From Agapetus fuscipes (Eukaryota > Arthropoda > Insecta > Trichoptera > Glossosomatidae): 64,000 bases of DNA. The translations under genes and the position numbers were made by a program. Where the stretch lies: NCBI GenBank assembly GCA_951799405.1, contig OX637333.1:17111960-17175959 (forward strand). The letters run 5' to 3'. Of this stretch, positions 1 to 64,000 are shown in pieces. Numbering within the stretch: the first letter of the stretch is position 1; each line of letters begins with the position of its first letter. The notes beneath the pieces are model-generated. The model ran no database searches and had not been told where the DNA came from. It worked only from the letters and a program-made list of their open reading frames with translations.

Positions 1-172
1 TTGTGTACTTACAAATAAAATCCAAACTCAAATGAACATAAGCCCTGCAACTCTTGCCGACATTCCCTGAAACAGGGGTGACATTGGCAAAGTGAACCAT
101 TTTTTACAGTATGGGTGGTCAGCCTCATACCAACCTATAAGTCAAGGAATACAAGTAATAAATAACATTTAA
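1..172 (-). repeat. RTE-like LINE 3'-end copy
   Basis: Read on the minus strand this begins TTCCTTGACTTATAGGTTGG and runs into the common 3'-UTR repeat of the window's RTE-like LINE. The tail lies outside the window, so the copy is cut by the window edge. Confidence 0.8.
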
Positions 173-175
173 GTG

Positions 176-413
176 AATCCTTTTAAAAAATAATCAAATA
201 GCTTGAATAAATGTTATCAAAGCAAAATGCAATAGCCTTGGCATTATAGAAAAAACTGTCAGTGTTATGGCGTCACATGTAGTGAAATAAAAATGGATTT
301 GCCGATGATCCGGGAGTTTTTCTATTCTGCAGCAAATGTGTATATATACGGAGGAGAATCCTTTTAAAAAATAATTTTAATAAATGTTATCAAAGCAAAA
401 TGCAATAGCCGTT
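176..413. repeat. Local duplication of about 60 bp
   Basis: A block starting GAATCCTTTTAAAAAATAAT and ending in AAAGCAAAATGCAATAGCC occurs at about 176-236 and again at about 356-413, separated by about 120 bp of unrelated sequence. The second copy has a small internal deletion. No coding potential seen. Confidence 0.7.
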
Positions 414-479
414 GTATGCCGAGGAAAAAAATGCTAAATGCAGACTAGCGCTTTACTGTCTTTTTCAAACTACCTACAT

Positions 480-841
480 TGTACATAATATTATTACGAA
501 TATGTAATTGTGTGTCTATATTAGTGTCTGTGATAAAGTATATTAGGTACGTATATAAATGCATTTGTATTGGTCAAGATTGCTTGAGTGTTCTAGTAGT
601 CTCGCATGTGCCAATTCTCAATGATTCGAGAATAATCCTTATTCCTGCTATAAAAATGGACAAAGCTGTCTAGCGGAGAATATTCAAGGGACCGTTGCAT
701 TGTGTAGGTGTAAAGTTGACTCTGTATGTGAACCGTATCTAAAATAATTATTATATAAATATATATGTAATAAGTAAATAAATTGTGTAAAAATAAATAA
801 CCTCAATTTGTATTAAATTGAACCCGGTATAATCATAACAA
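480..841. repeat. Possible solo LTR
   Basis: The flanks of this block match a continuous stretch near 16325-16430 (shared words CAAACTACCTACAT and ATGAC.CTGT), so about 360 bp were inserted here. The insert starts TGTACATAAT, ends ATAACA and has an AT-rich AATAAA-containing 3' part, as expected of an LTR. No clear target duplication was found, so this is tentative. Confidence 0.35.
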
Positions 842-942
842 TATGACTCTGTCCTGCTTCTAGTGCCTAGCTAAGGGGCATCACATTATTTTTCCTTACA
901 TTTTCAATATGCTGAATCTATTGATTGTAATGTTAATTTAAG

Positions 943-1113
943 GAGTATATGCATTGATGTACCATCTAAGGAGCCATTGCTGAGCCATTGCATAGAAAAA
1001 ATATATTCTCATGGTAAAAGCAGCTCTTCATATAATCACTCAAAAGGCCCTGAACCAGCCGTTGACAGTATAATATGTGGTGATGGGAAAATCAAGAAGA
1101 CTTCCGAGCAAAG
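943..1113 (+). CDS. Possible upstream exon of the HTH/C2H2 zinc-finger gene
   Basis: An open frame of 56 complete codons lies between an acceptor-like AATTTAAG and a donor-like AAAG|GTTAAT. It starts with one base and ends with two bases of a split codon, the same phase as every firm downstream exon, so it would join in frame to the exon at 14295. The peptide is Ser-rich and ends in KIKKTSEQR. It has no clear domain, although reading past the donor gives SEQRLILICL, which weakly resembles the start of the HTH modules downstream. It may therefore be a real linker exon or the broken head of another HTH exon. The donor and acceptor are both weak. Confidence 0.4.
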
Positions 1114-1149
1114 GTTAATACTTATATGTCTATATAATATATAATCTAA

Positions 1150-1375
1150 TAATTTATGAAATTTTTCTGCGGAAACTTTGTAGAACTCCATTTTAAAATC
1201 TGATAAAAAAAGCACTGCTTTATTCTACTTATTGTTTTGTTTTTATTTGTTGGAAAAAACTTAGTTTATCTGAAGAGGGCCAAGAGGCCGAAACTGGTCA
1301 AACTCACTATTTGCTTTTTCCAACAAATAAAAAAATAAAGTAGAATTAAACAGTGGTGTTTTTCATATTTAAAAA
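1150..1375. repeat. Penelope-like terminal remnant with hammerhead-like motif
   Basis: Contains CTGAAGA, a GGCC/GGCC stem, then GAAAC and GGTC, flanked by AGTTT and AAACT that could pair. This is the layout of a small hammerhead ribozyme core. An inverted pair (TTTTATTTGTTGG / CCAACAAATAAAA) surrounds it. Related sequence (GCGGAAAC.TTGTAGAAC) lies near 35280 and 37970. Function is inferred from motif order only. Confidence 0.4.
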
Positions 1376-1400
1376 AATATAATCTAAGTTGCAAAGATAT

Positions 1401-1826
1401 TGTAGTGTTTTTGGGTTCTAATAGACTTTAAACAAAAACAACAGGTCTTCTTTCTGGATAATTATTTTCACTTAATTTATTTTACAATTTCTATTTATTT
1501 TTAACACTTTTAGCAACTAAAATTATTTTCATAGTTCAGCACCGCACACACTCTTCAATCAAAGGCGACTATCTAACTGACCTGCTGTATCCAATTTTGC
1601 TCCTTATATACTGTAGTGACAGAAGTCTCTAGGGGCTAATTTGCCAGCAAAACTCTCGAACGTTCTACCAGCTTCGAGTGTGCAAAAGGATCATTTAGTT
1701 TCTAGATTTCTTAGGCCTATAATTATTGATACCTACGATGTACACCTGTAACAATCTACTTTTGACATAAAACTATAATAACTATTACTACCTACGATGT
1801 ACACCTATATTAATCTACTATTTACA
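1401..1826 (-). repeat. 3' LTR of the diverged Gypsy copy
   Basis: On the minus strand it starts TGTAAATAG directly after a purine-rich tract (GGTGGAGGG) that follows the pol stop codon, and ends CACTACA. An internal block ACCTACGATGTACACCT occurs twice (about 1734 and 1793). It is unlike the LTR of the intact element at 6716, so this is a different subfamily. It sits inside an RTE 3'-end copy whose tail is at 1376-1400. Confidence 0.65.
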
Positions 1827-1865
1827 TTGAACTACCCTCCACCTAGCCTGTTTCGTCCCGGAACA

Positions 1866-2762
1866 GTCTTGACTAGGGAATGCAATCTTGCAGCAAAATC
1901 GCAATCTCGGTATTTGCGAGATTATGTAAATCCGATATCGCGAGATCTCGGTATTTGCGAGATTATGTAAATCCGATATCGCGAGATCTCGGTATTTGCA
2001 TGATCTCGCATTTAGTGGCCACATGGCTATATATTTTTGCTACAAAGTGTCATTTTGCTTTAGGTTGACAAGGAAAGTATATTAAAAAAACTTTTATTGT
2101 GATTTTTTTATTAGAATCAGAAATACAAGCTTATCAGAATCATAGACTATCATTTAATATGTTTATCAGGTAACTCATGGCATGGATTTTTGAAAAAAAC
2201 TCCTTAAGAATCATAGAATGTCAATCGTGGCATCAGATAATCTGCTTCTTACGTGAGACAATACGTAGCCTGCTGAAGAAAATGCCCTCTCAGATTCCAC
2301 GCTCTGTAAATATCTTCCTCTTGATACGCCATATTCAAAGAGGTGCATTTCTTTTTTGATGTTGGATTCTAGGATTGACATTAAAGTGTGCATTGGAACC
2401 GGAGTAGAGCGTTTACAAGATTTCAGGGTATTTTCCAACTCTTCCTGAAGCGATTGGTTAAAGAGCCACCGCTGTGCTTAAAGCTGCAAGTTTCTAGCAG
2501 AGACTGCAGAGAGTGGCATGTCGTCATCTTCGTCGAGTTGTATTAACACAGAAGTAGATTGGGTAGGTGTAGGAGCAAGAGAGTCAACGCCAACAGCATT
2601 GCGTCCACCCGCGTCGTCACTCGCGCGCTGATAGCACACGTGGCGCGCTGTCGCTTGATCTTGCAAATCTTGTGAGATCTCGCACTGTTTTCGATGCGAG
2701 ATTGGTCTTTCAAGATTGATGCGAGATCTCGGTATACTGAGATTGCATTCCCTAATCTTGAC
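1866..2762. mobile_element. hAT element nested in the diverged Gypsy
   Basis: Termini TAGGGAATGCAATCT (1874) and its inverse AGATTGCATTCCCTA (ending 2754) are flanked by GTCTTGAC and ATCTTGAC, an 8-bp target duplication with one mismatch that interrupts the Gypsy frame. Near the left end a roughly 50-bp unit containing GCGAGATCTCGGTATTTGCG repeats in tandem, and GCGAGATCTCGG recurs near the right end. These are subterminal repeats of the kind hAT transposases bind. At 881 bp with only a transposase remnant inside, it is non-autonomous. Confidence 0.85.
2211..2438 (-). pseudogene. hAT transposase C-terminal remnant
   Basis: About 75 codons. The segment SERAFSSAGYVLSHVRSRLS matches the hAT C-terminal dimerisation domain (Dimer_Tnp_hAT family: S-E-R-x-F-S-x-A-G followed by R-S-R-L). 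The RNase H-like catalytic core and the BED finger are absent, so this is the deletion relic of a once autonomous element. Confidence 0.75.
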
Positions 2763-3524
2763 TCTGTGAAGGTAGGGGCAGGCTGATCCACGTTGACAAC
2801 CTGTGGTCAGGAAGAAGTGGCAGTCCACGGATTTCTCCCCCCTGGCTCTCGGCTGCGCTTGCTCGCAGCACACCACGACACTGATGCCTGTTCCTGAGAA
2901 CACTGCCTCAATCATACTTCGGATGATCCGCCAGTCTCGATTAGCGCGGCCGCCACCCATCTTCGGTATCGCCAGACGGGCCTGCTGATCCTCCAGCATG
3001 TAGTCGCACAGCTCAACAAGACCGTCCCACAAAGCCTTGTAGTCATCTTCCAGGTTGCTGGAATCCGGGACAACCAGGCAGTATGCTTTTTGACGCCCCT
3101 ATAGTAGTCTCAGAGCTCTTCCTTGCTGGCTGCTCGAGGGTTGCGGTTCTCCGAACTTGTATCGGAAAATCCGTGCAATTCCTCTAGACATATTCAGATC
3201 TTCCGGTACACTGCATGCCAGAGTGTGATCCCGAGTGACCTCAAATAAGTCCTTCTGGACTTCCGTGATCACTCCATTGCGAGACTTCTGCCCGCCTTCG
3301 CGTTCTCCCAAAACGTCTCAAAGGCTGGTGATCTTTCGGATGCGACACACTGTCGTACTTTTTGGGCTGGTTGGTCATCATTATCGCCTAGGTATGGTGA
3401 GAGGCGATTGTAGTGCACGATCCTTGGTTTTCCGTTAGGTCTCTTCTTTATGCAGTAGATCACATCGTTGATGCGCTCCAAGATCTCGTACGGCCCGTCC
3501 CAGGAACGCTGAAGTTTAGGACAG

Positions 3525-3702
3525 TATTCACATCTAAGATTAATATTAAATGCACGCCCACAAGCAGGCGCGCTTGCACACGCTGCATGTGTACCTATAC
3601 ATAAAATAAACCAAACTTCAAATGAATAACCCAGTAACAACCCTTGCGACTCCTGCCACCTTTCCCTAAAACGGGTTGGCAAAAGTGAACCATTTTTACT
3701 TT
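3525..3702 (-). repeat. RTE 3'-end copy, rest of the copy split by Gypsy
   Basis: This is the remainder of the copy whose (ATAATCT) tail lies at 1376-1400. Gypsy DNA occupies 1401-3524. The RTE sequence fuses by chance in frame to the Gypsy remnant, making a chimeric open frame to 3682 that is not a real gene. Confidence 0.75.
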
Positions 3703-4189
3703 CTTGCTATAGCCGAAGGCTATAAAGAAAGTTATGATTTGGTGTGAAAAAAAAATTTCGAGGTTTTCACGGAAATGAGTTGTTCTGGTGCAGGACATGC
3801 CAAAAAACACTATCTTTCAAAAACGTCCGTCTGTATGTGTGTGTCACTTTCCAAAGTATAAGACCTAGAGATACCAAATTTTGGCTACATCAACTTTTTT
3901 GAACATGTATTAAGTACGAATAACACGGCATTACACCAACTTGAAAATTCAAGATGGCTGCCATTCAAAAAAAACATAAAATTGCACTTTTCTCAAAAAC
4001 GGCTCCAAGAATTTTTCTTAAATTTTCGGAATTGCCATTAATTAGTTTTTAACTTAATAAATTAGTTATGGCAACACTGTTACTAATCTGTGTCTATGGG
4101 CTGCCATATGAAAAAAACAAACGATTGTGATTTTCTCGAAAGTTAAGGGGTCAACAAAAATATAATGTTCTACAATATTTCTACAACTA
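3703..4189. repeat. Unclassified degenerate repeat, left part
   Basis: The words TTGAAAATTCAAGATGGC, TTCTCAAAAACGGCT and AAGAATTTTTCTTAAATTTT here recur in order at 5700-5800. A TAAGGGGTCAACAAAAATAT block at about 4145 matches one at about 5915. The LINE at 4190-5510 separates the copies. No coding potential or recognisable family. Confidence 0.55.
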
Positions 4190-5510
4190 CAGCTGGGTTC
4201 TACAACTACAGCTGGGCGAAACTCAGACTATCGCACTAGATATATCCAAAGCCTTCGACAGGGTATGGCACTCCAGCCTCCTAAACAAACTGACGGCTTT
4301 TGGACTTCCACCTCCACTAGTCCAATGGATATCTAGCTTTCTGAAAGGCAGATCTATTCAGACGGTTATAGATGGCTGTACATCGGGTCAGCTATCGATC
4401 AACTCTGGTGTCCCCCAAGGATCTGTCCTATCTCCAACACTATTTCTTTTGCACATCAATGACCTTCTGTCCTGTGCATCGATTCACTCCTACGCTGATG
4501 ATAGTACCATTCACGATGGCTTCTTGTTTGATAAACCCCAAAGCATCTCAACCCTTTCAGATGCCCGCAAACATTTAACATCAAAGATCAACACTGACCT
4601 CAAAGCTGTCAGCCACTGGGGAGCTGACAATCTCGTTGAATTTAATGTTAAAAAAACGCAGGCTTGTCAAATATCCCTGAAAAGGGCTCCAAACCCCAAT
4701 TTCCCAACCTTTGACAACGTCCCCTTACCCAACCAAAACCACTTAGATCTTCTCGGTGTTTCTCTTTCATCAGAGCTGAAATATCAAGACGCCATCTCAT
4801 CTCGAACCACTTCGGCCTTCCGGCGACTAGGCGTATTATATAGAGCTCGTAGATTTTTTACTTCAGCTCAACTGCTGACTCTATATAAATCCCAAATCCG
4901 TCCAATATAGAGTATAACAGCCATCTCTGGTCCGGTATACCAAAGAGGCTGTGTGACCAACTTGACTCTGTGCAAAGAAGAGCGGTGAAGCTGATTGATG
5001 ATCCCATTCTCACAGCCAACCTACATTCTCTTGAGCACAGAAGGAAAGTTGGAATGATCAGTCTCTTCTATAGGTACTACAACGGCGTCTGCTCTGATGA
5101 AATATCCTCACTTATACCCCCTCCTCTCGTCACAACAAGGGCAACTCGTAGAACGGCTCACATTCAACCATTTGCAGTCGATATCAAAACTATGAGAACT
5201 TGGTGTTTTCACAACTCATTCCTCTGCCAAACTGCCCGCTTATGGCATGAGTTACTGGTATCTGTGTTTCCATCCCAATTTAACCTTGCCCTTTTCAAAT
5301 CCAATATCAATCGCCATTTCCTCTCAGTGTCTCAAAACAAAGCAACGCCACACACACCACAGCACTGCGCAGCTAACGGCCCTGCAACCGGACATGGACA
5401 ACTGCCACATCACCAACACCTCTGCGGCACTATAACAAGTGTCATAGACCCTTAGAGTCTCTCGAATCTAGGGAGTCTCCCGCATAGGCTTTCTTAAAAA
5501 AAAAAAAATA
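4190..5510 (+). mobile_element. 5'-truncated Jockey-like LINE
   Basis: A reverse-transcriptase frame begins abruptly at about 4200, after the duplicated word TCTACAACTACAGCTGGG. A short 3' UTR follows and the element ends in a run of about 12 A (5495-5508). The A-tail and missing 5' part are typical of target-primed reverse transcription. No target duplication could be fixed. Confidence 0.75.
4200..5455 (+). pseudogene. LINE reverse transcriptase, partial and frameshifted
   Basis: The frame carries conserved RT blocks: ALDISKAFDRVWH (catalytic Asp), GVPQGSVLSPTLFLL, and the YADD box (HSYADDSTI, about 4495). A thumb and C-terminal region follow (QRRAVKLIDDP ... ARLWHELLVSVFP). A single-base change near 4905 moves the reading frame, splitting it into two open stretches (to 4910, then from about 4970 to 5455). 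The endonuclease and the start of RT are absent. The RT signature fits the Jockey/I group. Clade assignment beyond that is not possible by eye. Confidence 0.8.
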
Positions 5511-6221
5511 TATGGACAACATAAATTTCTACAAATTTACAAAAAAAAATTTTGAAAAAATAAATATAAAGCACCGTTTACACGACCTGAAATTTTAAAT
5601 CGAAAATATTACAAAAACCTATTAAAATGCAAGATATTTAAATTTGTTTTAAATTTGATAGAAAGAGCAAGCTTATCACTTTAATCCGTAATCGATTTTT
5701 TTTTACTTTTTTGAAAATTCAAGATGGCTTCCGAAGATCTGAAAATTTAAAATGTGATTTTCTCAAAAACGGCTTCGACGATTTTTCTTAAATTTTTTGT
5801 GAATCCATTTGTATAATAGTGCTATCTAATAATTAAAATCATTTCTTCATCATAATCTCGGTTTAGGGAGTTGCCATATAAAAGAAAAAAATAATGGAAA
5901 AATTCTCAGCAGTTAGAGGGGTAATAAAAAAATAATGTAGCACAAATGTAAAACAATAATAATAACCTATATATTGCCATCATTATTTTTTCCAAAAAGT
6001 GAATCAAAAGTATAGCCGCCATACAAAGTGAAAATTTTCCATACAAAATGTATTAGCAATTTTCTTGGTAGTCAAAGGGTTAAAAATAGATAAAAGGCTG
6101 CGATTCTTAAAATTTTATAAATACCAATAATAATCAGTCGTTACTTTTTCAAAATATAACTCAAAAGTTTACCCACCATACAAAATCCTAGTTTGCATAC
6201 AGAAGGGTTCAATGACCATCT
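5511..6221. repeat. Unclassified degenerate repeat, right part
   Basis: Carries second copies of the blocks described at 3703-4189, and a weaker third set (CATACAAA, TCAAAGGGTTAAAAA) near 6010-6085. Before the LINE inserted, this was probably a tandem or internally repeated element. No gene seen. Confidence 0.5.
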
Positions 6222-6445
6222 ATAATAATCTAGCATATAAGTTGCAATGGAAATATAAACATTCAAAACTAATATGAAATGCATGCCCACAAACAGGTAC
6301 GTGTAAGTTCGCGCTTACGAATGCTGAATTTGTACTTACAAATTAAAACCAAATCTCAAATGAACATAAAACCTGCAACTCTTGCCGACCTTCCTTGAAA
6401 CAGGGGCGACATTAACAAAGTGAATTATTTATTACACTTTGGGAG
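6222..6445 (-). repeat. RTE 3'-end copy
   Basis: Diverged copy with tail side at the left (ATATAAGTTGCAATGG) and the CAGGGGCGACATT block near 6400. It abuts RTE coding sequence in the opposite orientation at 6446. Confidence 0.75.
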
Positions 6446-6715
6446 GACTGAGAAATGCGAGAAAATTGAGATAAGACTGAATGAAAAAAGAGTGGAGCTC
6501 GTGAAAGAATTTGATTATCTGGGAAGCAAGTTTGAGTCAAATGCGAAATTGATGAAATAATTGGAAAAGCGCGCTAGTAGAGGAAGAAGTGTAATGGAAA
6601 CGATTGGAAGCATTACAAGGAATAGGAAATTTACGAAGAATATGACATCGGCGGTCCACAATGGCATATTGGTTGGTGGAAGTGAGGCTTAATGAATGTG
6701 AGCTGAGTAAAGTAT
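6446..6715 (+). pseudogene. RTE-like LINE C-terminal relic, left of Gypsy
   Basis: A decayed frame (EKIEIRLNEKRVELVKEFDYLGSKF) with stop codons, matching the post-RT region of RTE-type LINEs. It continues across the Gypsy insertion at 13248-13640. The insertion site GTAT is duplicated on both sides. Confidence 0.65.
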
Positions 6716-6977
6716 TGTAACAATTATATAAAAGAAGGACACGCCTGAGCACAAGGCCAGGCTGGAGGGGGTAACGATAGGCTGGCGCGAGCAGTCTTGC
6801 AAAGCACGCACACAGAGCAAGATCTAGTTACTAGGGCGACCAATATGGTTTAAAATAACTGTAATCTGTACGAAATAAATAAGTGTGTTAAAATAAATCT
6901 ATTGTAACAAAGTCTGTGTAAATAAACTGTATGGCTAACTTGTGTTTTAATTAAGGACCCTCGGAAGAAACGTAACA
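6716..6977 (+). repeat. Gypsy 5' LTR (262 bp)
   Basis: Starts TGTAACAATTATATAAAAG, which includes a TATA-like word, carries AATAAA words near 6877-6885 and 6920, and ends GAAACGTAACA. It lacks the 11-bp duplication found in the right LTR. Confidence 0.95.
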
Positions 6978-6978
6978 A

Positions 6979-6997
6979 ATGGTGTCGGTGTGAAGTT
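6979..6997 (+). promoter_or_regulatory. Candidate primer-binding site
   Basis: TGGTGTCGGTGTGAAG starts two to three bases after the LTR end. It begins with TGG, the complement of a tRNA CCA end, at the place a minus-strand primer site must be. The tRNA species was not identified. Confidence 0.55.
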
Positions 6998-7403
6998 TAA
7001 AACCAAGTACTTAACTAAGTACCAAGTAAAAACTGTGCTTGAGATTATTAAAAAAAAATCTGAATTGACAATGTTTTAAATATTAAAATATTTCGGGGAC
7101 ATTATAAAACTTGTAATTATTGTGCGTAACTAACTACCTAGGTACCTACAACATTCGCGAATTCAAAATTATTATTGACTATTATTATGTACCTACGCTG
7201 TTGTTACTGACAGCCGAAGTGATATTGTGTTTGAAGCAGGTAGGTACCTACTTGTGCAAAACACTTTTGAAATAAAAATAAATTATTATTGTAAACAGTG
7301 AAAGAATTACAAAAACCCATATAGTTCGGCATTCCATTTAAATTTTGTTGTTTTCGTAAATAAATAAAAAAAAAAAAAAAATACAAATAAATTGAAGTGA
7401 AAC

Positions 7404-7628
7404 ATGGCCCAGTATATTGCCGTGTTGGACTTAAAAGTTTGTGAGCTAAAGGATGAGCTCATTGAACGCGACCTTGAAAGCACTGGCAACAAAACTGCCT
7501 TGCAGGCGAGGCTTATGGAAGCCCTGGAGAAAAATGGAGAAGACCCGAACGCCTTTGTTTTATTATCGGAAAGAATCGGGGCTTTGACGAGCTTAATCTC
7601 AGCATCATCGAGAGCTCCAAAAGTTTGA
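7404..7628 (+). CDS. Gypsy Gag N-terminal part with SAP-like motif
   Basis: A 74-codon frame starting MAQYIAVLDL. Residues about 10-42 (LKVCELKDELIERDLESTGN, then KTALQARLMEAL) fit the SAP helix-extension-helix DNA-binding motif: leucine-rich first helix, a G-N-K turn, then a second helix ending in L-x-x-x-L. The frame ends at 7628 but overlaps the larger gag frame starting near 7610. The downstream frame continues the protein logically (ESSKSLKEEM), so a one-base shift near 7610 probably split a single Gag. Alternatively the element makes two products. A nucleic-acid-binding Gag N-terminus could tether particles or pre-integration complexes to DNA; that role is inference. Confidence 0.7.
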   Translation: MAQYIAVLDLKVCELKDELIERDLESTGNKTALQARLMEALEKNGEDPNAFVLLSERIGALTSLISASSRAPKV

Positions 7629-8740
7629 AGGAAGAGATGGCCGAGAGCTCCAAAAGTTTGAAGGAAGAGATGGCCGAGAGCTCCAAAAGTTTAAAGGAAG
7701 AGATGGCCGACAATTCCAGAACCCTGGAAGAGAAGCTGGGGACCCTTAAAAATGAGATGGCTGACAACTCTAAAGCCCTTGAGGCTCTGGCAGAGAATAT
7801 GGCGGAGAGCAACAAAAATCTCAAGGAGGAACTGAGTGGTTTGATGGCGCAGAACTTGACCAGTCTCGAAGAAAAGCTCGATGAGAAGATTTCTGAAGGT
7901 TCCCGAGCGGTGATGGAAATTGAGGCACGCGTTGCAAGCCTTGAAAACCGTCTTCGTGCCGCCGTGAGTAGTGAAAAGCCTTTGCCGGATGATAAAACAC
8001 GGCATGAACTTAACGAAGACACCGTGACTGGTAAAACCATTCCTACAAAACATGATTTACCAACTTTCGATGGGAAGTCATCCTGGGAAGGGTACATGAC
8101 CCTATTCGAAACGGCAGCTATGTTGGGAAATTGGTCTCCACAGAGCAAGGCGTCCATGCTCAGCCTGTCACTTAGAGGAGATGCTCTGCGTGTGCTGCAG
8201 TCCATTCCTTTGGAAAACCGAGGGAATTATTTGGAGCTGAAGCAGCGCCTAGACATGCGCTTTGGGCACAAGTACCTGGAACAACTTTACAAATCCCAGC
8301 TAAATACCAGAGTACAGACAGCAAAGGAAAGTCTTCAAGAATTCGAGATGGACATTGCCCGACTAGTGAGAGATGCATACCCCTCAGCCCCTGACGACAT
8401 TTATGAGAGTCTGGCCGTGGACAAATTCCTCAATGGACTGCATGAATGGGAGACACAACAAGCGGTGAAACTGGCCCACCCAAAGACACTTAATGAGGCT
8501 TTAACCCAAGCATTGGAGTTTGAGGCCATCAAACAATCGATCAGAGGACATGTCAAAGTACGCGGTGTTGATGCAGAAGAAGCCAAGCCACCTTCGATTG
8601 AAGAACTAATCGAAAAGGTGTTGGAACGGCTAAGGCCCAGGAGGCGAGGAGTACGCTGCTGGAACTGCGGCCAACTGGGTCATCTGAGCATCAAATGTCC
8701 AAAACCCCAGAAACCCAAACCACAAGTCTCGGAAAACTAG
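7610..8740 (+). CDS. Gypsy Gag: coiled coil, capsid-like region, CCHC knuckle
   Basis: The first roughly 120 residues are heptad/hendecad coiled coil. Three 11-residue units (ESSKSLKEEMA), coded by near-identical 33-bp repeats from about 7610, are followed by looser copies. The middle matches the Gag/retrotransposon_gag layout (LPTFDGKSSWEGYMTLFE, LSLRGDALRVL, FEMDIARLVRDAYP). The C-terminus has a zinc knuckle C-W-N-C-G-Q-L-G-H-L-S-I-K-C (CX2CX4HX4C, about 8660-8699). Gag would form the particle and bind RNA. The frame overlaps pol, which lies in the -1 frame, so ribosomal frameshifting in 8695-8740 would link them. The ATG at 7625 lies inside the repeat; true Gag probably starts at 7404. Confidence 0.85.
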   Translation, partial: ESSKSLKEEMAESSKSLKEEMAESSKSLKEEMADNSRTLEEKLGTLKNEMADNSKALEALAENMAESNKNLKEELSGLMAQNLTSLEEKLDEKISEGSRAVMEIEARVASLENRLRAAVSSEKPLPDDKTRHELNEDTVTGKTIPTKHDLPTFDGKSSWEGYMTLFETAAMLGNWSPQSKASMLSLSLRGDALRVLQSIPLENRGNYLELKQRLDMRFGHKYLEQLYKSQLNTRVQTAKESLQEFEMDIARLVRDAYPSAPDDIYESLAVDKFLNGLHEWETQQAVKLAHPKTLNEALTQALEFEAIKQSIRGHVKVRGVDAEEAKPPSIEELIEKVLERLRPRRRGVRCWNCGQLGHLSIKCPKPQKPKPQVSEN

Positions 8741-11700
8741 AAAGGGTTGATGGGAAGGGGCAACTGTTGACCCGCGTTGGAGAGGCCCGGAAATCTGCTG
8801 CTATTGTCGCAACCTTGAAAGGTCGAGCTAGCAGCATCTTCATTAATGGCATGATAGATGGAAGGAATTGTGAACTACTGGTGGACACAGGAGCAACCAG
8901 GACGATTGTAAGACCAGACATAGCGACAAAGCAGAAGCAAATTTTACCAACAAGATGGTCTTTGCGTACAGCAACGGGAGAGTCAGCTCGAGTACACGGG
9001 GAGACGCTGGCAACCTTCCAGATTGGCAGCATGACTATCGAACATCGAACCTTGGTGGCCAATATTGAAGAAGAAGTTATTATTGGGATGGATATGCTCA
9101 CTAGACTTGGATGTAATCTGGACCTGAAGAAAGGGACCATAATTATTGGGAACGAAGAGATCATTATCCAAAAACGCAATGACATGGCCACTCGAGTAGT
9201 CGTAGCAGAGACTACAGAATTGAAAAAAAACTCCGAGATGATAGTACCAGCACGTTTTGACTCCAAGTGTGCAGAAGGACAGATTATTATGATGGAACCC
9301 GAGAAGATTGGCAAGATTGCAAAAGGAGTTCTAGTTGCCAGCGCAGTAATCCGCACACAAAAGATAGTCCCAATACGGGTGATGAACATAAATGATTATC
9401 CTATTACAATACACGAAGGCAGCACCCTGGGTAATTGCGTGATAATGATGTCCATTGTACGGAACGTGAAGAGTTCGAGCTACCAGGAAGGAAAGTTGCC
9501 TGGCCGATTAGATGAACTCACTCAGAGAGCTTGCCGAGAGCTTCCCGAAGAGGATGAATGGAAAGTAAAAAATCTTCTTTGCCGATATCAAGACATCTTT
9601 GAGGATTCCAACGGACCGTTGGGAAGAACCAAAATTGTACGACACTGCATTGACACTGGAGACTCAAGGCCAATTCGACAGGCACCGCGAAGGCTACCCT
9701 TTGCCAAGCGCGAGGAAGCAGACACAATTATCCAAGACATGCAACGGGACGGCATCATCGAACCATCAAACAGCCCGTGGACATCACCAGTTGTGTTAGT
9801 CAAAAAAAAAGATGGAACGACAAGGTTTTGCGTTGACTATCGTCAGCTCAATGATGTCACAAAGAAAGACAGCTACCCTTTGCCCAGAATAGACGACACT
9901 TTGGACACTTTGACAGGATGTGAGATCTTCTCAACTCTCGATTTGAAGAGTGGATATTGGCAGGTGGAATTGAATCCAAAGGATAAAGAGAAAACTGCCT
10001 TTTCGACAGGTTCTGGACTCTGGCAATTTACCGTTATGCCATTTGGGCTGTGCAATGCACCTGCTACGTTTGAACGCCTGATGGAAAGCGTGCTACGTGG
10101 ATTATCCTGGGAAAAATGTCTAGTATATTTGGATGACATCATTATTCTTGGAAAAACTTTTGATGACCAGCTGAAGAATCTGGAACAGGTATTTCTAAAA
10201 TTGCAACAAGCCGGGCTAAAGCTCAATCCAAAGAAATGTAACCTTTTTCAAAAACAAGTGAGCTATCTGGGGCACATAGTATCCGGAAAAGGGGTAGCAG
10301 TTGACCCAGAAAAGACTAGAGCTGTCAAAGACTGGCCGGTCCCGAGGGACAAGCATGAGGTCAGAAGCTTCCTGGGATTGTGTACCTACTACCGTCGATT
10401 TGTGCCAAGGTTTGCAGACATTTCTAAGCCATTGACTCGTCTCACCGAGGAGAAAAACAGCTTTTTATGGACAAATGACTGCCAACAGGCATTTGAAGAA
10501 CTAAAAAAACGTCTTACTAGTGCGCCAATCTTGAGTTACCCCAGATATGAAGGGCAATTCATCCTAGACACAGATGCCAGTAATGTCGGTATTGGGGGAG
10601 TTCTTTCCCAAATTCAGGATGGCCAAGAGACAGTGCTTGGATACTTCAGCAAAGTACTATCAAAACCAGAGCGGAACTATTGCGTCACTAGAAGAGAACT
10701 CCTGGCTGTGGTTAAATCAGTGGAACATTTCCGGAAGTACCTTTATGAAAGGAAATTCTTGTTGCGGACAGACCATGCCGCTCTGATGTGGTTGTTGAAA
10801 TTCAAAAACCCTGAGGGTCAAGTAGCCAGGTGGATGGAGAGACTCCAAGAATATGATTTTGATGCTGTACATCGAGCAGGAATTATCCATCGTAATGCCG
10901 ACGCTTTGTCAAGAAGGCCTTGTCACGAAGACTGCAGACATTGCAGCAGAGTGGACACAAAGGCTGCTATAGTAAGCCGGACGACAGTCACGAGCGAGGA
11001 TTGGAGAGAAGAAGAAATGAGGCAGGACCAAGAGAACGACCCAGAGCTGAAGTATCTAATACAATGGGTGCGAGAAAAACAAAGGCCAACCTGGGAACAA
11101 GTCGCCCCGTTATCACCAACCGTCAAATCGTATTGGGCTCAGTGGAACTCCATACAACTGGAAAATGGGATACTTAAACGAGCAATTGAAAACGAAGACG
11201 GTACAGTGAAGAAACTTCAGTTACTGGTACCAAAAGTGCGAGTCGCTGAAATCTTGAAGCTACTGCATGATGGGACGTCCGGTGGACACTTAGGAGTGAA
11301 AAAGACTCTGGAGAAACTGAGGGATCGGTTCTACTGGGTGAACTGCAAGGAAAATGTAAAAGATTGGTGCCGGAAATGCGTGACATGTGCCACAGCTAAT
11401 GGACCCTTAAGAAAGAAGAGAGCCCCCATGCGCCAGTACAATGTTGGGAGCCCATTTGAAAGGATCGCTATTGACATCGCTGGTCCATACCCGACTACCG
11501 AAGATGGCAACAAGTACATTCTGGTGGCCATGGACTATTTCAGTAAATGGGTAGAAGCATACGCTTTACCCAACCAAGAAGCAGTTACGGTAGCAGAAGC
11601 GCTGGTGACCCAACTGATAAGCCGATTTGGAGTACCACTGGAACTGCACTCTGATCAAGGGCGGAACTTTGAGGCCACAGTATTCCAGCAAATGTGCGAC

Positions 11701-12963
11701 TTGCTGGGGATCAAGAAGACGAGAACCACAGCCCTGCATCCACAGTCTGATGGGATGGTAGAAAGGATGAACCGGACGGTTGGGAGATATTTGGCAAAGC
11801 ATGTGTCAAGTCATCAGAGGGACTGGGACCGACATCTTCCCCTATTTCTTTTGGCTTATAGGTCTGCAGTTCACGAAACTACTGGCCAAACACCTGGGAG
11901 CATTCTTTTTGGGCGAGAACTGCGACTGCCATGTGACCTGAAGTTTGGGTGCCGACCGACTGAGGATCTTGCAGGAGAGGACTACGTCTCGGATCTCCGC
12001 AGGCGACTAGATGGTGCCCACGAGCAAGTGCGAGCAAACATCCGTGAGGCAAGTGGTCGGATGAAAGAGCGATACGACATCCGGGCTGAGGACGGTGGAT
12101 ACCAAGCTGGGGATTTAGTATGGCTGTTTGACCCAAAAAGGCGCCGAGGATACTCTCCAAAACTACAACGCTCATGGGATGGGCCGTATGAGGTCGTAAA
12201 ACGCATCAATGACATCATCTACAAGATAAGGAAAGAGCCAAGCGGAAAACCACGGATTGTCCATTTTAACCGCCTCACACCATATCTGGGAAACAACCAC
12301 GATGACAGCCCGGAGCAAAGAGCACGAAGGTGTGCCGGATTTAAGGGAGCAGCCACTTTTGATGATTTTTGGGTTGAAGCACAAGATGGGCGAAAAATTC
12401 GGCATGACATTACCAAAGAAGTCCAACAGGATCTCTTTGCTGTACCATCTAACTACGCCATGGCTTGTTGCACGGCTGAAGACCTGGACATGTCTCGCGG
12501 GGTTGCTGGAGCATTCCGTAATAAGTTCGGCAAGGTAACAACACCGGTGGAGTCGGGGCCTATTGCAGGGAGAGCATTACGACTACCTGGTGAAGAGCGT
12601 CACGCATACTGCCTGGTGACAAGGATGACAGTTTTGGAGAAGACTGGTTATCAAGACCTGTGGGACAGCCTCGTGCATCTACGGGACCAACTGATGCAAG
12701 CCGGCATTTCCAAGCTGGCCGTACCAAAGATGGGTGGTGGACCAGCAGGACGAGACTGGAGGATCATCAGGAACATAATGGAAACAGTCTTCGAAAATAC
12801 TGGCATCGAAATCCTGGTGTGCTGCGAGCAGCTGCAGAGAAGACACCCAGACGACCGGACGGTGGATTGTTACTTCTTCTCTAGAGCCGGATGCAGTCGA
12901 GGGACATCTTGCAGATACCGGCATGCTCCAGGTTCAAGACTGTTCCGGGACGGAACAGCCTAA
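8695..12963 (+). CDS. Gypsy Pol with C-terminal macrodomain-like module and CCCH zinc finger
   Basis: 1422 codons, uninterrupted. Retropepsin: LLVDTGA, Asp64. Reverse transcriptase: YLDD at 478-481. RNase H: Asp627, Glu668, Asp693, Asp736. Integrase: HHCC finger with His858, His865, Cys895, Cys898; DD35E core Asp927, Asp987, Glu1023; then a GPY-type segment (DGPYEVVKRIND). Residues about 1240-1380 look like a macrodomain of the OARD1/TARG1 type: SRGVAGAFRNKFG, AYCLVTR, LAVPKMGGG, RDWRIIRNIMETVFENTGIE. The family's usual Gly-Leu-Asp catalytic Asp is not conserved (GGGPAGRDW), so binding rather than hydrolysis is more likely. The tail holds a CCCH finger, Cys1392-x7-Cys1400-x5-Cys1406-x3-His1410. 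The first ATG overlaps gag, and expression as Gag-Pol by -1 frameshifting is inferred. The diverged copy at 1827-3524 keeps the C-terminal modules. Confidence 0.93.
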   Translation: MSKTPETQTTSLGKLERVDGKGQLLTRVGEARKSAAIVATLKGRASSIFINGMIDGRNCELLVDTGATRTIVRPDIATKQKQILPTRWSLRTATGESARVHGETLATFQIGSMTIEHRTLVANIEEEVIIGMDMLTRLGCNLDLKKGTIIIGNEEIIIQKRNDMATRVVVAETTELKKNSEMIVPARFDSKCAEGQIIMMEPEKIGKIAKGVLVASAVIRTQKIVPIRVMNINDYPITIHEGSTLGNCVIMMSIVRNVKSSSYQEGKLPGRLDELTQRACRELPEEDEWKVKNLLCRYQDIFEDSNGPLGRTKIVRHCIDTGDSRPIRQAPRRLPFAKREEADTIIQDMQRDGIIEPSNSPWTSPVVLVKKKDGTTRFCVDYRQLNDVTKKDSYPLPRIDDTLDTLTGCEIFSTLDLKSGYWQVELNPKDKEKTAFSTGSGLWQFTVMPFGLCNAPATFERLMESVLRGLSWEKCLVYLDDIIILGKTFDDQLKNLEQVFLKLQQAGLKLNPKKCNLFQKQVSYLGHIVSGKGVAVDPEKTRAVKDWPVPRDKHEVRSFLGLCTYYRRFVPRFADISKPLTRLTEEKNSFLWTNDCQQAFEELKKRLTSAPILSYPRYEGQFILDTDASNVGIGGVLSQIQDGQETVLGYFSKVLSKPERNYCVTRRELLAVVKSVEHFRKYLYERKFLLRTDHAALMWLLKFKNPEGQVARWMERLQEYDFDAVHRAGIIHRNADALSRRPCHEDCRHCSRVDTKAAIVSRTTVTSEDWREEEMRQDQENDPELKYLIQWVREKQRPTWEQVAPLSPTVKSYWAQWNSIQLENGILKRAIENEDGTVKKLQLLVPKVRVAEILKLLHDGTSGGHLGVKKTLEKLRDRFYWVNCKENVKDWCRKCVTCATANGPLRKKRAPMRQYNVGSPFERIAIDIAGPYPTTEDGNKYILVAMDYFSKWVEAYALPNQEAVTVAEALVTQLISRFGVPLELHSDQGRNFEATVFQQMCDLLGIKKTRTTALHPQSDGMVERMNRTVGRYLAKHVSSHQRDWDRHLPLFLLAYRSAVHETTGQTPGSILFGRELRLPCDLKFGCRPTEDLAGEDYVSDLRRRLDGAHEQVRANIREASGRMKERYDIRAEDGGYQAGDLVWLFDPKRRRGYSPKLQRSWDGPYEVVKRINDIIYKIRKEPSGKPRIVHFNRLTPYLGNNHDDSPEQRARRCAGFKGAATFDDFWVEAQDGRKIRHDITKEVQQDLFAVPSNYAMACCTAEDLDMSRGVAGAFRNKFGKVTTPVESGPIAGRALRLPGEERHAYCLVTRMTVLEKTGYQDLWDSLVHLRDQLMQAGISKLAVPKMGGGPAGRDWRIIRNIMETVFENTGIEILVCCEQLQRRHPDDRTVDCYFFSRAGCSRGTSCRYRHAPGSRLFRDGTA

Positions 12964-12974
12964 GGAGGGGGCAA
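12962..12974 (+). promoter_or_regulatory. Polypurine tract
   Basis: AAGGAGGGGGCAA lies between the pol stop codon and the 3' LTR. This is the expected position and composition for the plus-strand DNA primer. Confidence 0.75.
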
Positions 12975-13247
12975 TGTAACAATTATATAAAAGAAGGACA
13001 CGCCTGAGCACAAGGCCAGGCTGGAGGGGGTAACGATAGGCTGGCGCGAGCAGTCTTGCAAAGCACGCACACAGAGCAAGATCTAGTTACTAGGGCGACC
13101 AATATGGTTTAAAATAACTGTAATCTGTACGAAATAAATAAGTGTGTTAAAATAAATCTATTGTAACAAAGTCTGTGTAAATAAACTGTATGGCTAACTT
13201 GTGTTGAACTTGTGTTTTAATTAAGGACCCTCGGAAGAAACGTAACA
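12975..13247 (+). repeat. Gypsy 3' LTR (273 bp)
   Basis: Matches the left LTR throughout except for an extra 11 bp near 13198-13210, where TTGTGTT is repeated (CTTGTGTTGAACTTGTGTT). It is followed by the target duplication GTAT. Confidence 0.95.
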
Positions 13248-13640
13248 GTATGTAAGTACGGTTGAAATGGCTTACCTGAGAGCAATGGCTGGAAAGACAC
13301 TGAGTGATAGAGTACGTAATGCTTGAGTGGTGAACGAGTGTGGTATAAAAGAGAATATGAGAATGAAAGTACAAAAAAGTACGATGAGATGGTTCAGACA
13401 TCTTGAAAGAATGGATGATGAACAACTAACGAAGAAAGTGTACAAAGGAAATGTCAGAGGAAAGCGCGGAAGGGGAAGGCTGAGGAAAGAACGGTAAGAC
13501 CAAAAAGGTGAGATTGCGAAAGAATGGATCCTGCAGAGTGAGAATAAGAGAAGAGTATGTATGAAAAAGGTGATGACAGCAAAAAGTGGAGGCGCATCTG
13601 CGGAGGTACCGGCCACCCCTAATGAAACGGTGGCAGGATA
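13248..13640 (+). pseudogene. RTE-like LINE C-terminal relic, right of Gypsy
   Basis: Continues the relic at 6446-6715. Recognisable pieces of the RTE tail (DEMVQT, TTNEE.VY, RGKRGRG) remain in shifting frames with many stops, matching better copies at 45847-46278. Long dead. Confidence 0.6.
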
Positions 13641-13795
13641 CAGTACAGTACAGAGGTCAGCTTCATACCAACCTATGAGTCGAGGATCTTTCTTGTGTAA
13701 TTGGCGCTTTTTCCAGAGAAGACCAACCTCGCAGAGGGCTCTTGAGGTGTGATTCACACAAAACGGCGCTCACCAAATAAATCATCCAAATATTT
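13641..13795 (+). repeat. RTE scrap and CR1/L2-type LINE 3' end
   Basis: GGTCAGCTTCATACCAACC is an RTE 5' border in reverse. The following GAGGTGTGATTCACACAAAA and CGGCGCT words are the 3' terminus also seen at 16600, 29700, 48380 and 56040. No gene. Confidence 0.55.
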
Positions 13796-13994
13796 TTTAT
13801 TCACTTAAGAATTTATATGGCTATTTCCATACTCGCACGGGTATGCAGGTACACACCGCGGTGGAATAAAATTGATTTATTAACGATATATTATATTTTC
13901 ATTGAAACTGCATAAGCTGGTAGATGATTATAGCTTTACATACGTCATACAGTGGGTTAATTTTTGCAACAAAGTCGAGTGCAGATTCTATGCA

Positions 13995-14150
13995 ATTTAT
14001 TTACATAGCATTGGAGGTCAGCCTCATACCAATCTATTAATTAAGTAAGTATATCGCCATTCTGCAAGGGTTGGCCAGAGCCCCTGCAGAGTTGCAGCCA
14101 TTTCATGCTATCCTTGCAGGCCTCTTTCAATTCATTCATATTCTTCAACT
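13995..14150 (-). repeat. Diverged RTE fragment
   Basis: CAGCCTCATACCAATCTATTA, followed by a decayed version of the RTE C-terminal coding end (minus-strand words TGCAAGGATAGCATGAAATGG). Only a relic. Confidence 0.5.
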
Positions 14151-14294
14151 TTTTTCTACATTTCCTTCTTTTAGTAGCCTATAAGCCCGGCCAAGTGGCA
14201 TTACATTATTTCCTTTTGTTTAAAATTTGCAGACTTGATTGGCGATAAGATTAGCTGTATTGTAAACATGTTGAATTGTTTTGTTTTCTTTCAG

Positions 14295-14480
14295 AGCAAG
14301 CACTCTTGAAAATGATAAAATAACCACAGTTACTGCTAACCAGAAGTTGTGCATGTTACAAATGCATCAAAAGGGAATTCCCAAGTCTCTCATCTGCGAT
14401 AAGTTCAGGAACATCCGTAGAAGCACCATCTATGAAGTATTATCAAAAGAATTCATAGAAAAAAGTCCAACTACCCCACA
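14295..14480 (+). CDS. Zinc-finger gene exon: first helix-turn-helix module
   Basis: 186 bp between acceptor TTTTCTTTCAG and donor CA|GTAAGT. It starts with one base and ends with two bases of a codon. The peptide NQKLCMLQMHQKGIPKSLIC, then RNIRRSTIYEVL, has the three-helix pattern of Psq/CENP-B N-terminal HTH domains: E/N-Q-K-L then hydrophobic helix, K-G-I-P-K turn, I-C-D-K-F, recognition helix R-R-S-T-I-Y. Such domains bind DNA. The next exon (15961) encodes a clearly homologous module, so the pair arose by exon duplication. The flanking intron carries the recurrent motif GTGGCATTACATTATT, also seen as GGGGCATCACATTATT before the possible exon at 943. Function is inferred from fold similarity; no exact family member is recognised. 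Confidence 0.85.
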
Positions 14481-14639
14481 GTAAGTTTTCACAATCTTCA
14501 CAGAGTGAGTCTATCAGACTTTTGTGTCTAAATATAATTTTTTGAAGAGATATACAATACCGCAAGTAGGTGTAAATCATTGCATGAATCCCCTTCTATA
14601 TCTAAAATTAACTTGCAAGGGTATATAAACATTTTTGAT

Positions 14640-14735
14640 TTATATGAAATGCATGCTCACAAACATCACATCTAAGTTTGCGATTACACATGATGTATGT
14701 GTACTAACAAAATAAAAAACACCAACCCTGCACAA
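14640..14735 (-). repeat. RTE 3'-end fragment
   Basis: Contains ATGAAATGCATGCTCACAAACA and GATTACACATGATGTATGTG, a diverged middle part of the RTE 3'-UTR repeat. Both ends are missing. Confidence 0.55.
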
Positions 14736-14830
14736 CTTAGATACATTTATAGTTTGGAGGTCTATTTGGTTGGTGGTGAATTAAAAGGCCCATTGACTTG
14801 AAACTTGTTTTTTATTGTTAGCAGAAATAT

Positions 14831-14998
14831 TAGGTTGGGGAAAAAGTACAGCAACTGGATCATGTCTCTACCTACAAGGTGGCAGATAGTCTACGAACAA
14901 AATGGCACATATGTACTGTAATTAAATGTAAATTAACTTTGAAAAAAAAGTTACCTGAATTTTCATATAAAATGCGAAGAATCTTTTTCCCCAACCTA
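14831..14998. mobile_element. Mariner-type MITE
   Basis: Inverted termini AGGTTGGGGAAAAAG and CTTTTTCCCCAACCT are flanked by TA on both sides, the mariner target duplication. At about 165 bp with no open frame, it depends on a transposase from elsewhere. The terminus resembles the TTAGGTTG start typical of insect mariners. Confidence 0.85.
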
Positions 14999-14999
14999 A

Positions 15000-15615
15000 T
15001 ATAATGTAATGTTATATAACCAACATAATGCAGAACCATCACCAGACACCACCAACACAGACAACACCAGAACCATCTTGGTTCTGAGGACTTGGGTTGA
15101 GTCCACTGCATTCACAAGGCAGGAGATCCTCCTCAAACCGCCGTGTTGGTGAGTTGAGCAAGGTGTTTGAAAAGAAATAATGCTATAAATTCTGAGTAAA
15201 AATAAGGGTGATCCTGATACGGATCTTTGGGTTGTGAATGATTGTCTAGCCTTGAGAAAGACTCAAATGCGGTGGGCAGTTTTTATACTGATCTCAATTA
15301 AACAGGATGGTGGTCCTAATAAGCACCTTGTGGTCTCTACAGTGTGTAAGAAGTGATGGTAGAGCTGATGCGACAGCCAAGTCCAGGAGATGCGTGTCTC
15401 GACTGGAAGCTGGCGGGCTAGGTTGTGTAGTGCAGTTCAGCGAGGTGTGGTTTGCTCTCTAGTCGGTGCGTCTTTGACGCGTATTGCGGATTGGCGCAAC
15501 CATTGTTTCCCGCTAATTAAGATGAGTGCACCCATTAAGAAGAGCACACGCCTTGTTTAGACTTTTGTTTTTTTTGTCTTCGGTTCTCTGCACCACAATA
15601 GATACAACACAGATG
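15000..15615. other. Intronic sequence without recognised features
   Basis: No credible open frame, no terminal repeats. The composition is less AT-rich than its surroundings around 15330-15500 (CGCGTATTGCGGATTGGCGC), which may mark an old unrecognised insertion. Confidence 0.4.
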
Positions 15616-15806
15616 TATTCACATTTAAAATTCATATTCAATGCATGTTCACAGACATGTGTAAGTTCGCGCTTGTAGATTCTGCATGTGTACTGACAAA
15701 TTAAAGTCCAAACCTCAAATGAACATAAACCCATCCAAAGTGAAACATTTGTACAGTATGGGTGGCCAGTCTCATACCAACCTATTGGCCAAGGAACCGA
15801 TAATGT
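15616..15806 (-). repeat. RTE 3'-end copy with internal deletion
   Basis: Runs from the tail side (CACATTTAAAATTCATATTC) to CATACCAACCTATTGGCCAAGG. The usual CTTGCCGACCTTCCCTGAAA block between about 15733 and 15737 is missing, an internal deletion. Confidence 0.75.
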
Positions 15807-15960
15807 AACATTTGTTTGCTTTTTCCCTAGCAACCCACCGTGAAAAATCACAATTTTTTTGTTTGTATTCCATTACCATAAGTAAAAAAAGTTTTTTCCA
15901 TACTTTTATGGTCCTCACTTATGTAGTGGGATATTCAACAAAACAACTATGAAATTGTAG

Positions 15961-16137
15961 ACCAGCGTTGACAACTGATAGAACAACTGAGGTACCATTG
16001 GAACAAAAACTATCTATCATCAAATTGTTCCAAGCGGGCACATCTAAGCCATCCATCTGTGAAAAGTACAAATCTATTCGCCGGAGCATTATTTATGAAA
16101 TATTAATGAAGGAACGTATGGAGGAAATACTTGATGG
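15961..16137 (+). CDS. Zinc-finger gene exon: second helix-turn-helix module
   Basis: 177 bp between acceptor GAAATTGTAG and donor GATGG|GTAAAT, phase identical to its neighbours. The peptide EQKLSIIKLFQAGTSKPSIC, then EKYKSIRRSIIYEIL, aligns residue by residue with the module in the preceding exon (EQKL/NQKL, KPSIC/KSLIC, IRRS.IYE.L). Two HTH units in series suggest bipartite DNA recognition, or one unit used for dimerisation; this is inference. The acceptor is short and the polypyrimidine tract poor, but codon phase and homology support the exon. Confidence 0.85.
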
Positions 16138-16459
16138 GTAAATATACACATATTGTTGATACTTCGGTTGAACAAAGATTATCTGAATGAGTTGAGCCGC
16201 AGATGGGGTGTACACGTGTATGGGGCGTCACCCATAGTAAATAAAATATTACTTCCCGATAATCAGTGTTTTTTCTAATTCAAAACACTGTCAGTCCATA
16301 AACTTGGTGGAAATACTAAATGTAGTACGGTGCACAGTGTCTTTGCAAACTACCTACATAATATTGTATTGAAATTATGACACTGTACCTACTGTCTTTA
16401 GCCTGGCTAGGTGACATCACAAATATTCCCCAAATTTAAGGAGTCCATTGTAATATGGC

Positions 16460-16700
16460 TGTGGAGGTCAGGACTGCGAGCTCCGAAGCATCATTCAAGA
16501 AAAAATTAAAGACATACATGTTCAGTCAGTCACTTAGGGGCTAAAATTATGTGTGAGTAGGTGAACTAAAAGTTTTGTGTGTGAGGAATAAAGACAAACC
16601 AAACAATAAAAGGGCCCTTCAGGTGTGCCACACACGAAAACGGCGCTTTTTAAACAAAGAAATCATCCAAATATATATATACATATACATATATATATGG
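16460..16700 (+). repeat. CR1/L2-type LINE 3' end
   Basis: Begins within a decoded C-terminal end (SSEASFKKKLKTYMFSQSL), equivalent to GSFRKLLKTHLF in the LINE at 61028. It passes through the conserved CAGGTGTGCCACACACGAAA terminus and ends in a TA-rich microsatellite. It interrupts an intron segment homologous to the region upstream of 943. Confidence 0.7.
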
Positions 16701-16764
16701 CTGAGATAAAAATCACACAATCCATTGTGAGGTAATCTTTATTGATTGTAGATTATTTATATAC

Positions 16765-16835
16765 CAGTCTCTAGTCTTGGACTTGTAATTGGAAGGTTGT
16801 GGGTTTGATTCCTGGCGGAGCACAAAAAAAGTTTA
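16765..16835 (+). repeat. tRNA-like SINE head
   Basis: TCTTGGACTTGTAATTGGAAG then GTGGGTTTGATTCCTGGCGG resembles A- and B-box regions of a tRNA-derived SINE. Its B box (GGTTTGATTCC) differs from the other SINE family here. Body and tail not delimited. Confidence 0.5.
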
Positions 16836-17113
16836 ATTTTCGAAATAGGAACATATGCTCTTCGCTGGATTGAAAAAGTCATGTGCCTTACCAAAGATTT
16901 TTCTGTATAATACGTAGTATTATAGTATAGTTATCTATGTTTCTGTACTTTATTCACATACTGACTCTTCAAAGCAATGTAGATTTAAAATTCTTAATGT
17001 GGCGTCACACAAATGCTGTGATCATATTCCCCCAATACATGATTTCGCTTCAATTATTTCTATAAGTAACAAAAAATAAATTTTTAATTCTTAAATAACT
17101 TTTAATGTTTCAG

Positions 17114-17170
17114 CAAGGGCTCCAATGAAAAAATACTGAGACCTTCTGGCACCACTCAAATTGACTCAAA
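17114..17170 (+). CDS. Zinc-finger gene small linker exon
   Basis: 57 bp between acceptor AATGTTTCAG and donor CAAA|GTAAGT, again one base in and two bases out. It encodes a polar linker (KGSNEKILRPSGTTQIDS). Both splice sites are good matches to consensus. No domain; it likely spaces the HTH modules from the zinc fingers. Its shortness makes it invisible without splice evidence. Confidence 0.7.
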
Positions 17171-17274
17171 GTAAGTTTCTCCAATGGAATTGACACAAAA
17201 TTTGATATCTATTAAAAAAATTCTAGGTGGGCAAAGGTCATATATATATGTGACAAGGGCTTTATTAACCTATA

Positions 17275-17545
17275 ATCTTATGTTGCAAAGCTATGTTAAC
17301 ACGAAAGTTCATATTAAGTGCATGCCCACAAACAGAGACTTGTAAGTTCTCGCTTACAAATGCTGCATGTGTACTTACAAATTAAAATCCAAACCTCAAA
17401 TGAACATAAGCTCTGCAACTTTTGCCGACCTTCCCTGAAACAGGGGTGACATTGGCAAAGTGAATGATTTTTTACAGTATGGGTGGTCAACCTCATATCA
17501 ACCTATAAGTCAAGGAATACAAATAAAAAATAACATTTAGGTATA
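17275..17545 (-). repeat. RTE 3'-end copy
   Basis: Near full-length 3'-UTR repeat from ATCTTATGTTGCAAAGCTATG to CTATAAGTCAAGGAATACAAA, with the CAGGGGTGACATTGGCAAAG block. Confidence 0.85.
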
Positions 17546-17770
17546 AACAATATAAAAAGATAACAGGAACATAAAAATAAATCTATACCTACAAAACAAA
17601 TGCAAAAGGTATACAAATTTTTTGAATAAATAAGGAAATAAACCAATAACAAAATATTAGTTTGCCTTTTCCATAGAAACCTTGCAGTGTGACATCACAA
17701 TTTTGTTGTTGATGGAATTTGTCCATTGTTAGATACAAATTTGACATTTTTACCTATTTTTATTTTTCAG

Positions 17771-17869
17771 TCCAAGCTCTTTTACGAAAAGAAAGGAGTC
17801 AATAGAAACTGATAGAAAGAAAATGGAGTTTCCGCCTTACAATGAAAACAGGCTTGAAACTGATTGCAG
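17771..17869 (+). CDS. Zinc-finger gene exon: linker and first zinc-finger cysteine
   Basis: 99 bp between acceptor TATTTTTCAG and donor TGCAG|GTAGGT. Encodes a basic/polar linker (FTKRKESIETDRKKMEF) and ends ETDC plus two bases. The final Cys is the first zinc ligand of finger 1, whose remaining ligands lie in the exon at 19264. Splicing gives C-S-I-C with exact C-x2-C-x12-H-x3-H spacing, which confirms both junctions. Confidence 0.85.
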
Positions 17870-18660
17870 GTAGGTTTTTATAACTAGTATTCTGTTCTTA
17901 AATATACTGATTCATGACAATTTTATTTTTACTCAATGCTTCATTTTTCTATATATTGTTTTCATTTCCATTTTTAATGTCTTCCTCGCTTACTTTCAAT
18001 GCATTAATCCCTTTTCCTCGCAATATCAAAAATAATAATATCAAGCCCTAATTTGCTTAAGCTTTTCTCCTATGGCACTGCAGCTAAAACTGAGCCTTTG
18101 CATTAAGTATTGTCTATTATGTAATTATTTTATCTGCTTTGAAGATGATGTTTTCCTGAAAAAGTATAATTTTTTTTAAAATAGTTTTATTTTTACAAGT
18201 TGAGTATTTACTCCACCTTAAGTACTTTCGACTTGCTTCCATTATTTTCAAGAGGATACTCAAAATTGACAAGACAAAAACCATAGAGAAATGAGAAGGA
18301 TGAGTTACCACAAAGAGGTACAAGTAGGGAATAACAAAGGCGAAGCAGCAGGAATCTGAACATTGACCAAACTTACAGAATTACAGTTATGTTTACGAAT
18401 GTCCAAAGTCTCAAGGGCAAATGAATTTCCTAAGTCTCAAGGGCAATTAGTTGTCTGCCCCTGTACCCGGGATGGAGAACCTTAACAGTGTTATTTTTAA
18501 ATGAACAGTCATTTTCCATGCAGTCATCCGACCAACCAGACAAACCCCTAAATGACCTTTTATGTTCTGTTAACCTTACATTTATAGACCTAAACGTTTA
18601 TCCAACATGGAAGTTTTTAACCATTAGGATCTAGAGGAGTTTAACCATACATTTATAGAC
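17870..18660. other. Intronic sequence without recognised features
   Basis: AT-rich, no credible coding, no complete terminal repeats. A minus-strand open stretch at 18117-18323 has no recognisable protein character. Confidence 0.4.
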
Positions 18661-19226
18661 TTAGGACTGATCTTATAAACGTTGGACTAAATATCCGTAA
18701 GCAAATCCTCATTTTACTAACGGATGGACGTTTACACACTGATCTTACCGATGGTCGTCCTAAAAAGCTTTTTTAACCGTCCGTTAATTTTCAATAATGC
18801 ACTCGTATTTTCGATGATTTTTTAAGTGCATTCATGAACATATGTCATCCATTTGCTGTCAGAGACGAAACATAACCTAAAGATGCTTATGTCAACTACG
18901 AAAACGACCAATACAGCCCTATTTAAATTAATTATCTTTCACTATCGGAAGAAATACTCTTTAACAGAGGAGAGCGTAGTAGTCCAATGACAGGCAAAAC
19001 TCACCGCAAAAAATAATGCTTTGACAGCTGACATAACCTCAAACCTTAACAAACCGACCGGTATCTACCTGGAAACCGGGGGTCGGCTGTCTGTTAGATT
19101 CGCCAGTAAAATGAAACTGAAAATTTACGAACAAATTGTTATAATACAGAAAAACGAAATCTGTACCAAACTTCGGTTTATAAGATTTGACATTTAACTA
19201 AAGGATGTTTATAAGATCGGCCCTTA
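18661..19226. mobile_element. PIF/Harbinger-like MITE beside exon 6
   Basis: Termini GGACTGATCTTATAAACG (18664) and, inverted, GGGCCGATCTTATAAACATC (ending 19223) are flanked by TTA on both sides, the duplication made by PIF/Harbinger transposases. 560 bp, no open frame. It ends only 38 bp upstream of the exon at 19264, so its right end may contribute to that intron's branch-point region. Confidence 0.7.
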
Positions 19227-19263
19227 AAGGTTTGCCCGCATTATGTTTTTATTTACTTTTCAG

Positions 19264-19521
19264 TATCTGCGGTGAGAAGTTCCCTCATAACTTTGCCATG
19301 CGCCGGCATATTTTCACCCACTTTCCCAACTTCGTGTGTGAGTCATGTGGGAAAGCGTTTGCCTACGAGAAGCAACTCAACTATCACATTGTGAAGCATC
19401 ACAGCAAACCAACCACTGCAAAAGTGTTCCCATGTGAATTGTGCGATAAAGCATTCAAAAGTGTGGCTTATAGAAGGACGCACGTTAATATAAAGCATAA
19501 AGGAAAGCGTGCTATGTTTAG
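19264..19521 (+). CDS. Zinc-finger gene exon: C2H2 fingers 1-3
   Basis: 258 bp between acceptor ACTTTTCAG and donor TTTAG|GTGTGT. Encodes the body of finger 1 (SICGEKFPHNFAMRRHIFTH, first Cys from the previous exon), finger 2 (CESCGKAFAYEKQLNYHIVK then H) and finger 3 (CELCDKAFKSVAYRRTHVNI then KH). All have C-x2-C-x12-H-x3/4-H spacing with the usual Phe and Leu core positions. The exon ends in ATGTTTAG, which the last exon completes to begin finger 4. Linkers between fingers are not the canonical TGEKP, as in many insect zinc-finger proteins. Probable nuclear DNA-binding protein. Confidence 0.92.
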
Positions 19522-19675
19522 GTGTGTAGGTATAAAGTGATTTTATTTCAATACTAGCTGTCCCGGCAAACTTTGTCTTGCCTTTATTTGTATAAATTAG
19601 ATACAATCTTTTTGTAAATCTGGTAACGGCTGTTAAAAAAATGGAAACGATGAGAAGAAAACTTATTTCGAAGTC

Positions 19676-19866
19676 ATCTATAATCTAAGTTGCAAGGATA
19701 TATTCAATTAAAGCTCTCAGATGTATGCCCACAAACCAACACGTGTAGTTCGCGCTTACAAATGCTGAATGCGTATTTACAAATAAAATCCAAACCTCGA
19801 ATGAACATAAGCCCCACAACTTTTGCCGACCTTCCCTGAAACAGGGGTGACATTGGAAAAATAACC
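19676..19866 (-). repeat. Young RTE 3'-end copy
   Basis: ATAATCT tail at left, then AGTTGCAAGGATATATTCAA; subfamily with AGCTCTCAGATGTATGCCCAC. Its 5' end is truncated in the CACCCAT region. Confidence 0.85.
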
Positions 19867-20284
19867 CCATTATAACTATTTAAGCAAGACAGCATAGCTC
19901 AATAACTTGAAACAATTGAGCGTGCAGAATATGTTCATGGACATTTTATCAAATGAAATTAGGCTCATTTATTTAAAGATAGTGTAGTACGAAAGATGTT
20001 GTAGCCTTTTTAAATTTGCCAAAATTTATAAATTTTTTGTATATTTTGTCATTTTCACAATGTAATTAGTATTTCAAGCATAATTTCATTGCTTAATACC
20101 TATAAAGGAGTGCTGTCAATCTATTGGGCAGGAGGAAACCTTTTCTTTGTACATTTCCAAAATAATTCAATTATCATTTACAGGTTTTCAATCGTTGATA
20201 TACAGTGTAAACATATTGATTGATATTAGAAGAAGTAAAATCATTAAGATAATTTAGGGTAGATCATCGTGTTAACTAATCATT

Positions 20285-20540
20285 ATGTTTGTTCCTTAAC
20301 ATATAGGTTGGTATGCCGGTGACCACTCATGCTATAGAAAATAGTACTTTGCCAATATCACCTCTGTTTCAGGAAAGGTCGGCAAGAGTTGCAGGGTATA
20401 TGTTCATTTGAGGTTTAGGTTTTAACGTTGTAGGTTCACATGCTGCATGTGCAAGCGCGAACTTATATGTATCTACTTATGAGAATGTGAATAATGTGAA
20501 TCTCCAATGTTACATATCTTTGCAACTTAGATTAGCTTAG
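20285..20540 (+). repeat. RTE 3'-end copy
   Basis: From GTTCCTTAACATATAGGTTGG to TTTGCAACTTAGATTAGCTTAG. Orthologous, within the Helitron, to the copy at 36503-36742. Confidence 0.85.
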
Positions 20541-20714
20541 ATCATGAAAAAATGTAACCATCTTTTCATGATCTATTGATGATGCAAACTTTATATTTTC
20601 TTCACTTTGTTTATTTTTGCTTTGATTTGTTGCCTCGTATGAACGATTCGAGCCAAAATTTACACATGGAAAAATTGAATATAAAGAAAGAATATCAAAT
20701 ATGTAGTAAAACTT

Positions 20715-20885
20715 GGTTCAATTTTGCCGATCCCCCGCCCCCGGTTTCAGCGAAAGGGGCAGGGGTTGCAAAGTTTATGCACACATGCAGCATGTGTAAG
20801 CGTGTACTTACATTTGCTTGATTTTGGGCATGCATTAAATATGAGTCTTAAATGTCAATATATCTTTGCAACTTAGATTATATTT
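20715..20885 (+). repeat. RTE 3'-end copy, older subfamily
   Basis: From ACTTGGTTCAATTTTGCCGA to TCTTTGCAACTTAGATTATA; counterpart of 36905-37020. Confidence 0.75.
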
Positions 20886-21494
20886 ATATATTTGGAACTA
20901 AGAAATGTTGAAAAGTTGCTTGCTGACACATTCAAAATTCCAATATGAAAAAGTGCATTCAGGTTATCCGGTCTATGAAAATCTTCGATGTAACTTTTCA
21001 AAAGAAAAATGTTACGACCTTTTCTTTTAGCAAGACAAAAAGAGAAACTTCCCCATACTTAAAATAAATGATTGTGAGTAATATGATTCACATTGAACTT
21101 CACACGATCCATCTTGAAGGTAATTTACATGTTTACTAAATATTTGGCCAATGTGTTATGGGTATTTATTTTTTATATAAATGCAGTACTTATATGTGCC
21201 AAACCAAATTCCAGTACATGAACAATGTTCAACTTTTCACAAAATTGAAAATCTTCCATGATACTTTTTCAATTTTTTTTATCCAAACACTTGTTTCAGA
21301 TTACAAACATCATAAAAAAAAACAAATCGGTTCAGTCATTCTCGAGTGATACGTTTACCAACAAAATTTCATTTAGATGCATTCAGGTATCACCTTATGT
21401 TTTTATGCAACTTAGATTATAGGTCGTCGACTTGTAGGTTGGTATGAGGCTGATACTGTACAATTTTTTTCACTTCTGCCTGTTTAAAGTAAAG

Positions 21495-21765
21495 TCAGCA
21501 TCTATAATAATCTATAATCGAAGTTGCACGAATATATTCATTTAAAGCTCTCAGATGTATGCCCGCAAACAAACACATGTAGTTCGCGCTTACAAATGCT
21601 GAATGTGTACTAACAAATAAAATCCAAACCTCAAATGAACATAAGCCCCACAACTTTTGCCGACCTTCCCTGACACAGGGGTGACATTGGCAAAGTGAAC
21701 CATTTTTTACAGTATGGGTGGTCAGCCTCATATCAACCTATAAGTCAGTCAAGGAGTTAAGCATA
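21495..21765 (-). repeat. Young RTE 3'-end copy
   Basis: Nearly the same sequence as copies at 35868, 51055 and 53030, with a CTATAATC tail. It splits the older diverged RTE sequence whose parts are at 21420-21490 and 21790-21930. Confidence 0.85.
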
Positions 21766-21789
21766 AGTTCAGTTTATGTTAATCGGACA

Positions 21790-21930
21790 TTTGAGCATTG
21801 CGTTTGTGTCTTATTTTGAAAATATACATGCATTATGTGTATGCGAGCACTAAAATGTTCTTCCTTATGTGCATTCATTCAATATGAACCTTAAATGTGT
21901 GCATATATTTGTAACTGAGATTAAAGACTT
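21790..21930 (+). repeat. Diverged RTE 3' end inside Helitron
   Basis: CATTGCGTTTGTGTCTTATT to TTGTAACTGAGATTAAAGAC. The same diverged unit occurs at 29270, 34985 and 37380 within the other Helitron copies, so it entered the ancestral Helitron. Confidence 0.65.
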
Positions 21931-22105
21931 ATTTATTTAACCTTGAACGCTTTTCATGACTGTGACAGTTGAAAAGCTAAATTCCAATTTTTAAAAAAGA
22001 GTTCTGTTTGGTAAAGGCTGTTGATGAATAAAATCTTTTATTCCATTTTCAAATTTTGTACCTACCTGTTTATTTTATTAATTTGATTTTGTTTAACCTC
22101 TTAAC

Positions 22106-22298
22106 GCTTTGCGTGGCTCTGTTGACTGTGCTCAGGGGAGGGAGGCGCTCTTAGCTTTGCGTGGCTCTGTTGACTGTGCTCAGGGGAGGGAGGCGCTCTT
22201 AGAGGTGCGTGTCTCTGCTGGCTGTGGCGGGTGAGGGAGGCGCTCTTAGCTTTGCGTGGCTCTGCTGACTGTGCTCAGGGGCAGGAGGCACTCTTAGC
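22106..22298 (+). repeat. Four tandem 48-bp units in LINE 5' region
   Basis: Units start at about 22106, 22154, 22202 and 22249 with GCTTTGCGTGGCTCTG followed by GACTGTG and GGGAGGAGGCGCTCTTAG-like sequence. They are GC-richer than their surroundings. LINE promoters often consist of tandem 5' monomers, so these are candidate internal promoter repeats. Confidence 0.8.
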
Positions 22299-22440
22299 GG
22301 TTATTTTTATATATTTAAGACTTGTCTATATAGTTAAGATTGTGTCAAACGACACATAACTGTAGTTTAGATTTTATTTATATATTTTTTAGTATTATGA
22401 CAATTTTGTTTTTCCATCGAGTCTGTCTGGTTAAGATGGT

Positions 22441-23904
22441 TTGATGGAGGGACAAAGGCGCACAGAATCTGACAAGTTCTGTCGCCGTGAAGCTTGGGGA
22501 GTGTCAAATGGCCCCTGCAGGGTTGCCAAAGCTTTTACCACACTGAAGAAATCACTTCCGTCTGGTAACAGTAGACGTAAGCAAGAAGATGAATGGAAAA
22601 TTGGAACTTTAAATGTAAGAGGAATGAAGGACAAAGAACAAGAGTTAGAGAAAGAGATGAATGACAGGAAGATTAATATTCTATGTGTGACTGAGACCAA
22701 GATGAAAGGTGAAGGGGAGAAAGTTCTGAGTAATGGTAGTTTATTCATTTACTCGGGAGTGAAAGATGGATGCCCTAGACAGGGTGTTGGTGTGATTATA
22801 ATTGAGAGTGTGAGAAATTATGTTAGGAATTACGAATGGATCTCTCCTAGGATTCTTCTAGTGAGGATCAGGTATGGAAGTATGAACTTTTTACTCATTG
22901 CATGCTATGCGCCAGTAGATTCAGAATGTATGGAGACTAAAAATGAATTCTGGGATATGCTTGATGACACAGTCAGAATGAAAGACGAGAATGAAAAGTT
23001 ATTGCTTCTTGGTGACATGAATGGATGGGTAGGTAGAAGAAAGGATGAATATGAGAGGGTCGTAGGACCAAATGGAAGAGGTGTCATCAATGGAAGTGGG
23101 AGACGTCTTGTCGACATGTGTGTGGAGCATGGTATGTTTGTATCAAATACCTGGTTTAAACATAAAGACGTGCACACATATACGTGGTATGGGCCAAATA
23201 CTCGCACTGTCATTGACTACATATGTATGGAAGAATGTATGAGAGGTGCCATAAGAGATGTCAGAGTCTACCAAGGTGTATCCGTGGGATCAGACCATCA
23301 TCTCTTGTGTGCCACAGTGATGATAGGTAAAGTGAAAATGTTGAAAAGAACGAAAGTTATTAAGATGAAAAGAATAAAGGTAGAAAAACTAGATGATGAA
23401 AGTGTGAGGAATGATTTTGAAGTGGAAGTAAGCCAGATTTTGAAATCGGATGAATGCAAAGAATTGGCGAAGAATGCATGTGTAGGAAAAATGTGGGAAA
23501 CATTTAAAACATGTTTGGTTGAAAGTGCAAAGAAAGTATGTGGAGAAGTGACGATTGGGCATAGAAAAGGCAATGAATGGTGGAACGATAAGGTTAAACA
23601 AGCAGTGAAAGAGAAGAAAGATAGTTATTTAAAATGGATTAATGATAGAAAGAATAAAATGTTAGAGACCGAGTACAAGAGGAAAAAATGGCTAGCGAAG
23701 AATGAAGTTCAAATGAGTAAGAGAAGTATGGAAGAGAAATTAAGTGAAAGAGCACAGAATGACTTCTCTGACAATAAAAAGATGTTTTGGAGCTGGGTGA
23801 GACAAAACAACGAAAGTTGTAAGTCCACAACTCCGGGAATCAAAAATGTCAGCGGAGACATTCTGTGGAATAAAGAAGATGTAAGATATTTAAGGAAAAT
23901 TTAA
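22441..23904 (+). pseudogene. RTE-like LINE endonuclease ORF, truncated before RT
   Basis: 487 codons. The APE-type endonuclease runs from about residue 52 with recognisable motifs: IGTLNVRGM (Asn), CVTETKM (catalytic Glu), VGVIII, LIACYAPVDS, LLLLGDMNGWVG (Asp/Asn), TYTWYGPNTRTVIDYI and SVGSDHHLL (final Asp-His). This is the DNA-nicking module of target-primed reverse transcription. A long charged linker follows, and the frame ends at YLRKI before any RT motif. A normal RTE ORF would continue for several hundred residues. The C-terminal region of the same family is seen at 45847-46278 and 53395-53685. Confidence 0.85.
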
Positions 23905-23930
23905 GAAAATAATGTAAGATATAAAGATAT

Positions 23931-24137
23931 TTAAGGCTGTGTAAGAACTTAAAAAAACTTAAACAAAAAAAGACGTATTAGTACCTATATCTTACTTTTA
24001 TGTAATAGAGTATTTTTTGAAAATTTATGAATATCTGCAGATTTTTTCTACGTTATTTTAAAGGAGCATCTCTGAAAGTTGTCTTAAATGCTCATTTACA
24101 TTTTAATATCTTTATTTCTTTTGTATTTATATCTAAA
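23931..24137. other. AT-rich spacer
   Basis: No coding, no repeats recognised between the truncated LINE and the Helitron end. Confidence 0.4.
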
Positions 24138-24330
24138 CTAGCAGTACCCGGCGTGTTTCACAACGCCATTTGTACATGTGGAATCAATTTATTTCTACTT
24201 ATAAAAGAGGCAGCATTTACGCAACAACAGAACCACAAAATTGTTGTAATCCAATCGGAATCAAAATTCACAATTCTTTTCTAGATTAATCTTCAGATTT
24301 CTGAAAAATTGGTCTAGAACTGTTGAGCAG
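24138..24330 (-). mobile_element. Helitron 3' end, other family
   Basis: On the minus strand a GGCGT...ACGCC hairpin is followed by GGGTACTG and CTAG, then T. The 5' end was not found, so the right limit is arbitrary. Confidence 0.5.
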
Positions 24331-24334
24331 TAAG

Positions 24335-24480
24335 GCCAGACATACGAGAAACAACAATTGCGGTGCTTCCACTTATATTTAAAATGAACATACACCCGCA
24401 ACTCTTCCCGACCTTCCATCAAACAGGGGTGATATTGGCAAAGTGAACCATTTTCTACATCATGGGTGGTCACTGGTCAG
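24335..24480 (-). repeat. RTE 3'-end fragment
   Basis: AAATGAACATACACCCGCAA to ATGGGTGGTCACTGGTCAGCC. Faces the + copy that follows, head to head. Confidence 0.7.
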
Positions 24481-24665
24481 CCGCCAATGTCACTCCGGTT
24501 GCAGGGAAGTTCGGCAAGATTTTCAAGGTGTATATTCATTTGAGATTGTTTTTTTATATTGTAAGTCCACATGCGTCATGTTCAAACGCGAAGTCATACG
24601 TGTCTGCTTTTGAAAATGCATATAATGTGAATCCCTAATGTTACATATATTTGCAACTTAGATTA
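24481..24665 (+). repeat. RTE 3'-end copy
   Basis: GCCAATGTCACTCCGGTTGC to ATTTGCAACTTAGATTAAAT. Forms a head-to-head pair with 24335-24480. Confidence 0.75.
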
Positions 24666-24985
24666 AATCAGAAGGTAATGCAAATGGAGCATTTTCCATA
24701 GACAGAAAAATTACAAAATTGCTCTTCCGCAAAAAGGCAAACTATTGCGAAGAGAATAGCAAATTTCTCAACGTTGCGTGGAAGTCGTATCCAATTTCAT
24801 CATAAAATGTGTATCTTCCATGACGAAGAAGCGCATTTTGTCAAGAATAATTGTTGTTGCTCGTGTTTGAAGATTTTAAGTACTTGAGGAGGCTTTTGGT
24901 GATTCACCAATAGATATCCTAGACCTAGATGCTCCATTATATGAAAAAGTTGTAGGACAGTAAATTAATTTATTTGTAAAAAGTC
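24666..24985. repeat. Unclassified repeat block
   Basis: A stretch containing GGAAGTCGTATCCAATTTCA and GACGAAGAAGCGCATTTTG recurs at 25690-25850 with the same order, each time directly upstream of a tRNA-like SINE. The two SINEs were therefore duplicated together with their flank. Confidence 0.6.
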
Positions 24986-25205
24986 CGATCAATAGCTCAG
25001 TCGGTAGAGTACATGCATTTCATGCCGCGAGCATAGGTTAGAATCCCAGCGACGGTGTCAGAAATGATTTCCCGTTTCAGTGTTTTCTTCAAACCCAAAA
25101 TAAAATACCGGCAAGCCTTACTCAGCCTTCAAAAGAAATTAGTACCAACCCTTTCGGGAGCTGGAAACCCACACGTCAAGTAGTTGTCGTAAGGTCACCC
25201 CCATA
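24986..25205 (+). repeat. tRNA-derived SINE
   Basis: Diverged head CGATCAATAGCTCAGTCGGTAG (A box) with a damaged B box, then the family body CCGGCAAGCCTTACTCAGCC and the GGGAGCTGG segment. The tail is replaced by an RTE copy from 25206. Confidence 0.75.
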
Positions 25206-25385
25206 CCTGTTTCAGCGAAGGTTGACAAAAGTTTATGGGTTATTGTTCATTTAAGATTTGGATTTTAAATTAAAAGTAGGTACACATGCAGCATTTGTAA
25301 TCGCGAACTTACACGTGTCTACTTTTGTGAATGCATTATAATATGAATCCTAAATGTAAATATATCTTTGCAACTTAGATTATAC
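25206..25385 (+). repeat. RTE 3'-end copy
   Basis: CTGTTTCAGCGAAGGTTGAC to TCTTTGCAACTTAGATTATAC. Confidence 0.8.
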
Positions 25386-25640
25386 ATTATATTGTAGATG
25401 ACTATTATGGTCTTCTTCTATTGGGTGGTTTAAAATTTTACCGACCTCGTTGCTGAAAAATTGAGAATAGGGAACCGTTTTTTATTTGATCACTATTAAG
25501 CTTCACAAGAACCATTCCATGAATATTTGACATGTTTCCTGAAAAATTTGTCAATATCGGATCAGCGGTTTAGGCGTTTACAGGGAATATACATACACAC
25601 ATATGTACATACACATACATTCTTATTTATAGATATAGAA
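25386..25640 (+). repeat. Interspersed repeat with ACAT-rich tail
   Basis: Shares GGTCTTCTTNTATTGGGTNGTTT, GACATGTTTCCT and a CATACATA-type microsatellite end with 26762-27025. Both copies lie directly after an RTE tail. Family not identified. Confidence 0.6.
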
Positions 25641-25865
25641 GATTGAAAATGAATTTTTTGAACCATACTGAAGAAAATAACAGAAATCTCAACGTTTCGT
25701 GGAAGTCGTACCCAATGACGAAGAAGCGCATTTTGTCATTAATATAATTGTTGTTGCTCGTGTTTGAAGATTGTAGGCACTTGAGGTGACCTTTGGTGAT
25801 TCATCAACAGATATCAAAAATGCTCCATCAGATAAAAAAGTTGTTGGACGGTAAATTAATTCATT

Positions 25866-26425
25866 GTAGGTCCGGTCGATAGCTCAGTTGGTAGAGTGCT
25901 AGCATTCTATGCCGAGAGCTCGGGTTCGAATCCCGCCGAGGGTGTCAGAAATGATTTCCCGTTCCGGTGTTGATTTCAAACTTTTCGGCTGACCACACAT
26001 GCTGCAGAAAATGGTTCACTTTGCCAATGTCATCCCTGTTTCAGGGAAGGTTGGCAAGAGTTGCAGGGTGTATGTCCATTTGAGACTTGGTTTGTATATT
26101 GTAGGTTTACATGCGGCATGCGCAAGCGCGAACTTGTATGTGTCTGCTTGTGAGAATGCATTAAATGTGAATCCCCAATGTTACATATCTTTGCAACTTA
26201 GTAATAGTTAGTTATAGTTACAGTTAAATAAAAAAACCGGCAAGGCTTACTCAGCCTTCAAAAGGAATAAGTACCAGCCCCCTCGCCAGCCCGGAGCTGA
26301 GAAACCCCCACTTCACTGAAGTGGTTGGCGTAAAGCCGGCCCCCTATCTGTAAAAATAAATGGGTTCACTCGCAAGAAGTTACACTATATGTGTAGCTTA
26401 GTTGCGTTAGCGTTAGTTGAGTAAA
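25866..26425 (+). repeat. tRNA-derived SINE split by an RTE copy
   Basis: Head 25866-25982 has a clear A box (TAGCTCAGTTGGTAGAGTG) and B box (GGGTTCGAATCCCGCC). The body resumes at about 26220 (CCGGCAAGGCTTACTCAGCC) and ends near GTTGCGTTAGCG at 26420. An RTE 3' end at 25983-26214 is inserted between. The T-arm folds, but the anticodon arm does not pair well, so this is not a functional tRNA. Confidence 0.85.
25983..26214 (+). repeat. RTE 3'-end copy inside SINE
   Basis: TTTCGGCTGACCACACATGC to ATCTTTGCAACTTAGTAATAG. Confidence 0.85.
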
Positions 26426-26427
26426 AA

Positions 26428-26587
26428 TTCCGGTCGATAATGCAGTTGGTCTTCGTTGCATGACGAGTTATCCCAAAATAAAATCCCGGCAAGCCTTACT
26501 CAGCCTTCATAAGAAATGAGTACCAACCCCCTCGGGAGCTGGGAAACCTCCACTTCAACAGGTTGGCATAAGGCGGGCCCTCGTACC
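26428..26587 (+). repeat. tRNA-derived SINE, head deleted
   Basis: CCGGTCGATAATGCAGTTGG keeps a degenerate A box. The B box is gone, and the body CCCGGCAAGCCTTACTCAGCC follows. Confidence 0.7.
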
Positions 26588-26760
26588 TTTTTTAGGAAAG
26601 GCCGGCAAAAGTTGCTGTGTGAATGTTAATTTGAGATTTGGATTTTAAATTATAAGTAAGTACACATGCAGCATTTGTAAGCGCGAACTTACACGTGGCT
26701 ACTTGTGGGCACGCATTTTATATGACTTTAATGTCAATATATCCTTGCAACTTAGATTAT
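26588..26760 (+). repeat. RTE 3'-end copy
   Basis: TTTTTTAGGAAAGGCCGGCA to TCCTTGCAACTTAGATTATAC. Confidence 0.8.
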
Positions 26761-26761
26761 A

Positions 26762-27025
26762 CAATATATTATAGATGCTAGAATACTATGGTCTTCTTGT
26801 ATCGGGTTGTTTCAAAATTTATCGACCTTGTTGCTGAAAAATATGGAAAAGGCAACCTTTTTTTTATTTGATCACCATCAAACTGTACAGGAACCATTCT
26901 AAGAATATTTGACATGTTTCCTAAAAATTTCATCAAAATCAAATAAGCGATTTATAAGGAATATTCATACAAACCCACATACATACATACATACATACAC
27001 ACATACATTCTGTTTTATAGATTTA
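26762..27025 (+). repeat. Interspersed repeat with ACATACAT tail
   Basis: Second copy of the repeat at 25386-25640, ending in (CATA)n from about 26975. Confidence 0.6.
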
Positions 27026-27239
27026 GATAAACCTTAAAAAATACGATTAATGCGTCTAATATAAGAAAAAAATCTATCGTCAAATAATGGGTATAAGTAT
27101 GATGAACTGAGTTTTTTTATTGATATTTTGTGGTTTTTTACTGTATTCTTTTGTTTGTAATAATTCGTCACGCGCTTATCATTAGTTTTATTTCATTAAA
27201 TTAACCTATTTCTATTATATGGGGAAATTTGTCCAAAAA

Positions 27240-28400
27240 TTAAGTTCATATGGGGCATTTGTAAGCACGAACTTATACCTGTCTGCTTGTGGGAATGCAT
27301 TTAATATATAAATCTCAAATGGCATGTATCTTTACAACTTAGATTATGTAAAGAAATACACAAAATAATTTCCTTGACTTATAGGTTTGTATGAGGCTGA
27401 CCACCCATACTTTAAAAAATAGGTCACTTTGCAAATTTCACCTTTGTTTCAGGGAAGGTTGGCAAGAGTTGCAGGGCTTATGTTCTTTTGAGATTGGGTT
27501 TATTTTGTAAGTCCACATGGGGCATTTGTAAGCGCAAACTTATCTGCTTGTGGGAATGCATCTAATATGAATCTCAAATGGTATGTATCTTTGCAACTCA
27601 GATTATAGAACTAAACAAAATAATTTCCTTGACTAATAGGTTAGTATGTGGCTGTCCACCCATACTGTAAGAAATGGTTCACCATGCAAATTTCATCTCT
27701 GTTTGAGGAAAACTCGGCAAGAGTTGCAGGGCTTATGTTCATTTGAGATTAGGTTTTTATGTTGTAAGTCCACATGGGGCATTTGTAAGCGCAAACTTAT
27801 CTGCTTGTGGGAATGCATTTAATATGAATCTCAAATGGTATGTATCTTTGCAACTCAGATTATAGAACTAAACAAAATAATTTCCTTGACTAATAGGTTA
27901 GTATGTGGCTGTCCACCCATACTGTAAGAAATGGTTCACCATGCAAATTTCATCTCTGTTTGAGGAAAACTCGGCAAGAGTTGCAGGGCTTATGTTCATT
28001 TGAGATTAGGTTTTTATGTTGTAAGTCCACATGGGGCATTTGTAAGCGCAAACTTATACCTGTCTGCTTGTGGGAATGCATTAAATTTGAATTTCAAATG
28101 GCATGTATCTTTGCAACTAACATATGTAGATTATGTAAAGAAATACACAAAATAATTTCCTTGACTTATAGGTTGGTATGAGGCTGACCACCCATACTTT
28201 AAAAAATGGTTAATTTTGAAAATTTCACCTTTGTTTCAGGGAAGGTTGGCAAGAGTTGCAGGGCTTATGTTCATTTGGAATGGGTTTTTATGTTGTAAGT
28301 ACACATGCAGCATGTCTAAGCGCGAACTTATTAATGTCTGCTTGTAGGAATGCATGGAATATGAATCTCAAATGTAATTTATCTCTGCAACTTAGATTAC
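27240..28400 (+). repeat. Tandem run of five RTE 3'-end copies
   Basis: One partial copy (27240-27345) is followed by four units whose starts (CCTTGACT) lie at 27372, 27627, 27883 and 28159, spacings of about 255, 256 and 276 bp. All face the same way and are joined by the same spacer (ACAAAATAATTT). Units two and three look nearly identical. This is head-to-tail duplication of a LINE 3' end, an early satellite stage. Confidence 0.85.
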
Positions 28401-28811
28401 AGATTTAAATCCATTTTTATTTCTTTTATTTTTTGTTTAATTTTGAATCAAATAAAAGAAAAAAAAAAAAACTTTCCAATTTTGCCGCTAGATGTCAAAA
28501 TATTTTTCATACATTTCATACGGGTTTATGGGTGTATTTTTATAGGTGACTTAAACACATACGCGAATTTTACTGTTTTGCAGCATATATACAAAATTTG
28601 ATTTGCCTTACACCGGGAATGTATTTCATCTGCTGTGATGGCATTAATTTTGAAAATCGAAACTCGAAGCGAATGACGACCGCCTGGAGTAATATAATAA
28701 AGGATAAGGCCGTAAGGGTTTAATGGTTCACAGTGAAACATTTTGTGCAAATTATTTATCAATTCAAAGACTCCTGATGATGCCTTTTAAGGGGAAAACA
28801 TTAAAGTTTAA
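28401..28811. other. No gene; hammerhead-like core at 28770
   Basis: The stretch CTGATGATGCC, TTTTA, AGGGGAAAAC has the order of a hammerhead core (CUGANGA, stem II, GAAA), but flanking stem I pairing is not evident. Otherwise unrecognised. Confidence 0.3.
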
Positions 28812-29269
28812 TCTATACTTATAAAACCAAAAAAGCGTTCGTTGGTAATGCGATAGAATGGTGAAGGACTAAACGGTTTTGGCTGTCTTTCGTTTCAGAA
28901 TAAAGTACGTAATCTGGGAAGGGTTATAGTGTACAAAAAAGTTGATAAAATAACGCAGAACATGTTTAAATTTGTGAAATGCTGAACGTCGTTTTTATAT
29001 GGGAATTGATCATTTCCAACTTCATCTAATTGACAGATTTTTGTTCCATATTCAAATTTCATTAAATGTGTTCGGTTTGAAATATTGTGAGAGGTTGAAC
29101 AAAATCAAATTAATAAAATAAACTGGTAGGTACAAAATTTGAAAATGGAATAAAAAATCATATTATTCATCAACAGCCTGTACCAAACAGAACTCTTTTT
29201 TAAAAAATGGAATTTAGCTTTTCAACTGTCAAAGTCATGAAAAGCGTTCAAGATTAAATAAATAAGTCT

Positions 29270-29500
29270 TTAATCTCAGTTACAAATATATGCACACATT
29301 TAAGGTTCATATTGAATGGATGCCCAAAAGGAAACACATGTTAGTTTGTGCATACACATAATGCATGTATATTTTCAAAATAAGACCCAACTGCAAATCC
29401 CAAATAACAACGGTGCAATTTATGCTGACTTAACTTTAAACAGGCAGAAGTGAAACAATTTGTACACCAACTTACAAGTCGAGGATTTATAATCTAAGTT
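29270..29500 (-). repeat. Diverged RTE 3' end inside Helitron
   Basis: AATCTCAGTTACAAATATATG to CAACTTACAAGTCGAGG, orthologous to 34985-35212 and, inverted, 37330-37530. Confidence 0.7.
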
Positions 29501-29649
29501 GCATAAAAACAGATGGTGGCTCTTTCAACATTTCTTTGATCCGTCTAATCTAATCTAATCTAAGTTGCAAAGATATGTTACATTGGAGATTCACATTACA
29601 TGCATTCTCACAAACAGACACGTAAAGTTCGCGCTTGCACATGCCTCAT

Positions 29650-30842
29650 ATATATATATACAAGGATAATTTATTTATAAGGTACACATAATTGAAGAGC
29701 GCCGTTTTTGTGTGTGTCACACCTCAAGGGCCCTCTCAAATCACGGATAAGATTTTTTGTAAAGATGCGTCTTTAGTGCTCCTTTAAAGACACCAACAGT
29801 TTCTGCCTTCCTCACATTAGGTGGTAGTCTGTTCCACTCCATTGGGCCCGCAAACCGGAAAGCACGGTCCCCAAAATTAGTGCGTGTCTGACGTGACGGC
29901 TGGACTAAGTCAACCACCCCACACCCTGCAGATCTGAGAGTTTGGCGTCTCAAATCTATCTCAATAGGTGAGAACATGTCAGACAGGTATGAAGGAGCCG
30001 TACCATTGACAGCTTTGTAAACCATCAAACAAACACGGTAGACCACCCTCTCCGGAAAACGAAGCCAATGCAGTTCTTTCAACAATGGAGTAATATGATT
30101 AAATTTGGACATCCCGAAAATGAGTCTTGCTGCAGAGTTCAGCACAGATTGTAGTCGGCTGAACTGTTTTTTCGGCTGACCTATATACAGCGTTGAGCAA
30201 TAGTCAACCCGAGACATCACAAAAGCGTTAACCAGGGTCCTGACCGCCCCTGATGGTAAACATCTCCTGATTGCCTTAATCTGGCGAAGTTCAAAAAACG
30301 AGGAGGATACCGTGTTATTCAACTGCTCTCCCATTGTGAGGTTCCGATCCAGTGTGACTCCTAGAAGTCTCACTGAATCTGACGGCTGAATCAGCTGTCC
30401 CCCAATGGAGAGTGGTACGCGAGTTGTCAGGAGATGATCACGCCTGGACGTAGCCGCCCACATAATTTCCGTCTTACCCATGTTAAGGATTAGGCCATTG
30501 CTTGTCATCCATTCACCGATCTCCGCAATGCAAGCTGCCATTCTGTTACTGAGAGCTCCCGCCATGTGTGGTCGACACTGAGAGTAAATCTGCCAGTCAT
30601 CTGCATATGCATGTGTAGTAAGGCTCCATTTCTCGACTATGCTCTCAATGTCGGCCGTGTATAAAATAAATAGGATCGGTCCCAACACAGACCCCTGCGG
30701 CACTCCGGAGATCAGCGAATAGGAAGGTGAGACACAGTCACAAGTACGCACTACCTGCTTGCGATCCGCCAAATAGGAGGTGAACCACGCCAGAGCCTTA
30801 TCTCTCAAGCCGTACGCATCCTCCAACCTCTTTATCAAGATA
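29650..30842 (-). mobile_element. 5'-truncated CR1/L2-type LINE
   Basis: On the minus strand it runs from within RT to a 3' end carrying GGTGTGACACACACAAAAACG and a (TA)n tail at 29650-29660. It is flanked by TCAT target duplications inside an RTE repeat. Confidence 0.9.
29744..30842 (-). pseudogene. CR1/L2 LINE reverse transcriptase, C-terminal two thirds
   Basis: About 365 uninterrupted codons. It starts mid-RT (ILIKRLEDAYGLRDKALAWF), then LISGVPQGSVLGPILFILYT, catalytic box AYADDWQIY (about 30590), LRLNMGKTE-like ILNMGKTEIMW and the thumb (VRLLGVTLDRNLTM). The C-terminal domain follows, with SRLQSVLNSAARLIFGMSKF, LHWLRFPERVVYRVC and the terminal KTHLYKKSYP. Endonuclease and palm start are missing. 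The open frame extends upstream to 30973 through RTE repeat, a chance fusion. The lack of stops suggests a fairly recent insertion. Confidence 0.88.
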
Positions 30843-31019
30843 TCATGTGAACCTACAACATAAAAACCAAATTTCAAATGGGCATACACCCTGCAACTCT
30901 TGCCATCCTTCCTTGAAACAGGGGTGACATTGGCAAAGTGAACCATTTTCACAGCATGGGTGGTCAGCCGCATACCAACCTATAAGTCAAGGAACATACA
31001 CGACAAATTACATTTCAAA

Positions 31020-31205
31020 ACATATAATCTAAGTTGCAAAGATATTTTGTCATTTTAGACTCATATTAAATACATGCCCAAAAGTAAGCACATTGTAAGT
31101 ACATGCTTTCACATGCTGCATGTGTACATAAACTTTGAAACTCCTACCACTTTCTCTGAAACCAGGGGGGCATTGGCAAAAGTGAACCAAGTTTTACTAC
31201 ATACT
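31020..31205 (-). repeat. RTE 3'-end copy, older subfamily
   Basis: CATATAATCTAAGTTGCAAAG to GCATTGGCAAAAGTGAACCAA. The same insertion is present at 38330-38500. Confidence 0.8.
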
Positions 31206-31354
31206 CGATCTTCTTACTTAATATTCAACTTTCTATGTGCAAACTTGAGCTCGAATCGTCCATACGAGGTAACAAATCAAAGCTAACATGAAGAAAATAT
31301 GAATTTTGTATCATCAATAGATCGTGAAAAAAGGAATTCATTTTTTCCGAATAT

Positions 31355-31590
31355 AAGTGGCAAAGGTATTGGGGATTCACAAAATATGCATTCTCACAAG
31401 CTCACACGTATAATTTCGCGCTAACACATGCCGCATGTGGACCTACAATTTAAAAACCCAATCTCAAATGAACATAAGCCCTGCAACTCTTGCCGTCCTT
31501 CCCTGAAACAGGGGTGATATTGGCAAAGTGAACCATTTTTTACAGTATGGGTGGTCAGCCGCATACCAACCTATAAGTTTAGGAGCATAA
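31355..31590 (-). repeat. RTE 3'-end copy
   Basis: TAAGTGGCAAAGGTATTGGG to CCAACCTATAAGTTTAGGAG. Equivalent to 38660-38905. Confidence 0.8.
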
Positions 31591-32055
31591 ACACAAAGAT
31601 CTAAATCTAAGTTGCAAAGATATGTCTTGATATGTATGATATTAAAGATATCATTTAATTTTTTTTCGATTGTTATATAAATAAATAACACCTTATTAAC
31701 TTTAAAACACTGTTTATATTTCACAAAAATATCATAAATTTAAAAATTAAATTTTAGATTAACTACTAACGTTTTCGACCAATATGGTCATCCTCAGGTA
31801 GTAAATTTTTTTAACAGAGTTTAAAATAGTCAATATGTAAGTCAAAAAGGTAAAATTAATTTAATTAATAAATAAGAATGTAAAAAAGTCCAAAAATAAA
31901 ATAAGTAATACATTAGGATAAATTATTGAAATAAGAGCTATTTTTTGAAAACAATAAATCTCACAAATCATACAAAATAAAATAATATAAAAATAAAACA
32001 TTTCAAGCACACAATAAAAATCATACGATAGATAACAGCCATGGATATAATTTTT

Positions 32056-32903
32056 TAAACTCTCTTAATACCAATCTAAAATTCACATTAGAATTTCCAA
32101 CTAACAATAACCTTAATTACCTAGACCTTACGTTGAGTATCAGCAATAATAAAATAGAGTTTGATATTTTTCGAAAACCGACATATACGGATGCCATCAT
32201 TCATGCGTCCTCTAATCATCCATTGGCGCATAAGATGGCAGTTTTTCATAGTATGCTACACAGACTAATAAGCATTCCGCTAAAAAGAGATAAGTTTGAG
32301 AATGAATTGAATTTGATAAAAAACATAGCAGCTAATAATGGATATTCTGGAAAACACATTCTAAATTTATTAAATAAAAAACAAAATAATGTTATGTATA
32401 ACCAATATATTTATCCTAGGATTAAAGACTTACAAAGTGATACTTTCAGGAAAATACTTTTTCTGGGAAATATAACCTACAAACTAAATAATAATCTAAA
32501 ACATAAAGTAAGAAGTGCATACTATACAAACAATAATTTGGACAAATTAATATTTAACAATAAGGATAAACCAAACAAATTTGACAGGAGCGGAGTTTAT
32601 AAGCTTAGTTGTAATGATTGCCAGTCCGTCTACATAGGAGAGACGGGTAGGTCGATTGAAACAAGATTGAAGGAACATGTCAGAGCGTTCAGGGGCCTGT
32701 CAGCGCATTCTGAAATGGCTGACCATTGTATAGAAAATGATCACTCATTTAACATTGACAATACGGTGGTTTTGCACTCGGAGTGTGATGGTAGACGTCT
32801 GAAGGTTTTTGAAGCTCTTCAAATAAACAGACACAAAAGTGTAGCAGTTAACATCCAGATCCCTCCCGTCTCTCCTTTACTTATGTCTCCACATACATTT
32901 TAG
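32056..32903 (+). CDS. Penelope-like RT remnant and GIY-YIG endonuclease
   Basis: The protein from 32133 (257 codons; the same frame is open somewhat upstream) begins in the Penelope RT thumb: IEFDIFRKPTYTDAIIHASS, HPLAHKMAVFHSMLHRL, IPLKRDKFENEL. It ends with the GIY-YIG domain: GVY at about 154-156, C-x2-C (SCNDC), VYIGETGR at 166-173, then RLKEHVRAF and the later Glu-containing helix (KVFEALQIN). GIY-YIG nicks DNA to prime reverse transcription. The catalytic RT palm is absent, so this copy is 5'-truncated and cannot move on its own, although the remaining frame is intact. ATG at 32133 is not a natural start. Confidence 0.88.
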
Positions 32904-33254
32904 TTCTTTTGCAATTTTGTTTGTCTAATTGTCTTTGTTTTAATTCTCTTTTAACCCTTTTAACATATAGTTTTTGACAGGTGAACTATCTTCTTCTTCT
33001 TTCTAATTATATCCATGGCTGTTATCTATCGTATGATTTTTATTGTGTGCTTGAAATGTTTTATTTTTATATTATTTTATTTTGTATGATTTGTGAGATT
33101 TATTGTTTTCAAAAAATAGCTCTTATTTCAATAATTTATCCTAATGTATTACTTATTTTATTTTTGGACTTTTTTACATTCTTATTTATTAATTAAATTA
33201 ATTTTACCTATTTGACTTACATATTGACTATTTTAAACTCTGTTAAAATAATTT

Positions 33255-33295
33255 ACTACCTGAGGATGACCATATTGGTCGAAAACGTTAGTAGT
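33255..33295 (+). ncRNA. Hammerhead-ribozyme-like motif in Penelope terminal repeat
   Basis: In order: ACTAC (stem I), CTGAGGA (CUGANGA core), GACCA/TGGTC stem II with TAT loop, GAAA, a tiny ACGT stem III, TA (cleavage position UH), GTAGT (stem I partner). This is the minimal type-I hammerhead known from Penelope-like elements. The same motif lies inverted at about 31761-31801 in the other repeat. Activity is not shown by sequence alone. Confidence 0.6.
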
Positions 33296-34059
33296 TAATC
33301 TAAAATTTAATTTTTAAATTTATGATATTTTTGTGAAATATAAACAGTGTTTTAAAGTTAATAAGGTGTTATTTATTTATATAACAATCGAAAAAACATG
33401 AATTTTCACAGTGTTAATACACAAACCATAAAAAAAAAAAAATATATATATCATTTAAGATTCACATTGAATGCATTCCCACAAGCAGACATGCATAATT
33501 TCACACTAACGCATGCCGCATGTGGACCTACAATATAAAAACCTAATCCGAAATGAACTTAAGCCCAACAACTCTTGCCGACCTTCCCTGAAACAGGTGT
33601 GCCATTGGCAAAGTGAATCATTTTCTGCAGCATGGGTGGTCAGCCGCAAACCAACCTATAAGTCAAGGAACATACACAATAAATTATGTTTTTAAAATCA
33701 ATAAACAATAATATGGACATCCAAAACAATGATCTATCCTAAATTATCGTATTGATTTTATTTCTTCTAATATCAATCAATATGTATACAATATACATCA
33801 ACGTTTGCAACTAGCTTTATTTAAAGCATCATTAAAACCTATAAATGATAATTTAATTATTTTTGAGATGTACACAGAAAACGTTTCCTTCTGCCCAATA
33901 GAACGACAGCATTCTTTTATTGGTATTAAGCAATGAAATTATGTTTAAAATACCAATTACAGTGTGAAAATGACAAAAGATATACAACTTTCATATACAC
34001 CTCCTGAAATTTTAAAGGCTACAACATCTTTCATAACTGCAATCCATAGTACTTCTATA

Positions 34060-34290
34060 ATCTATAATCTATAATCTAAGTTGCAAGGATATATTCATTC
34101 AAAGCTCTTAGATGTATGCCCACAAACAAACACGTGTAGTTCGCGCTTACAAATGCTGATTACCTACTTACAAATAAAATTCAAACCTAAAATAAACATA
34201 AGCCCCACAACTTTTGCCGACCTTCCCTGAAACAGGGGTGACACTGGCAAAGTGAACAATTTTTAACAGTATGGGTGGTCACTTCAATGT
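34060..34290 (-). repeat. Young RTE 3'-end copy with target duplication
   Basis: CTATAATCTATAATC tail at left; the body ends at GTGGTCA. GTACTTC is repeated on both sides (before 34056 and near 34303). The empty site ATAGTACTTCAATATC is preserved at 39556. 5' truncation occurs in the GACCACCCAT region. Confidence 0.85.
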
Positions 34291-34531
34291 ACTTCAATAT
34301 CTTTAAATGAGCCCAACTTCATTTGATATAATGTCCATGAAGCTCGATTGTTTTAAGTTATTGGGCGATGCCGTCTCGCTATAATAGTTACAATGATCAC
34401 TTCAAAATAAGATTTCTTCGCTCATCTTTTTCATTTTCTGAAGAACAGCCATTCCCAAATTTACAAATCCACAAAACTATTGAATCTCATTTATAAAAAA
34501 AAGGCAGGATAAAATCTGCGGGGTCAGCTAG

Positions 34532-35275
34532 TCTATACTATAAAACCAAAACCCCGTTTGTTGGTAATGCAATAAAATGGTGAAGGACTAAACGGTTTTG
34601 GCTGTCTTTCATTTCAAAATAAAGTACGTTATCTGGGAAGGGTTTTAGCGTACAAAAAAGTTGGTAAAATAACGCAGAACATGTTTAAATTTGTGGAATG
34701 CTGAACGTCGTTTTTATATGGGAATTGATCATTTCCAACTTCATCTAATTGACGGATTTTTGTTCCATATTCAAATTTCATTAAATGTATTCGGTTTGAA
34801 ATATTGTGAGAGGTTAAACAAAATCAAATGAATAAAATAAACTGGTAGGTACAAAATTTGAAAATGGAATAAAAGATTTTTTTCATCAACAGCCTTTACC
34901 AAACAGAACTCTTTTTTACAAAATGGAATTTAGCTTTTCAACTGTCAAAGTCATGAAAAGCGTTCAAGGTTAAATAAATAAGTCTTTAATCTCAGTTACA
35001 AATGTATGCACACATTTAAGGTTCATATTGAATGGATGCCCGAAAGGAAACATGTTAGTTTGTGCATACACATAACGCATGTATATTTTCAAAATAAGAC
35101 CCAACTGCAAATCCCAAATAACAACGGTGCAATTTATGCTGACTTTACTTAAAACAGGCAGAAGTGAAACAATTTGTACACCAACTTACAAGTCGAGGAC
35201 TTATAATCTAAGTTGCATAAAAACATATGGTGGCACTTTCAACATTTCTTAGATCCGTCTAATCTAATCTAATCT
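34532..35275 (+). mobile_element. Second Helitron 5' part, directly abutting the first
   Basis: TCTATACTATAAAACC starts at the base after CTAG of the preceding Helitron. Homology continues to about 35275 and then breaks off in (TCTAA)n. The junction CTAG|TCTATAC is a head-to-tail tandem. Confidence 0.7.
34985..35212 (-). repeat. Diverged RTE 3' end inside Helitron
   Basis: AATCTCAGTTACAAATGTATG to ACTTACAAGTCGAGGACTTA; orthologous to 29270-29500. Confidence 0.7.
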
Positions 35276-35380
35276 ATTTTTGAAAAGTTTTAGCGGAAAC
35301 ATTGTAGAACCTCATTTTAATTATTAAACAATGAAAACAAATTTGTTTAGTTCTACTTTATTTATTTTTATTTAGTTATA
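35276..35380. repeat. Penelope-terminal-like scrap
   Basis: TTTTAGCGGAAACATTGTAGAA and TTAGTTCTACTTTATTTATT match 1165-1240 and, inverted, 37990-38045. Confidence 0.4.
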
Positions 35381-35867
35381 CTAGCTGTCCCGGCAGATTT
35401 TATCCTGCCTTTAGTTTTATAAATGAGATACAATAGTTTTGTGAATTTGTAAATTTGGGAACGGCTGTTCTTCAGAAAATGGAAACAATGAGAGAAGGAA
35501 TCTTATTCTGAAGATTGTAACTATTTTAGTGAGACGGCATCGCCCAATAACTTAAAACAATTGAGCGTGCATATTTTCATGGACATTATATCAAATGAAA
35601 TTGGGCTCATTTAAAGATATTGAAGAACTATGGATTGCAGTTATGAGAGATGTTGTAGCCTTTTCAAATTTGTGGAGGTTTATATGAAAGTTTGGGATAT
35701 TTTGTCATTTTCACACTTTAATTGGTATTTCAAGCATAATTTCATTGCTTAATACCAATAAAAGAATGCTGTCATTCTATTGGGCAGAAAGAAACCTTTT
35801 CTGTGTACATTTCAAAAATAATTAAATTATTATTTATAGGTTTTAAATGATGGTTTATCTATAATCT

Positions 35868-36108
35868 ATAATCTAAGTTGCAAGGATATATTCATTCAAA
35901 GCTCTCAGATGTATGCCCACAAACAAACACGTGTAGTTCACGCTTACAAATGCTGATTGTGTACTTACAAATAAAATCCAAACCTCAAATGAACATAAGC
36001 CCTGCAACTCTTGCCGACATTCCCTGAAACAGGGGTGACATTGGTAAAGTGAACCATTTTTTACAGTACGGGTGGTCAGCCTCATACCAACCTATAAGTC
36101 AAGGAATA
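35868..36108 (-). repeat. Young RTE 3'-end copy
   Basis: ATAATCTATAATCTAAGTTGC to CCAACCTATAAGTCAAGGAA, complete 3' repeat. Confidence 0.9.
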
Positions 36109-36259
36109 AATAAAGCTATTTTCAATTGTTGGTGTATCGTGTATACTTATTGATTGATATTAGAAGAAGTAAAATCAATAAGATAATTTAGGGTAGATTT
36201 GGATGTTTTGGGTAGTTTTGGATGTCCATATATATTTTTGTTTATTGATTTTAAAAATG

Positions 36260-36485
36260 TAATTTATTGTGTAGGTATGTTCCTTGACTTATACGTTGGT
36301 TTGGGGCTGACGAAAATGATATACTTTGCCAATGCCACTCCTGTTTCAGGGAAGGTCGGCATGAGTTGCAGGGCTTATGTTCATTTCAGATTAGGTTTTT
36401 TTGTAGGTCCACATGCGGCATGTATTAGTGCGAAATTATGCGTGTCTGCTTGTGGGAATGCATTTAATATCTTTGCAACTTAGAT
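36260..36485 (+). repeat. RTE 3'-end copy, absent at 20260
   Basis: TGTTCCTTGACTTATACGTT to TCTTTGCAACTTAGATTTAG. The Helitron copy at 19554-22098 has the empty site here. Confidence 0.85.
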
Positions 36486-36502
36486 TTAGATCATTGTGTA
36501 TA

Positions 36503-36742
36503 TGCTCCTTAACTTATAGGTTGGTATGCGGCTGACCACTCATGCTGAAGAAAATAGTTCACTTTGCCAATATCACTCCTGTTTCAGGAAAAGTCGGCCA
36601 GAGTTGCAGGGTGCTTGTTCATTTGAGATTTGGGTTTTAATGTTGTAGCTTCACATGCGGCATGTGCAAGCGTGTACTTATACGTGTGTGCTTGTGAGAA
36701 TGCATATAATGTGAATCCCCAATACCTTTACAACTAAGATTC
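36503..36742 (+). repeat. RTE 3'-end copy
   Basis: TGCTCCTTAACTTATAGGTT to TACCTTTACAACTAAGATTC; orthologous to 20285-20540. Confidence 0.85.
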
Positions 36743-36904
36743 GGAAAAAATGCAATCCTTTTTTCATGATCTATTGATGAACTTACTTTATATTTTCTTA
36801 ATTTAGTTCATTTTTGCCTTGATTTGTTACCTCGTATGAACGATTCAAGCTAAACTTAGCACATGGAAAATTGAACATTAAGTAAGAAGATCAATTATGT
36901 AGTA

Positions 36905-37020
36905 AAACTTGGTTCACTTTTGCCTATGCCCCCCCGTTTCAGCGAAAGTGGCAGGAGTTGCAAAGTTTATGTACACATGCAGCATGTGCAAGCGTGTACT
37001 TACACGTGCTTGTTTTTAAG
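36905..37020 (+). repeat. RTE 3'-end fragment
   Basis: AACTTGGTTCACTTTTGCCTA to ACTTACACGTGCTTGTTTTT; counterpart of 20715-20885 but shortened. Confidence 0.7.
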
Positions 37021-37329
37021 GTAATTTACATATTTTCTAAGAATTTGGCCAATGTGCGATGAGTATTTAATTACGATGCAGTACTATATAATTGGCATAT
37101 TATGCCAAACCAAATTCCATTAATGAACAATGTTGAGCTTTTCACAAATTTGAACATCTTCAATGATACTTTTTCAATCTTTTTTATCCATACACCTGTT
37201 CCAGATTACAAACATCATAAAAAAAACAAATCGGTTCAGTCATTCTCGAGTGATACGTTTACCAACAATATTTGATTTAGATGCATTCAGGTGTCACCTT
37301 ATGTTTTTATGCAACTTAGATTATAGGTC

Positions 37330-37530
37330 CTCGACCTGTAAGTTGATGTACAAATTCTTTCACTAAGTTGCTCAGTTTTTAGAGTAATCTGACATTTAGG
37401 CATTGCGTTTGGGTCTTATTTTGAAAATATACATGCATTATGTGTATGCGCCACTAAAATGTCTTTCCTTATGGGTATTCATTCAATATGACCCTTAAAT
37501 GTGTGAGTATATTTGTAAATGAGATTAAAG
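37330..37530 (+). repeat. Diverged RTE 3' end inside Helitron
   Basis: CCTCGACCTGTAAGTTGATG to TTTGTAAATGAGATTAAAGA; inverted counterpart of 29270 and 34985. Confidence 0.65.
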
Positions 37531-38052
37531 ACTTATTTATTTATGACTTTGACAGTTGAAAAACTCAGCTCTAATTTAAAAAAAAGAATTCTGGTTTGTG
37601 AAGGCTGTTTGATGAAAAATATTTTTTATTCCATTTTCAAATTTAGTACCTACCTGTTAATTTTATTAATTTGATTTCTTTAGCCTATTACAATATTTCA
37701 AACCGAACACATGAAATTTGAATATGGAACAAAAATCTGTCAATTAGATGAAGTTGGAAATGATCAATTCCCATATAAAAACGACGTTCAGCATTTCACA
37801 AATTTAAACATGTTCTGCGTTATTTTATCAACTTTTTTTGTACGCTATAACCCTTCCCAGATTACGTACTTTATTCTGAAACGAAAGACAGCCAAAACCG
37901 TTTAGCCCTTCACCATTCTATCGCATTACCAACGAACGCTTTTTTGGTTTTATAAGTATAGATAAACAAAAATAACCGTTATTTTTGTTTATAACTGAAT
38001 AAAAATAAATAAAGTAGAACTAAACAAAGTTTGTTTTCATTTTTTAATAATT

Positions 38053-38305
38053 AATCTAATCTAAGTTGCAAAGATATGTTACATTGGAGATTCACATTAC
38101 ATGCATTCTCACAACCAGACACGTAAGGTTCGCGCTTGCACATGCCTCATGTGAACCTACAACATAAAAACCAAATTTCCAATGGGAATACACCCTGCAA
38201 CTCTTGCCATCCTTCCCTGAAATAGGGGTGACATTGGCAAAGTGAACCATTTTTACAGCATGAGTGGTCAGCCGCATACCAACCTATAAGTCAAGGAACA
38301 TACAC
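38053..38305 (-). repeat. RTE 3'-end copy
   Basis: AATCTAAGTTGCAAAGATATG to CCAACCTATAAGTCAAGGAAC. Uninterrupted counterpart of the CR1-split copy at 29558-30995. Confidence 0.88.
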
Positions 38306-38329
38306 GAAAAATTTCATTTCAAAACATAT

Positions 38330-38500
38330 AATCTAAGTTGCAAAGATATTTTGTCATTTTAGACTCATATTAAATACATGCCCAAAAGTAAGCACATTGT
38401 AAGTACATGCGAACACATGCTGCATGTGTACATAAACTTTGAAACTCCTGCCACTTTCGCTGAAACCAGGGGGGCATTGGCAAAAGTGAACCAAGTTTTA
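38330..38500 (-). repeat. RTE 3'-end copy, older subfamily
   Basis: AATCTAAGTTGCAAAGATATT to GCATTGGCAAAAGTGAACCAA. Confidence 0.8.
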
Positions 38501-38659
38501 CTACATACTCGATCTTCTTACTTAATATTCAACTTTCTATGCGCAAACTTGAGCTCGAATCGTTCATACGAGATAACAAATCAAAGCTAAAATGAACAAA
38601 ATTAAGAAAATATGAAGTTTGTATCATCAATAAATTGTAAAAAAAGGATTACATTTTTT

Positions 38660-38905
38660 CCGAATCTAAGTTGCAAAGGTATTGGTGATTCACAAAATAT
38701 GCATTCTCACAAGCACACATGTCTTAAGTTCGCGCTTGAACATGCCACATGTGAACCTACAATATTAAAAGCCAAATCTCAAATAAACAAACACCCTGCA
38801 ACTCTGGCCGACCTTTCCTGAAACAGGAGTGATATTGGCAAAGTGAACCATTTTTTACAGCATGAGTGGTCAGCCGCATACCAACCTATAAGTTAAGGAG
38901 CATAA
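38660..38905 (-). repeat. RTE 3'-end copy
   Basis: AATCTAAGTTGCAAAGGTATT to CCAACCTATAAGTTAAGGAG. Confidence 0.85.
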
Positions 38906-38917
38906 ACACAATGATCT

Positions 38918-39178
38918 AAATCTAAGTTGCAAAGATATGTATCATTTGAGATTCACATTGAATGCATTTCCACAAGCAGACATGCATAATTTCACACTAA
39001 CACATGCCGCATGTGGACCTACAATATAAAAACCTTATCCGAAATAAACATAAGCCCCACAACTCTTGCCGACCTTCCCTGAAACAGGTGTGCCATTGGC
39101 AAAATGAATCATTTTCTGCAGCATGGGTGGTCTGCCGCAAACCAACCTATAAGTCAAGGAACATACACAATAAATTAT
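38918..39178 (-). repeat. RTE 3'-end copy
   Basis: AATCTAAGTTGCAAAGATATG to CCTATAAGTCAAGGAACATA. Uninterrupted counterpart of the Penelope-split copy at 31600-33690. Confidence 0.88.
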
Positions 39179-39806
39179 GTTTTTAAAATCAATAAACAAT
39201 AATATATATGGACATCCAAAACAATGATCTACCCTAAATTATCTTATTGATTTAACTTCTTCTAATATCAATCAATATGTATATTGTATACATATACTAC
39301 ATCAACGATTGCCACTAGCTTTATTTAAAGCATCATTTAAAACCTATAAATGATAATTTGATTATTTTTGAGATGTACACAGAAAACGTTTCCTTCTGCC
39401 CAATAGAATGACAGCATTCTTTTATTGGCATTAAGCAATGAAATTATGCTTGAAATACCAATTACAGTGTGAAAATGACAAAAGATATAAAACTTTCATA
39501 TACACCTCCTGAAATTTAAAAGGCTACAACATCTTTCATAACTGCAATCCATAGTACTTCAATATCTTTAAATGAGCCCAATTTCATTTGATATAATGCC
39601 CATGAAAATATGCACGCTCAATTGTTTTAAGTTATTGGGCGATGCCGTCTTACTATAATAGTTACAATGATCACTTCAAAATAAGATTTCTTCGCTCATC
39701 TTTTCCATTTTCTGAAGAACAGCCATTCCTAAATTTACAAATCCACAAAACTATTGAATCTCATTTATAAAAATAAAGGCAGGATAAAATGTGCGGGGTC
39801 AGTTAG

Positions 39807-40811
39807 TAAATATATAAATCTTATTCTTACTATTTATAAATCTGTAGGGCCTCCCCATACAAAATTGTTGTGTGTTAATGGCTTCAAAACTCAAGAACTA
39901 CTGAACGGATGCACATCATACTCACAGAAATTATTATTCAGAACTTCAGCGCAGAATAGTTATTTATGCCACTGCCTGGTAATGTAAAGGGAATGGTGAA
40001 AAAGTATTAATGAATGGTGAATAGGGTATTTGCAATAGCGAGGAATATGATAAAAAGTATATTACTTTGATAGATTTCGAAAAATCAAATAATAATATTT
40101 TGGGTTTAAGTAAGAATTACGGTCGTTTGACATTTTGACAATTATATTGATTTTAAAACTAAAAAAATTTCAAAACTTAATTTAACTTGTGAAATATCCG
40201 AGTTAAATTAAGTTTTGAAATTTGTTTAGTTTTATAATTAATATAATTGTCATAATAATATTTTGTTTGAAGCCGAAAATATTATTTTTCGATTTTATAT
40301 TGAAAAAAGAAAATATAGAAATTTGGACAAGTTTTTAAATGGATATGAGATCTGCTTCTTCTATTTCCGGTGCTGTGACGTCATATGTTGACATCACGTT
40401 CTTTTATTGACATTCCATACTCTGTTAACATGTGTTGTTGACAACAGAAACAAATGAAAACAACAGAAACAAATGAAATGTTCTTAAAGAAACACACAAA
40501 CTTCTTGAAGAAACAACAGCCGCAACGTTGTAAACATGAACAATCGATGGTTAAATGACATGAATGTGAGGGCTGTCAGTTGAAATGGCGATGTTTACAA
40601 GACTGGACGTCACGCGAGAAAACTTCATCTAGAAGCGTTTTGGGGCGAAAATTCAAAAATCAATATTAAAATGCTTATAACTTTGCTAAAAGTACAACTA
40701 AAATTAAAATTCAAGAAGTTTTGGGCTAATAAAGCATAAAGGAATTTAAATCACAAAAAAAAAAAATTGTGAAAATACTCTCTTGTTGTATTTGATGTTT
40801 TTAATATAAGA
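39807..40811. other. AT-rich stretch with a long hairpin, no gene
   Basis: No coding. Holds the inverted repeat at 40136-40252, listed separately. The words TGACGTCATATGTTGACATCACG occur near 40376. Confidence 0.4.
40136..40252. repeat. Long AT-rich hairpin
   Basis: Left arm TGACAATTATATTGATTTTA...TTAACT (40136-40187) pairs with right arm AGTTAAATTAAGTTTTG...ATTGTCA (40201-40252), about 50 bp with few mismatches and a loop of about 13 bp. Looks like a small foldback element. Confidence 0.75.
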
Positions 40812-41060
40812 ATATATAATCTAAGTTGCATAGATACATTAACTTTTATAATTCATATTCAATGCATGCCCCCAAGCTGACACGAGTGAGTTTGCGCTTA
40901 CAAATGCTGCATGTGTTCTTACAAATAAAAATCTGAACCTCAAATGAACACAAGCCCAGCAACTTTTGCCGACCTTTTCAGAAACAGAGAAACATTCGTT
41001 CAGTGAACATTTTTTTATGGTATGGGAGGTCAGCCTCATACCAACCTATAAGTCAATTAA
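40812..41060 (-). repeat. RTE 3'-end copy
   Basis: ATAATCTAAGTTGCATAGATA to CATACCAACCTATAAGTCAA. Diverged. Confidence 0.8.
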
Positions 41061-41099
41061 TTTGAGTTTAAAAAATCTTAAACAAACATTTAACTTTAT

Positions 41100-41350
41100 G
41101 TATAATCTAAAGTTGCAAAAAATACTCATAAGATTCAAGTTTAATGCATACCCGCAACCCACAATCTGACACACGTCATTTCACGTTAACATATTATGCT
41201 GTTGAATACTTGAAAAAAATCTCAAACGAACAGAAGCTTTGCAACTCTCCTACCAACTTCAATCAATTTTAACCAAAAGTTAGCAACTCTGCAACCTCGC
41301 CGACGTTCTTTCAAACTGGGGTGACATTGATAAAGTGAGCAATTTTTTTT
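41100..41350 (-). repeat. RTE 3'-end copy, strongly diverged
   Basis: GTATAATCTAAAGTTGCAAAA to GGTGACATTGATAAAGTGAGC; contains an internal duplication of the GCAACTCT block (41240 and 41285). Confidence 0.65.
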
Positions 41351-42480
41351 GCAGAACTGGTGCAACTTACGTACAATATAATTAATGTGTCAATGAAATT
41401 CATATCATGATATTATAACAGTGGACCCGCAACAAGTGCAATAGACACATAAAATGATGACGTCACAGGAGCGTGTTGCTAGGGAAAACCCAAGGATTTT
41501 TTTTGCAATGTAGCTGTGATTTTTGCCTGCAAAAATCTAACTGTATATTTATGTTCAGTTCATTAAAATAAACAATTATTTAAATGAGGAAGAAATTACA
41601 CACCATTTGCCATTTTTAACGTCGTTTTACTTACTCTTTTCACTTCTATTTTTTTTTAAAACAAAAAAGCTTAGTTACACTATTTTAATTTATTTCTCTA
41701 CGTTTATTGCCAATGTGGATGCACGATTGAAAATCATGTATTAAGAGTACCTACATTAGGAGTGAAATGAGCAGCGGTTGATTTTTACAATGTTATGCCT
41801 ACCGATATTCACAATACGCTACAATTAAATATTACTACCAACAGCCGTAAGCTGTAAATGACACCTTTTATCTATAGACTATAACCTATCATATAAGTTG
41901 CAATAATCCATAATGATCTCAATTTGCCTATTCATATTTTACTTTGTTATATCGATACCTTAAAAGTAGAACGGAATAATTTCGTTTTCGGAAGAAATCG
42001 GAAAGATTTCTAGGATATAAGAACCTTTTTTCATATTTTCTACGAGAGAAAACACTAAACGAGTGTGAAAACCCTGTAGTAGAAGTTTTCATGATTATTT
42101 CCTTATCATTTATTCACTTACTATGAGAAGTTCCCCGCAACAAAATGTTTTATCCACGATTTTGTAAATCAGTGAATGAAGCACTACTTCAGTTTTACCT
42201 CTAATTTGGCGATATCATGTCTGTCTTTTCTTTATTAAGTAACTGAAATCAACTTATCTATTACATATTCTTACATTACAGGTTCTTTAACTGCAAAAAA
42301 TGTTAGTGCGATGTACTTCTATGCATACCACAAATTCAACCTAAATACGTTTTCTATGGATCCAAGATACTCAGAACATGAAAAGAGCTAAATAACCCTT
42401 CTACCGCCATTTTTTTTCAAATTACTTCTGAAAGCATTTAATTACAATAAAGGAGGTGTGAGGAAAAATGATTGCGAAGC
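41351..42480. other. Intron sequence, few recognised features
   Basis: No coding. Includes ATGATGACGTCACAGGAGCG (41451) and AAGTTGCAATAATCC (41896), possible RTE scrap. The 5' part of the Helitron ending at 42541 probably lies here. Confidence 0.35.
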
Positions 42481-42541
42481 CAGCCTTAAACTGCCCGAAG
42501 GGCTTAGCAGCCAACCGTGCGCAGCACGGTTGGTCTGCTAG
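42420..42541 (+). mobile_element. Helitron 3' end with strong terminal hairpin
   Basis: A perfect 10-bp stem CCAACCGTGC-GCA-GCACGGTTGG (42511-42533) is followed by TCTG and CTAG (42538-42541), then T. This is a textbook Helitron terminus of a different family from that at 34531. 5' end not found. Confidence 0.75.
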
Positions 42542-42599
42542 TATATATATATATCAAGCTCATCACCCGGCTAGGTTGCTAGGAAAAAGTCTTACAAAT

Positions 42600-42695
42600 A
42601 TATTTTTATTGATTGAATTCTTTTAAACTTTATAGAATTCAATCAATATGAATTTTCACAGTGCTAATACACAAATCATACAAAATTTGTTATTG
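42600..42695 (+). repeat. Penelope 3'-end scrap and small palindrome
   Basis: ATTGATTGAATTC and its exact inverse flank 13 bp at about 42608-42647. The following ATGAATTTTCACAGTGCTAA and ACACAAATCAT match the 3' unique part of the Penelope element (33398-33430). Confidence 0.6.
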
Positions 42696-42826
42696 GTTGC
42701 TAAGGATAGCAGTAATACATGACTCACATTGTCTCGCCGAGAAAAAAGTTACAAATTCAAAAATGTTTCAACCTCATTTGTATAAAACCTACCCTATTGT
42801 TGCTAATGACTTAATATTTATTTCAG

Positions 42827-43163
42827 TTGCTCAGAATGTGGGGACAGTTTTACGTCTGCCGTGATACGCAGTGAACATTTGTCCAAGGTCCACGGCCATG
42901 TCAGACCACGGTACATATGTGATCTGTGCGAAGCCTCCTACTTCAAACCATGGCTCCTGCGCTTGCACATAGACAAGACACACAACCAGAAAAGGGATTT
43001 TGAGTGTGGCGAGTGCGGCAAGGCCTTCTTTGACCGCCATCATTTAAAGAGGCACAGTGTTGTCCACTTGGATGTCAAAAACTTCCCATGTGAATTCTGT
43101 GGGAAAGCGTTTAAATGTAAAAAACATCTGGTTCAGCACTTTAAGACTCACATTAACAAGTAA
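42827..43163 (+). CDS. Zinc-finger gene terminal exon: C2H2 fingers 4-7
   Basis: 337 bp from acceptor TATTTATTTCAG to a TAA stop, followed at once by TAG. The first base completes the codon left by the exon at 19264. Fingers: CSECGDSFTSAVIRSEHLSK (VH completes it), CDLCEASYFKPWLLRLHIDK (TH), CGECGKAFFDRHHLKRHSVV (H) and CEFCGKAFKCKKHLVQHFKT (H). All keep C-x2-C-x12-H-x3/4-H spacing. A poly(A) signal lies 31 bp after the stop. With three fingers in the previous exon the protein has seven. The preceding intron is 23.3 kb, almost entirely transposons. Host gene, DNA-binding regulator by family; target unknown. Confidence 0.93.
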
Positions 43164-43194
43164 TAGATGTATGTATGTATATAACTTTTTCCAT

Positions 43195-43200
43195 AATAAA
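43195..43200 (+). terminator. Poly(A) signal of the zinc-finger gene
   Basis: AATAAA 32 bp after the stop codon, giving a very short 3' UTR. Confidence 0.75.
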
Positions 43201-43545
43201 GCAATTTTCAAAAATATATTTTAGTTATTTTTCATTCTCTGAGGCCAACAGTAATCTTTCAATAGAAGTAGGAATGTTTCCTCGGAAAGGTGATGTCACA
43301 GGTCTAGGTGATTTGAATCCTTAGCAACCACAAAAAAATATAGGCCAGCTATTTTGTCAGCAATCTTTATTTTGACATGACATTTATTATTTTCTGCTTT
43401 ATTCCAACTTCATGAAGTTCATGTAAGTATTATTTGATATACAGTATTGTTTGAATTAATGTGAACACAAGTGAAAATTTGAAAAAAGCAACATTTATTA
43501 GTTATGGAACAGAAAAACAGATACATGAATACAATTTAAATTGTT

Positions 43546-43998
43546 TTAATAGAAAATGTGACCTCCCTTGACTTTTATAACTTCTTTAACACGTTTCGGC
43601 ATAGAATCGACAAGTTTTTTACAATTTTCTGATATTTGCTGGTCTCGAAACCATGTATGGATTACAGCCTCAATCAGTTTTGTTTTTGTTGTGCATTCTG
43701 TTTTATGAAGTCTAGCTTTTACAATAGCCCACAGATTTTCAATGGGATTAAGGTCCGGTGAGTTTCCTGGCCATTCAAGGCATGATATATTTTTGTCCTT
43801 GAAATATTTCATCATGATCTTGGACACGTGGCATGGAGCCGAATCCTGTTGAAAAACTTCTTGACCGTTGGCATCAATTTTTCTTAGTTCAACTTCCAAT
43901 CTCTGTTCTAGCAAGTCTCTGTATTTTTGCGAGTTCATCATCCCTTCGATCGGCACAAGGCATCCGGTACCTTTATAAGAAAAGCAGCCCCAAAACAT
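43546..43998 (-). pseudogene. Tc1 transposase C-terminal half, left arm
   Basis: 150 codons with the DDE-type core: MFWGCFSYKGTGCLVP, QQDSAPCH (second catalytic Asp) and EWPGNSPDLNPIENLWAIVK (third acidic residue, the Glu of PIEN). The N-terminal paired HTH DNA-binding domain and first Asp are missing. It starts where the two arms meet, so it cannot cut DNA. Confidence 0.88.
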
Positions 43999-44010
43999 CT
44001 TCTTTAATGG

Positions 44011-44280
44011 ATGTTTAACTGTATGATCAATATGAGCTGTCGTAACCTTGAATGGCCAGGAAACTCACCGGACCTTAATCCCATTGAAAATCTGTGGGCT
44101 ATTGTAAAAGCTAGACTTCGTAAAACAGATTGCACAACAAAAACAAAACTGATTGAGGCTGTAATCCATACATGGTTTCGAGACCAGCAAACATCAGAAA
44201 ATTGTAAAAAACTTGTCGATTCTATGCCGAAACGTGTTAAAGAAGTTATAAAAATCAAGGGAGGACACATTTTCTATTAA
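44011..44280 (+). pseudogene. Tc1 transposase C-terminal third, right arm
   Basis: 89 codons, in frame with EWPGNSPDLNPIENLWAIVK and the shared end KEVIKIKGGHIFY. Nearly identical to the left arm but shorter by the QQDSAPCH region. A few substitutions (HKTE/RKTD, VK/IK) show independent decay since duplication. Confidence 0.85.
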
Positions 44281-44385
44281 AACAATTTAAATTGTATTCA
44301 TGTAACTGTTTTTTTGTTCCATAACTAATAAATGTTGCTTTTTTCAAATTTTCACTTGTTTCACATTAATTCAAACAATACTGTA

Positions 44386-44874
44386 GATATTAGAGTGGAC
44401 CGATTTGTTTTTTTCGTTTTATCAAAAATATGTACTACTATAGGAACGATGCCTTTTAGGATCAAATTAACTAATTAAGGTACAATGCCATCGAATAATC
44501 TATAAAAAATGATTTTGAGCTCATGTTTGACATTGCATAAAATTAATATTAGAAGAAAATGAAGAGAGCTATGTATATTCGATCAATTGATTATTTCTGA
44601 AACATTTAGTTCTTGAGATGATGAACAATCACATTTTTTGTTGTTTCACATTTGGACCTCCCTACAGTATTGTGGAAATGTTTACAGGTATTGACTGTCA
44701 GACGGCAGCAGCTACAATTGCATAATCTGTATTGTTTCATATTGGAGCTGATGTCCTTATAATTGATGGGCATAAAATACGAAGGGAGAGAACTAAGAAA
44801 AGGCAAACATTGATGGAAGAGGTTTTTCATAAAATATTGGCATTGTACTTAAACGGAAGGAAGGAACATTAAAT
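44386..44874. other. No recognised feature
   Basis: AT-rich, no credible coding or terminal repeats. Confidence 0.4.
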
Positions 44875-45274
44875 CAGTAGTCAGAAGGCAAAAGGTGCCA
44901 TCTGCATATTTTTTCAATTTTACATTTTGTTCTAAAAGTTGCTTAAAATTGTAATATTTACAAGCTGGCAAAAGGGCAGATCTCTAATCTTAATAGAAAA
45001 GAAAATACAGAAAGAGTCATCTGAATTTCATAAAAATTCACTTTGCCAAAAGGGGTCATCTGCACTTTGAAAATAAATAAATAATTTTAGAGATAGCTTC
45101 AAGAAAAAGTTCACAAACAGAATGATTCATATTGTGTAGGTCTAAAACATATAATAAGTTTATCTGCTTAAGTTGCACGGTTTTGAAGTAGCCTGGTAAT
45201 GAAAACTTTAAATGGCTCTAAGTACTGTAAAATTTAGAATTTAGCAGATGACATCTTTTGCCTTCTGACTACTG
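44875..45274. mobile_element. 400-bp TIR element (MITE)
   Basis: Termini CAGTAGTCAGAAGGCAAAAG and its inverse CTTTTGCCTTCTGACTACTG extend about 31 bp with one difference, flanked by AAAT on each side. CATCTGC and CCAAAAGG words repeat inside, resembling the subterminal sequence. Superfamily not assigned. Confidence 0.75.
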
Positions 45275-45374
45275 AAATATTCCTGAAAAAAATGGTAAAT
45301 GCTCCAAAAAAATAAAAGTTGAAGAGAACTTTTTTTTTGTCGGTGTTATGGCCGAGGGGGCCAATTGGGTTGAT

Positions 45375-46310
45375 CTAATCTAATCTAAGCTGCAAAGATA
45401 TATATCATTTAAGATTTATACTAAATGCATTCCCACAAGCAGATGTGTATAATTTCGCGCTAACACATGCCGCATGTGGACCTACAATATAAAAACCCAA
45501 TCTCAAATGAACATAAGCCTTGCAACTCTTGCCGTCCTTCCCTGAAACAGGGGGGACATTGGCAAAGTGAACCATTTTTTACAGTATGGGTAGTCAGCCA
45601 CATACCAACCTATAAGTCAAGGAACATACATGACAAATTACATTTTTTAAATCAAAGAATAAAAATAACAATATATACATGGACATAAAAAACTAAATCA
45701 TAAAACCAATTTCACTTTAACAAACCCTAGCCGCCAACATCACAGATCAACCGCCATTTCTTTCTATCCTTGCATACTTCTTTCATTTCCTCCAGAGTCA
45801 TAACCTTCTTCATACAAGCTCTTCTTTTATTATGACTCTGGATATTTCATTCATTCGCAATTTCGGATATTTGGTCCATCCATACCTTTCTCGGTCTTCC
45901 TCTACCACGACATCCATCTATTCTACCAACATATACTTTCTTCGTCAGTCTTTCCTCATTCATTCTCTCCATATGCCCAAACCATCTTAACAAACTTCTT
46001 TTAATCTTCACTTTCACACTTTCTTTTGCACCACATTCTTTTCTTACAAAATCATTCCTCACCCTGTTACTCCGTTTTTTCCCAATCATACTTCTTAGAA
46101 AGTCCATTTCAACAGTATGGACTTTACTAATTTCACTTTCATTCACTGTCCAGGCCTCGCTTCCATACATCAAGGTGGGTAAAAGTATGCCACTGCGTAC
46201 CGCCAATCGAGCATTTTTAGATATGTTTTGATTTTTGGCGATACAAGCTGTGGCACCCAGTACACACCTGCCCTTCATTACTCTTCTTTCAAGTTCACCT
46301 GTCTGTTCTA
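45375..46310 (-). mobile_element. RTE-like LINE, 3' third with 3' UTR
   Basis: The coding end (46300-45760) is followed on the minus strand by about 90 bp and then the 3'-UTR repeat (45640-45375), with tail (AGATT)n. This copy and 53030-53660 show that the abundant short repeat is the 3' end of this LINE. Confidence 0.88.
45760..46300 (-). pseudogene. RTE-like LINE C-terminal region
   Basis: Post-RT region: NARLAVRSGILLPTLMYGSE, WTVNESEISKV, FLRSMIGKKRSNRVRN, SLLRWFGHMERMNEERLTKK, GCRGRGRPRKVWMDQI. Read on the minus strand, a stop replaces a Trp codon at about 45847 (the copy at 53395 has Trp there). The frame then continues as IQSHNKRRACMKKV to CKDRKKWRLICD. The RLLRWFGH...RGRGRP signature is typical of RTE-type LINE C-termini. 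Truncated 5' at about 46305. Confidence 0.85.
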
Positions 46311-46324
46311 GCGTATTTGAAAAA

Positions 46325-46400
46325 GAATAACGTTGGTTCGATCCCCGCTTGGGTCATTTGACCATAACTTTGACCCTGGTTCAACAGATGTTATTGTGTA
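46325..46400 (+). repeat. tRNA-like fragment
   Basis: GGTTCGATCCCCGCTTGGG contains a perfect B-box core (GGTTCGATCC), with no A box or cloverleaf. SINE fragment of another family. Confidence 0.35.
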
Positions 46401-46517
46401 ATTATTAATTAATAATTCATTAAAATAAACAATTATTAATTGATGATATTAATACTTGTTTCTGGCCAGGCAGAATAGGTAAGTGAATTGCATTCGTCTT
46501 CAAATGTAATTTGTCAT

Positions 46518-46795
46518 GTATGTTCCTTGACTTATAGGTTGTTATGCGGCTGACCACCCATAATGTAAAAATTGGTTCACTTTGCCAATGTCACCTCTGT
46601 TTCAGGGAAGGACGGCAAGAGTTGCAAGGCTTATGTTCATTTGAGATTGGGTTTTTATATTGTAGGTCCACATGCGGCATGTGTTAGCGCGAAATTATAC
46701 ATATCTGCTTGTGGGAATGCATTTAATATAAAACTTAAATGATATATATCTTTGCAGCTTAGATTAGATTAGATTAGATTAGATTCACAAATCTA
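46518..46795 (+). repeat. RTE 3'-end copy
   Basis: TTCCTTGACTTATAGGTTGTT to CAGCTTAGATTAGATTAGATT, with a clear (AGATT)n tail. Lies head to head with the copy at 45375-46310. Confidence 0.88.
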
Positions 46796-46904
46796 TTTAA
46801 AAAAAAACAAAAATAATGTACTCTTCAACTTTAATTTTTTTGGAGCATTTGCCATTTTTTCGGTAAATGCTCAGGGGACAATTGAGTTTGTCCCCTTAGT
46901 ACAA

Positions 46905-47245
46905 ACGCCAACGCAACTAAGCAACACATATAGTGTAACTTCTTGCCGCGTTATCCCCGAAGGGGTCGCATGTGGCAAGTTGAACCTATTTATTTTTACA
47001 GGTAAGGGGTGTAAAGATCCTGGGCGGCCTTACGCCAACCACTTCAGTTGAAGTGGGGTTTCCCAGCTCCCGAGAGAGCTGGTACTCATTTCTTGTGAAG
47101 GCTGAGTAAACCTTGCTGGTATTTTATTTTGGGTTTTGAAATAAACACCAAAACAGGAAATCATTTCTAACACCCTCGGTGGGATTCAAACCCGAGCTCA
47201 AGGCATGGAATGTAAGCACTCTACCAACTGAGCTATCGACCGTAC
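46905..47245 (-). repeat. tRNA-derived SINE, full length
   Basis: On the minus strand: CGGTCGATAGCTCAGTTGGTAG (A box), GTTTGAATCCCACCGAG (altered B box), body CAGCAAGGTTTACTCAGCC, GGGAGCTGG and AGTGGTTGGCGTAAGGCC, and end GTGTTGCTTAGTTGCG. About 340 bp. Confidence 0.85.
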
Positions 47246-47489
47246 TGCAAACTAGGAATAATAATGTTATTATTGGATAAAACTACTCGCGGGGATTCCC
47301 GCGTAAGCATAACAATGGTCAGTTCTGACGTGTCTTTATCCGTGCTGAGTCAAAGTAATCAATAGATCTCTGTGAAATCAGGAATTTGTGTGAAAATATT
47401 TTATATTCTCTATTACTCTAGGAGCAAAATGCATTAAATACATATAATTTTAGCACATCTGTAGAATTTAAGAGACTAAGACCTCATCG

Positions 47490-47748
47490 GCCTAGTCCAG
47501 GGGTCGGCAACCTTGTGAAGAGAGCTACAGAAATGTTTTCTTGCTAACAATAAATAACATCGACGGGGGGGGGGGGTGGATAGGCACGAAATTTTGGAAA
47601 GAAACATTGGACAGGCCTGGTCTAAATCGATTGGATCAATTTTTGTGTTTTTCGATTTTTTTTTATCAATTTTAATTTTGGCGTATGGTGCTAAAGAGCC
47701 ACAACTTCACACCCAAAGAGCCGCAGGTTGCCGACTCTTGGCCTAGTC
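47490..47748. mobile_element. hAT MITE (CAGGGGTCGG type)
   Basis: CAGGGGTCGGCAACC (47498) and GGTTGCCGACTCTTG (to 47740) are flanked by the perfect 8-bp duplication GCCTAGTC. 243 bp, no open frame, contains a run of about 12 G. Confidence 0.92.
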
Positions 47749-47795
47749 CTAGTGAATAGTGTTTTTTTATTGTTGTTACTGAGTCATGAGGTATA

Positions 47796-48221
47796 CTATA
47801 TACCAGAGGTGCCCAAACGGTCGATCGCGAAGGGTTTTAAAGTCGATCCCCGAGGATATCGAAAAATTTCAGTGATCGTTCTTAAAAATGTAGGTTTTGG
47901 CAAAAGAAAATTTAATTTTGTAATGTAAGAGATCATCAATTTTATACAGATTTGACATTTTGGGGATTTGATTGTGTGCCTAACTGGGGATTTGATTGTG
48001 TGTGGAGGGGTCCCGTCAACAGAATTTTTATGGACAAAAGAAATTTCTAAAATTGTGTGCCTACCTCCCCCCCCCCATCAACAGAATTATTATGGGCAAA
48101 AGTATAACAAAAAAAAATGGACACCTGGGATAAACAGCTTAGTAAAATGTCGATCTCCTATTCATAAATTTTTCCTAAGTCGATCTCCTCAAGAAAAAGT
48201 ATGGGCACCCCTGCTATATAC
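47796..48221. mobile_element. hAT MITE (CAGAGGTGCCC type)
   Basis: CAGAGGTGCCCAAAC (47804) and GTATGGGCACCCCTG (to 48213) are flanked by the perfect 8-bp duplication CTATATAC. The word AAGTCGATC repeats near both ends. An internal direct repeat (GGGGATTTGATTGTGTG) appears at 47960 and 47988. Confidence 0.92.
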
Positions 48222-48337
48222 CTACCTCAATGGACTGCGTCCTCACAGGACTTCTGGAGTGTGTATGGTCAGGTGAGTATCAGATTATCGTTCAAGGGCA
48301 TCTCCTCTCCCTGATTTGGGTTAGAGCCGCTACTGTA

Positions 48338-48435
48338 TACAAGGATAATTTATTTGGAAGGTATTCATAATTAAAGAACAACTTTTTTGTGTGTGCCACA
48401 CCTCAAGGGCCCTCTCAAACCACAGATAAGATAGT
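48338..48435 (-). repeat. CR1/L2-type LINE 3' end
   Basis: TACAAGGATAATTTATTTGG and CACACCTCAAGGGCCCTCTC match the 3' end of the LINE at 29650. Confidence 0.75.
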
Positions 48436-49411
48436 GATTTTGGAGATCCGGAAAATATGTTATTATATAGCAATGATTACTGATGAAAACAAACATGTAA
48501 TAGAATTAACAACGCAACGTAGCTTAAAGGCACGCAACATATCTCATCTCTTCCACTAAGACTTTTAAAACACATGAAATAAATTTCATTGCTGCATCTT
48601 CTCTTGATTTAGAAAGTTATCTTGAAAATATTAATGTACCTCTTCTAAATAGTAAAAAAATATCTGGCGAAAAAAATTCAACCCATTTTCCAATCTAAGG
48701 GTGACGGTGAGCTGCAATTTTTACAACTTCCATGCAATACTCAGCCAGTTCAAAGAGCAGTGAAAATCACATGAGAAACTACTTTGGGCTAATATACTAA
48801 AAATCTAGATTAGGAGCTATAAAAGCCAAATTAGAACCAAGGCGGGTAATACGAGTAGGTACCAAAATTATTAGGTGTATAAATTTAATCTATAGAGACA
48901 TATAAAATACCTATTAGAAATGATCAACAGCATTAAACAAATTATTGTTTTAAGTTATTGTAACTGAGTGTTCTTACAGTAATACTGTTATATTATGTAG
49001 TAAAAGTGAATAAAATTAAAATGAGTTTTGCACTGCAAAAGAGATTTTTATAACAATATAAACTCATAATCCAACAAAAATGTAAAACAAAATTCTTTTT
49101 TAAGCAAGTTAATTTAATTTTTTTACAAGACCTGTCCTTTTCAATTTTTGTATTATTGAGTGTTATACCAAAATTTAAAACTAAATGATTTTTTAAGCAA
49201 GTTATTTAATTTTTTTTACAAGACCTGTCCTTTTTAATTTTTGTAATATTTTTTAATGTACAAAGAATGTTTAACCTATCTTTATTTTTTACACCTTGAC
49301 TAACTTGATTCAGCTCAAAATTGAGCTGGAGCTATGGTTTATAATTCCAACAAAAACAATAACAAAAACATAAACTTGGAAGGCAGTGTGTGAGTGAAAG
49401 GGATATTTTAT
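48436..49411. other. No gene recognised
   Basis: AT-rich. A block TTTTTTAAGCAAGTTA.TTTAATTTTTTTACAAGACCTGTCC occurs twice (about 49098 and 49190), a local duplication of about 90 bp. Confidence 0.45.
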
Positions 49412-49738
49412 ATTTCGATAGCTCAGTTAGTAGAGTGCTTGCATTCTATGCCGTGAGCTCGGGTTCGAATCCCGCTGATGGTGTCAGAAATGATTTCCTG
49501 TTTCGGTGTTTATTACAAACCTTAAATGAAAAAACCGGCAAGGCTTACTCAGCCTTCACAAGAAATGATTACCAGCCCCCTCGGCAGCTGGGAAACCACC
49601 ACTTCACTAAAGTGGTTGGCGTAAGGCCACCCCCCTTACCTGTAAAAATAAAAAGGTCCACTCGCCATATGCGACGCCTTCGGGGATAACGCGGCAAGAA
49701 GTTACACTGTATGTGTAGCTTAGTTGCGTTGCGTTATT
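49412..49738 (+). repeat. tRNA-derived SINE, full length
   Basis: TTCGATAGCTCAGTTAGTAG (A box), CGGGTTCGAATCCCGC (B box and T-arm), body CCGGCAAGGCTTACTCAGCC, and end GTAGCTTAGTTGCGTTGCG. Best preserved copy in the window. Confidence 0.9.
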
Positions 49739-49740
49739 TT

Positions 49741-49916
49741 ATGGGGCTTCCACACGCTTGCCAACCCATCTCAAGTCAAGCGCACAGTGTGTCGTCTAGA
49801 ACATGCTAGCTGGACAAATTTTTGTCTAATTGACTAATTTTGTCCAGCTAGCATGTTCTAGACGACACACTGTGCGCTTGACTTGAGATGGGTTGGCAAG
49901 CGTGTGGAAGCCCCAT
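49741..49916. repeat. Near-perfect 176-bp palindrome (foldback MITE)
   Basis: ATGGGGCTTCCACACGCTTG at the left and its exact inverse at the right form arms of about 80 bp with almost no mismatch, around a short centre (GTCTAATTGAC). It directly follows the SINE at 49412. The transcript would form a long perfect hairpin. Confidence 0.9.
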
Positions 49917-51050
49917 CATACAAGATCACTCCACTCTACCGGTACCCCACAGAGTATATAGGTACTTAGAGAAGCCACTCTATAGCTTTGAGGTAGGTAC
50001 GTACTTCGAAACCCCCTTCTCCGTCTTTCTTGCTTCGCTGCCTCAACAAGTACCTATTCGGACTTTGATCTTGTATGCATGTGTGTATAAACACGCGACA
50101 GGCGGGTACACCCACACCACTATATTCATATATTATTATCTGCCCTGATATTATTAATAAATATTATTATTATTGCTAAAGCTGTCAAAATAAAACGATT
50201 AGATTTTGCACAATATTTATTTATTCAAAAAAGATTAGTCATACAATCACAAAAATATAGGTACACTGTGCAAAGAAAAAAAATAATAAAAAACACAAAT
50301 GATATGGCAAAAATAAACTAAGTAGGTAGATAAACAATCAAATAGGCACCTGCCAGAGAAGATAATATTGTCAAGGACACTGGCATTCTGTATCTGTATT
50401 TCTTGCAAAAGTTTTGGATCCCTGATGATTGTCCTGATGATGGTCTGAGGACTGGAAATATTTATAATATGAAATCTATACACTTTACTTTCACTTCCTT
50501 CGGCTCATCAGCCTTAAAGGATCCAGGGACTCCTGCACCACAATCCTCCAGGACTCTGCCTTGTGCTGCTTCCCTCCATGGTCCCCACAGATGGTCCCCT
50601 CACTCCCAAAACTTCGGCGTCAGCTTCGAAGTTCTTTGCCCACCGCATCCTCGTCTACGTGGTTAACACCTGAGGGGGCACCATCCAAGACAGTTCTGAT
50701 GATCCTGGAGTCTTCTGCACGTGCTACATTTGCGGACACTGGAGTCTTCTTGATTTCATTAATCTCTACACTCTCTTCAATTGCAGTGAAAATATAACAG
50801 TTAATTTCAAATACGCTTGACGCACTACGCCTGTGACGACAGCCTGACAGGTGCCAGCCTGACAGCTGGGGATGAGAACTCACAAACCGGGTTTCCCAAG
50901 ATGTATGGAATATTTTTTTTAATGAAAAAAAAATATTTTTAACTGAAATAAAAGTAATATACAATGAAACGGACATTAATTCAAAGAAAATTGAGAACGA
51001 AATTAAATTAATAACAAAAAAACATGAGCGCCGAAAATATAGATGATAAC
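49917..51050. other. No gene firmly recognised
   Basis: A minus-strand open stretch (50620-50850, ESVEINEIKKTPVSANVARA) has protein-like composition but no splice-supported structure or domain. CTGATGATGGTC and GAGGACTGGAAAT near 50432 resemble a hammerhead-like core. Unresolved. Confidence 0.3.
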
Positions 51051-51054
51051 TACA

Positions 51055-51303
51055 TTTCCTTGACTTATAGGTTGGTATGAGGCTGACCACCCATACTGTA
51101 AAAAATGGTTCACTTTGCCAATGTCACCCCTGTTTCAGGGAAGGTCGGCAAACGTTGTGGGGCTTATGTTCATTTGAGGTTTGGATTTTATTTGTAAGTA
51201 CACATTCAGCATTTGTAAGCGCGAACTACACTTGTTGGTTTGTGGGCATACATCTGAAAGCTTTAAATGAATATATCCTTGCAACTTAGATTATAGATTA
51301 TTA
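51055..51303 (+). repeat. Young RTE 3'-end copy
   Basis: TTCCTTGACTTATAGGTTGG to CCTTGCAACTTAGATTATAG. Nearly identical to 53030-53275. Confidence 0.92.
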
Positions 51304-51341
51304 TTACTACATACTACTACAAATACTTTAGTTTTTCCTTC

Positions 51342-51427
51342 GGGACAACTTCGAGATTTTTTATTTCGTAGCTTGGGAATTTCCACTTAAATTTTATTGA
51401 CTTAATTGATTAATGGAGAGATTGCGC
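51342..51427 (+). repeat. Isolated satellite-monomer end with terminal 14-mer
   Basis: Sequence from GATTTTTTATTTCGTAGCTT to TTGATTAA matches the 172-bp satellite. It is followed by TGGAGAGATTGCGC, whose inverse begins the array at 57697. Confidence 0.85.
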
Positions 51428-51841
51428 GTGTCAGGGATTTCAAAAGTAATACTTGAAATGTGTAAAGTATTTTGTCCTGAACCCGATGAGCCTGGTGGGA
51501 AATGAGGAAATTTTAGTTTTCATATTTTAATTCGCAAAAGAAAACGTGTTCCAGATAGCTCAAAACGAAACGCTCTGTGATTGGAGGGGTCGTGAAATCT
51601 GTTCCGCGCTAGGGTAAGACGAGGGAAGGCGACCGCTCAGGGCGCCAGGTAAAATAGGGCGCCATAGGCTAGGTATTAAGGCGCCATATAAATTTGGAAA
51701 TAGCATGTCTAACCCCCCTCCTCCCGTCGACGATGATTTTGAGAGATGAAATATGAGTACGTTCTCTGCTAGCGACCATGGATAAGGGCGCCTAAGAAAT
51801 CTTGCCCAGGGCGCTGATAGTGATAAAACCGTCACTGGGCT

Positions 51842-52082
51842 TTATGACCAGCGTTGAGTTGGCACCACTGTTGGCTGTTGGTAAAATCTTACACACCGAA
51901 ACGTCAATCTTATGTCAACATCTCGGATTTTTTTAATCGACTATTTTGTTTTGAATGGATAAAAATGGATGTAGGGTACGCAAAAGTGCAGTCGCATAAA
52001 ATTTCATCAATAAGCAATGAGATAGTGCTGGATTTTTTATCATACAACGGCAGTTTAGAGATGTAAATGTCAAGACTCAAAG
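51842..52082 (+). CDS. Possible 5' exon of an unrecognised gene
   Basis: A non-repetitive stretch ends in a good donor (CTCAAAG|GTAAGT). It contains short open frames (for example MDVGYAKVQSHKI to a stop at 52064), none crossing the donor in frame, so it may be untranslated. It pairs with an acceptor at 52369. No family recognised. Confidence 0.3.
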
Positions 52083-52369
52083 GTAAGTCTTTTTTCGTTT
52101 TTAAGAGGCAAGCTTGGGTTATTTATGCTGTTTTCTTGAAAATTCGTGTATTGCATAACAATAATGAAATAATTCCACGCAGTATTAGTCTTCAAATAGG
52201 ATTAAACATCACGTTGTCCAACTGTGATATTGAGGTTATGGTTCCTTTTACACACCTATCATTGTCATTTTAATTATTGTGGAAGGTGTTTATATGAAAT
52301 CTATATATTTAAAAAAAAACCTCCAAATGAATACAGAACGTAACTAATGTATATAAATGTATTTTCCAG

Positions 52370-52860
52370 ATCTTTACAGAAGCCATTGGCTTTGTTCATG
52401 AGGAAAGACAGGCTATGCAACAATAGATGACACCTGAACATAAAATGAAAAAGAAGGCGTATACTGCGGCGTTAGAGGTGGATGAAGAGAACCAAGTCAC
52501 TAAGTCCCCACATCGCTACCACCCCCTGTCACACTTACCCCTCCACCACAGAATGAAGGAAGATGAGGACAGTGCAACGTATTTTCAGCCAGTTCCATAA
52601 CGAAGAAAGCCGTCGCGCTTTTATAACTCGCCTTGAGGATGATTTCTACTGATATAATGGTTTTTACAGTTCACAAAACAAGGATGGGAACTGAGCATTC
52701 AAGATTTGAACCTTTAGCACTTCTATTTTGATGACTGAAGTAGGAATCTGCTTTTAGTTTTGGGTTTACTCGTCTAATTTTTTTTCTCATTATGTTTCAT
52801 TAATCCTTCTTTTGTAAAGCTCATATTACAAGGTTCATAATGAAATAAATCGCTTTTTCT
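52370..52860 (+). CDS. Possible 3' exon of the same gene, with poly(A) signal
   Basis: Acceptor TATTTTCCAG at 52369, then sequence of coding character. A 57-codon frame 52427-52600 (MTPEHKMKKKAYTAALEVDE, then KSPHRYHPLSHLPL) follows an in-frame stop. AATAAA lies at 52844-52849. The same frame upstream reads IFTEAIGFVHEERQ before the stop. Either a small protein or a decayed gene. Unique, non-repeat sequence and a convergent neighbour favour a host transcript. Confidence 0.35.
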
Positions 52861-52899
52861 GGGAAAAAATAATTTTATTGATGTAAACTGTACAAATGC

Positions 52900-52985
52900 C
52901 TAAAACTCATTAATATAATCTTCCCCTGTGTCGTCATACCTGCGGAGACGTGTTCTGCATTTTTGATGTACAATGTAATATTTGT
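52900..52985 (-). CDS. Terminal exon of an unrecognised minus-strand gene
   Basis: On the minus strand, the strong acceptor TTTCTCTTTCTTTCCAG is followed by 28 codons (KYYIVHQKCRTRLRRYDDTG, then EDYINEF) and a TAG stop. AATAAA (52874-52879) lies 20 bp beyond. The sequence has high-quality coding character: charged residues, no low complexity. Upstream exons should lie to the right but were not confirmed. It ends only about 25 bp from the convergent + strand poly(A) signal. No family recognised. Confidence 0.5.
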
Positions 52986-53029
52986 CTGGAAAGAAAGAGA
53001 AACACTTTTATGTAAATGTAACTATAATC

Positions 53030-53660
53030 TATAATCTATAATCTAAGTTGCAAGGATATATTCATTCAAAGCTCTCAGATGTATGCCCACAAACAAACAC
53101 GTGTAGTTCGCGCTTACAAATGCTGAATGTGTACTTACAAATAAAATCCAAACCTCAAATGAACATAAGCCCCACAACTTTTGCCGACCTTCCCTGAAAC
53201 AGGGGTGACATTGGCAAAGTGAACCATTTTTTACAGTATGGGTGGTCAGCCTCATACCAACCTATAAGTCAAGGAATATGAATAATAAATTACATTTAAA
53301 TATAAAAAAGAACAAAACCTTACAAAGAAATCTATACAAAAAAAAAGTCAAAAATTTCCTATGCAAAAAAATGTAGCAAATGAATACACCAACATTAGAA
53401 ATCAACATTGCAGATTAGCCGCCACTTCTTCCTGTCCTTGCATACTTCTTTCATTTCATCCAGAGTCATAACCTTTTTCATACAAGTCCTCCTTTTATTA
53501 TGACTCTGGATATCCCATTCATTCGCTATTTCAGAGATTTGATCCTTCCATACTTTTCTCGGTCTTCCTCTACCACGACATCCATCTATTCTAGCAACAT
53601 ATACTTTCTTCGTCAATCTTTCATCACTCATTCTCTCCAAATGCCCGAACCATGAACTAC
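53030..53660 (-). mobile_element. RTE-like LINE 3' end, young copy
   Basis: Coding end (53660-53395) plus full 3' UTR and an (ATAATCT)n tail at 53025-53045. Provides the clean link between the LINE coding region and the short repeat. Confidence 0.9.
53395..53660 (-). pseudogene. RTE-like LINE C-terminal end
   Basis: Reads WFGHLERMSDERLTKKVYVA, GCRGRGRPRKVWKDQIS, ANEWDIQSHNKRRT, CKDRKKWRLICNVDF and stop. It is uninterrupted and so the best reference for the family's C-terminus. 5' truncation at about 53660. Confidence 0.88.
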
Positions 53661-53697
53661 ATGGAGATAAATTGTAATATTTCAAATCCCAAATCCC

Positions 53698-53770
53698 CTA
53701 TAATCTATAATCTAAGTTGCGAGGATATATTCATTTAAAGCTCTCAGATGTATGCCCACAAACCAACATT
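53698..53770 (-). repeat. RTE 3'-end copy, very short
   Basis: TATAATCTATAATCTAAGTTG to GTATGCCCACAAACCAAC. Only the last 70 bp of the element. Confidence 0.85.
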
Positions 53771-53797
53771 TTCATCCTCAAAAAATATTTTTGAATT

Positions 53798-53873
53798 TCA
53801 GCAATGCTCTGGGCTGAATATTTGGGTGCCTTTAGCAAGACCCATCACAAAGGTTGATCCAGCCTTATCAAAA
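53798..53873 (-). CDS. Weak candidate exon
   Basis: Minus-strand acceptor-like AACCAG, then 24 codons (FDKAGSTFVMGLAKGTQIFS) and a stop. Phase would fit the candidate at 54438-54504. No support beyond this; may be chance or a broken exon cut by the RTE copy at 53698. Confidence 0.2.
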
Positions 53874-53929
53874 CTGGTTATCGTTAACTGAGCTTGTATA
53901 TTTGAATGACAACAAGCAGAGTCGTTCTA

Positions 53930-53985
53930 TCTAATCTAATCTAAGTTGCAAAGATATTTTACATTATTATAGTAATGCACATTCT
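53930..53985 (-). repeat. RTE 3'-end copy, minimal
   Basis: (TCTAA)n then GTTGCAAAGATATTTTACATT; about 40 bp of element. Confidence 0.7.
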
Positions 53986-54009
53986 CTGGGGAAAATAGAT
54001 CGGCGAGTT

Positions 54010-54225
54010 GAACCTTTCTATTTTTAAAGGTAAGGGGGCCGGCCTTACGCCAACCACTTCAGTTGAAGTGGGGGTTTCCCAGCTCCTGAGAGGGCTGGTA
54101 CGCATTTCTTGTGAAGGCTGAGTAAACCTTGCGGGTATTTTATTGTGGGGTTTGAAATAAATACCGAAGCGGAAGATCGTTTCTGACACCCTCGGTGAGA
54201 TACAAACCCAAGCTCACGGCTATGA
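54010..54225 (-). repeat. tRNA-derived SINE, 5' part of head altered
   Basis: CTTACGCCAACCACTTCAGTTG and GGCTGAGTAAACCTTGCGGG match the body. The head GTTTGTATCTCACCGAGGGTG has a decayed B box. Confidence 0.75.
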
Positions 54226-54231
54226 TTAATT

Positions 54232-54362
54232 GATGCAATGTGCGCAAATGCTGAAAATTCTTCAAAATACTCAACTCCTGCATCAGTATACTTGCAGAGA
54301 TGTATCTTCCATGCTTGAAAGGCACCCTGAAAATCCTCAATGGGAAGGTGGCGAGATGATTT
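54232..54362 (-). pseudogene. Mariner transposase C-terminal relic
   Basis: Minus-strand words PIEDFQGAFQAWKIHLCKYT then GVEYFEEF fit the conserved end of mariner transposases (F-Q-x-A-F-x-x-W ... C ... G-x-Y-F-E). Only about 40 codons. Confidence 0.5.
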
Positions 54363-54437
54363 TGGATGTTTTCTACTGTCTAAGTCATTTTAGATATTTT
54401 TCTTCAGCTCCATTATTTCAGGTCCCTTCAGGCCTAC

Positions 54438-54504
54438 TGTGGGTACGGATTATCTGCCTGACAGGGTGGCTTGTCTTCTGCTACATCTTCCTCACTCTCG
54501 AAAT
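54438..54504 (-). CDS. Weak candidate exon
   Basis: Minus-strand acceptor GTTTACAG, 21 codons (FESEEDVAEDKPPCQADNPY) and donor CA|GTAGGC. Acidic, protein-like, phase compatible with 53798-53873. No family recognised. Confidence 0.25.
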
Positions 54505-54537
54505 CTGTAAACAAACAATCAAAACAATGATTATAGT

Positions 54538-54782
54538 TGGAGAGCTACTTTCCGGGATCTGTTGCTCAGGTTTAGTATGAGCTGGAGCTTCCGGACGTAT
54601 TGCCCATGTCTACCATGGGCTTCTTCAGCTTGTAGGTGAAATGTGAATGTGAAGAAACTTACAGATTCATCAACATCACTTCAACTTCACGCTGAAGAAG
54701 TCCATCGTAGACATGGGTGAAATGTTTGGAAGCTCCAGCTCCTACAAACCACAGCAATAGATCCCACAAAGCAAACTCTCCA
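54538..54782. repeat. Imperfect 100-bp inverted repeat
   Basis: GAGCTGGAGCTTCC, CCCATGTCTAC and CTTCTTCAGC on the left pair with their inverses on the right. The outer ends are GGAGAG and CTCTCC, with a loop of about 50 bp. Foldback element, partly degenerated. Confidence 0.75.
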
Positions 54783-54789
54783 GCACCAT

Positions 54790-55012
54790 CAGGTGGTCAT
54801 GCTCGCCTAGTGCTAGATGGTATATAAAGCCATCAATGGCTTGGCTCCACCTTATCTGACTGACATGATTTCGCCTGTTGAGATGGGTGACACTCAGATC
54901 CGCGGCTGATGGTGCAATCAAGCCGCACCGTTAGATCCATACAAATTTTGGAGACCGTGCTTCCGTGTTGCGGGTCCGGTGGAGTGGAACAGACTGCCAC
55001 CCGAAGTGAAGA
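54790..55012 (+). repeat. CR1/L2-type LINE C-terminal fragment
   Basis: Decodes as YKAINGLAPPYLTDMISPVE, a stop, then FRVAGPVEWNRLPPEVK, matching the LINE at 29744-30842. Frameshifted; joined at 55013 to an RTE copy. Confidence 0.75.
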
Positions 55013-55150
55013 ACTCCAAATCTTGGGTTTTTATATTTAGGTCCACATGCGGCATGTTTCAGCGCGAAATTATACATGTCTGCTTGTGGGAATGCGTTTA
55101 ATATGAATCTTAATCTTAAATGATATGTATTTTTGCAGCTTAGATTTATA
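55013..55150 (+). repeat. RTE 3'-end copy, 5' truncated
   Basis: CTCCAAATCTTGGGTTTTTA to TTTTTGCAGCTTAGATTTAT. Confidence 0.8.
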
Positions 55151-55467
55151 TTTAGACATTCAGTTGATTTTTATCTGGAATGGTTTCACAAACAGGTTTG
55201 GCTAAACTACAGATAGTAAAAATTCATGTTTGCTGGAAGAAAAAAATGAGAAAAAAAAAACATAACCTCAAAAATTACATTCATCAACAAACATGGTAAA
55301 TGCTTAATCCTGACACAAATAATTTCATAATTGTTACTCACAGCGTGAGTTTTCAACTAAATAGCATAATAAATACTCACACACACCTGGTAAAATCTTA
55401 AAACAACTTACCTTTGAGTCATGAGGGGTTTTTGCACTTAGGCCACGAACCGTGCAAAATTTCATTC

Positions 55468-56499
55468 CTTATGCCTAGGGACTGGAAAATAGTGGTGTTA
55501 TTTTTTGGGAAATTCGCGTTATTTTTTTGGGAAATTCGCGTTATTTTTGATCGAAAACAGGGAAATTCGCGTTATTTTTCATGATAAGCAGGGAGATTCG
55601 GTGTAATTTTTAAGCATGATTTGATCAAAATTTAGGTTTATATAATTGCAAAACAAAAGATCTTACTAATATTTACAATTTATTATACAAACAATAATAT
55701 GTACCTTCAAAAACAACAAATAAACAACATCTGAATCCATACGAGTACCTAACTTACAAAAACTATTGATTGAAAAAAGTATTAATATTTCAATGACACT
55801 CCGAATACCCTGCAATATTCCTTTAAAATATTTAATTTTTGTGCATTTAGTCTCTAGATGTGGGTTATCTAATTTTTCAAGGGATGTTGGCTTTTATGAA
55901 AGCCTCAAGTTGTGCTCTTGGCTAATCCAGCAACAGCTTCACTCCTTGAAGTATTTTCCTTCATTGATGTCACGATTCAAATCTGCTTGGATGATCAAGG
56001 ACAGTAAAAAAATAAAAAAAATTAGGCTGATTTTTTTGTTGAGCGCTGTTTTTGTGTGTATCACATCTCAAGAACCCTCTGCGAGCTTGGTCGTCGCTGT
56101 AGAAAGCGCCAATTCTCAAGCAAGACCGAGTTGTTGTAAGGCTGGATGGACCTTTTGATGGTCTTTGGTAAAGGTTTATGAATTTTTCAACCCAGCGAAG
56201 AGCAAATTTGAAAATATAAATGGTATATTTTTTGTGCTTCGCCGGGATTCGAACAAATTCTATTTTCCTCTGCTTTGCACCTGCAAAGGGGTTTCGCATG
56301 AATCTTTTCTTTCCCACAAAATCGTTCCGTTGCAAAAGCGACAAATGACAACTTTTTCGCACAATTTCTACCAAAAGTACGAAAATTCGCGATATTTGCG
56401 TAAAACCTCAAATTTCGCGTTATTCGCGTAAAAACACCAAAATTCGCGAATAAATTCGTTTTATCGCGATCGCGAAATTTTCCAGTCCCTACTTATGCC
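55468..56499. mobile_element. hAT element (TAGGGACTGG type)
   Basis: TAGGGACTGGAAAAT (55476) and ATTTTCCAGTCCCTA (to 56491) are flanked by the perfect 8-bp duplication CTTATGCC. GGGAAATTCGCGTTATTTTT repeats three times near the left end, and AAATTCGCG or ATTCGCG recurs near the right: subterminal binding-site arrays. No transposase frame. A CR1/L2-like 3' piece is nested at 56030-56130. Confidence 0.92.
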
Positions 56500-56611
56500 T
56501 TAATATACAACGGGATGAGGCCTGGTGGTATTATTTTCTAATTCACTTTATTTTTGTTGTTTTTTTTTAATTTACAACAAACAAAATTTGCGGAATAGTG
56601 TTGTTCGTCAT

Positions 56612-57300
56612 TAGGGATGGGCATTATATTAATCTCGTTGTAAAAAAAATCGATATTTTCTTCGATATTAAAAATATCGATATTTCGACAATAAATTGTT
56701 GATTCTTGAAATGTGTTTCTACCTCTCCCTAATGGTTTTGAACAACAAAAATGTTTTGAAAGTGTTCGTCGCCAGGCACACATTTACATAAACATGATTT
56801 TTTAAATGAATTTCCACCCCTCCCTACCTTTTCATTCCATACCATCTTATTTATTGGAAATATTCTCCGCTAGCGACTTTATATTGTTTTGAAGCACGTT
56901 TCAATAGAATCGAAATATCGATATTTTCCCAAATCTCAAAAGTACGTACGGCTGAATTTTTTTAACTATCGATATATTCATATTGATTTCGGATAATCAA
57001 AAATGGTGTTTTTTTCTTCAAATGCGTTTCTTGCTTCGTGGGCGGTAACACTGCAAATCGCGTACTAACCCGTTTCCCCTTGCGATGGTGTTTTCCTGTA
57101 CCAGCGACCGGTATTTTTTCCAGAAATTTTGATGTTTTTTGATAGTCGTTTCAACACTCGAAATTTTCAAAATATGGACACGTGACCGATACATTTTTCG
57201 AAAATTTTGTTTTTTTTCGATTTTTATTTTCGTCGAAATATTTCGATAGTGTTTGAAAATATCGTTTTGTAATTGTTTTTTTTTCATTATCCCATCCCTA
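56612..57300. mobile_element. hAT-like element (TAGGGATGGG type)
   Basis: TAGGGATGGGCATTAT and, inverted, TAGGGATGGGATAAT form the ends. ATCGATATTT-type words repeat throughout. No matching 8-bp duplication could be found, so it may be rearranged. No transposase frame. Confidence 0.7.
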
Positions 57301-57696
57301 TGAAAAGTCAACTTATTGCTTTTTAAAATAGTATTTTGATGGCTACCGACAAAATTGCCAAGCTTAGGTAGGTATATTATTTATTTATTTATATTATTTT
57401 CGGCAGTTACTTTGTGAAAGTCCATTTTAATGTGTAATAAATACAATACAACTCACTGTGAACTGTAACAAGGAAATTTTACTTTTAAAACCTTTTAAAA
57501 ATTGCCAAGTTTCATCATAGACAATAAAAGCCACCCCATCCGGTTTTAAAAATGGCCGACTTCCGTTTTAGCCGAAAGCGAACAAAGCCATTTTTGAAAA
57601 TTAATTACTCGGTAAATATTGCGAATTTTGAGAAAAAAACGAATGGCTTATGCTTCGGTAGACTAAGACGACAAGAAAAAAATATTTCCAGAAAAT
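57301..57696. other. No recognised feature
   Basis: AT-rich; includes AAAATGGCCGACTTCCGTTTT. No coding, no terminal repeat identified. Confidence 0.4.
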
Positions 57697-60240
57697 GCGC
57701 AATCTCTCCATTATGTCTTTAATTAACATAAATTGAAATAAAAAAGAAACTTGTATGCGTCCGTGTTTGAAAAAAATTACATCGAAAAATAATCGGATAT
57801 TTGTTTTAATGTTCCAACTTCAAGATTTTTTATTTCGTAGCTTGGGAATTTCCACTTAAATTTTATTGGCTTAATTGAATAATTATGTCTTTAATTAACA
57901 TAATTTGAAATAAAAAAGATACTTGTATGCGTCCGTGTTTGAAAAAAATTACATAAAAAAATAATCGGAATTTTCCTATAAAGTACCAAATTCAAGATTT
58001 TTTATTTCGTAGCTTGGGAATTTCCACTTAAATTTTATTAGCTAAATTAATTGATTATGTCTTTTATTAACATAATTTGAAATAAAAAAGAAACTTGTAT
58101 GCGTCCGTGTTTGAAAAAAATTACATCGAAAAATAATCGGATATTTGTTTTAAAGTTCCAACTTCAAGATTTTTTATTTCGTAGCTTGGGAATTTCCACT
58201 GAATTTTTATTGGCTTAGTTGATTATTTATGTCTTTTATTAACATAATTTGAAATAAAAAAGATACTTGTATGCGTCCGTGTTTGAAAAAAATTACATCG
58301 AAAAATAATCGGATATTTGTTTTAAAGTACCAACTTCAAGATTTTTTATTTAGTAGCTTGGGAATTTCCACTGAAATTTAATTGGCTTAATTGATTATTT
58401 ATGTCTTTTATTAACATAATTTGAAATAGATAAGAAACTTGTATGCGTCCGTGTTTGAAAAAAATTACATAAAAAAATCATCAGAATTTTCTTATAAAGT
58501 ACCAAATTCAAGATTTTTTATTTCGTAGCTTGGGAATTTCCACTTAAATTTTATTGGCTTAATTGATTAATTATGTCTTTAATTAACATAATTTGAAATA
58601 AAAAAGAAACTTGTATGCGTCCGTGTTTGAAAAAAAATTACATAAAAAAATAATCGGAATTTTCTTATAAAGTACCAAATTCAAGATTTTTTATTTCATA
58701 GCTTGGGAATTTCCACTTAAATTTTATTAGCTTAATTGATTGATTATGTCTTTAATAAACATAATTTTAAATAGAAAAGAAACTTGTATGCGTCCGTGTT
58801 TGAAAAAAATTACATCGAAAAATAATCGGATATTTGTTGTAAAGTTCCAACTTCAAGATTTTTTATTTCGTAGCTTGGGAATTTCCACTTAAATTTTATT
58901 GGCTTAGTTGATTATTTATGTCTTTTATTAACATAATTTGAAATAAAAAAGATACTTGTATGCGTCCGTGTTTGAAAAAAATTACATCGAAAAATAATCG
59001 GATATTTGTTTTAAAGTTCCAACTTCAAGATTTTTTATTTCGTAGCTTGGAAATTTCCACTTAAATTTTATTGGCTTAATTGATTAATTATGTCTTTAAT
59101 TAACATAATTTGAAATAAAAAAGATACTTGTATGCGTCCGTGTTTGAAAAAAATTACATCGAAAAATAATCGGATATTTGTTTTAAAGTACCAACTTCAA
59201 GATTTTTTATTTCGTAGCTTGGGAATTTCCACTTAAATTTTATTGGTTTAGTTGATTATTTATGTCTTTAATTAACATAAATTGAAATAAAAAAGATACT
59301 TGTATGCGTCCGTGTTTGAAAAAAATGACATCGAAAAATAATCGGATATTTGTTTTAAAGTACCAACTTCAAGATTTTTTATTTCGTAGCTTGGGAATTT
59401 CCACTTTAATTTTATTGGCTTAATTGATTAATTATGTCTTTAATTAACATAATTTGAAATAAAAAAGAAACTTGTATGCGTCCGTGTTTGAAAAAAATTA
59501 CATAAAAAAATAATCGGAATTTTCTTATAAAGTTCCAACTTCAAGATTTTTTATTTCGTAGCTTGGGAATTTCCACTTAAATTTGATTGACTATATTGAA
59601 TAATTATGTCTTTAATTAACATAATTTGAAATAAAAAAGATACTTGTATTCGTCCGTGTTTGAAAAAAATGACATAAAAAAATAATCGGAATTTTCTTAT
59701 AAAGTACCAAATTCAAGATTTTTTATTTTATAGCTTGGGAATTTCCACTTAAATTTTATTAGCTTAATTGATTAATTATGTCTTAAATTAACATAATTTG
59801 AAATAAAAAAGAAACTTGTATGCGTCCGTGTTTGAAAAAAAATCCATCAAAAAATGTTCAATAGTTTTATAAATATGTAAACTTAAAAGAAAAAATAATC
59901 ATATTTCGGAACTTTTTACAACTTTGATTTTAGGTGCGATGATTTATAATATTATATATTTACATAAACTGAAATAAAAAATTGCACCCTACTACTTAAT
60001 TTTCGAAAAACATTCCATTTAAAGAAACTCGGTAAAATTGTTGAAAATTTGCAAATTTCAAAATTTTGTTTTTCGCATCTTGGAAATTTCCACTTAAATT
60101 TTTTTGGCTCTTTTGATTTATTATACCTTCAATTTACATAAATTAAAATAAAAAAGGAACTTCTATGCGTCCGTATCTATGAGAAATTCCATTTTACTAA
60201 AAGGGCTGTAAGTGGGGGGATCAGAATTTTTCTTTTAAGT
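57697..60240 (+). repeat. 172-bp satellite array
   Basis: The landmark TTGTATGCGTCCGTGTTT occurs at 57751, 57923, 58095, 58267, 58439, 58611, 58784, 58956, 59128, 59300, 59472, 59644 and 59816, a constant 172-bp step (once 173). Two variants alternate irregularly: one with TCGAAAAATAATCGGATATT, one with TAAAAAAATAATCGGAATTT. Degenerate units continue to about 60240 (landmark again at 60171). The array begins right after GCGCAATCTCTCCA (57697-57710), the inverse of the 14-mer at 51414. Confidence 0.95.
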
Positions 60241-60323
60241 TAATGGTTATTTTTAATAGTTTTTAGTATTGTCTTTCAAATTGCATATTTAAAATTTCAT
60301 TTTTTTATTGTTTTATTACATTA

Positions 60324-60420
60324 CTAGCCTGCCTCCTCGTGCTGCGCACGACTACGGCATTCTAGTTTAAAGTCCAGCTTTGCCAGCACACTTTACCCCT
60401 TCTCTGATTTTTAAAAGATC
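60324..60420 (-). mobile_element. Helitron 3' end
   Basis: On the minus strand the CGTGC-GCA-GCACG hairpin is followed by AGGAGGCAGG and CTAG (60327-60324), then T. Related to the terminus at 42541. 5' end not located. Confidence 0.6.
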
Positions 60421-60597
60421 CATGAGAACTGACCAACAACAACAAAAAAAGTGGACAGTTTTATGGTAGAATCCCAGGCCTGATCGTGCTACTTCCTATT
60501 GTTGTGCAGGTGCTGCAGTCTTTCTTCTGCTTTTTGTATCTGCTCTTTATTTTTTTAGTGATAATGTTTTATGCTTGCTCGACTCTTTCATCATCAT

Positions 60598-60830
60598 TTA
60601 AGTGTATAGCTTGTCATTTCTTACAAAAATGGCCACCATAGAGCCATAGCTCCTCCTAAACAGACATATCTTCAATCCTGATTTAAAAACACTTGCACTT
60701 TCCACAGCTCTCAGCTCGTGTGGTAAGGCATTCAACAGCAGAGGGCTGGCAATGCAAAAAGCAAGATCCAAATAATTGGCTGTGTTGCTCCTGTTGGGTA
60801 CCCTGAGTCTATTCACAGCATTGCCGTTTC
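60598..60830 (-). repeat. CR1-like LINE C-terminal fragment
   Basis: Decodes as VPNRSNTANYLDLAFCIASP, then LNALPHELRAV and CLFRRSYG, a diverged LINE C-terminus different from the LINE at 61028. Confidence 0.65.
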
Positions 60831-60837
60831 TTACTTA

Positions 60838-60945
60838 TTCCTTGACTTATAGGTTGGTATGAGACTGACCACCCGTACTGTAAAAGATGGTTCACTTTGC
60901 CAATGTCACCTCTATTGCAGGGAAGGCCTGCAAGTGTAGCAGAAC
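60838..60945 (+). repeat. RTE 3'-end fragment
   Basis: TTCCTTGACTTATAGGTTGG to CAGGGAAGGCCTGCAAGTG; the tail half is missing, cut by the LINE whose 3' end is at 60950. Confidence 0.8.
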
Positions 60946-60949
60946 CAGT

Positions 60950-63712
60950 AATAATAATAATAATAATAATAATTGGACAATTTGTATACAGCGCCGTTTA
61001 GTGGCACTAGCCACCCCAAGGGCGCTTTTATGTGTTGAAGCTTCTGTTAAACAAATGTGTCTTAAGCAACTTCCTGAAACTGCCAACACTGGTCTCTGTT
61101 CTCAACTCCAGAGGTAGACTATTCCAGCAGGATGGACCAGCCGAACTAAAAGCCCTGTCTCCGAAACCAGTTCTGTTCCGTCGAAGAGGCAGTTGAAGCC
61201 TGTTTACGGCGTCACTCTGTGCAGAACGAAGAGTGCATCGTTTTCCACCTATCTGGTCGACTCTGCACAATTCACACAAGTACGATGGGGCAACTCCTCT
61301 GAGGGCATTAAAAACAGAAACACATATTTTGTACTCAATCCTCTCTGGGACTCGCAGCCAATGAAGGCGCCGCAACAGAGGAGAGACATGGTCAGTTTTT
61401 CGTCCTCCTAAAAGTAATTTGGCTGCAGCATTAAAGACGGACTGCAGTCTAGACTGCTGAAACCTTGGAAGACCCCAGAACAGACCATTGCAATAATCCA
61501 GTCTCGACACAACAAAGGACGCAATGAGAATCTTAGCAGCTTCGGATGTCAAACAGTTTCTGACCCATCTCAACTGCCTCAGGTGAAAAAAACAGGAGCT
61601 CACAGTCGAGCTTATTTGCGTACTCATGGAGAGAGTGTTGTCAAGATGGACCCCAAGAAACTTAATTGAGCTAGATGGATATACATCCAGGCCCATTACT
61701 TTAATTGGTGAAGAGCCAAGCAAGTGTTTCCTACCAGGAGACGACATCCAGATGAATTCTGTCTTGTCTGGATTCATTCTAAGGCGACACCTTGCCATCC
61801 ACTCAGCCACCACTTCAATGCACCGGACCATCTCAAGACTACAGGCATCTGTCATAGATGGCTGACAGAAACGACAAAGTAGAATATCATCAGCATAAGA
61901 ATAGTAGCTGGTGCCGTTCATCAGTACAGTGCTCTCAAGATCATTTGTGTACAGGGTAAAAAGTAAAGGCCCGAGCACAGATCCCTGAGGCACACCACAG
62001 TCCATGGGCATACCTGATGACTCACCATCAACATCCACAGTCTGACATCTGCCTTTCAGATATGAAGATAGCAATTTAGATACTCCTCCTCGGACTCCGT
62101 ACAACCTATCAAGCTTAGTGATGAGTATACTGTGATCAACAGTGTCGAAGGCAGCGCTCATGTCAAGTACTGCCACCATGGCAAGAGCACCGTCCCCAAC
62201 CGCAGCTATCACATCATTCACAATGCGAAGTAAGGCAGTCTCAGTGGAATGAGCTTTTCTATATGCTGACTGAAACTTAGACAGATATCCGCCTCGCTCC
62301 ATGTGCTGAGTGAGTTGCCAAACAACGGCCTTCTCAATAATTTTCGATATAAAAGGAACGGACGACACAGGTCTATAATTTTCCACAGAATCAGCTGGAA
62401 GGCTTGATTTTTTGAGAATTGGTGTAACAATTGATTTTTTAAGTTCCGTGGGAAAAATACACTCTGTAGTGAGAGACTTGTTGACCAATGCTGACAGAAT
62501 AGGTGCCACTTCACTTAAGCATCTTTTGACCAGCCATGTTGGAATTGGATCTAGTTTACATTGCTTGTTTGGACATGTGAGTACAAGCTTAACAACATCA
62601 TTCAACAAGACAGGCTTAAATGAAAAAATAACATTGCAACAATTGTTTGACTCTGGGGGATTAAAAATGGTCGCTGCACTGGATTCTCTTATTCTTCGTA
62701 ACTTCTCTGAAAAGTGACGAGAGAATTCACTTGCAGGAAGCTCCGGATGCTGAGTAGAACTTTTTCCCAGGACAAAGCTCATCGACTTCCACAGCGCCCT
62801 GGGGTTCTTGGCTTCGGTCTCCATTTTTCTGGTCCAGTAGGACGACCTTTTCCTCCTTATCAAAGTCCAATAGATGGTCTGGGCATTCATCCAGGTTGCA
62901 CGTGCAGTTTCTGTGCGACACCGTCGATACCTCCTCTCAAGGCGTCTCATCTCTGCTTTGCCACATCTGCATTCCTCATCAAACCAGCACTCAGATCTTC
63001 TCTGTCTCCTGATGGTTGTTTTGAGAGGAGCGTATTTGTTGATCAGCGAGAGCATGGTGCTATTGTAAGATTTGATAAGTTTGTTCGTGTCTGCCGAGGC
63101 AATAAAGTTTTTGTTGCAGATGTCGCTTCCAGACAACTCACATTGAAACTGCTCAACATTAAAATTCCGCCAAGGTCTGTTTGTGATACGTTTAAAAATT
63201 GGTTTTGGAGGGTTGAATACCGTAACTGCGGTTACTAGGCGATGATCCGTGTGGCCAATGTCAAGGACTTGACACTGTAGCAGAGGATCACCTGCATTAC
63301 AAATCACAACATCCAGGATACCACCTGCATCATGCGTCACCTGGTTCACCCGCTGATGAAAATTGAAATCATGCAACATACATAAAAACTTGGTGCTGTG
63401 GCCATCCTCCGCTCTATCAAGTCGGATGTTCATATCTCCCACAATAAACACTAGCATGGAATAGGTTGTCAGGCGTGTCAAAAGCTTCTTGAATTCATCG
63501 AAGAATAACGTACAGGGAGGCTTGGATCCAGGCCTGTAGACATTCACAATCAACACTGATGATCCACGAGACGTAAACACGCCAGCAATGCACTCAAAAG
63601 AAGAAAATTCAGGAACACTCTGTATCTGAGAGACCCTAAAACCATTTTTTACCACTATGACCACTCCGCCATGGTTAGTTATGTGTGCAGATTCAGTGGG
63701 TGGCATTTTTCG
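60950..63712 (-). mobile_element. CR1/L2-type LINE, nearly full ORF
   Basis: On the minus strand it starts abruptly in the endonuclease at about 63712 and ends with a short 3' UTR, the CCACTAAACGGCGCTGTATA terminus and an (ATT)n tail at 60951-60973. The microsatellite tail and hairpin-like 3' end are typical of CR1/L2 elements. Confidence 0.9.
61028..63706 (-). CDS. CR1/L2 LINE ORF2: endonuclease (partial) and reverse transcriptase
   Basis: 892 codons without a stop. The endonuclease is missing its first part. It keeps GGVVIVVKNGFRV, VNVYRPGS, VGDMNIRLDR (Asp/Asn), GGILDVVICN and DIGHTDHRLV (catalytic Asp-His). RT blocks: CKLDPIPTWLVKRC, NYRPVSSVPFISKIIEK, YLSKFQSAYRKAHSTETALL, VAVLDMSAAFDTVDHS (first catalytic Asp), MDCGVPQGSVLGPLLFTLYT, the SYYSYADDI box (about 61905), LRMNPDKTEFIWM and IKFLGVHLDNTLS. 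The C-terminal domain ends KLLKTHLFNRSF. It copies LINE RNA at nicked target DNA. Intact coding implies a young insertion; the copy is disabled only by 5' truncation, so the ATG at 63706 is not the native start. Confidence 0.9.
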   Translation of the reverse strand: MPPTESAHITNHGGVVIVVKNGFRVSQIQSVPEFSSFECIAGVFTSRGSSVLIVNVYRPGSKPPCTLFFDEFKKLLTRLTTYSMLVFIVGDMNIRLDRAEDGHSTKFLCMLHDFNFHQRVNQVTHDAGGILDVVICNAGDPLLQCQVLDIGHTDHRLVTAVTVFNPPKPIFKRITNRPWRNFNVEQFQCELSGSDICNKNFIASADTNKLIKSYNSTMLSLINKYAPLKTTIRRQRRSECWFDEECRCGKAEMRRLERRYRRCRTETARATWMNAQTIYWTLIRRKRSSYWTRKMETEAKNPRALWKSMSFVLGKSSTQHPELPASEFSRHFSEKLRRIRESSAATIFNPPESNNCCNVIFSFKPVLLNDVVKLVLTCPNKQCKLDPIPTWLVKRCLSEVAPILSALVNKSLTTECIFPTELKKSIVTPILKKSSLPADSVENYRPVSSVPFISKIIEKAVVWQLTQHMERGGYLSKFQSAYRKAHSTETALLRIVNDVIAAVGDGALAMVAVLDMSAAFDTVDHSILITKLDRLYGVRGGVSKLLSSYLKGRCQTVDVDGESSGMPMDCGVPQGSVLGPLLFTLYTNDLESTVLMNGTSYYSYADDILLCRFCQPSMTDACSLEMVRCIEVVAEWMARCRLRMNPDKTEFIWMSSPGRKHLLGSSPIKVMGLDVYPSSSIKFLGVHLDNTLSMSTQISSTVSSCFFHLRQLRWVRNCLTSEAAKILIASFVVSRLDYCNGLFWGLPRFQQSRLQSVFNAAAKLLLGGRKTDHVSPLLRRLHWLRVPERIEYKICVSVFNALRGVAPSYLCELCRVDQIGGKRCTLRSAQSDAVNRLQLPLRRNRTGFGDRAFSSAGPSCWNSLPLELRTETSVGSFRKLLKTHLFNRSFNT

Positions 63713-63861
63713 AGCCTTTTCTATGACAGAGTATTTTATATACAGAGTATTTTATATAGTATTTTATATAGTACTTTATATTTCGTTTTTATATTTTTAT
63801 TGGAGAGGTCTGCTTGGACAGGCGACCGACAAGGTATACTCACCCATCACAAAAATGTAAG
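63713..63861. other. AT-rich tandem words
   Basis: GTATTTTATATA is repeated about four times (63728-63780). No gene. Confidence 0.5.
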
Positions 63862-64000
63862 CTAACCCCCTCGGTAGCTGTAAACCTCCCACTTAAACTG
63901 ATGTCGTTGATGTAAAGAAGACATCTTACCTGTAAAAATAAATATATTCTTCTTCGGGGACAGGGCGGTAAGAAGTTATATATGTGCAGCTCAGATGCTT
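63862..64000 (+). repeat. tRNA-derived SINE, 3' part
   Basis: CCCCCTCGGTAGCTGTAAAC, ACCTGTAAAAATAAA, CTTCGGGGACAGGGCGG and AAGAAGTTATATATGTGCAG match the tail half of the SINE at 49412. Cut by the window end. Confidence 0.75.

What the first reader, a model, noticed from the sequence alone, without database searches (positions are those of the whole stretch)
12421..12963. Gypsy Pol ends in a macrodomain-like module plus CCCH zinc finger
After a complete integrase the frame continues about 180 residues. It has the block order of an OARD1/TARG1-type macrodomain (SRGVAGAFRNKFG, AYCLVTR, LAVPKMGGG, RDWRIIRN), then Cys1392-x7-Cys1400-x5-Cys1406-x3-His1410. The Gly-Leu-Asp catalytic Asp of TARG1-type enzymes seems replaced (GGGPAGRDW), and the Lys of the L-I-T-K block is Arg. 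ADP-ribose binding or reading is therefore more likely than hydrolysis. A retroelement carrying an ADP-ribose module could counter PARP-linked defence or target ADP-ribosylated chromatin; that role is inference.
Basis: partly seen in the sequence, partly recalled or inferred. Interest (0 to 1): 0.88.

Follow-up and report, generated by a model that had tools for sequence, protein, structure and literature searches.

The report
Retrotransposon carrying ADP-ribose macrodomain tail
A family of jumping genes, with relatives in insects, carries fused to its replication protein a copy of the cell enzyme that removes ADP-ribose tags; in this genome the tag-removing residues are gone but the domain still looks protected by selection, so the elements may read or mask a host signal.

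The parts
6712..6715 (.). target-site duplication GTAT, left
   Evidence: sequence at both ends
6716..6977 (+). 5' LTR (262 nt)
   Evidence: 262 of 262 aligned bases equal the 3' LTR; one 11-nt indel
7404..7625 (+). Gag N-terminal part with SAP domain (frame differs from the rest of gag in this copy)
   Evidence: PF02037 E 2.8e-10; frames
7478..8740 (+). Gag main frame: coiled repeats, capsid-like part, CCHC knuckle
   Evidence: zf-CCHC E 5.6e-5; Ty3_capsid E 0.0021, below cut-off
8842..9105 (+). aspartyl protease
   Evidence: PF13975 E 1e-11
9799..10281 (+). reverse transcriptase
   Evidence: PF00078 E 5.7e-36
10549..10854 (+). RNase H
   Evidence: PF17917 E 6.5e-33
11227..12282 (+). integrase: H2C2 finger, catalytic core, C-terminal domain
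   Evidence: PF17921 9.1e-19, PF00665 8.7e-15, PF22938 2.2e-11
12400..12828 (+). TARG1/OARD1-type macrodomain without the catalytic pair
12622..12624 (+). Arg codon at the position of TARG1 Lys84
   Evidence: alignment
12745..12747 (+). Ala codon at the position of TARG1 Asp125
   Evidence: alignment
12868..12924 (+). CX7CX5CX3H zinc finger
12975..13247 (+). 3' LTR (273 nt)
13248..13251 (.). target-site duplication GTAT, right
2757..3550 (-). older, broken copy of a second family (B): integrase C-terminal part, macrodomain, CCCH; tail 49% identical

Best explanation
A Ty3/Gypsy lineage with relatives in insects acquired a TARG1-type macrodomain plus a CCCH finger at the end of Pol, just before the purine-rich tract. 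Five of the seven related proteins that cover both sites keep TARG1's catalytic Lys/Asp and are probably ADP-ribose hydrolases. In the clade of the window element the pair was lost, once on the tree, and the domain was kept by selection as an ADP-ribose reader or mask. It is joined to Gag (as the end of Gag-Pol in autonomous elements, as a direct Gag fusion in short elements), so it most likely acts in or on the particle: the macrodomain holds ADP-ribosylated host protein, RNA or cDNA ends, while the CCCH finger holds RNA. Shown: domain identity, predicted fold, loss of the pair, constraint on the macrodomain in family A, and the Gag fusion at one fully read locus. Inferred: hydrolysis by the pair-kept relatives, ADP-ribose binding, RNA binding, particle location, and the PARP link.
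Against: No binding data. The distal-ribose side of the pocket is changed, so affinity may be lost. Family A's integrase part shows no such contrast (shared N8:S5, private N27:S16, 41 of 48 copies). Its CCCH part has too few variants (shared N2:S1, private N5:S1). In family B the shared-variant test shows no depletion: short elements N5:S1, autonomous N5:S4; the overall ratios (short N24:S20, p 0.017; autonomous N21:S21, p 0.006) are biased because the search ranked copies by protein score. Only one short element was read in full. In the PARP-1 paper ten further elements that rose did not pass the false-discovery limit, and the authors allow an indirect cause.
Confidence: 0.5

Rival explanations
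1. The macrodomain no longer binds ADP-ribose; the tail is an RNA- or Gag-binding scaffold for packaging, with the CCCH finger as its working part.
For: Pocket changes at K84, C122, L124, D125; tail fused directly to Gag in a short element whose own CCHC knuckle looks shortened by eye; CCCH spacing in 88 of 88 A and B tails.
Against: The DLF motif and the glycine positions G43, G53 and G123 are unchanged across about 50% divergence, and the macro part of family A is constrained.
Confidence: 0.25
2. The domain is still a hydrolase by another chemistry, as in Streptomyces SCO6735, which also lacks the Lys/Asp pair.
Against: SCO6735 needs Gln85 at the Lys84 place; here that place is Arg, Pro, Gly or Leu. 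Asp125 to Ala stops TARG1 on DNA ends.
Confidence: 0.13
3. The tail is an integrase targeting module, like the chromodomain of chromoviruses, steering insertion to ADP-ribosylated chromatin.
For: It sits C-terminal to integrase, where chromodomains sit (abstract of PMC3605345).
Against: An LTR element keeps the tail without any integrase in its frame, and 24 of 40 family-B tails follow its coiled-coil part (19 of the 40 had been chosen for a frame length like that element's). Insertions of family A show a short sequence preference, RTAY in 22 of 25 read on the 3' side, which needs no such reader.
Confidence: 0.08
4. The tail is a passenger left by gene capture.
For: The catalytic pair was lost in this clade; family B shows no depletion of shared nonsynonymous variants.
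Against: Depletion in family A; no stop in any of 40 B tails, although these were ranked by score; same architecture in a beetle record and in unnamed ones.
Confidence: 0.04

Closest known systems
Human TARG1/OARD1/C6orf130
   Same: fold, length, pocket frame, best match by sequence and structure
   Different: here fused behind integrase or Gag and followed by CCCH; Lys84 and Asp125 lost in this clade
Fish epsilon-like endogenous retroviruses with macro-domain ORFs (Basta 2009; seen only as one sentence in PMC4977317)
   Same: a retroelement carrying a macro domain
   Different: named there as additional open reading frames in fish ERVs; the sentence does not give the type of macrodomain or any CCCH finger
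Chromoviruses (chromodomain at the integrase C-terminus; abstract of PMC3605345)
   Same: extra reader-type domain behind integrase
   Different: other fold and ligand (recalled); here the module also occurs without integrase
Alphavirus nsP3 macrodomains
   Same: macro fold in a parasite, with a neighbouring zinc-binding domain (abstract of PMC7468284)
SF1-helicase and DNMT capture by retrotransposons (PMC6338049, part 1 of 4 read; PMC5890265, start of abstract)
   Same: accessory domain in a retrotransposon protein
   Different: other domains; no macro domain in the part read

Membership tests
TARG1/OARD1-type macrodomain | best sequence match to TARG1 over the whole domain | tested here: met
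   E 3.1e-17 and 2.8e-40; next family DarG 4.6e-5
TARG1/OARD1-type macrodomain | macro fold | tested here: met
Catalytically active TARG1 hydrolase | Lys84 and Asp125 | tested here: not met
   Arg and Ala in the window; Ala in 94 of 94 loci
ADP-ribose binder | measured binding | not testable with these tools
   pocket residues partly kept
CCCH zinc finger | Cys/His spacing conserved among relatives | tested here: met
   48 of 48 A, 40 of 40 B, 4 of 6 other tails; P0003 passes zf-CCCH
CCCH zinc finger | zinc-finger fold | tested here: inconclusive
   pLDDT under 50 in that part
Ty3/Gypsy LTR retrotransposon | LTRs, TSD, gag, PR-RT-RH-IN order | tested here: met
Ty3/Gypsy LTR retrotransposon | named clade by RT tree | not tested
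   no reference set at hand
Chromovirus | chromodomain behind integrase | tested here: not met
   no chromodomain among the Pfam matches up to E 1

The most novel reading that the evidence does not exclude
A retrotransposon lineage turned a captured ADP-ribose eraser into an ADP-ribose mask. Carried in Gag particles, the dead macrodomain covers ADP-ribose that host PARPs place on its particle, RNA or cDNA ends, and so shields the element from repair or silencing. The shield is worth so much that parasites of the parasite (Gag-myosin-macro-CCCH elements) threw away every enzyme but kept it.
Probability: 0.22. Interest if true: 0.93.

Novelty: new variant of a known kind. Interest (0 to 1): 0.82.

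Why it matters
ADP-ribosylation counter-measures are known from RNA viruses (for instance PMC12363162, abstract). Here the same kind of module sits in a multicopy, recently inserted LTR retrotransposon, with both states (pair kept, pair lost) known for comparison. That makes the question whether PARP-type ADP-ribosylation restrains retrotransposons testable with purified domains. It also shows that a routine scan misses the domain: Pfam's Macro model scored the window's tail at E 0.099.

Tried and rejected
Chance match: rejected by E-values, predicted fold and the number of copies. Assembly accident: rejected, because the same architecture is in P0007-P0009 from other sources, and in P0010 up to its cut CCCH part, and in many copies here. 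Integrase targeting as the main role: made unlikely by the short elements. Searches that found nothing: the Pol-length protein search with the tail as region (425 candidates, none reached E 0.001); viral contigs with P0001, P0006, P0002, P0008; genome contigs with P0009 and P0003. Literature for a macro domain in retrotransposons: (listings from an open-access library); only the fish-ERV sentence was found. That is no proof that it is not in print. The host's own TARG1 gene could not be looked for: that search did not complete.

Limits: the genome search scored 150 of 1080 candidates, so copy numbers are lower bounds. Of 50 near full-length family-A rows I used 48; the two dropped start late or are shorter. 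For the family-A integrase part 41 of 48 were used, the rest being under 93% identical without gaps. I tested four parts of family A (integrase part, macro, CCCH, whole tail) without correction for number of tests. Of the 40 family-B tails, the first 20 were the top rows of that type in a list ranked by protein score (one such row, L036, is counted with the six others), and 19 more were chosen because their frame length (761-863) suggested the short form (15 were, 4 were not), with L043 added; so 24 of 40 is not a frequency. The pairwise ratios (macro 0.105, CCCH 0.041, integrase part 0.41) pool non-independent pairs. The A-against-B comparison is saturated. L047-L076 repeat family-A copies and were not counted again. 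The myosin label rests on Myosin_tail_1 (4.6e-12) and a weak match to Myosin-10 (E 0.0031); that it came from a host gene is inference.

Full report
What is there. The window holds a young Ty3/Gypsy element at 6716-13247. Its LTRs agree at 262 of 262 aligned bases with one 11-base indel, and it is flanked by GTAT on both sides. Pol is open from 8602 to 12963, with protease, RT, RNase H and integrase in the usual order. The frame continues beyond the integrase C-terminal domain and ends at the stop just before a purine-rich tract and the 3' LTR.

The family. A profile search of about 5.8 billion proteins gave nine hits. P0007-P0010 show the integrase C-terminal domain followed by the macrodomain; P0010 lacks a full CCCH. 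P0008 is from Exocentrus adspersus (a beetle). P0011 from Ladona fulva (a dragonfly) and P0012 from Aquatica leii (named; a firefly, recalled) are short and cover only the first part of the macrodomain. The others have no name. P0006-P0010 carry Lys and Asp at the places of TARG1 Lys84 and Asp125. The window element, copy B in the window, P0003 and P0005 carry Ala for Asp and Arg, Pro or Gly for Lys. On a tree built without those two columns these four rows form one clade (100/99) and the state changes once. So the pair was probably present when the tail was acquired and was lost once in this clade. The tree has twelve rows and a long branch to TARG1, and five of its nine inner branches are poorly supported.

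The host genome. The search of that genome scored 150 of 1080 candidates, all at E 1.1e-49 or better. I looked at 48 family-A tails, 40 family-B tails and 6 others. All 94 have Ala at position 125; position 84 is Arg in all A tails, Pro in all B tails, and Arg, Pro or Leu in the six others; four A tails and one of the others hold a stop. Residues that TARG1 and all five pair-kept relatives share are partly kept in the lost clade: the DLF motif at 20-22, D37, M40, G43, A45, G53, Y93, G123 and W129 among others are unchanged, while H32, Y80, K84, C122, L124, D125 and L127 among others are changed. The side that in macrodomains holds adenosine and diphosphate (recalled) thus seems better kept than the side that holds the distal ribose.

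Selection. A dead domain could be drifting. In the 48 A copies I split macro-coding variants into those found in one copy (mostly arisen after insertion, inference) and those in two or more (passed on through transposition). Private: 22 nonsynonymous, 5 synonymous, 3 stops. Shared: 1 nonsynonymous, 9 synonymous; against neutral expectation p 1.2e-4, shared against private p 1.4e-4. Copies that transposed therefore kept the protein sequence. The integrase part of the same copies, 41 of 48 usable, shows no such contrast (shared 8:5, private 27:16, 3 stops). The CCCH part has too few variants (shared 2:1, private 5:1). In family B the shared variants show no depletion (16 autonomous-form tails 5:4, 24 short-form tails 5:1); all variants together are below neutral (21:21 and 24:20), but these copies were ranked by protein score, which works against nonsynonymous changes. 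Between families B and C the tail gives dN 0.18, dS 0.87; C is 88-100% identical to copy B over about 180 bases near its end and 63-77% before that, so exchange between families affects that figure. The case for selection thus rests mainly on family A.

The tail without Pol. Of the 20 family-B tails fetched first, 12 follow integrase and 8 follow something else, although the tails are 95-100% identical to the reference copy. With further tails, 19 of them chosen by frame length, the count is 16 and 24. In L116 (5,000 bases around one of the latter) a single frame of 795 codons lies between LTRs that agree at 473 of 474 bases, flanked by GTAT. It encodes a SAP domain, coiled coil, Gag (58% identical to the window's Gag, E 4e-145), a knuckle that looks shortened, a myosin-like coiled-coil piece (Myosin_tail_1, E 4.6e-12), then macrodomain and CCCH. 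Pfam finds no protease, RT, RNase H or integrase in that frame (E up to 0.01). So at least one LTR element has dropped every enzyme and kept Gag and this tail; the other copies were read only from 200 to 600 bases before the tail. P0005, a protease part joined to the same tail, may be another such product, or an assembly join.

How it may work. The tail is joined to Gag-Pol in one form and to Gag in the other; what both share is Gag, so it should reach the particle (inference). TARG1 removes ADP-ribose from Glu/Asp, from thymidine and from DNA ends, and D125A stops the activity at DNA ends (PMC5725667, passages; PMC8501950, passages). A linear cDNA also has such ends (inference). Pair-kept relatives may therefore clean ADP-ribose from particle or cDNA; the window clade may bind and cover it instead. 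In Drosophila without PARP-1 five of eight significantly changed mobile elements were up; ten more, nine of them gypsy-superfamily LTR elements, rose without passing the false-discovery limit, and the authors allow an indirect cause (PMC7712786, passages). An alternative that I cannot exclude is an RNA-binding or Gag-binding scaffold whose pocket is empty.

Known or new. Macro domains in retroelements have a precedent in fish ERVs (one sentence in PMC4977317), and accessory domains in retrotransposon proteins are well known (PMC6338049, part 1 of 4 read). What I have not found in the searches is a TARG1-type macrodomain plus CCCH as the end of a Gypsy Pol, its loss of the catalytic pair, or the Gag-myosin-macro-CCCH element. 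I therefore call it a new variant of a known kind.

Noticed in passing
L116:1296-3683: LTR element whose single ORF fuses SAP-Gag, a myosin-like coiled-coil piece, macrodomain and CCCH, with no enzyme domains; 24 of 40 family-B tails fetched follow the same coiled-coil part, 19 of the 40 chosen for such a frame length.
   Followed up: partly
window 7404-8740: Gag starts with a SAP domain in one frame and continues in another in this copy; 33-base repeats at about 7609-7739 encode a coiled stretch.
   Followed up: no
family A 3' flanks, L001-L030: The four bases after the 3' LTR are RTAY in 22 of 25 copies whose LTR end was found, of 30 looked at; only the 3' side was read.
   Followed up: partly
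window about 1885-2757, minus strand: Copy B is interrupted by an insertion flanked by an 8-base repeat (by eye); its frame looks hAT-like (recalled motif; the 92-aa piece of it tested has no Pfam hit).
   Followed up: no
window 1904-1985: Exact 41-base tandem repeat within that insertion.
   Followed up: no
L032: A third family (C) that is 88-100% identical to copy B over about 180 bases near its end and 63-77% before that: tails seem to be exchanged between families.
   Followed up: partly
P0005: Protease part joined directly to the macro+CCCH tail in a 1,442-base contig: internal deletion, splice product or assembly join.
   Followed up: no
BFVD A0A8E0KJF2: Kadipiro virus VP8 is the best viral structural match by E-value (3.8e-12, 26% identity, but rmsd 12.2 over 197 columns); it may hold a TARG1-like macrodomain.
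   Followed up: no
window 22435-23904, 29741-30979, 61028-63751, 4131-4910: Parts of other retroelements with RT or endonuclease domains.
   Followed up: no
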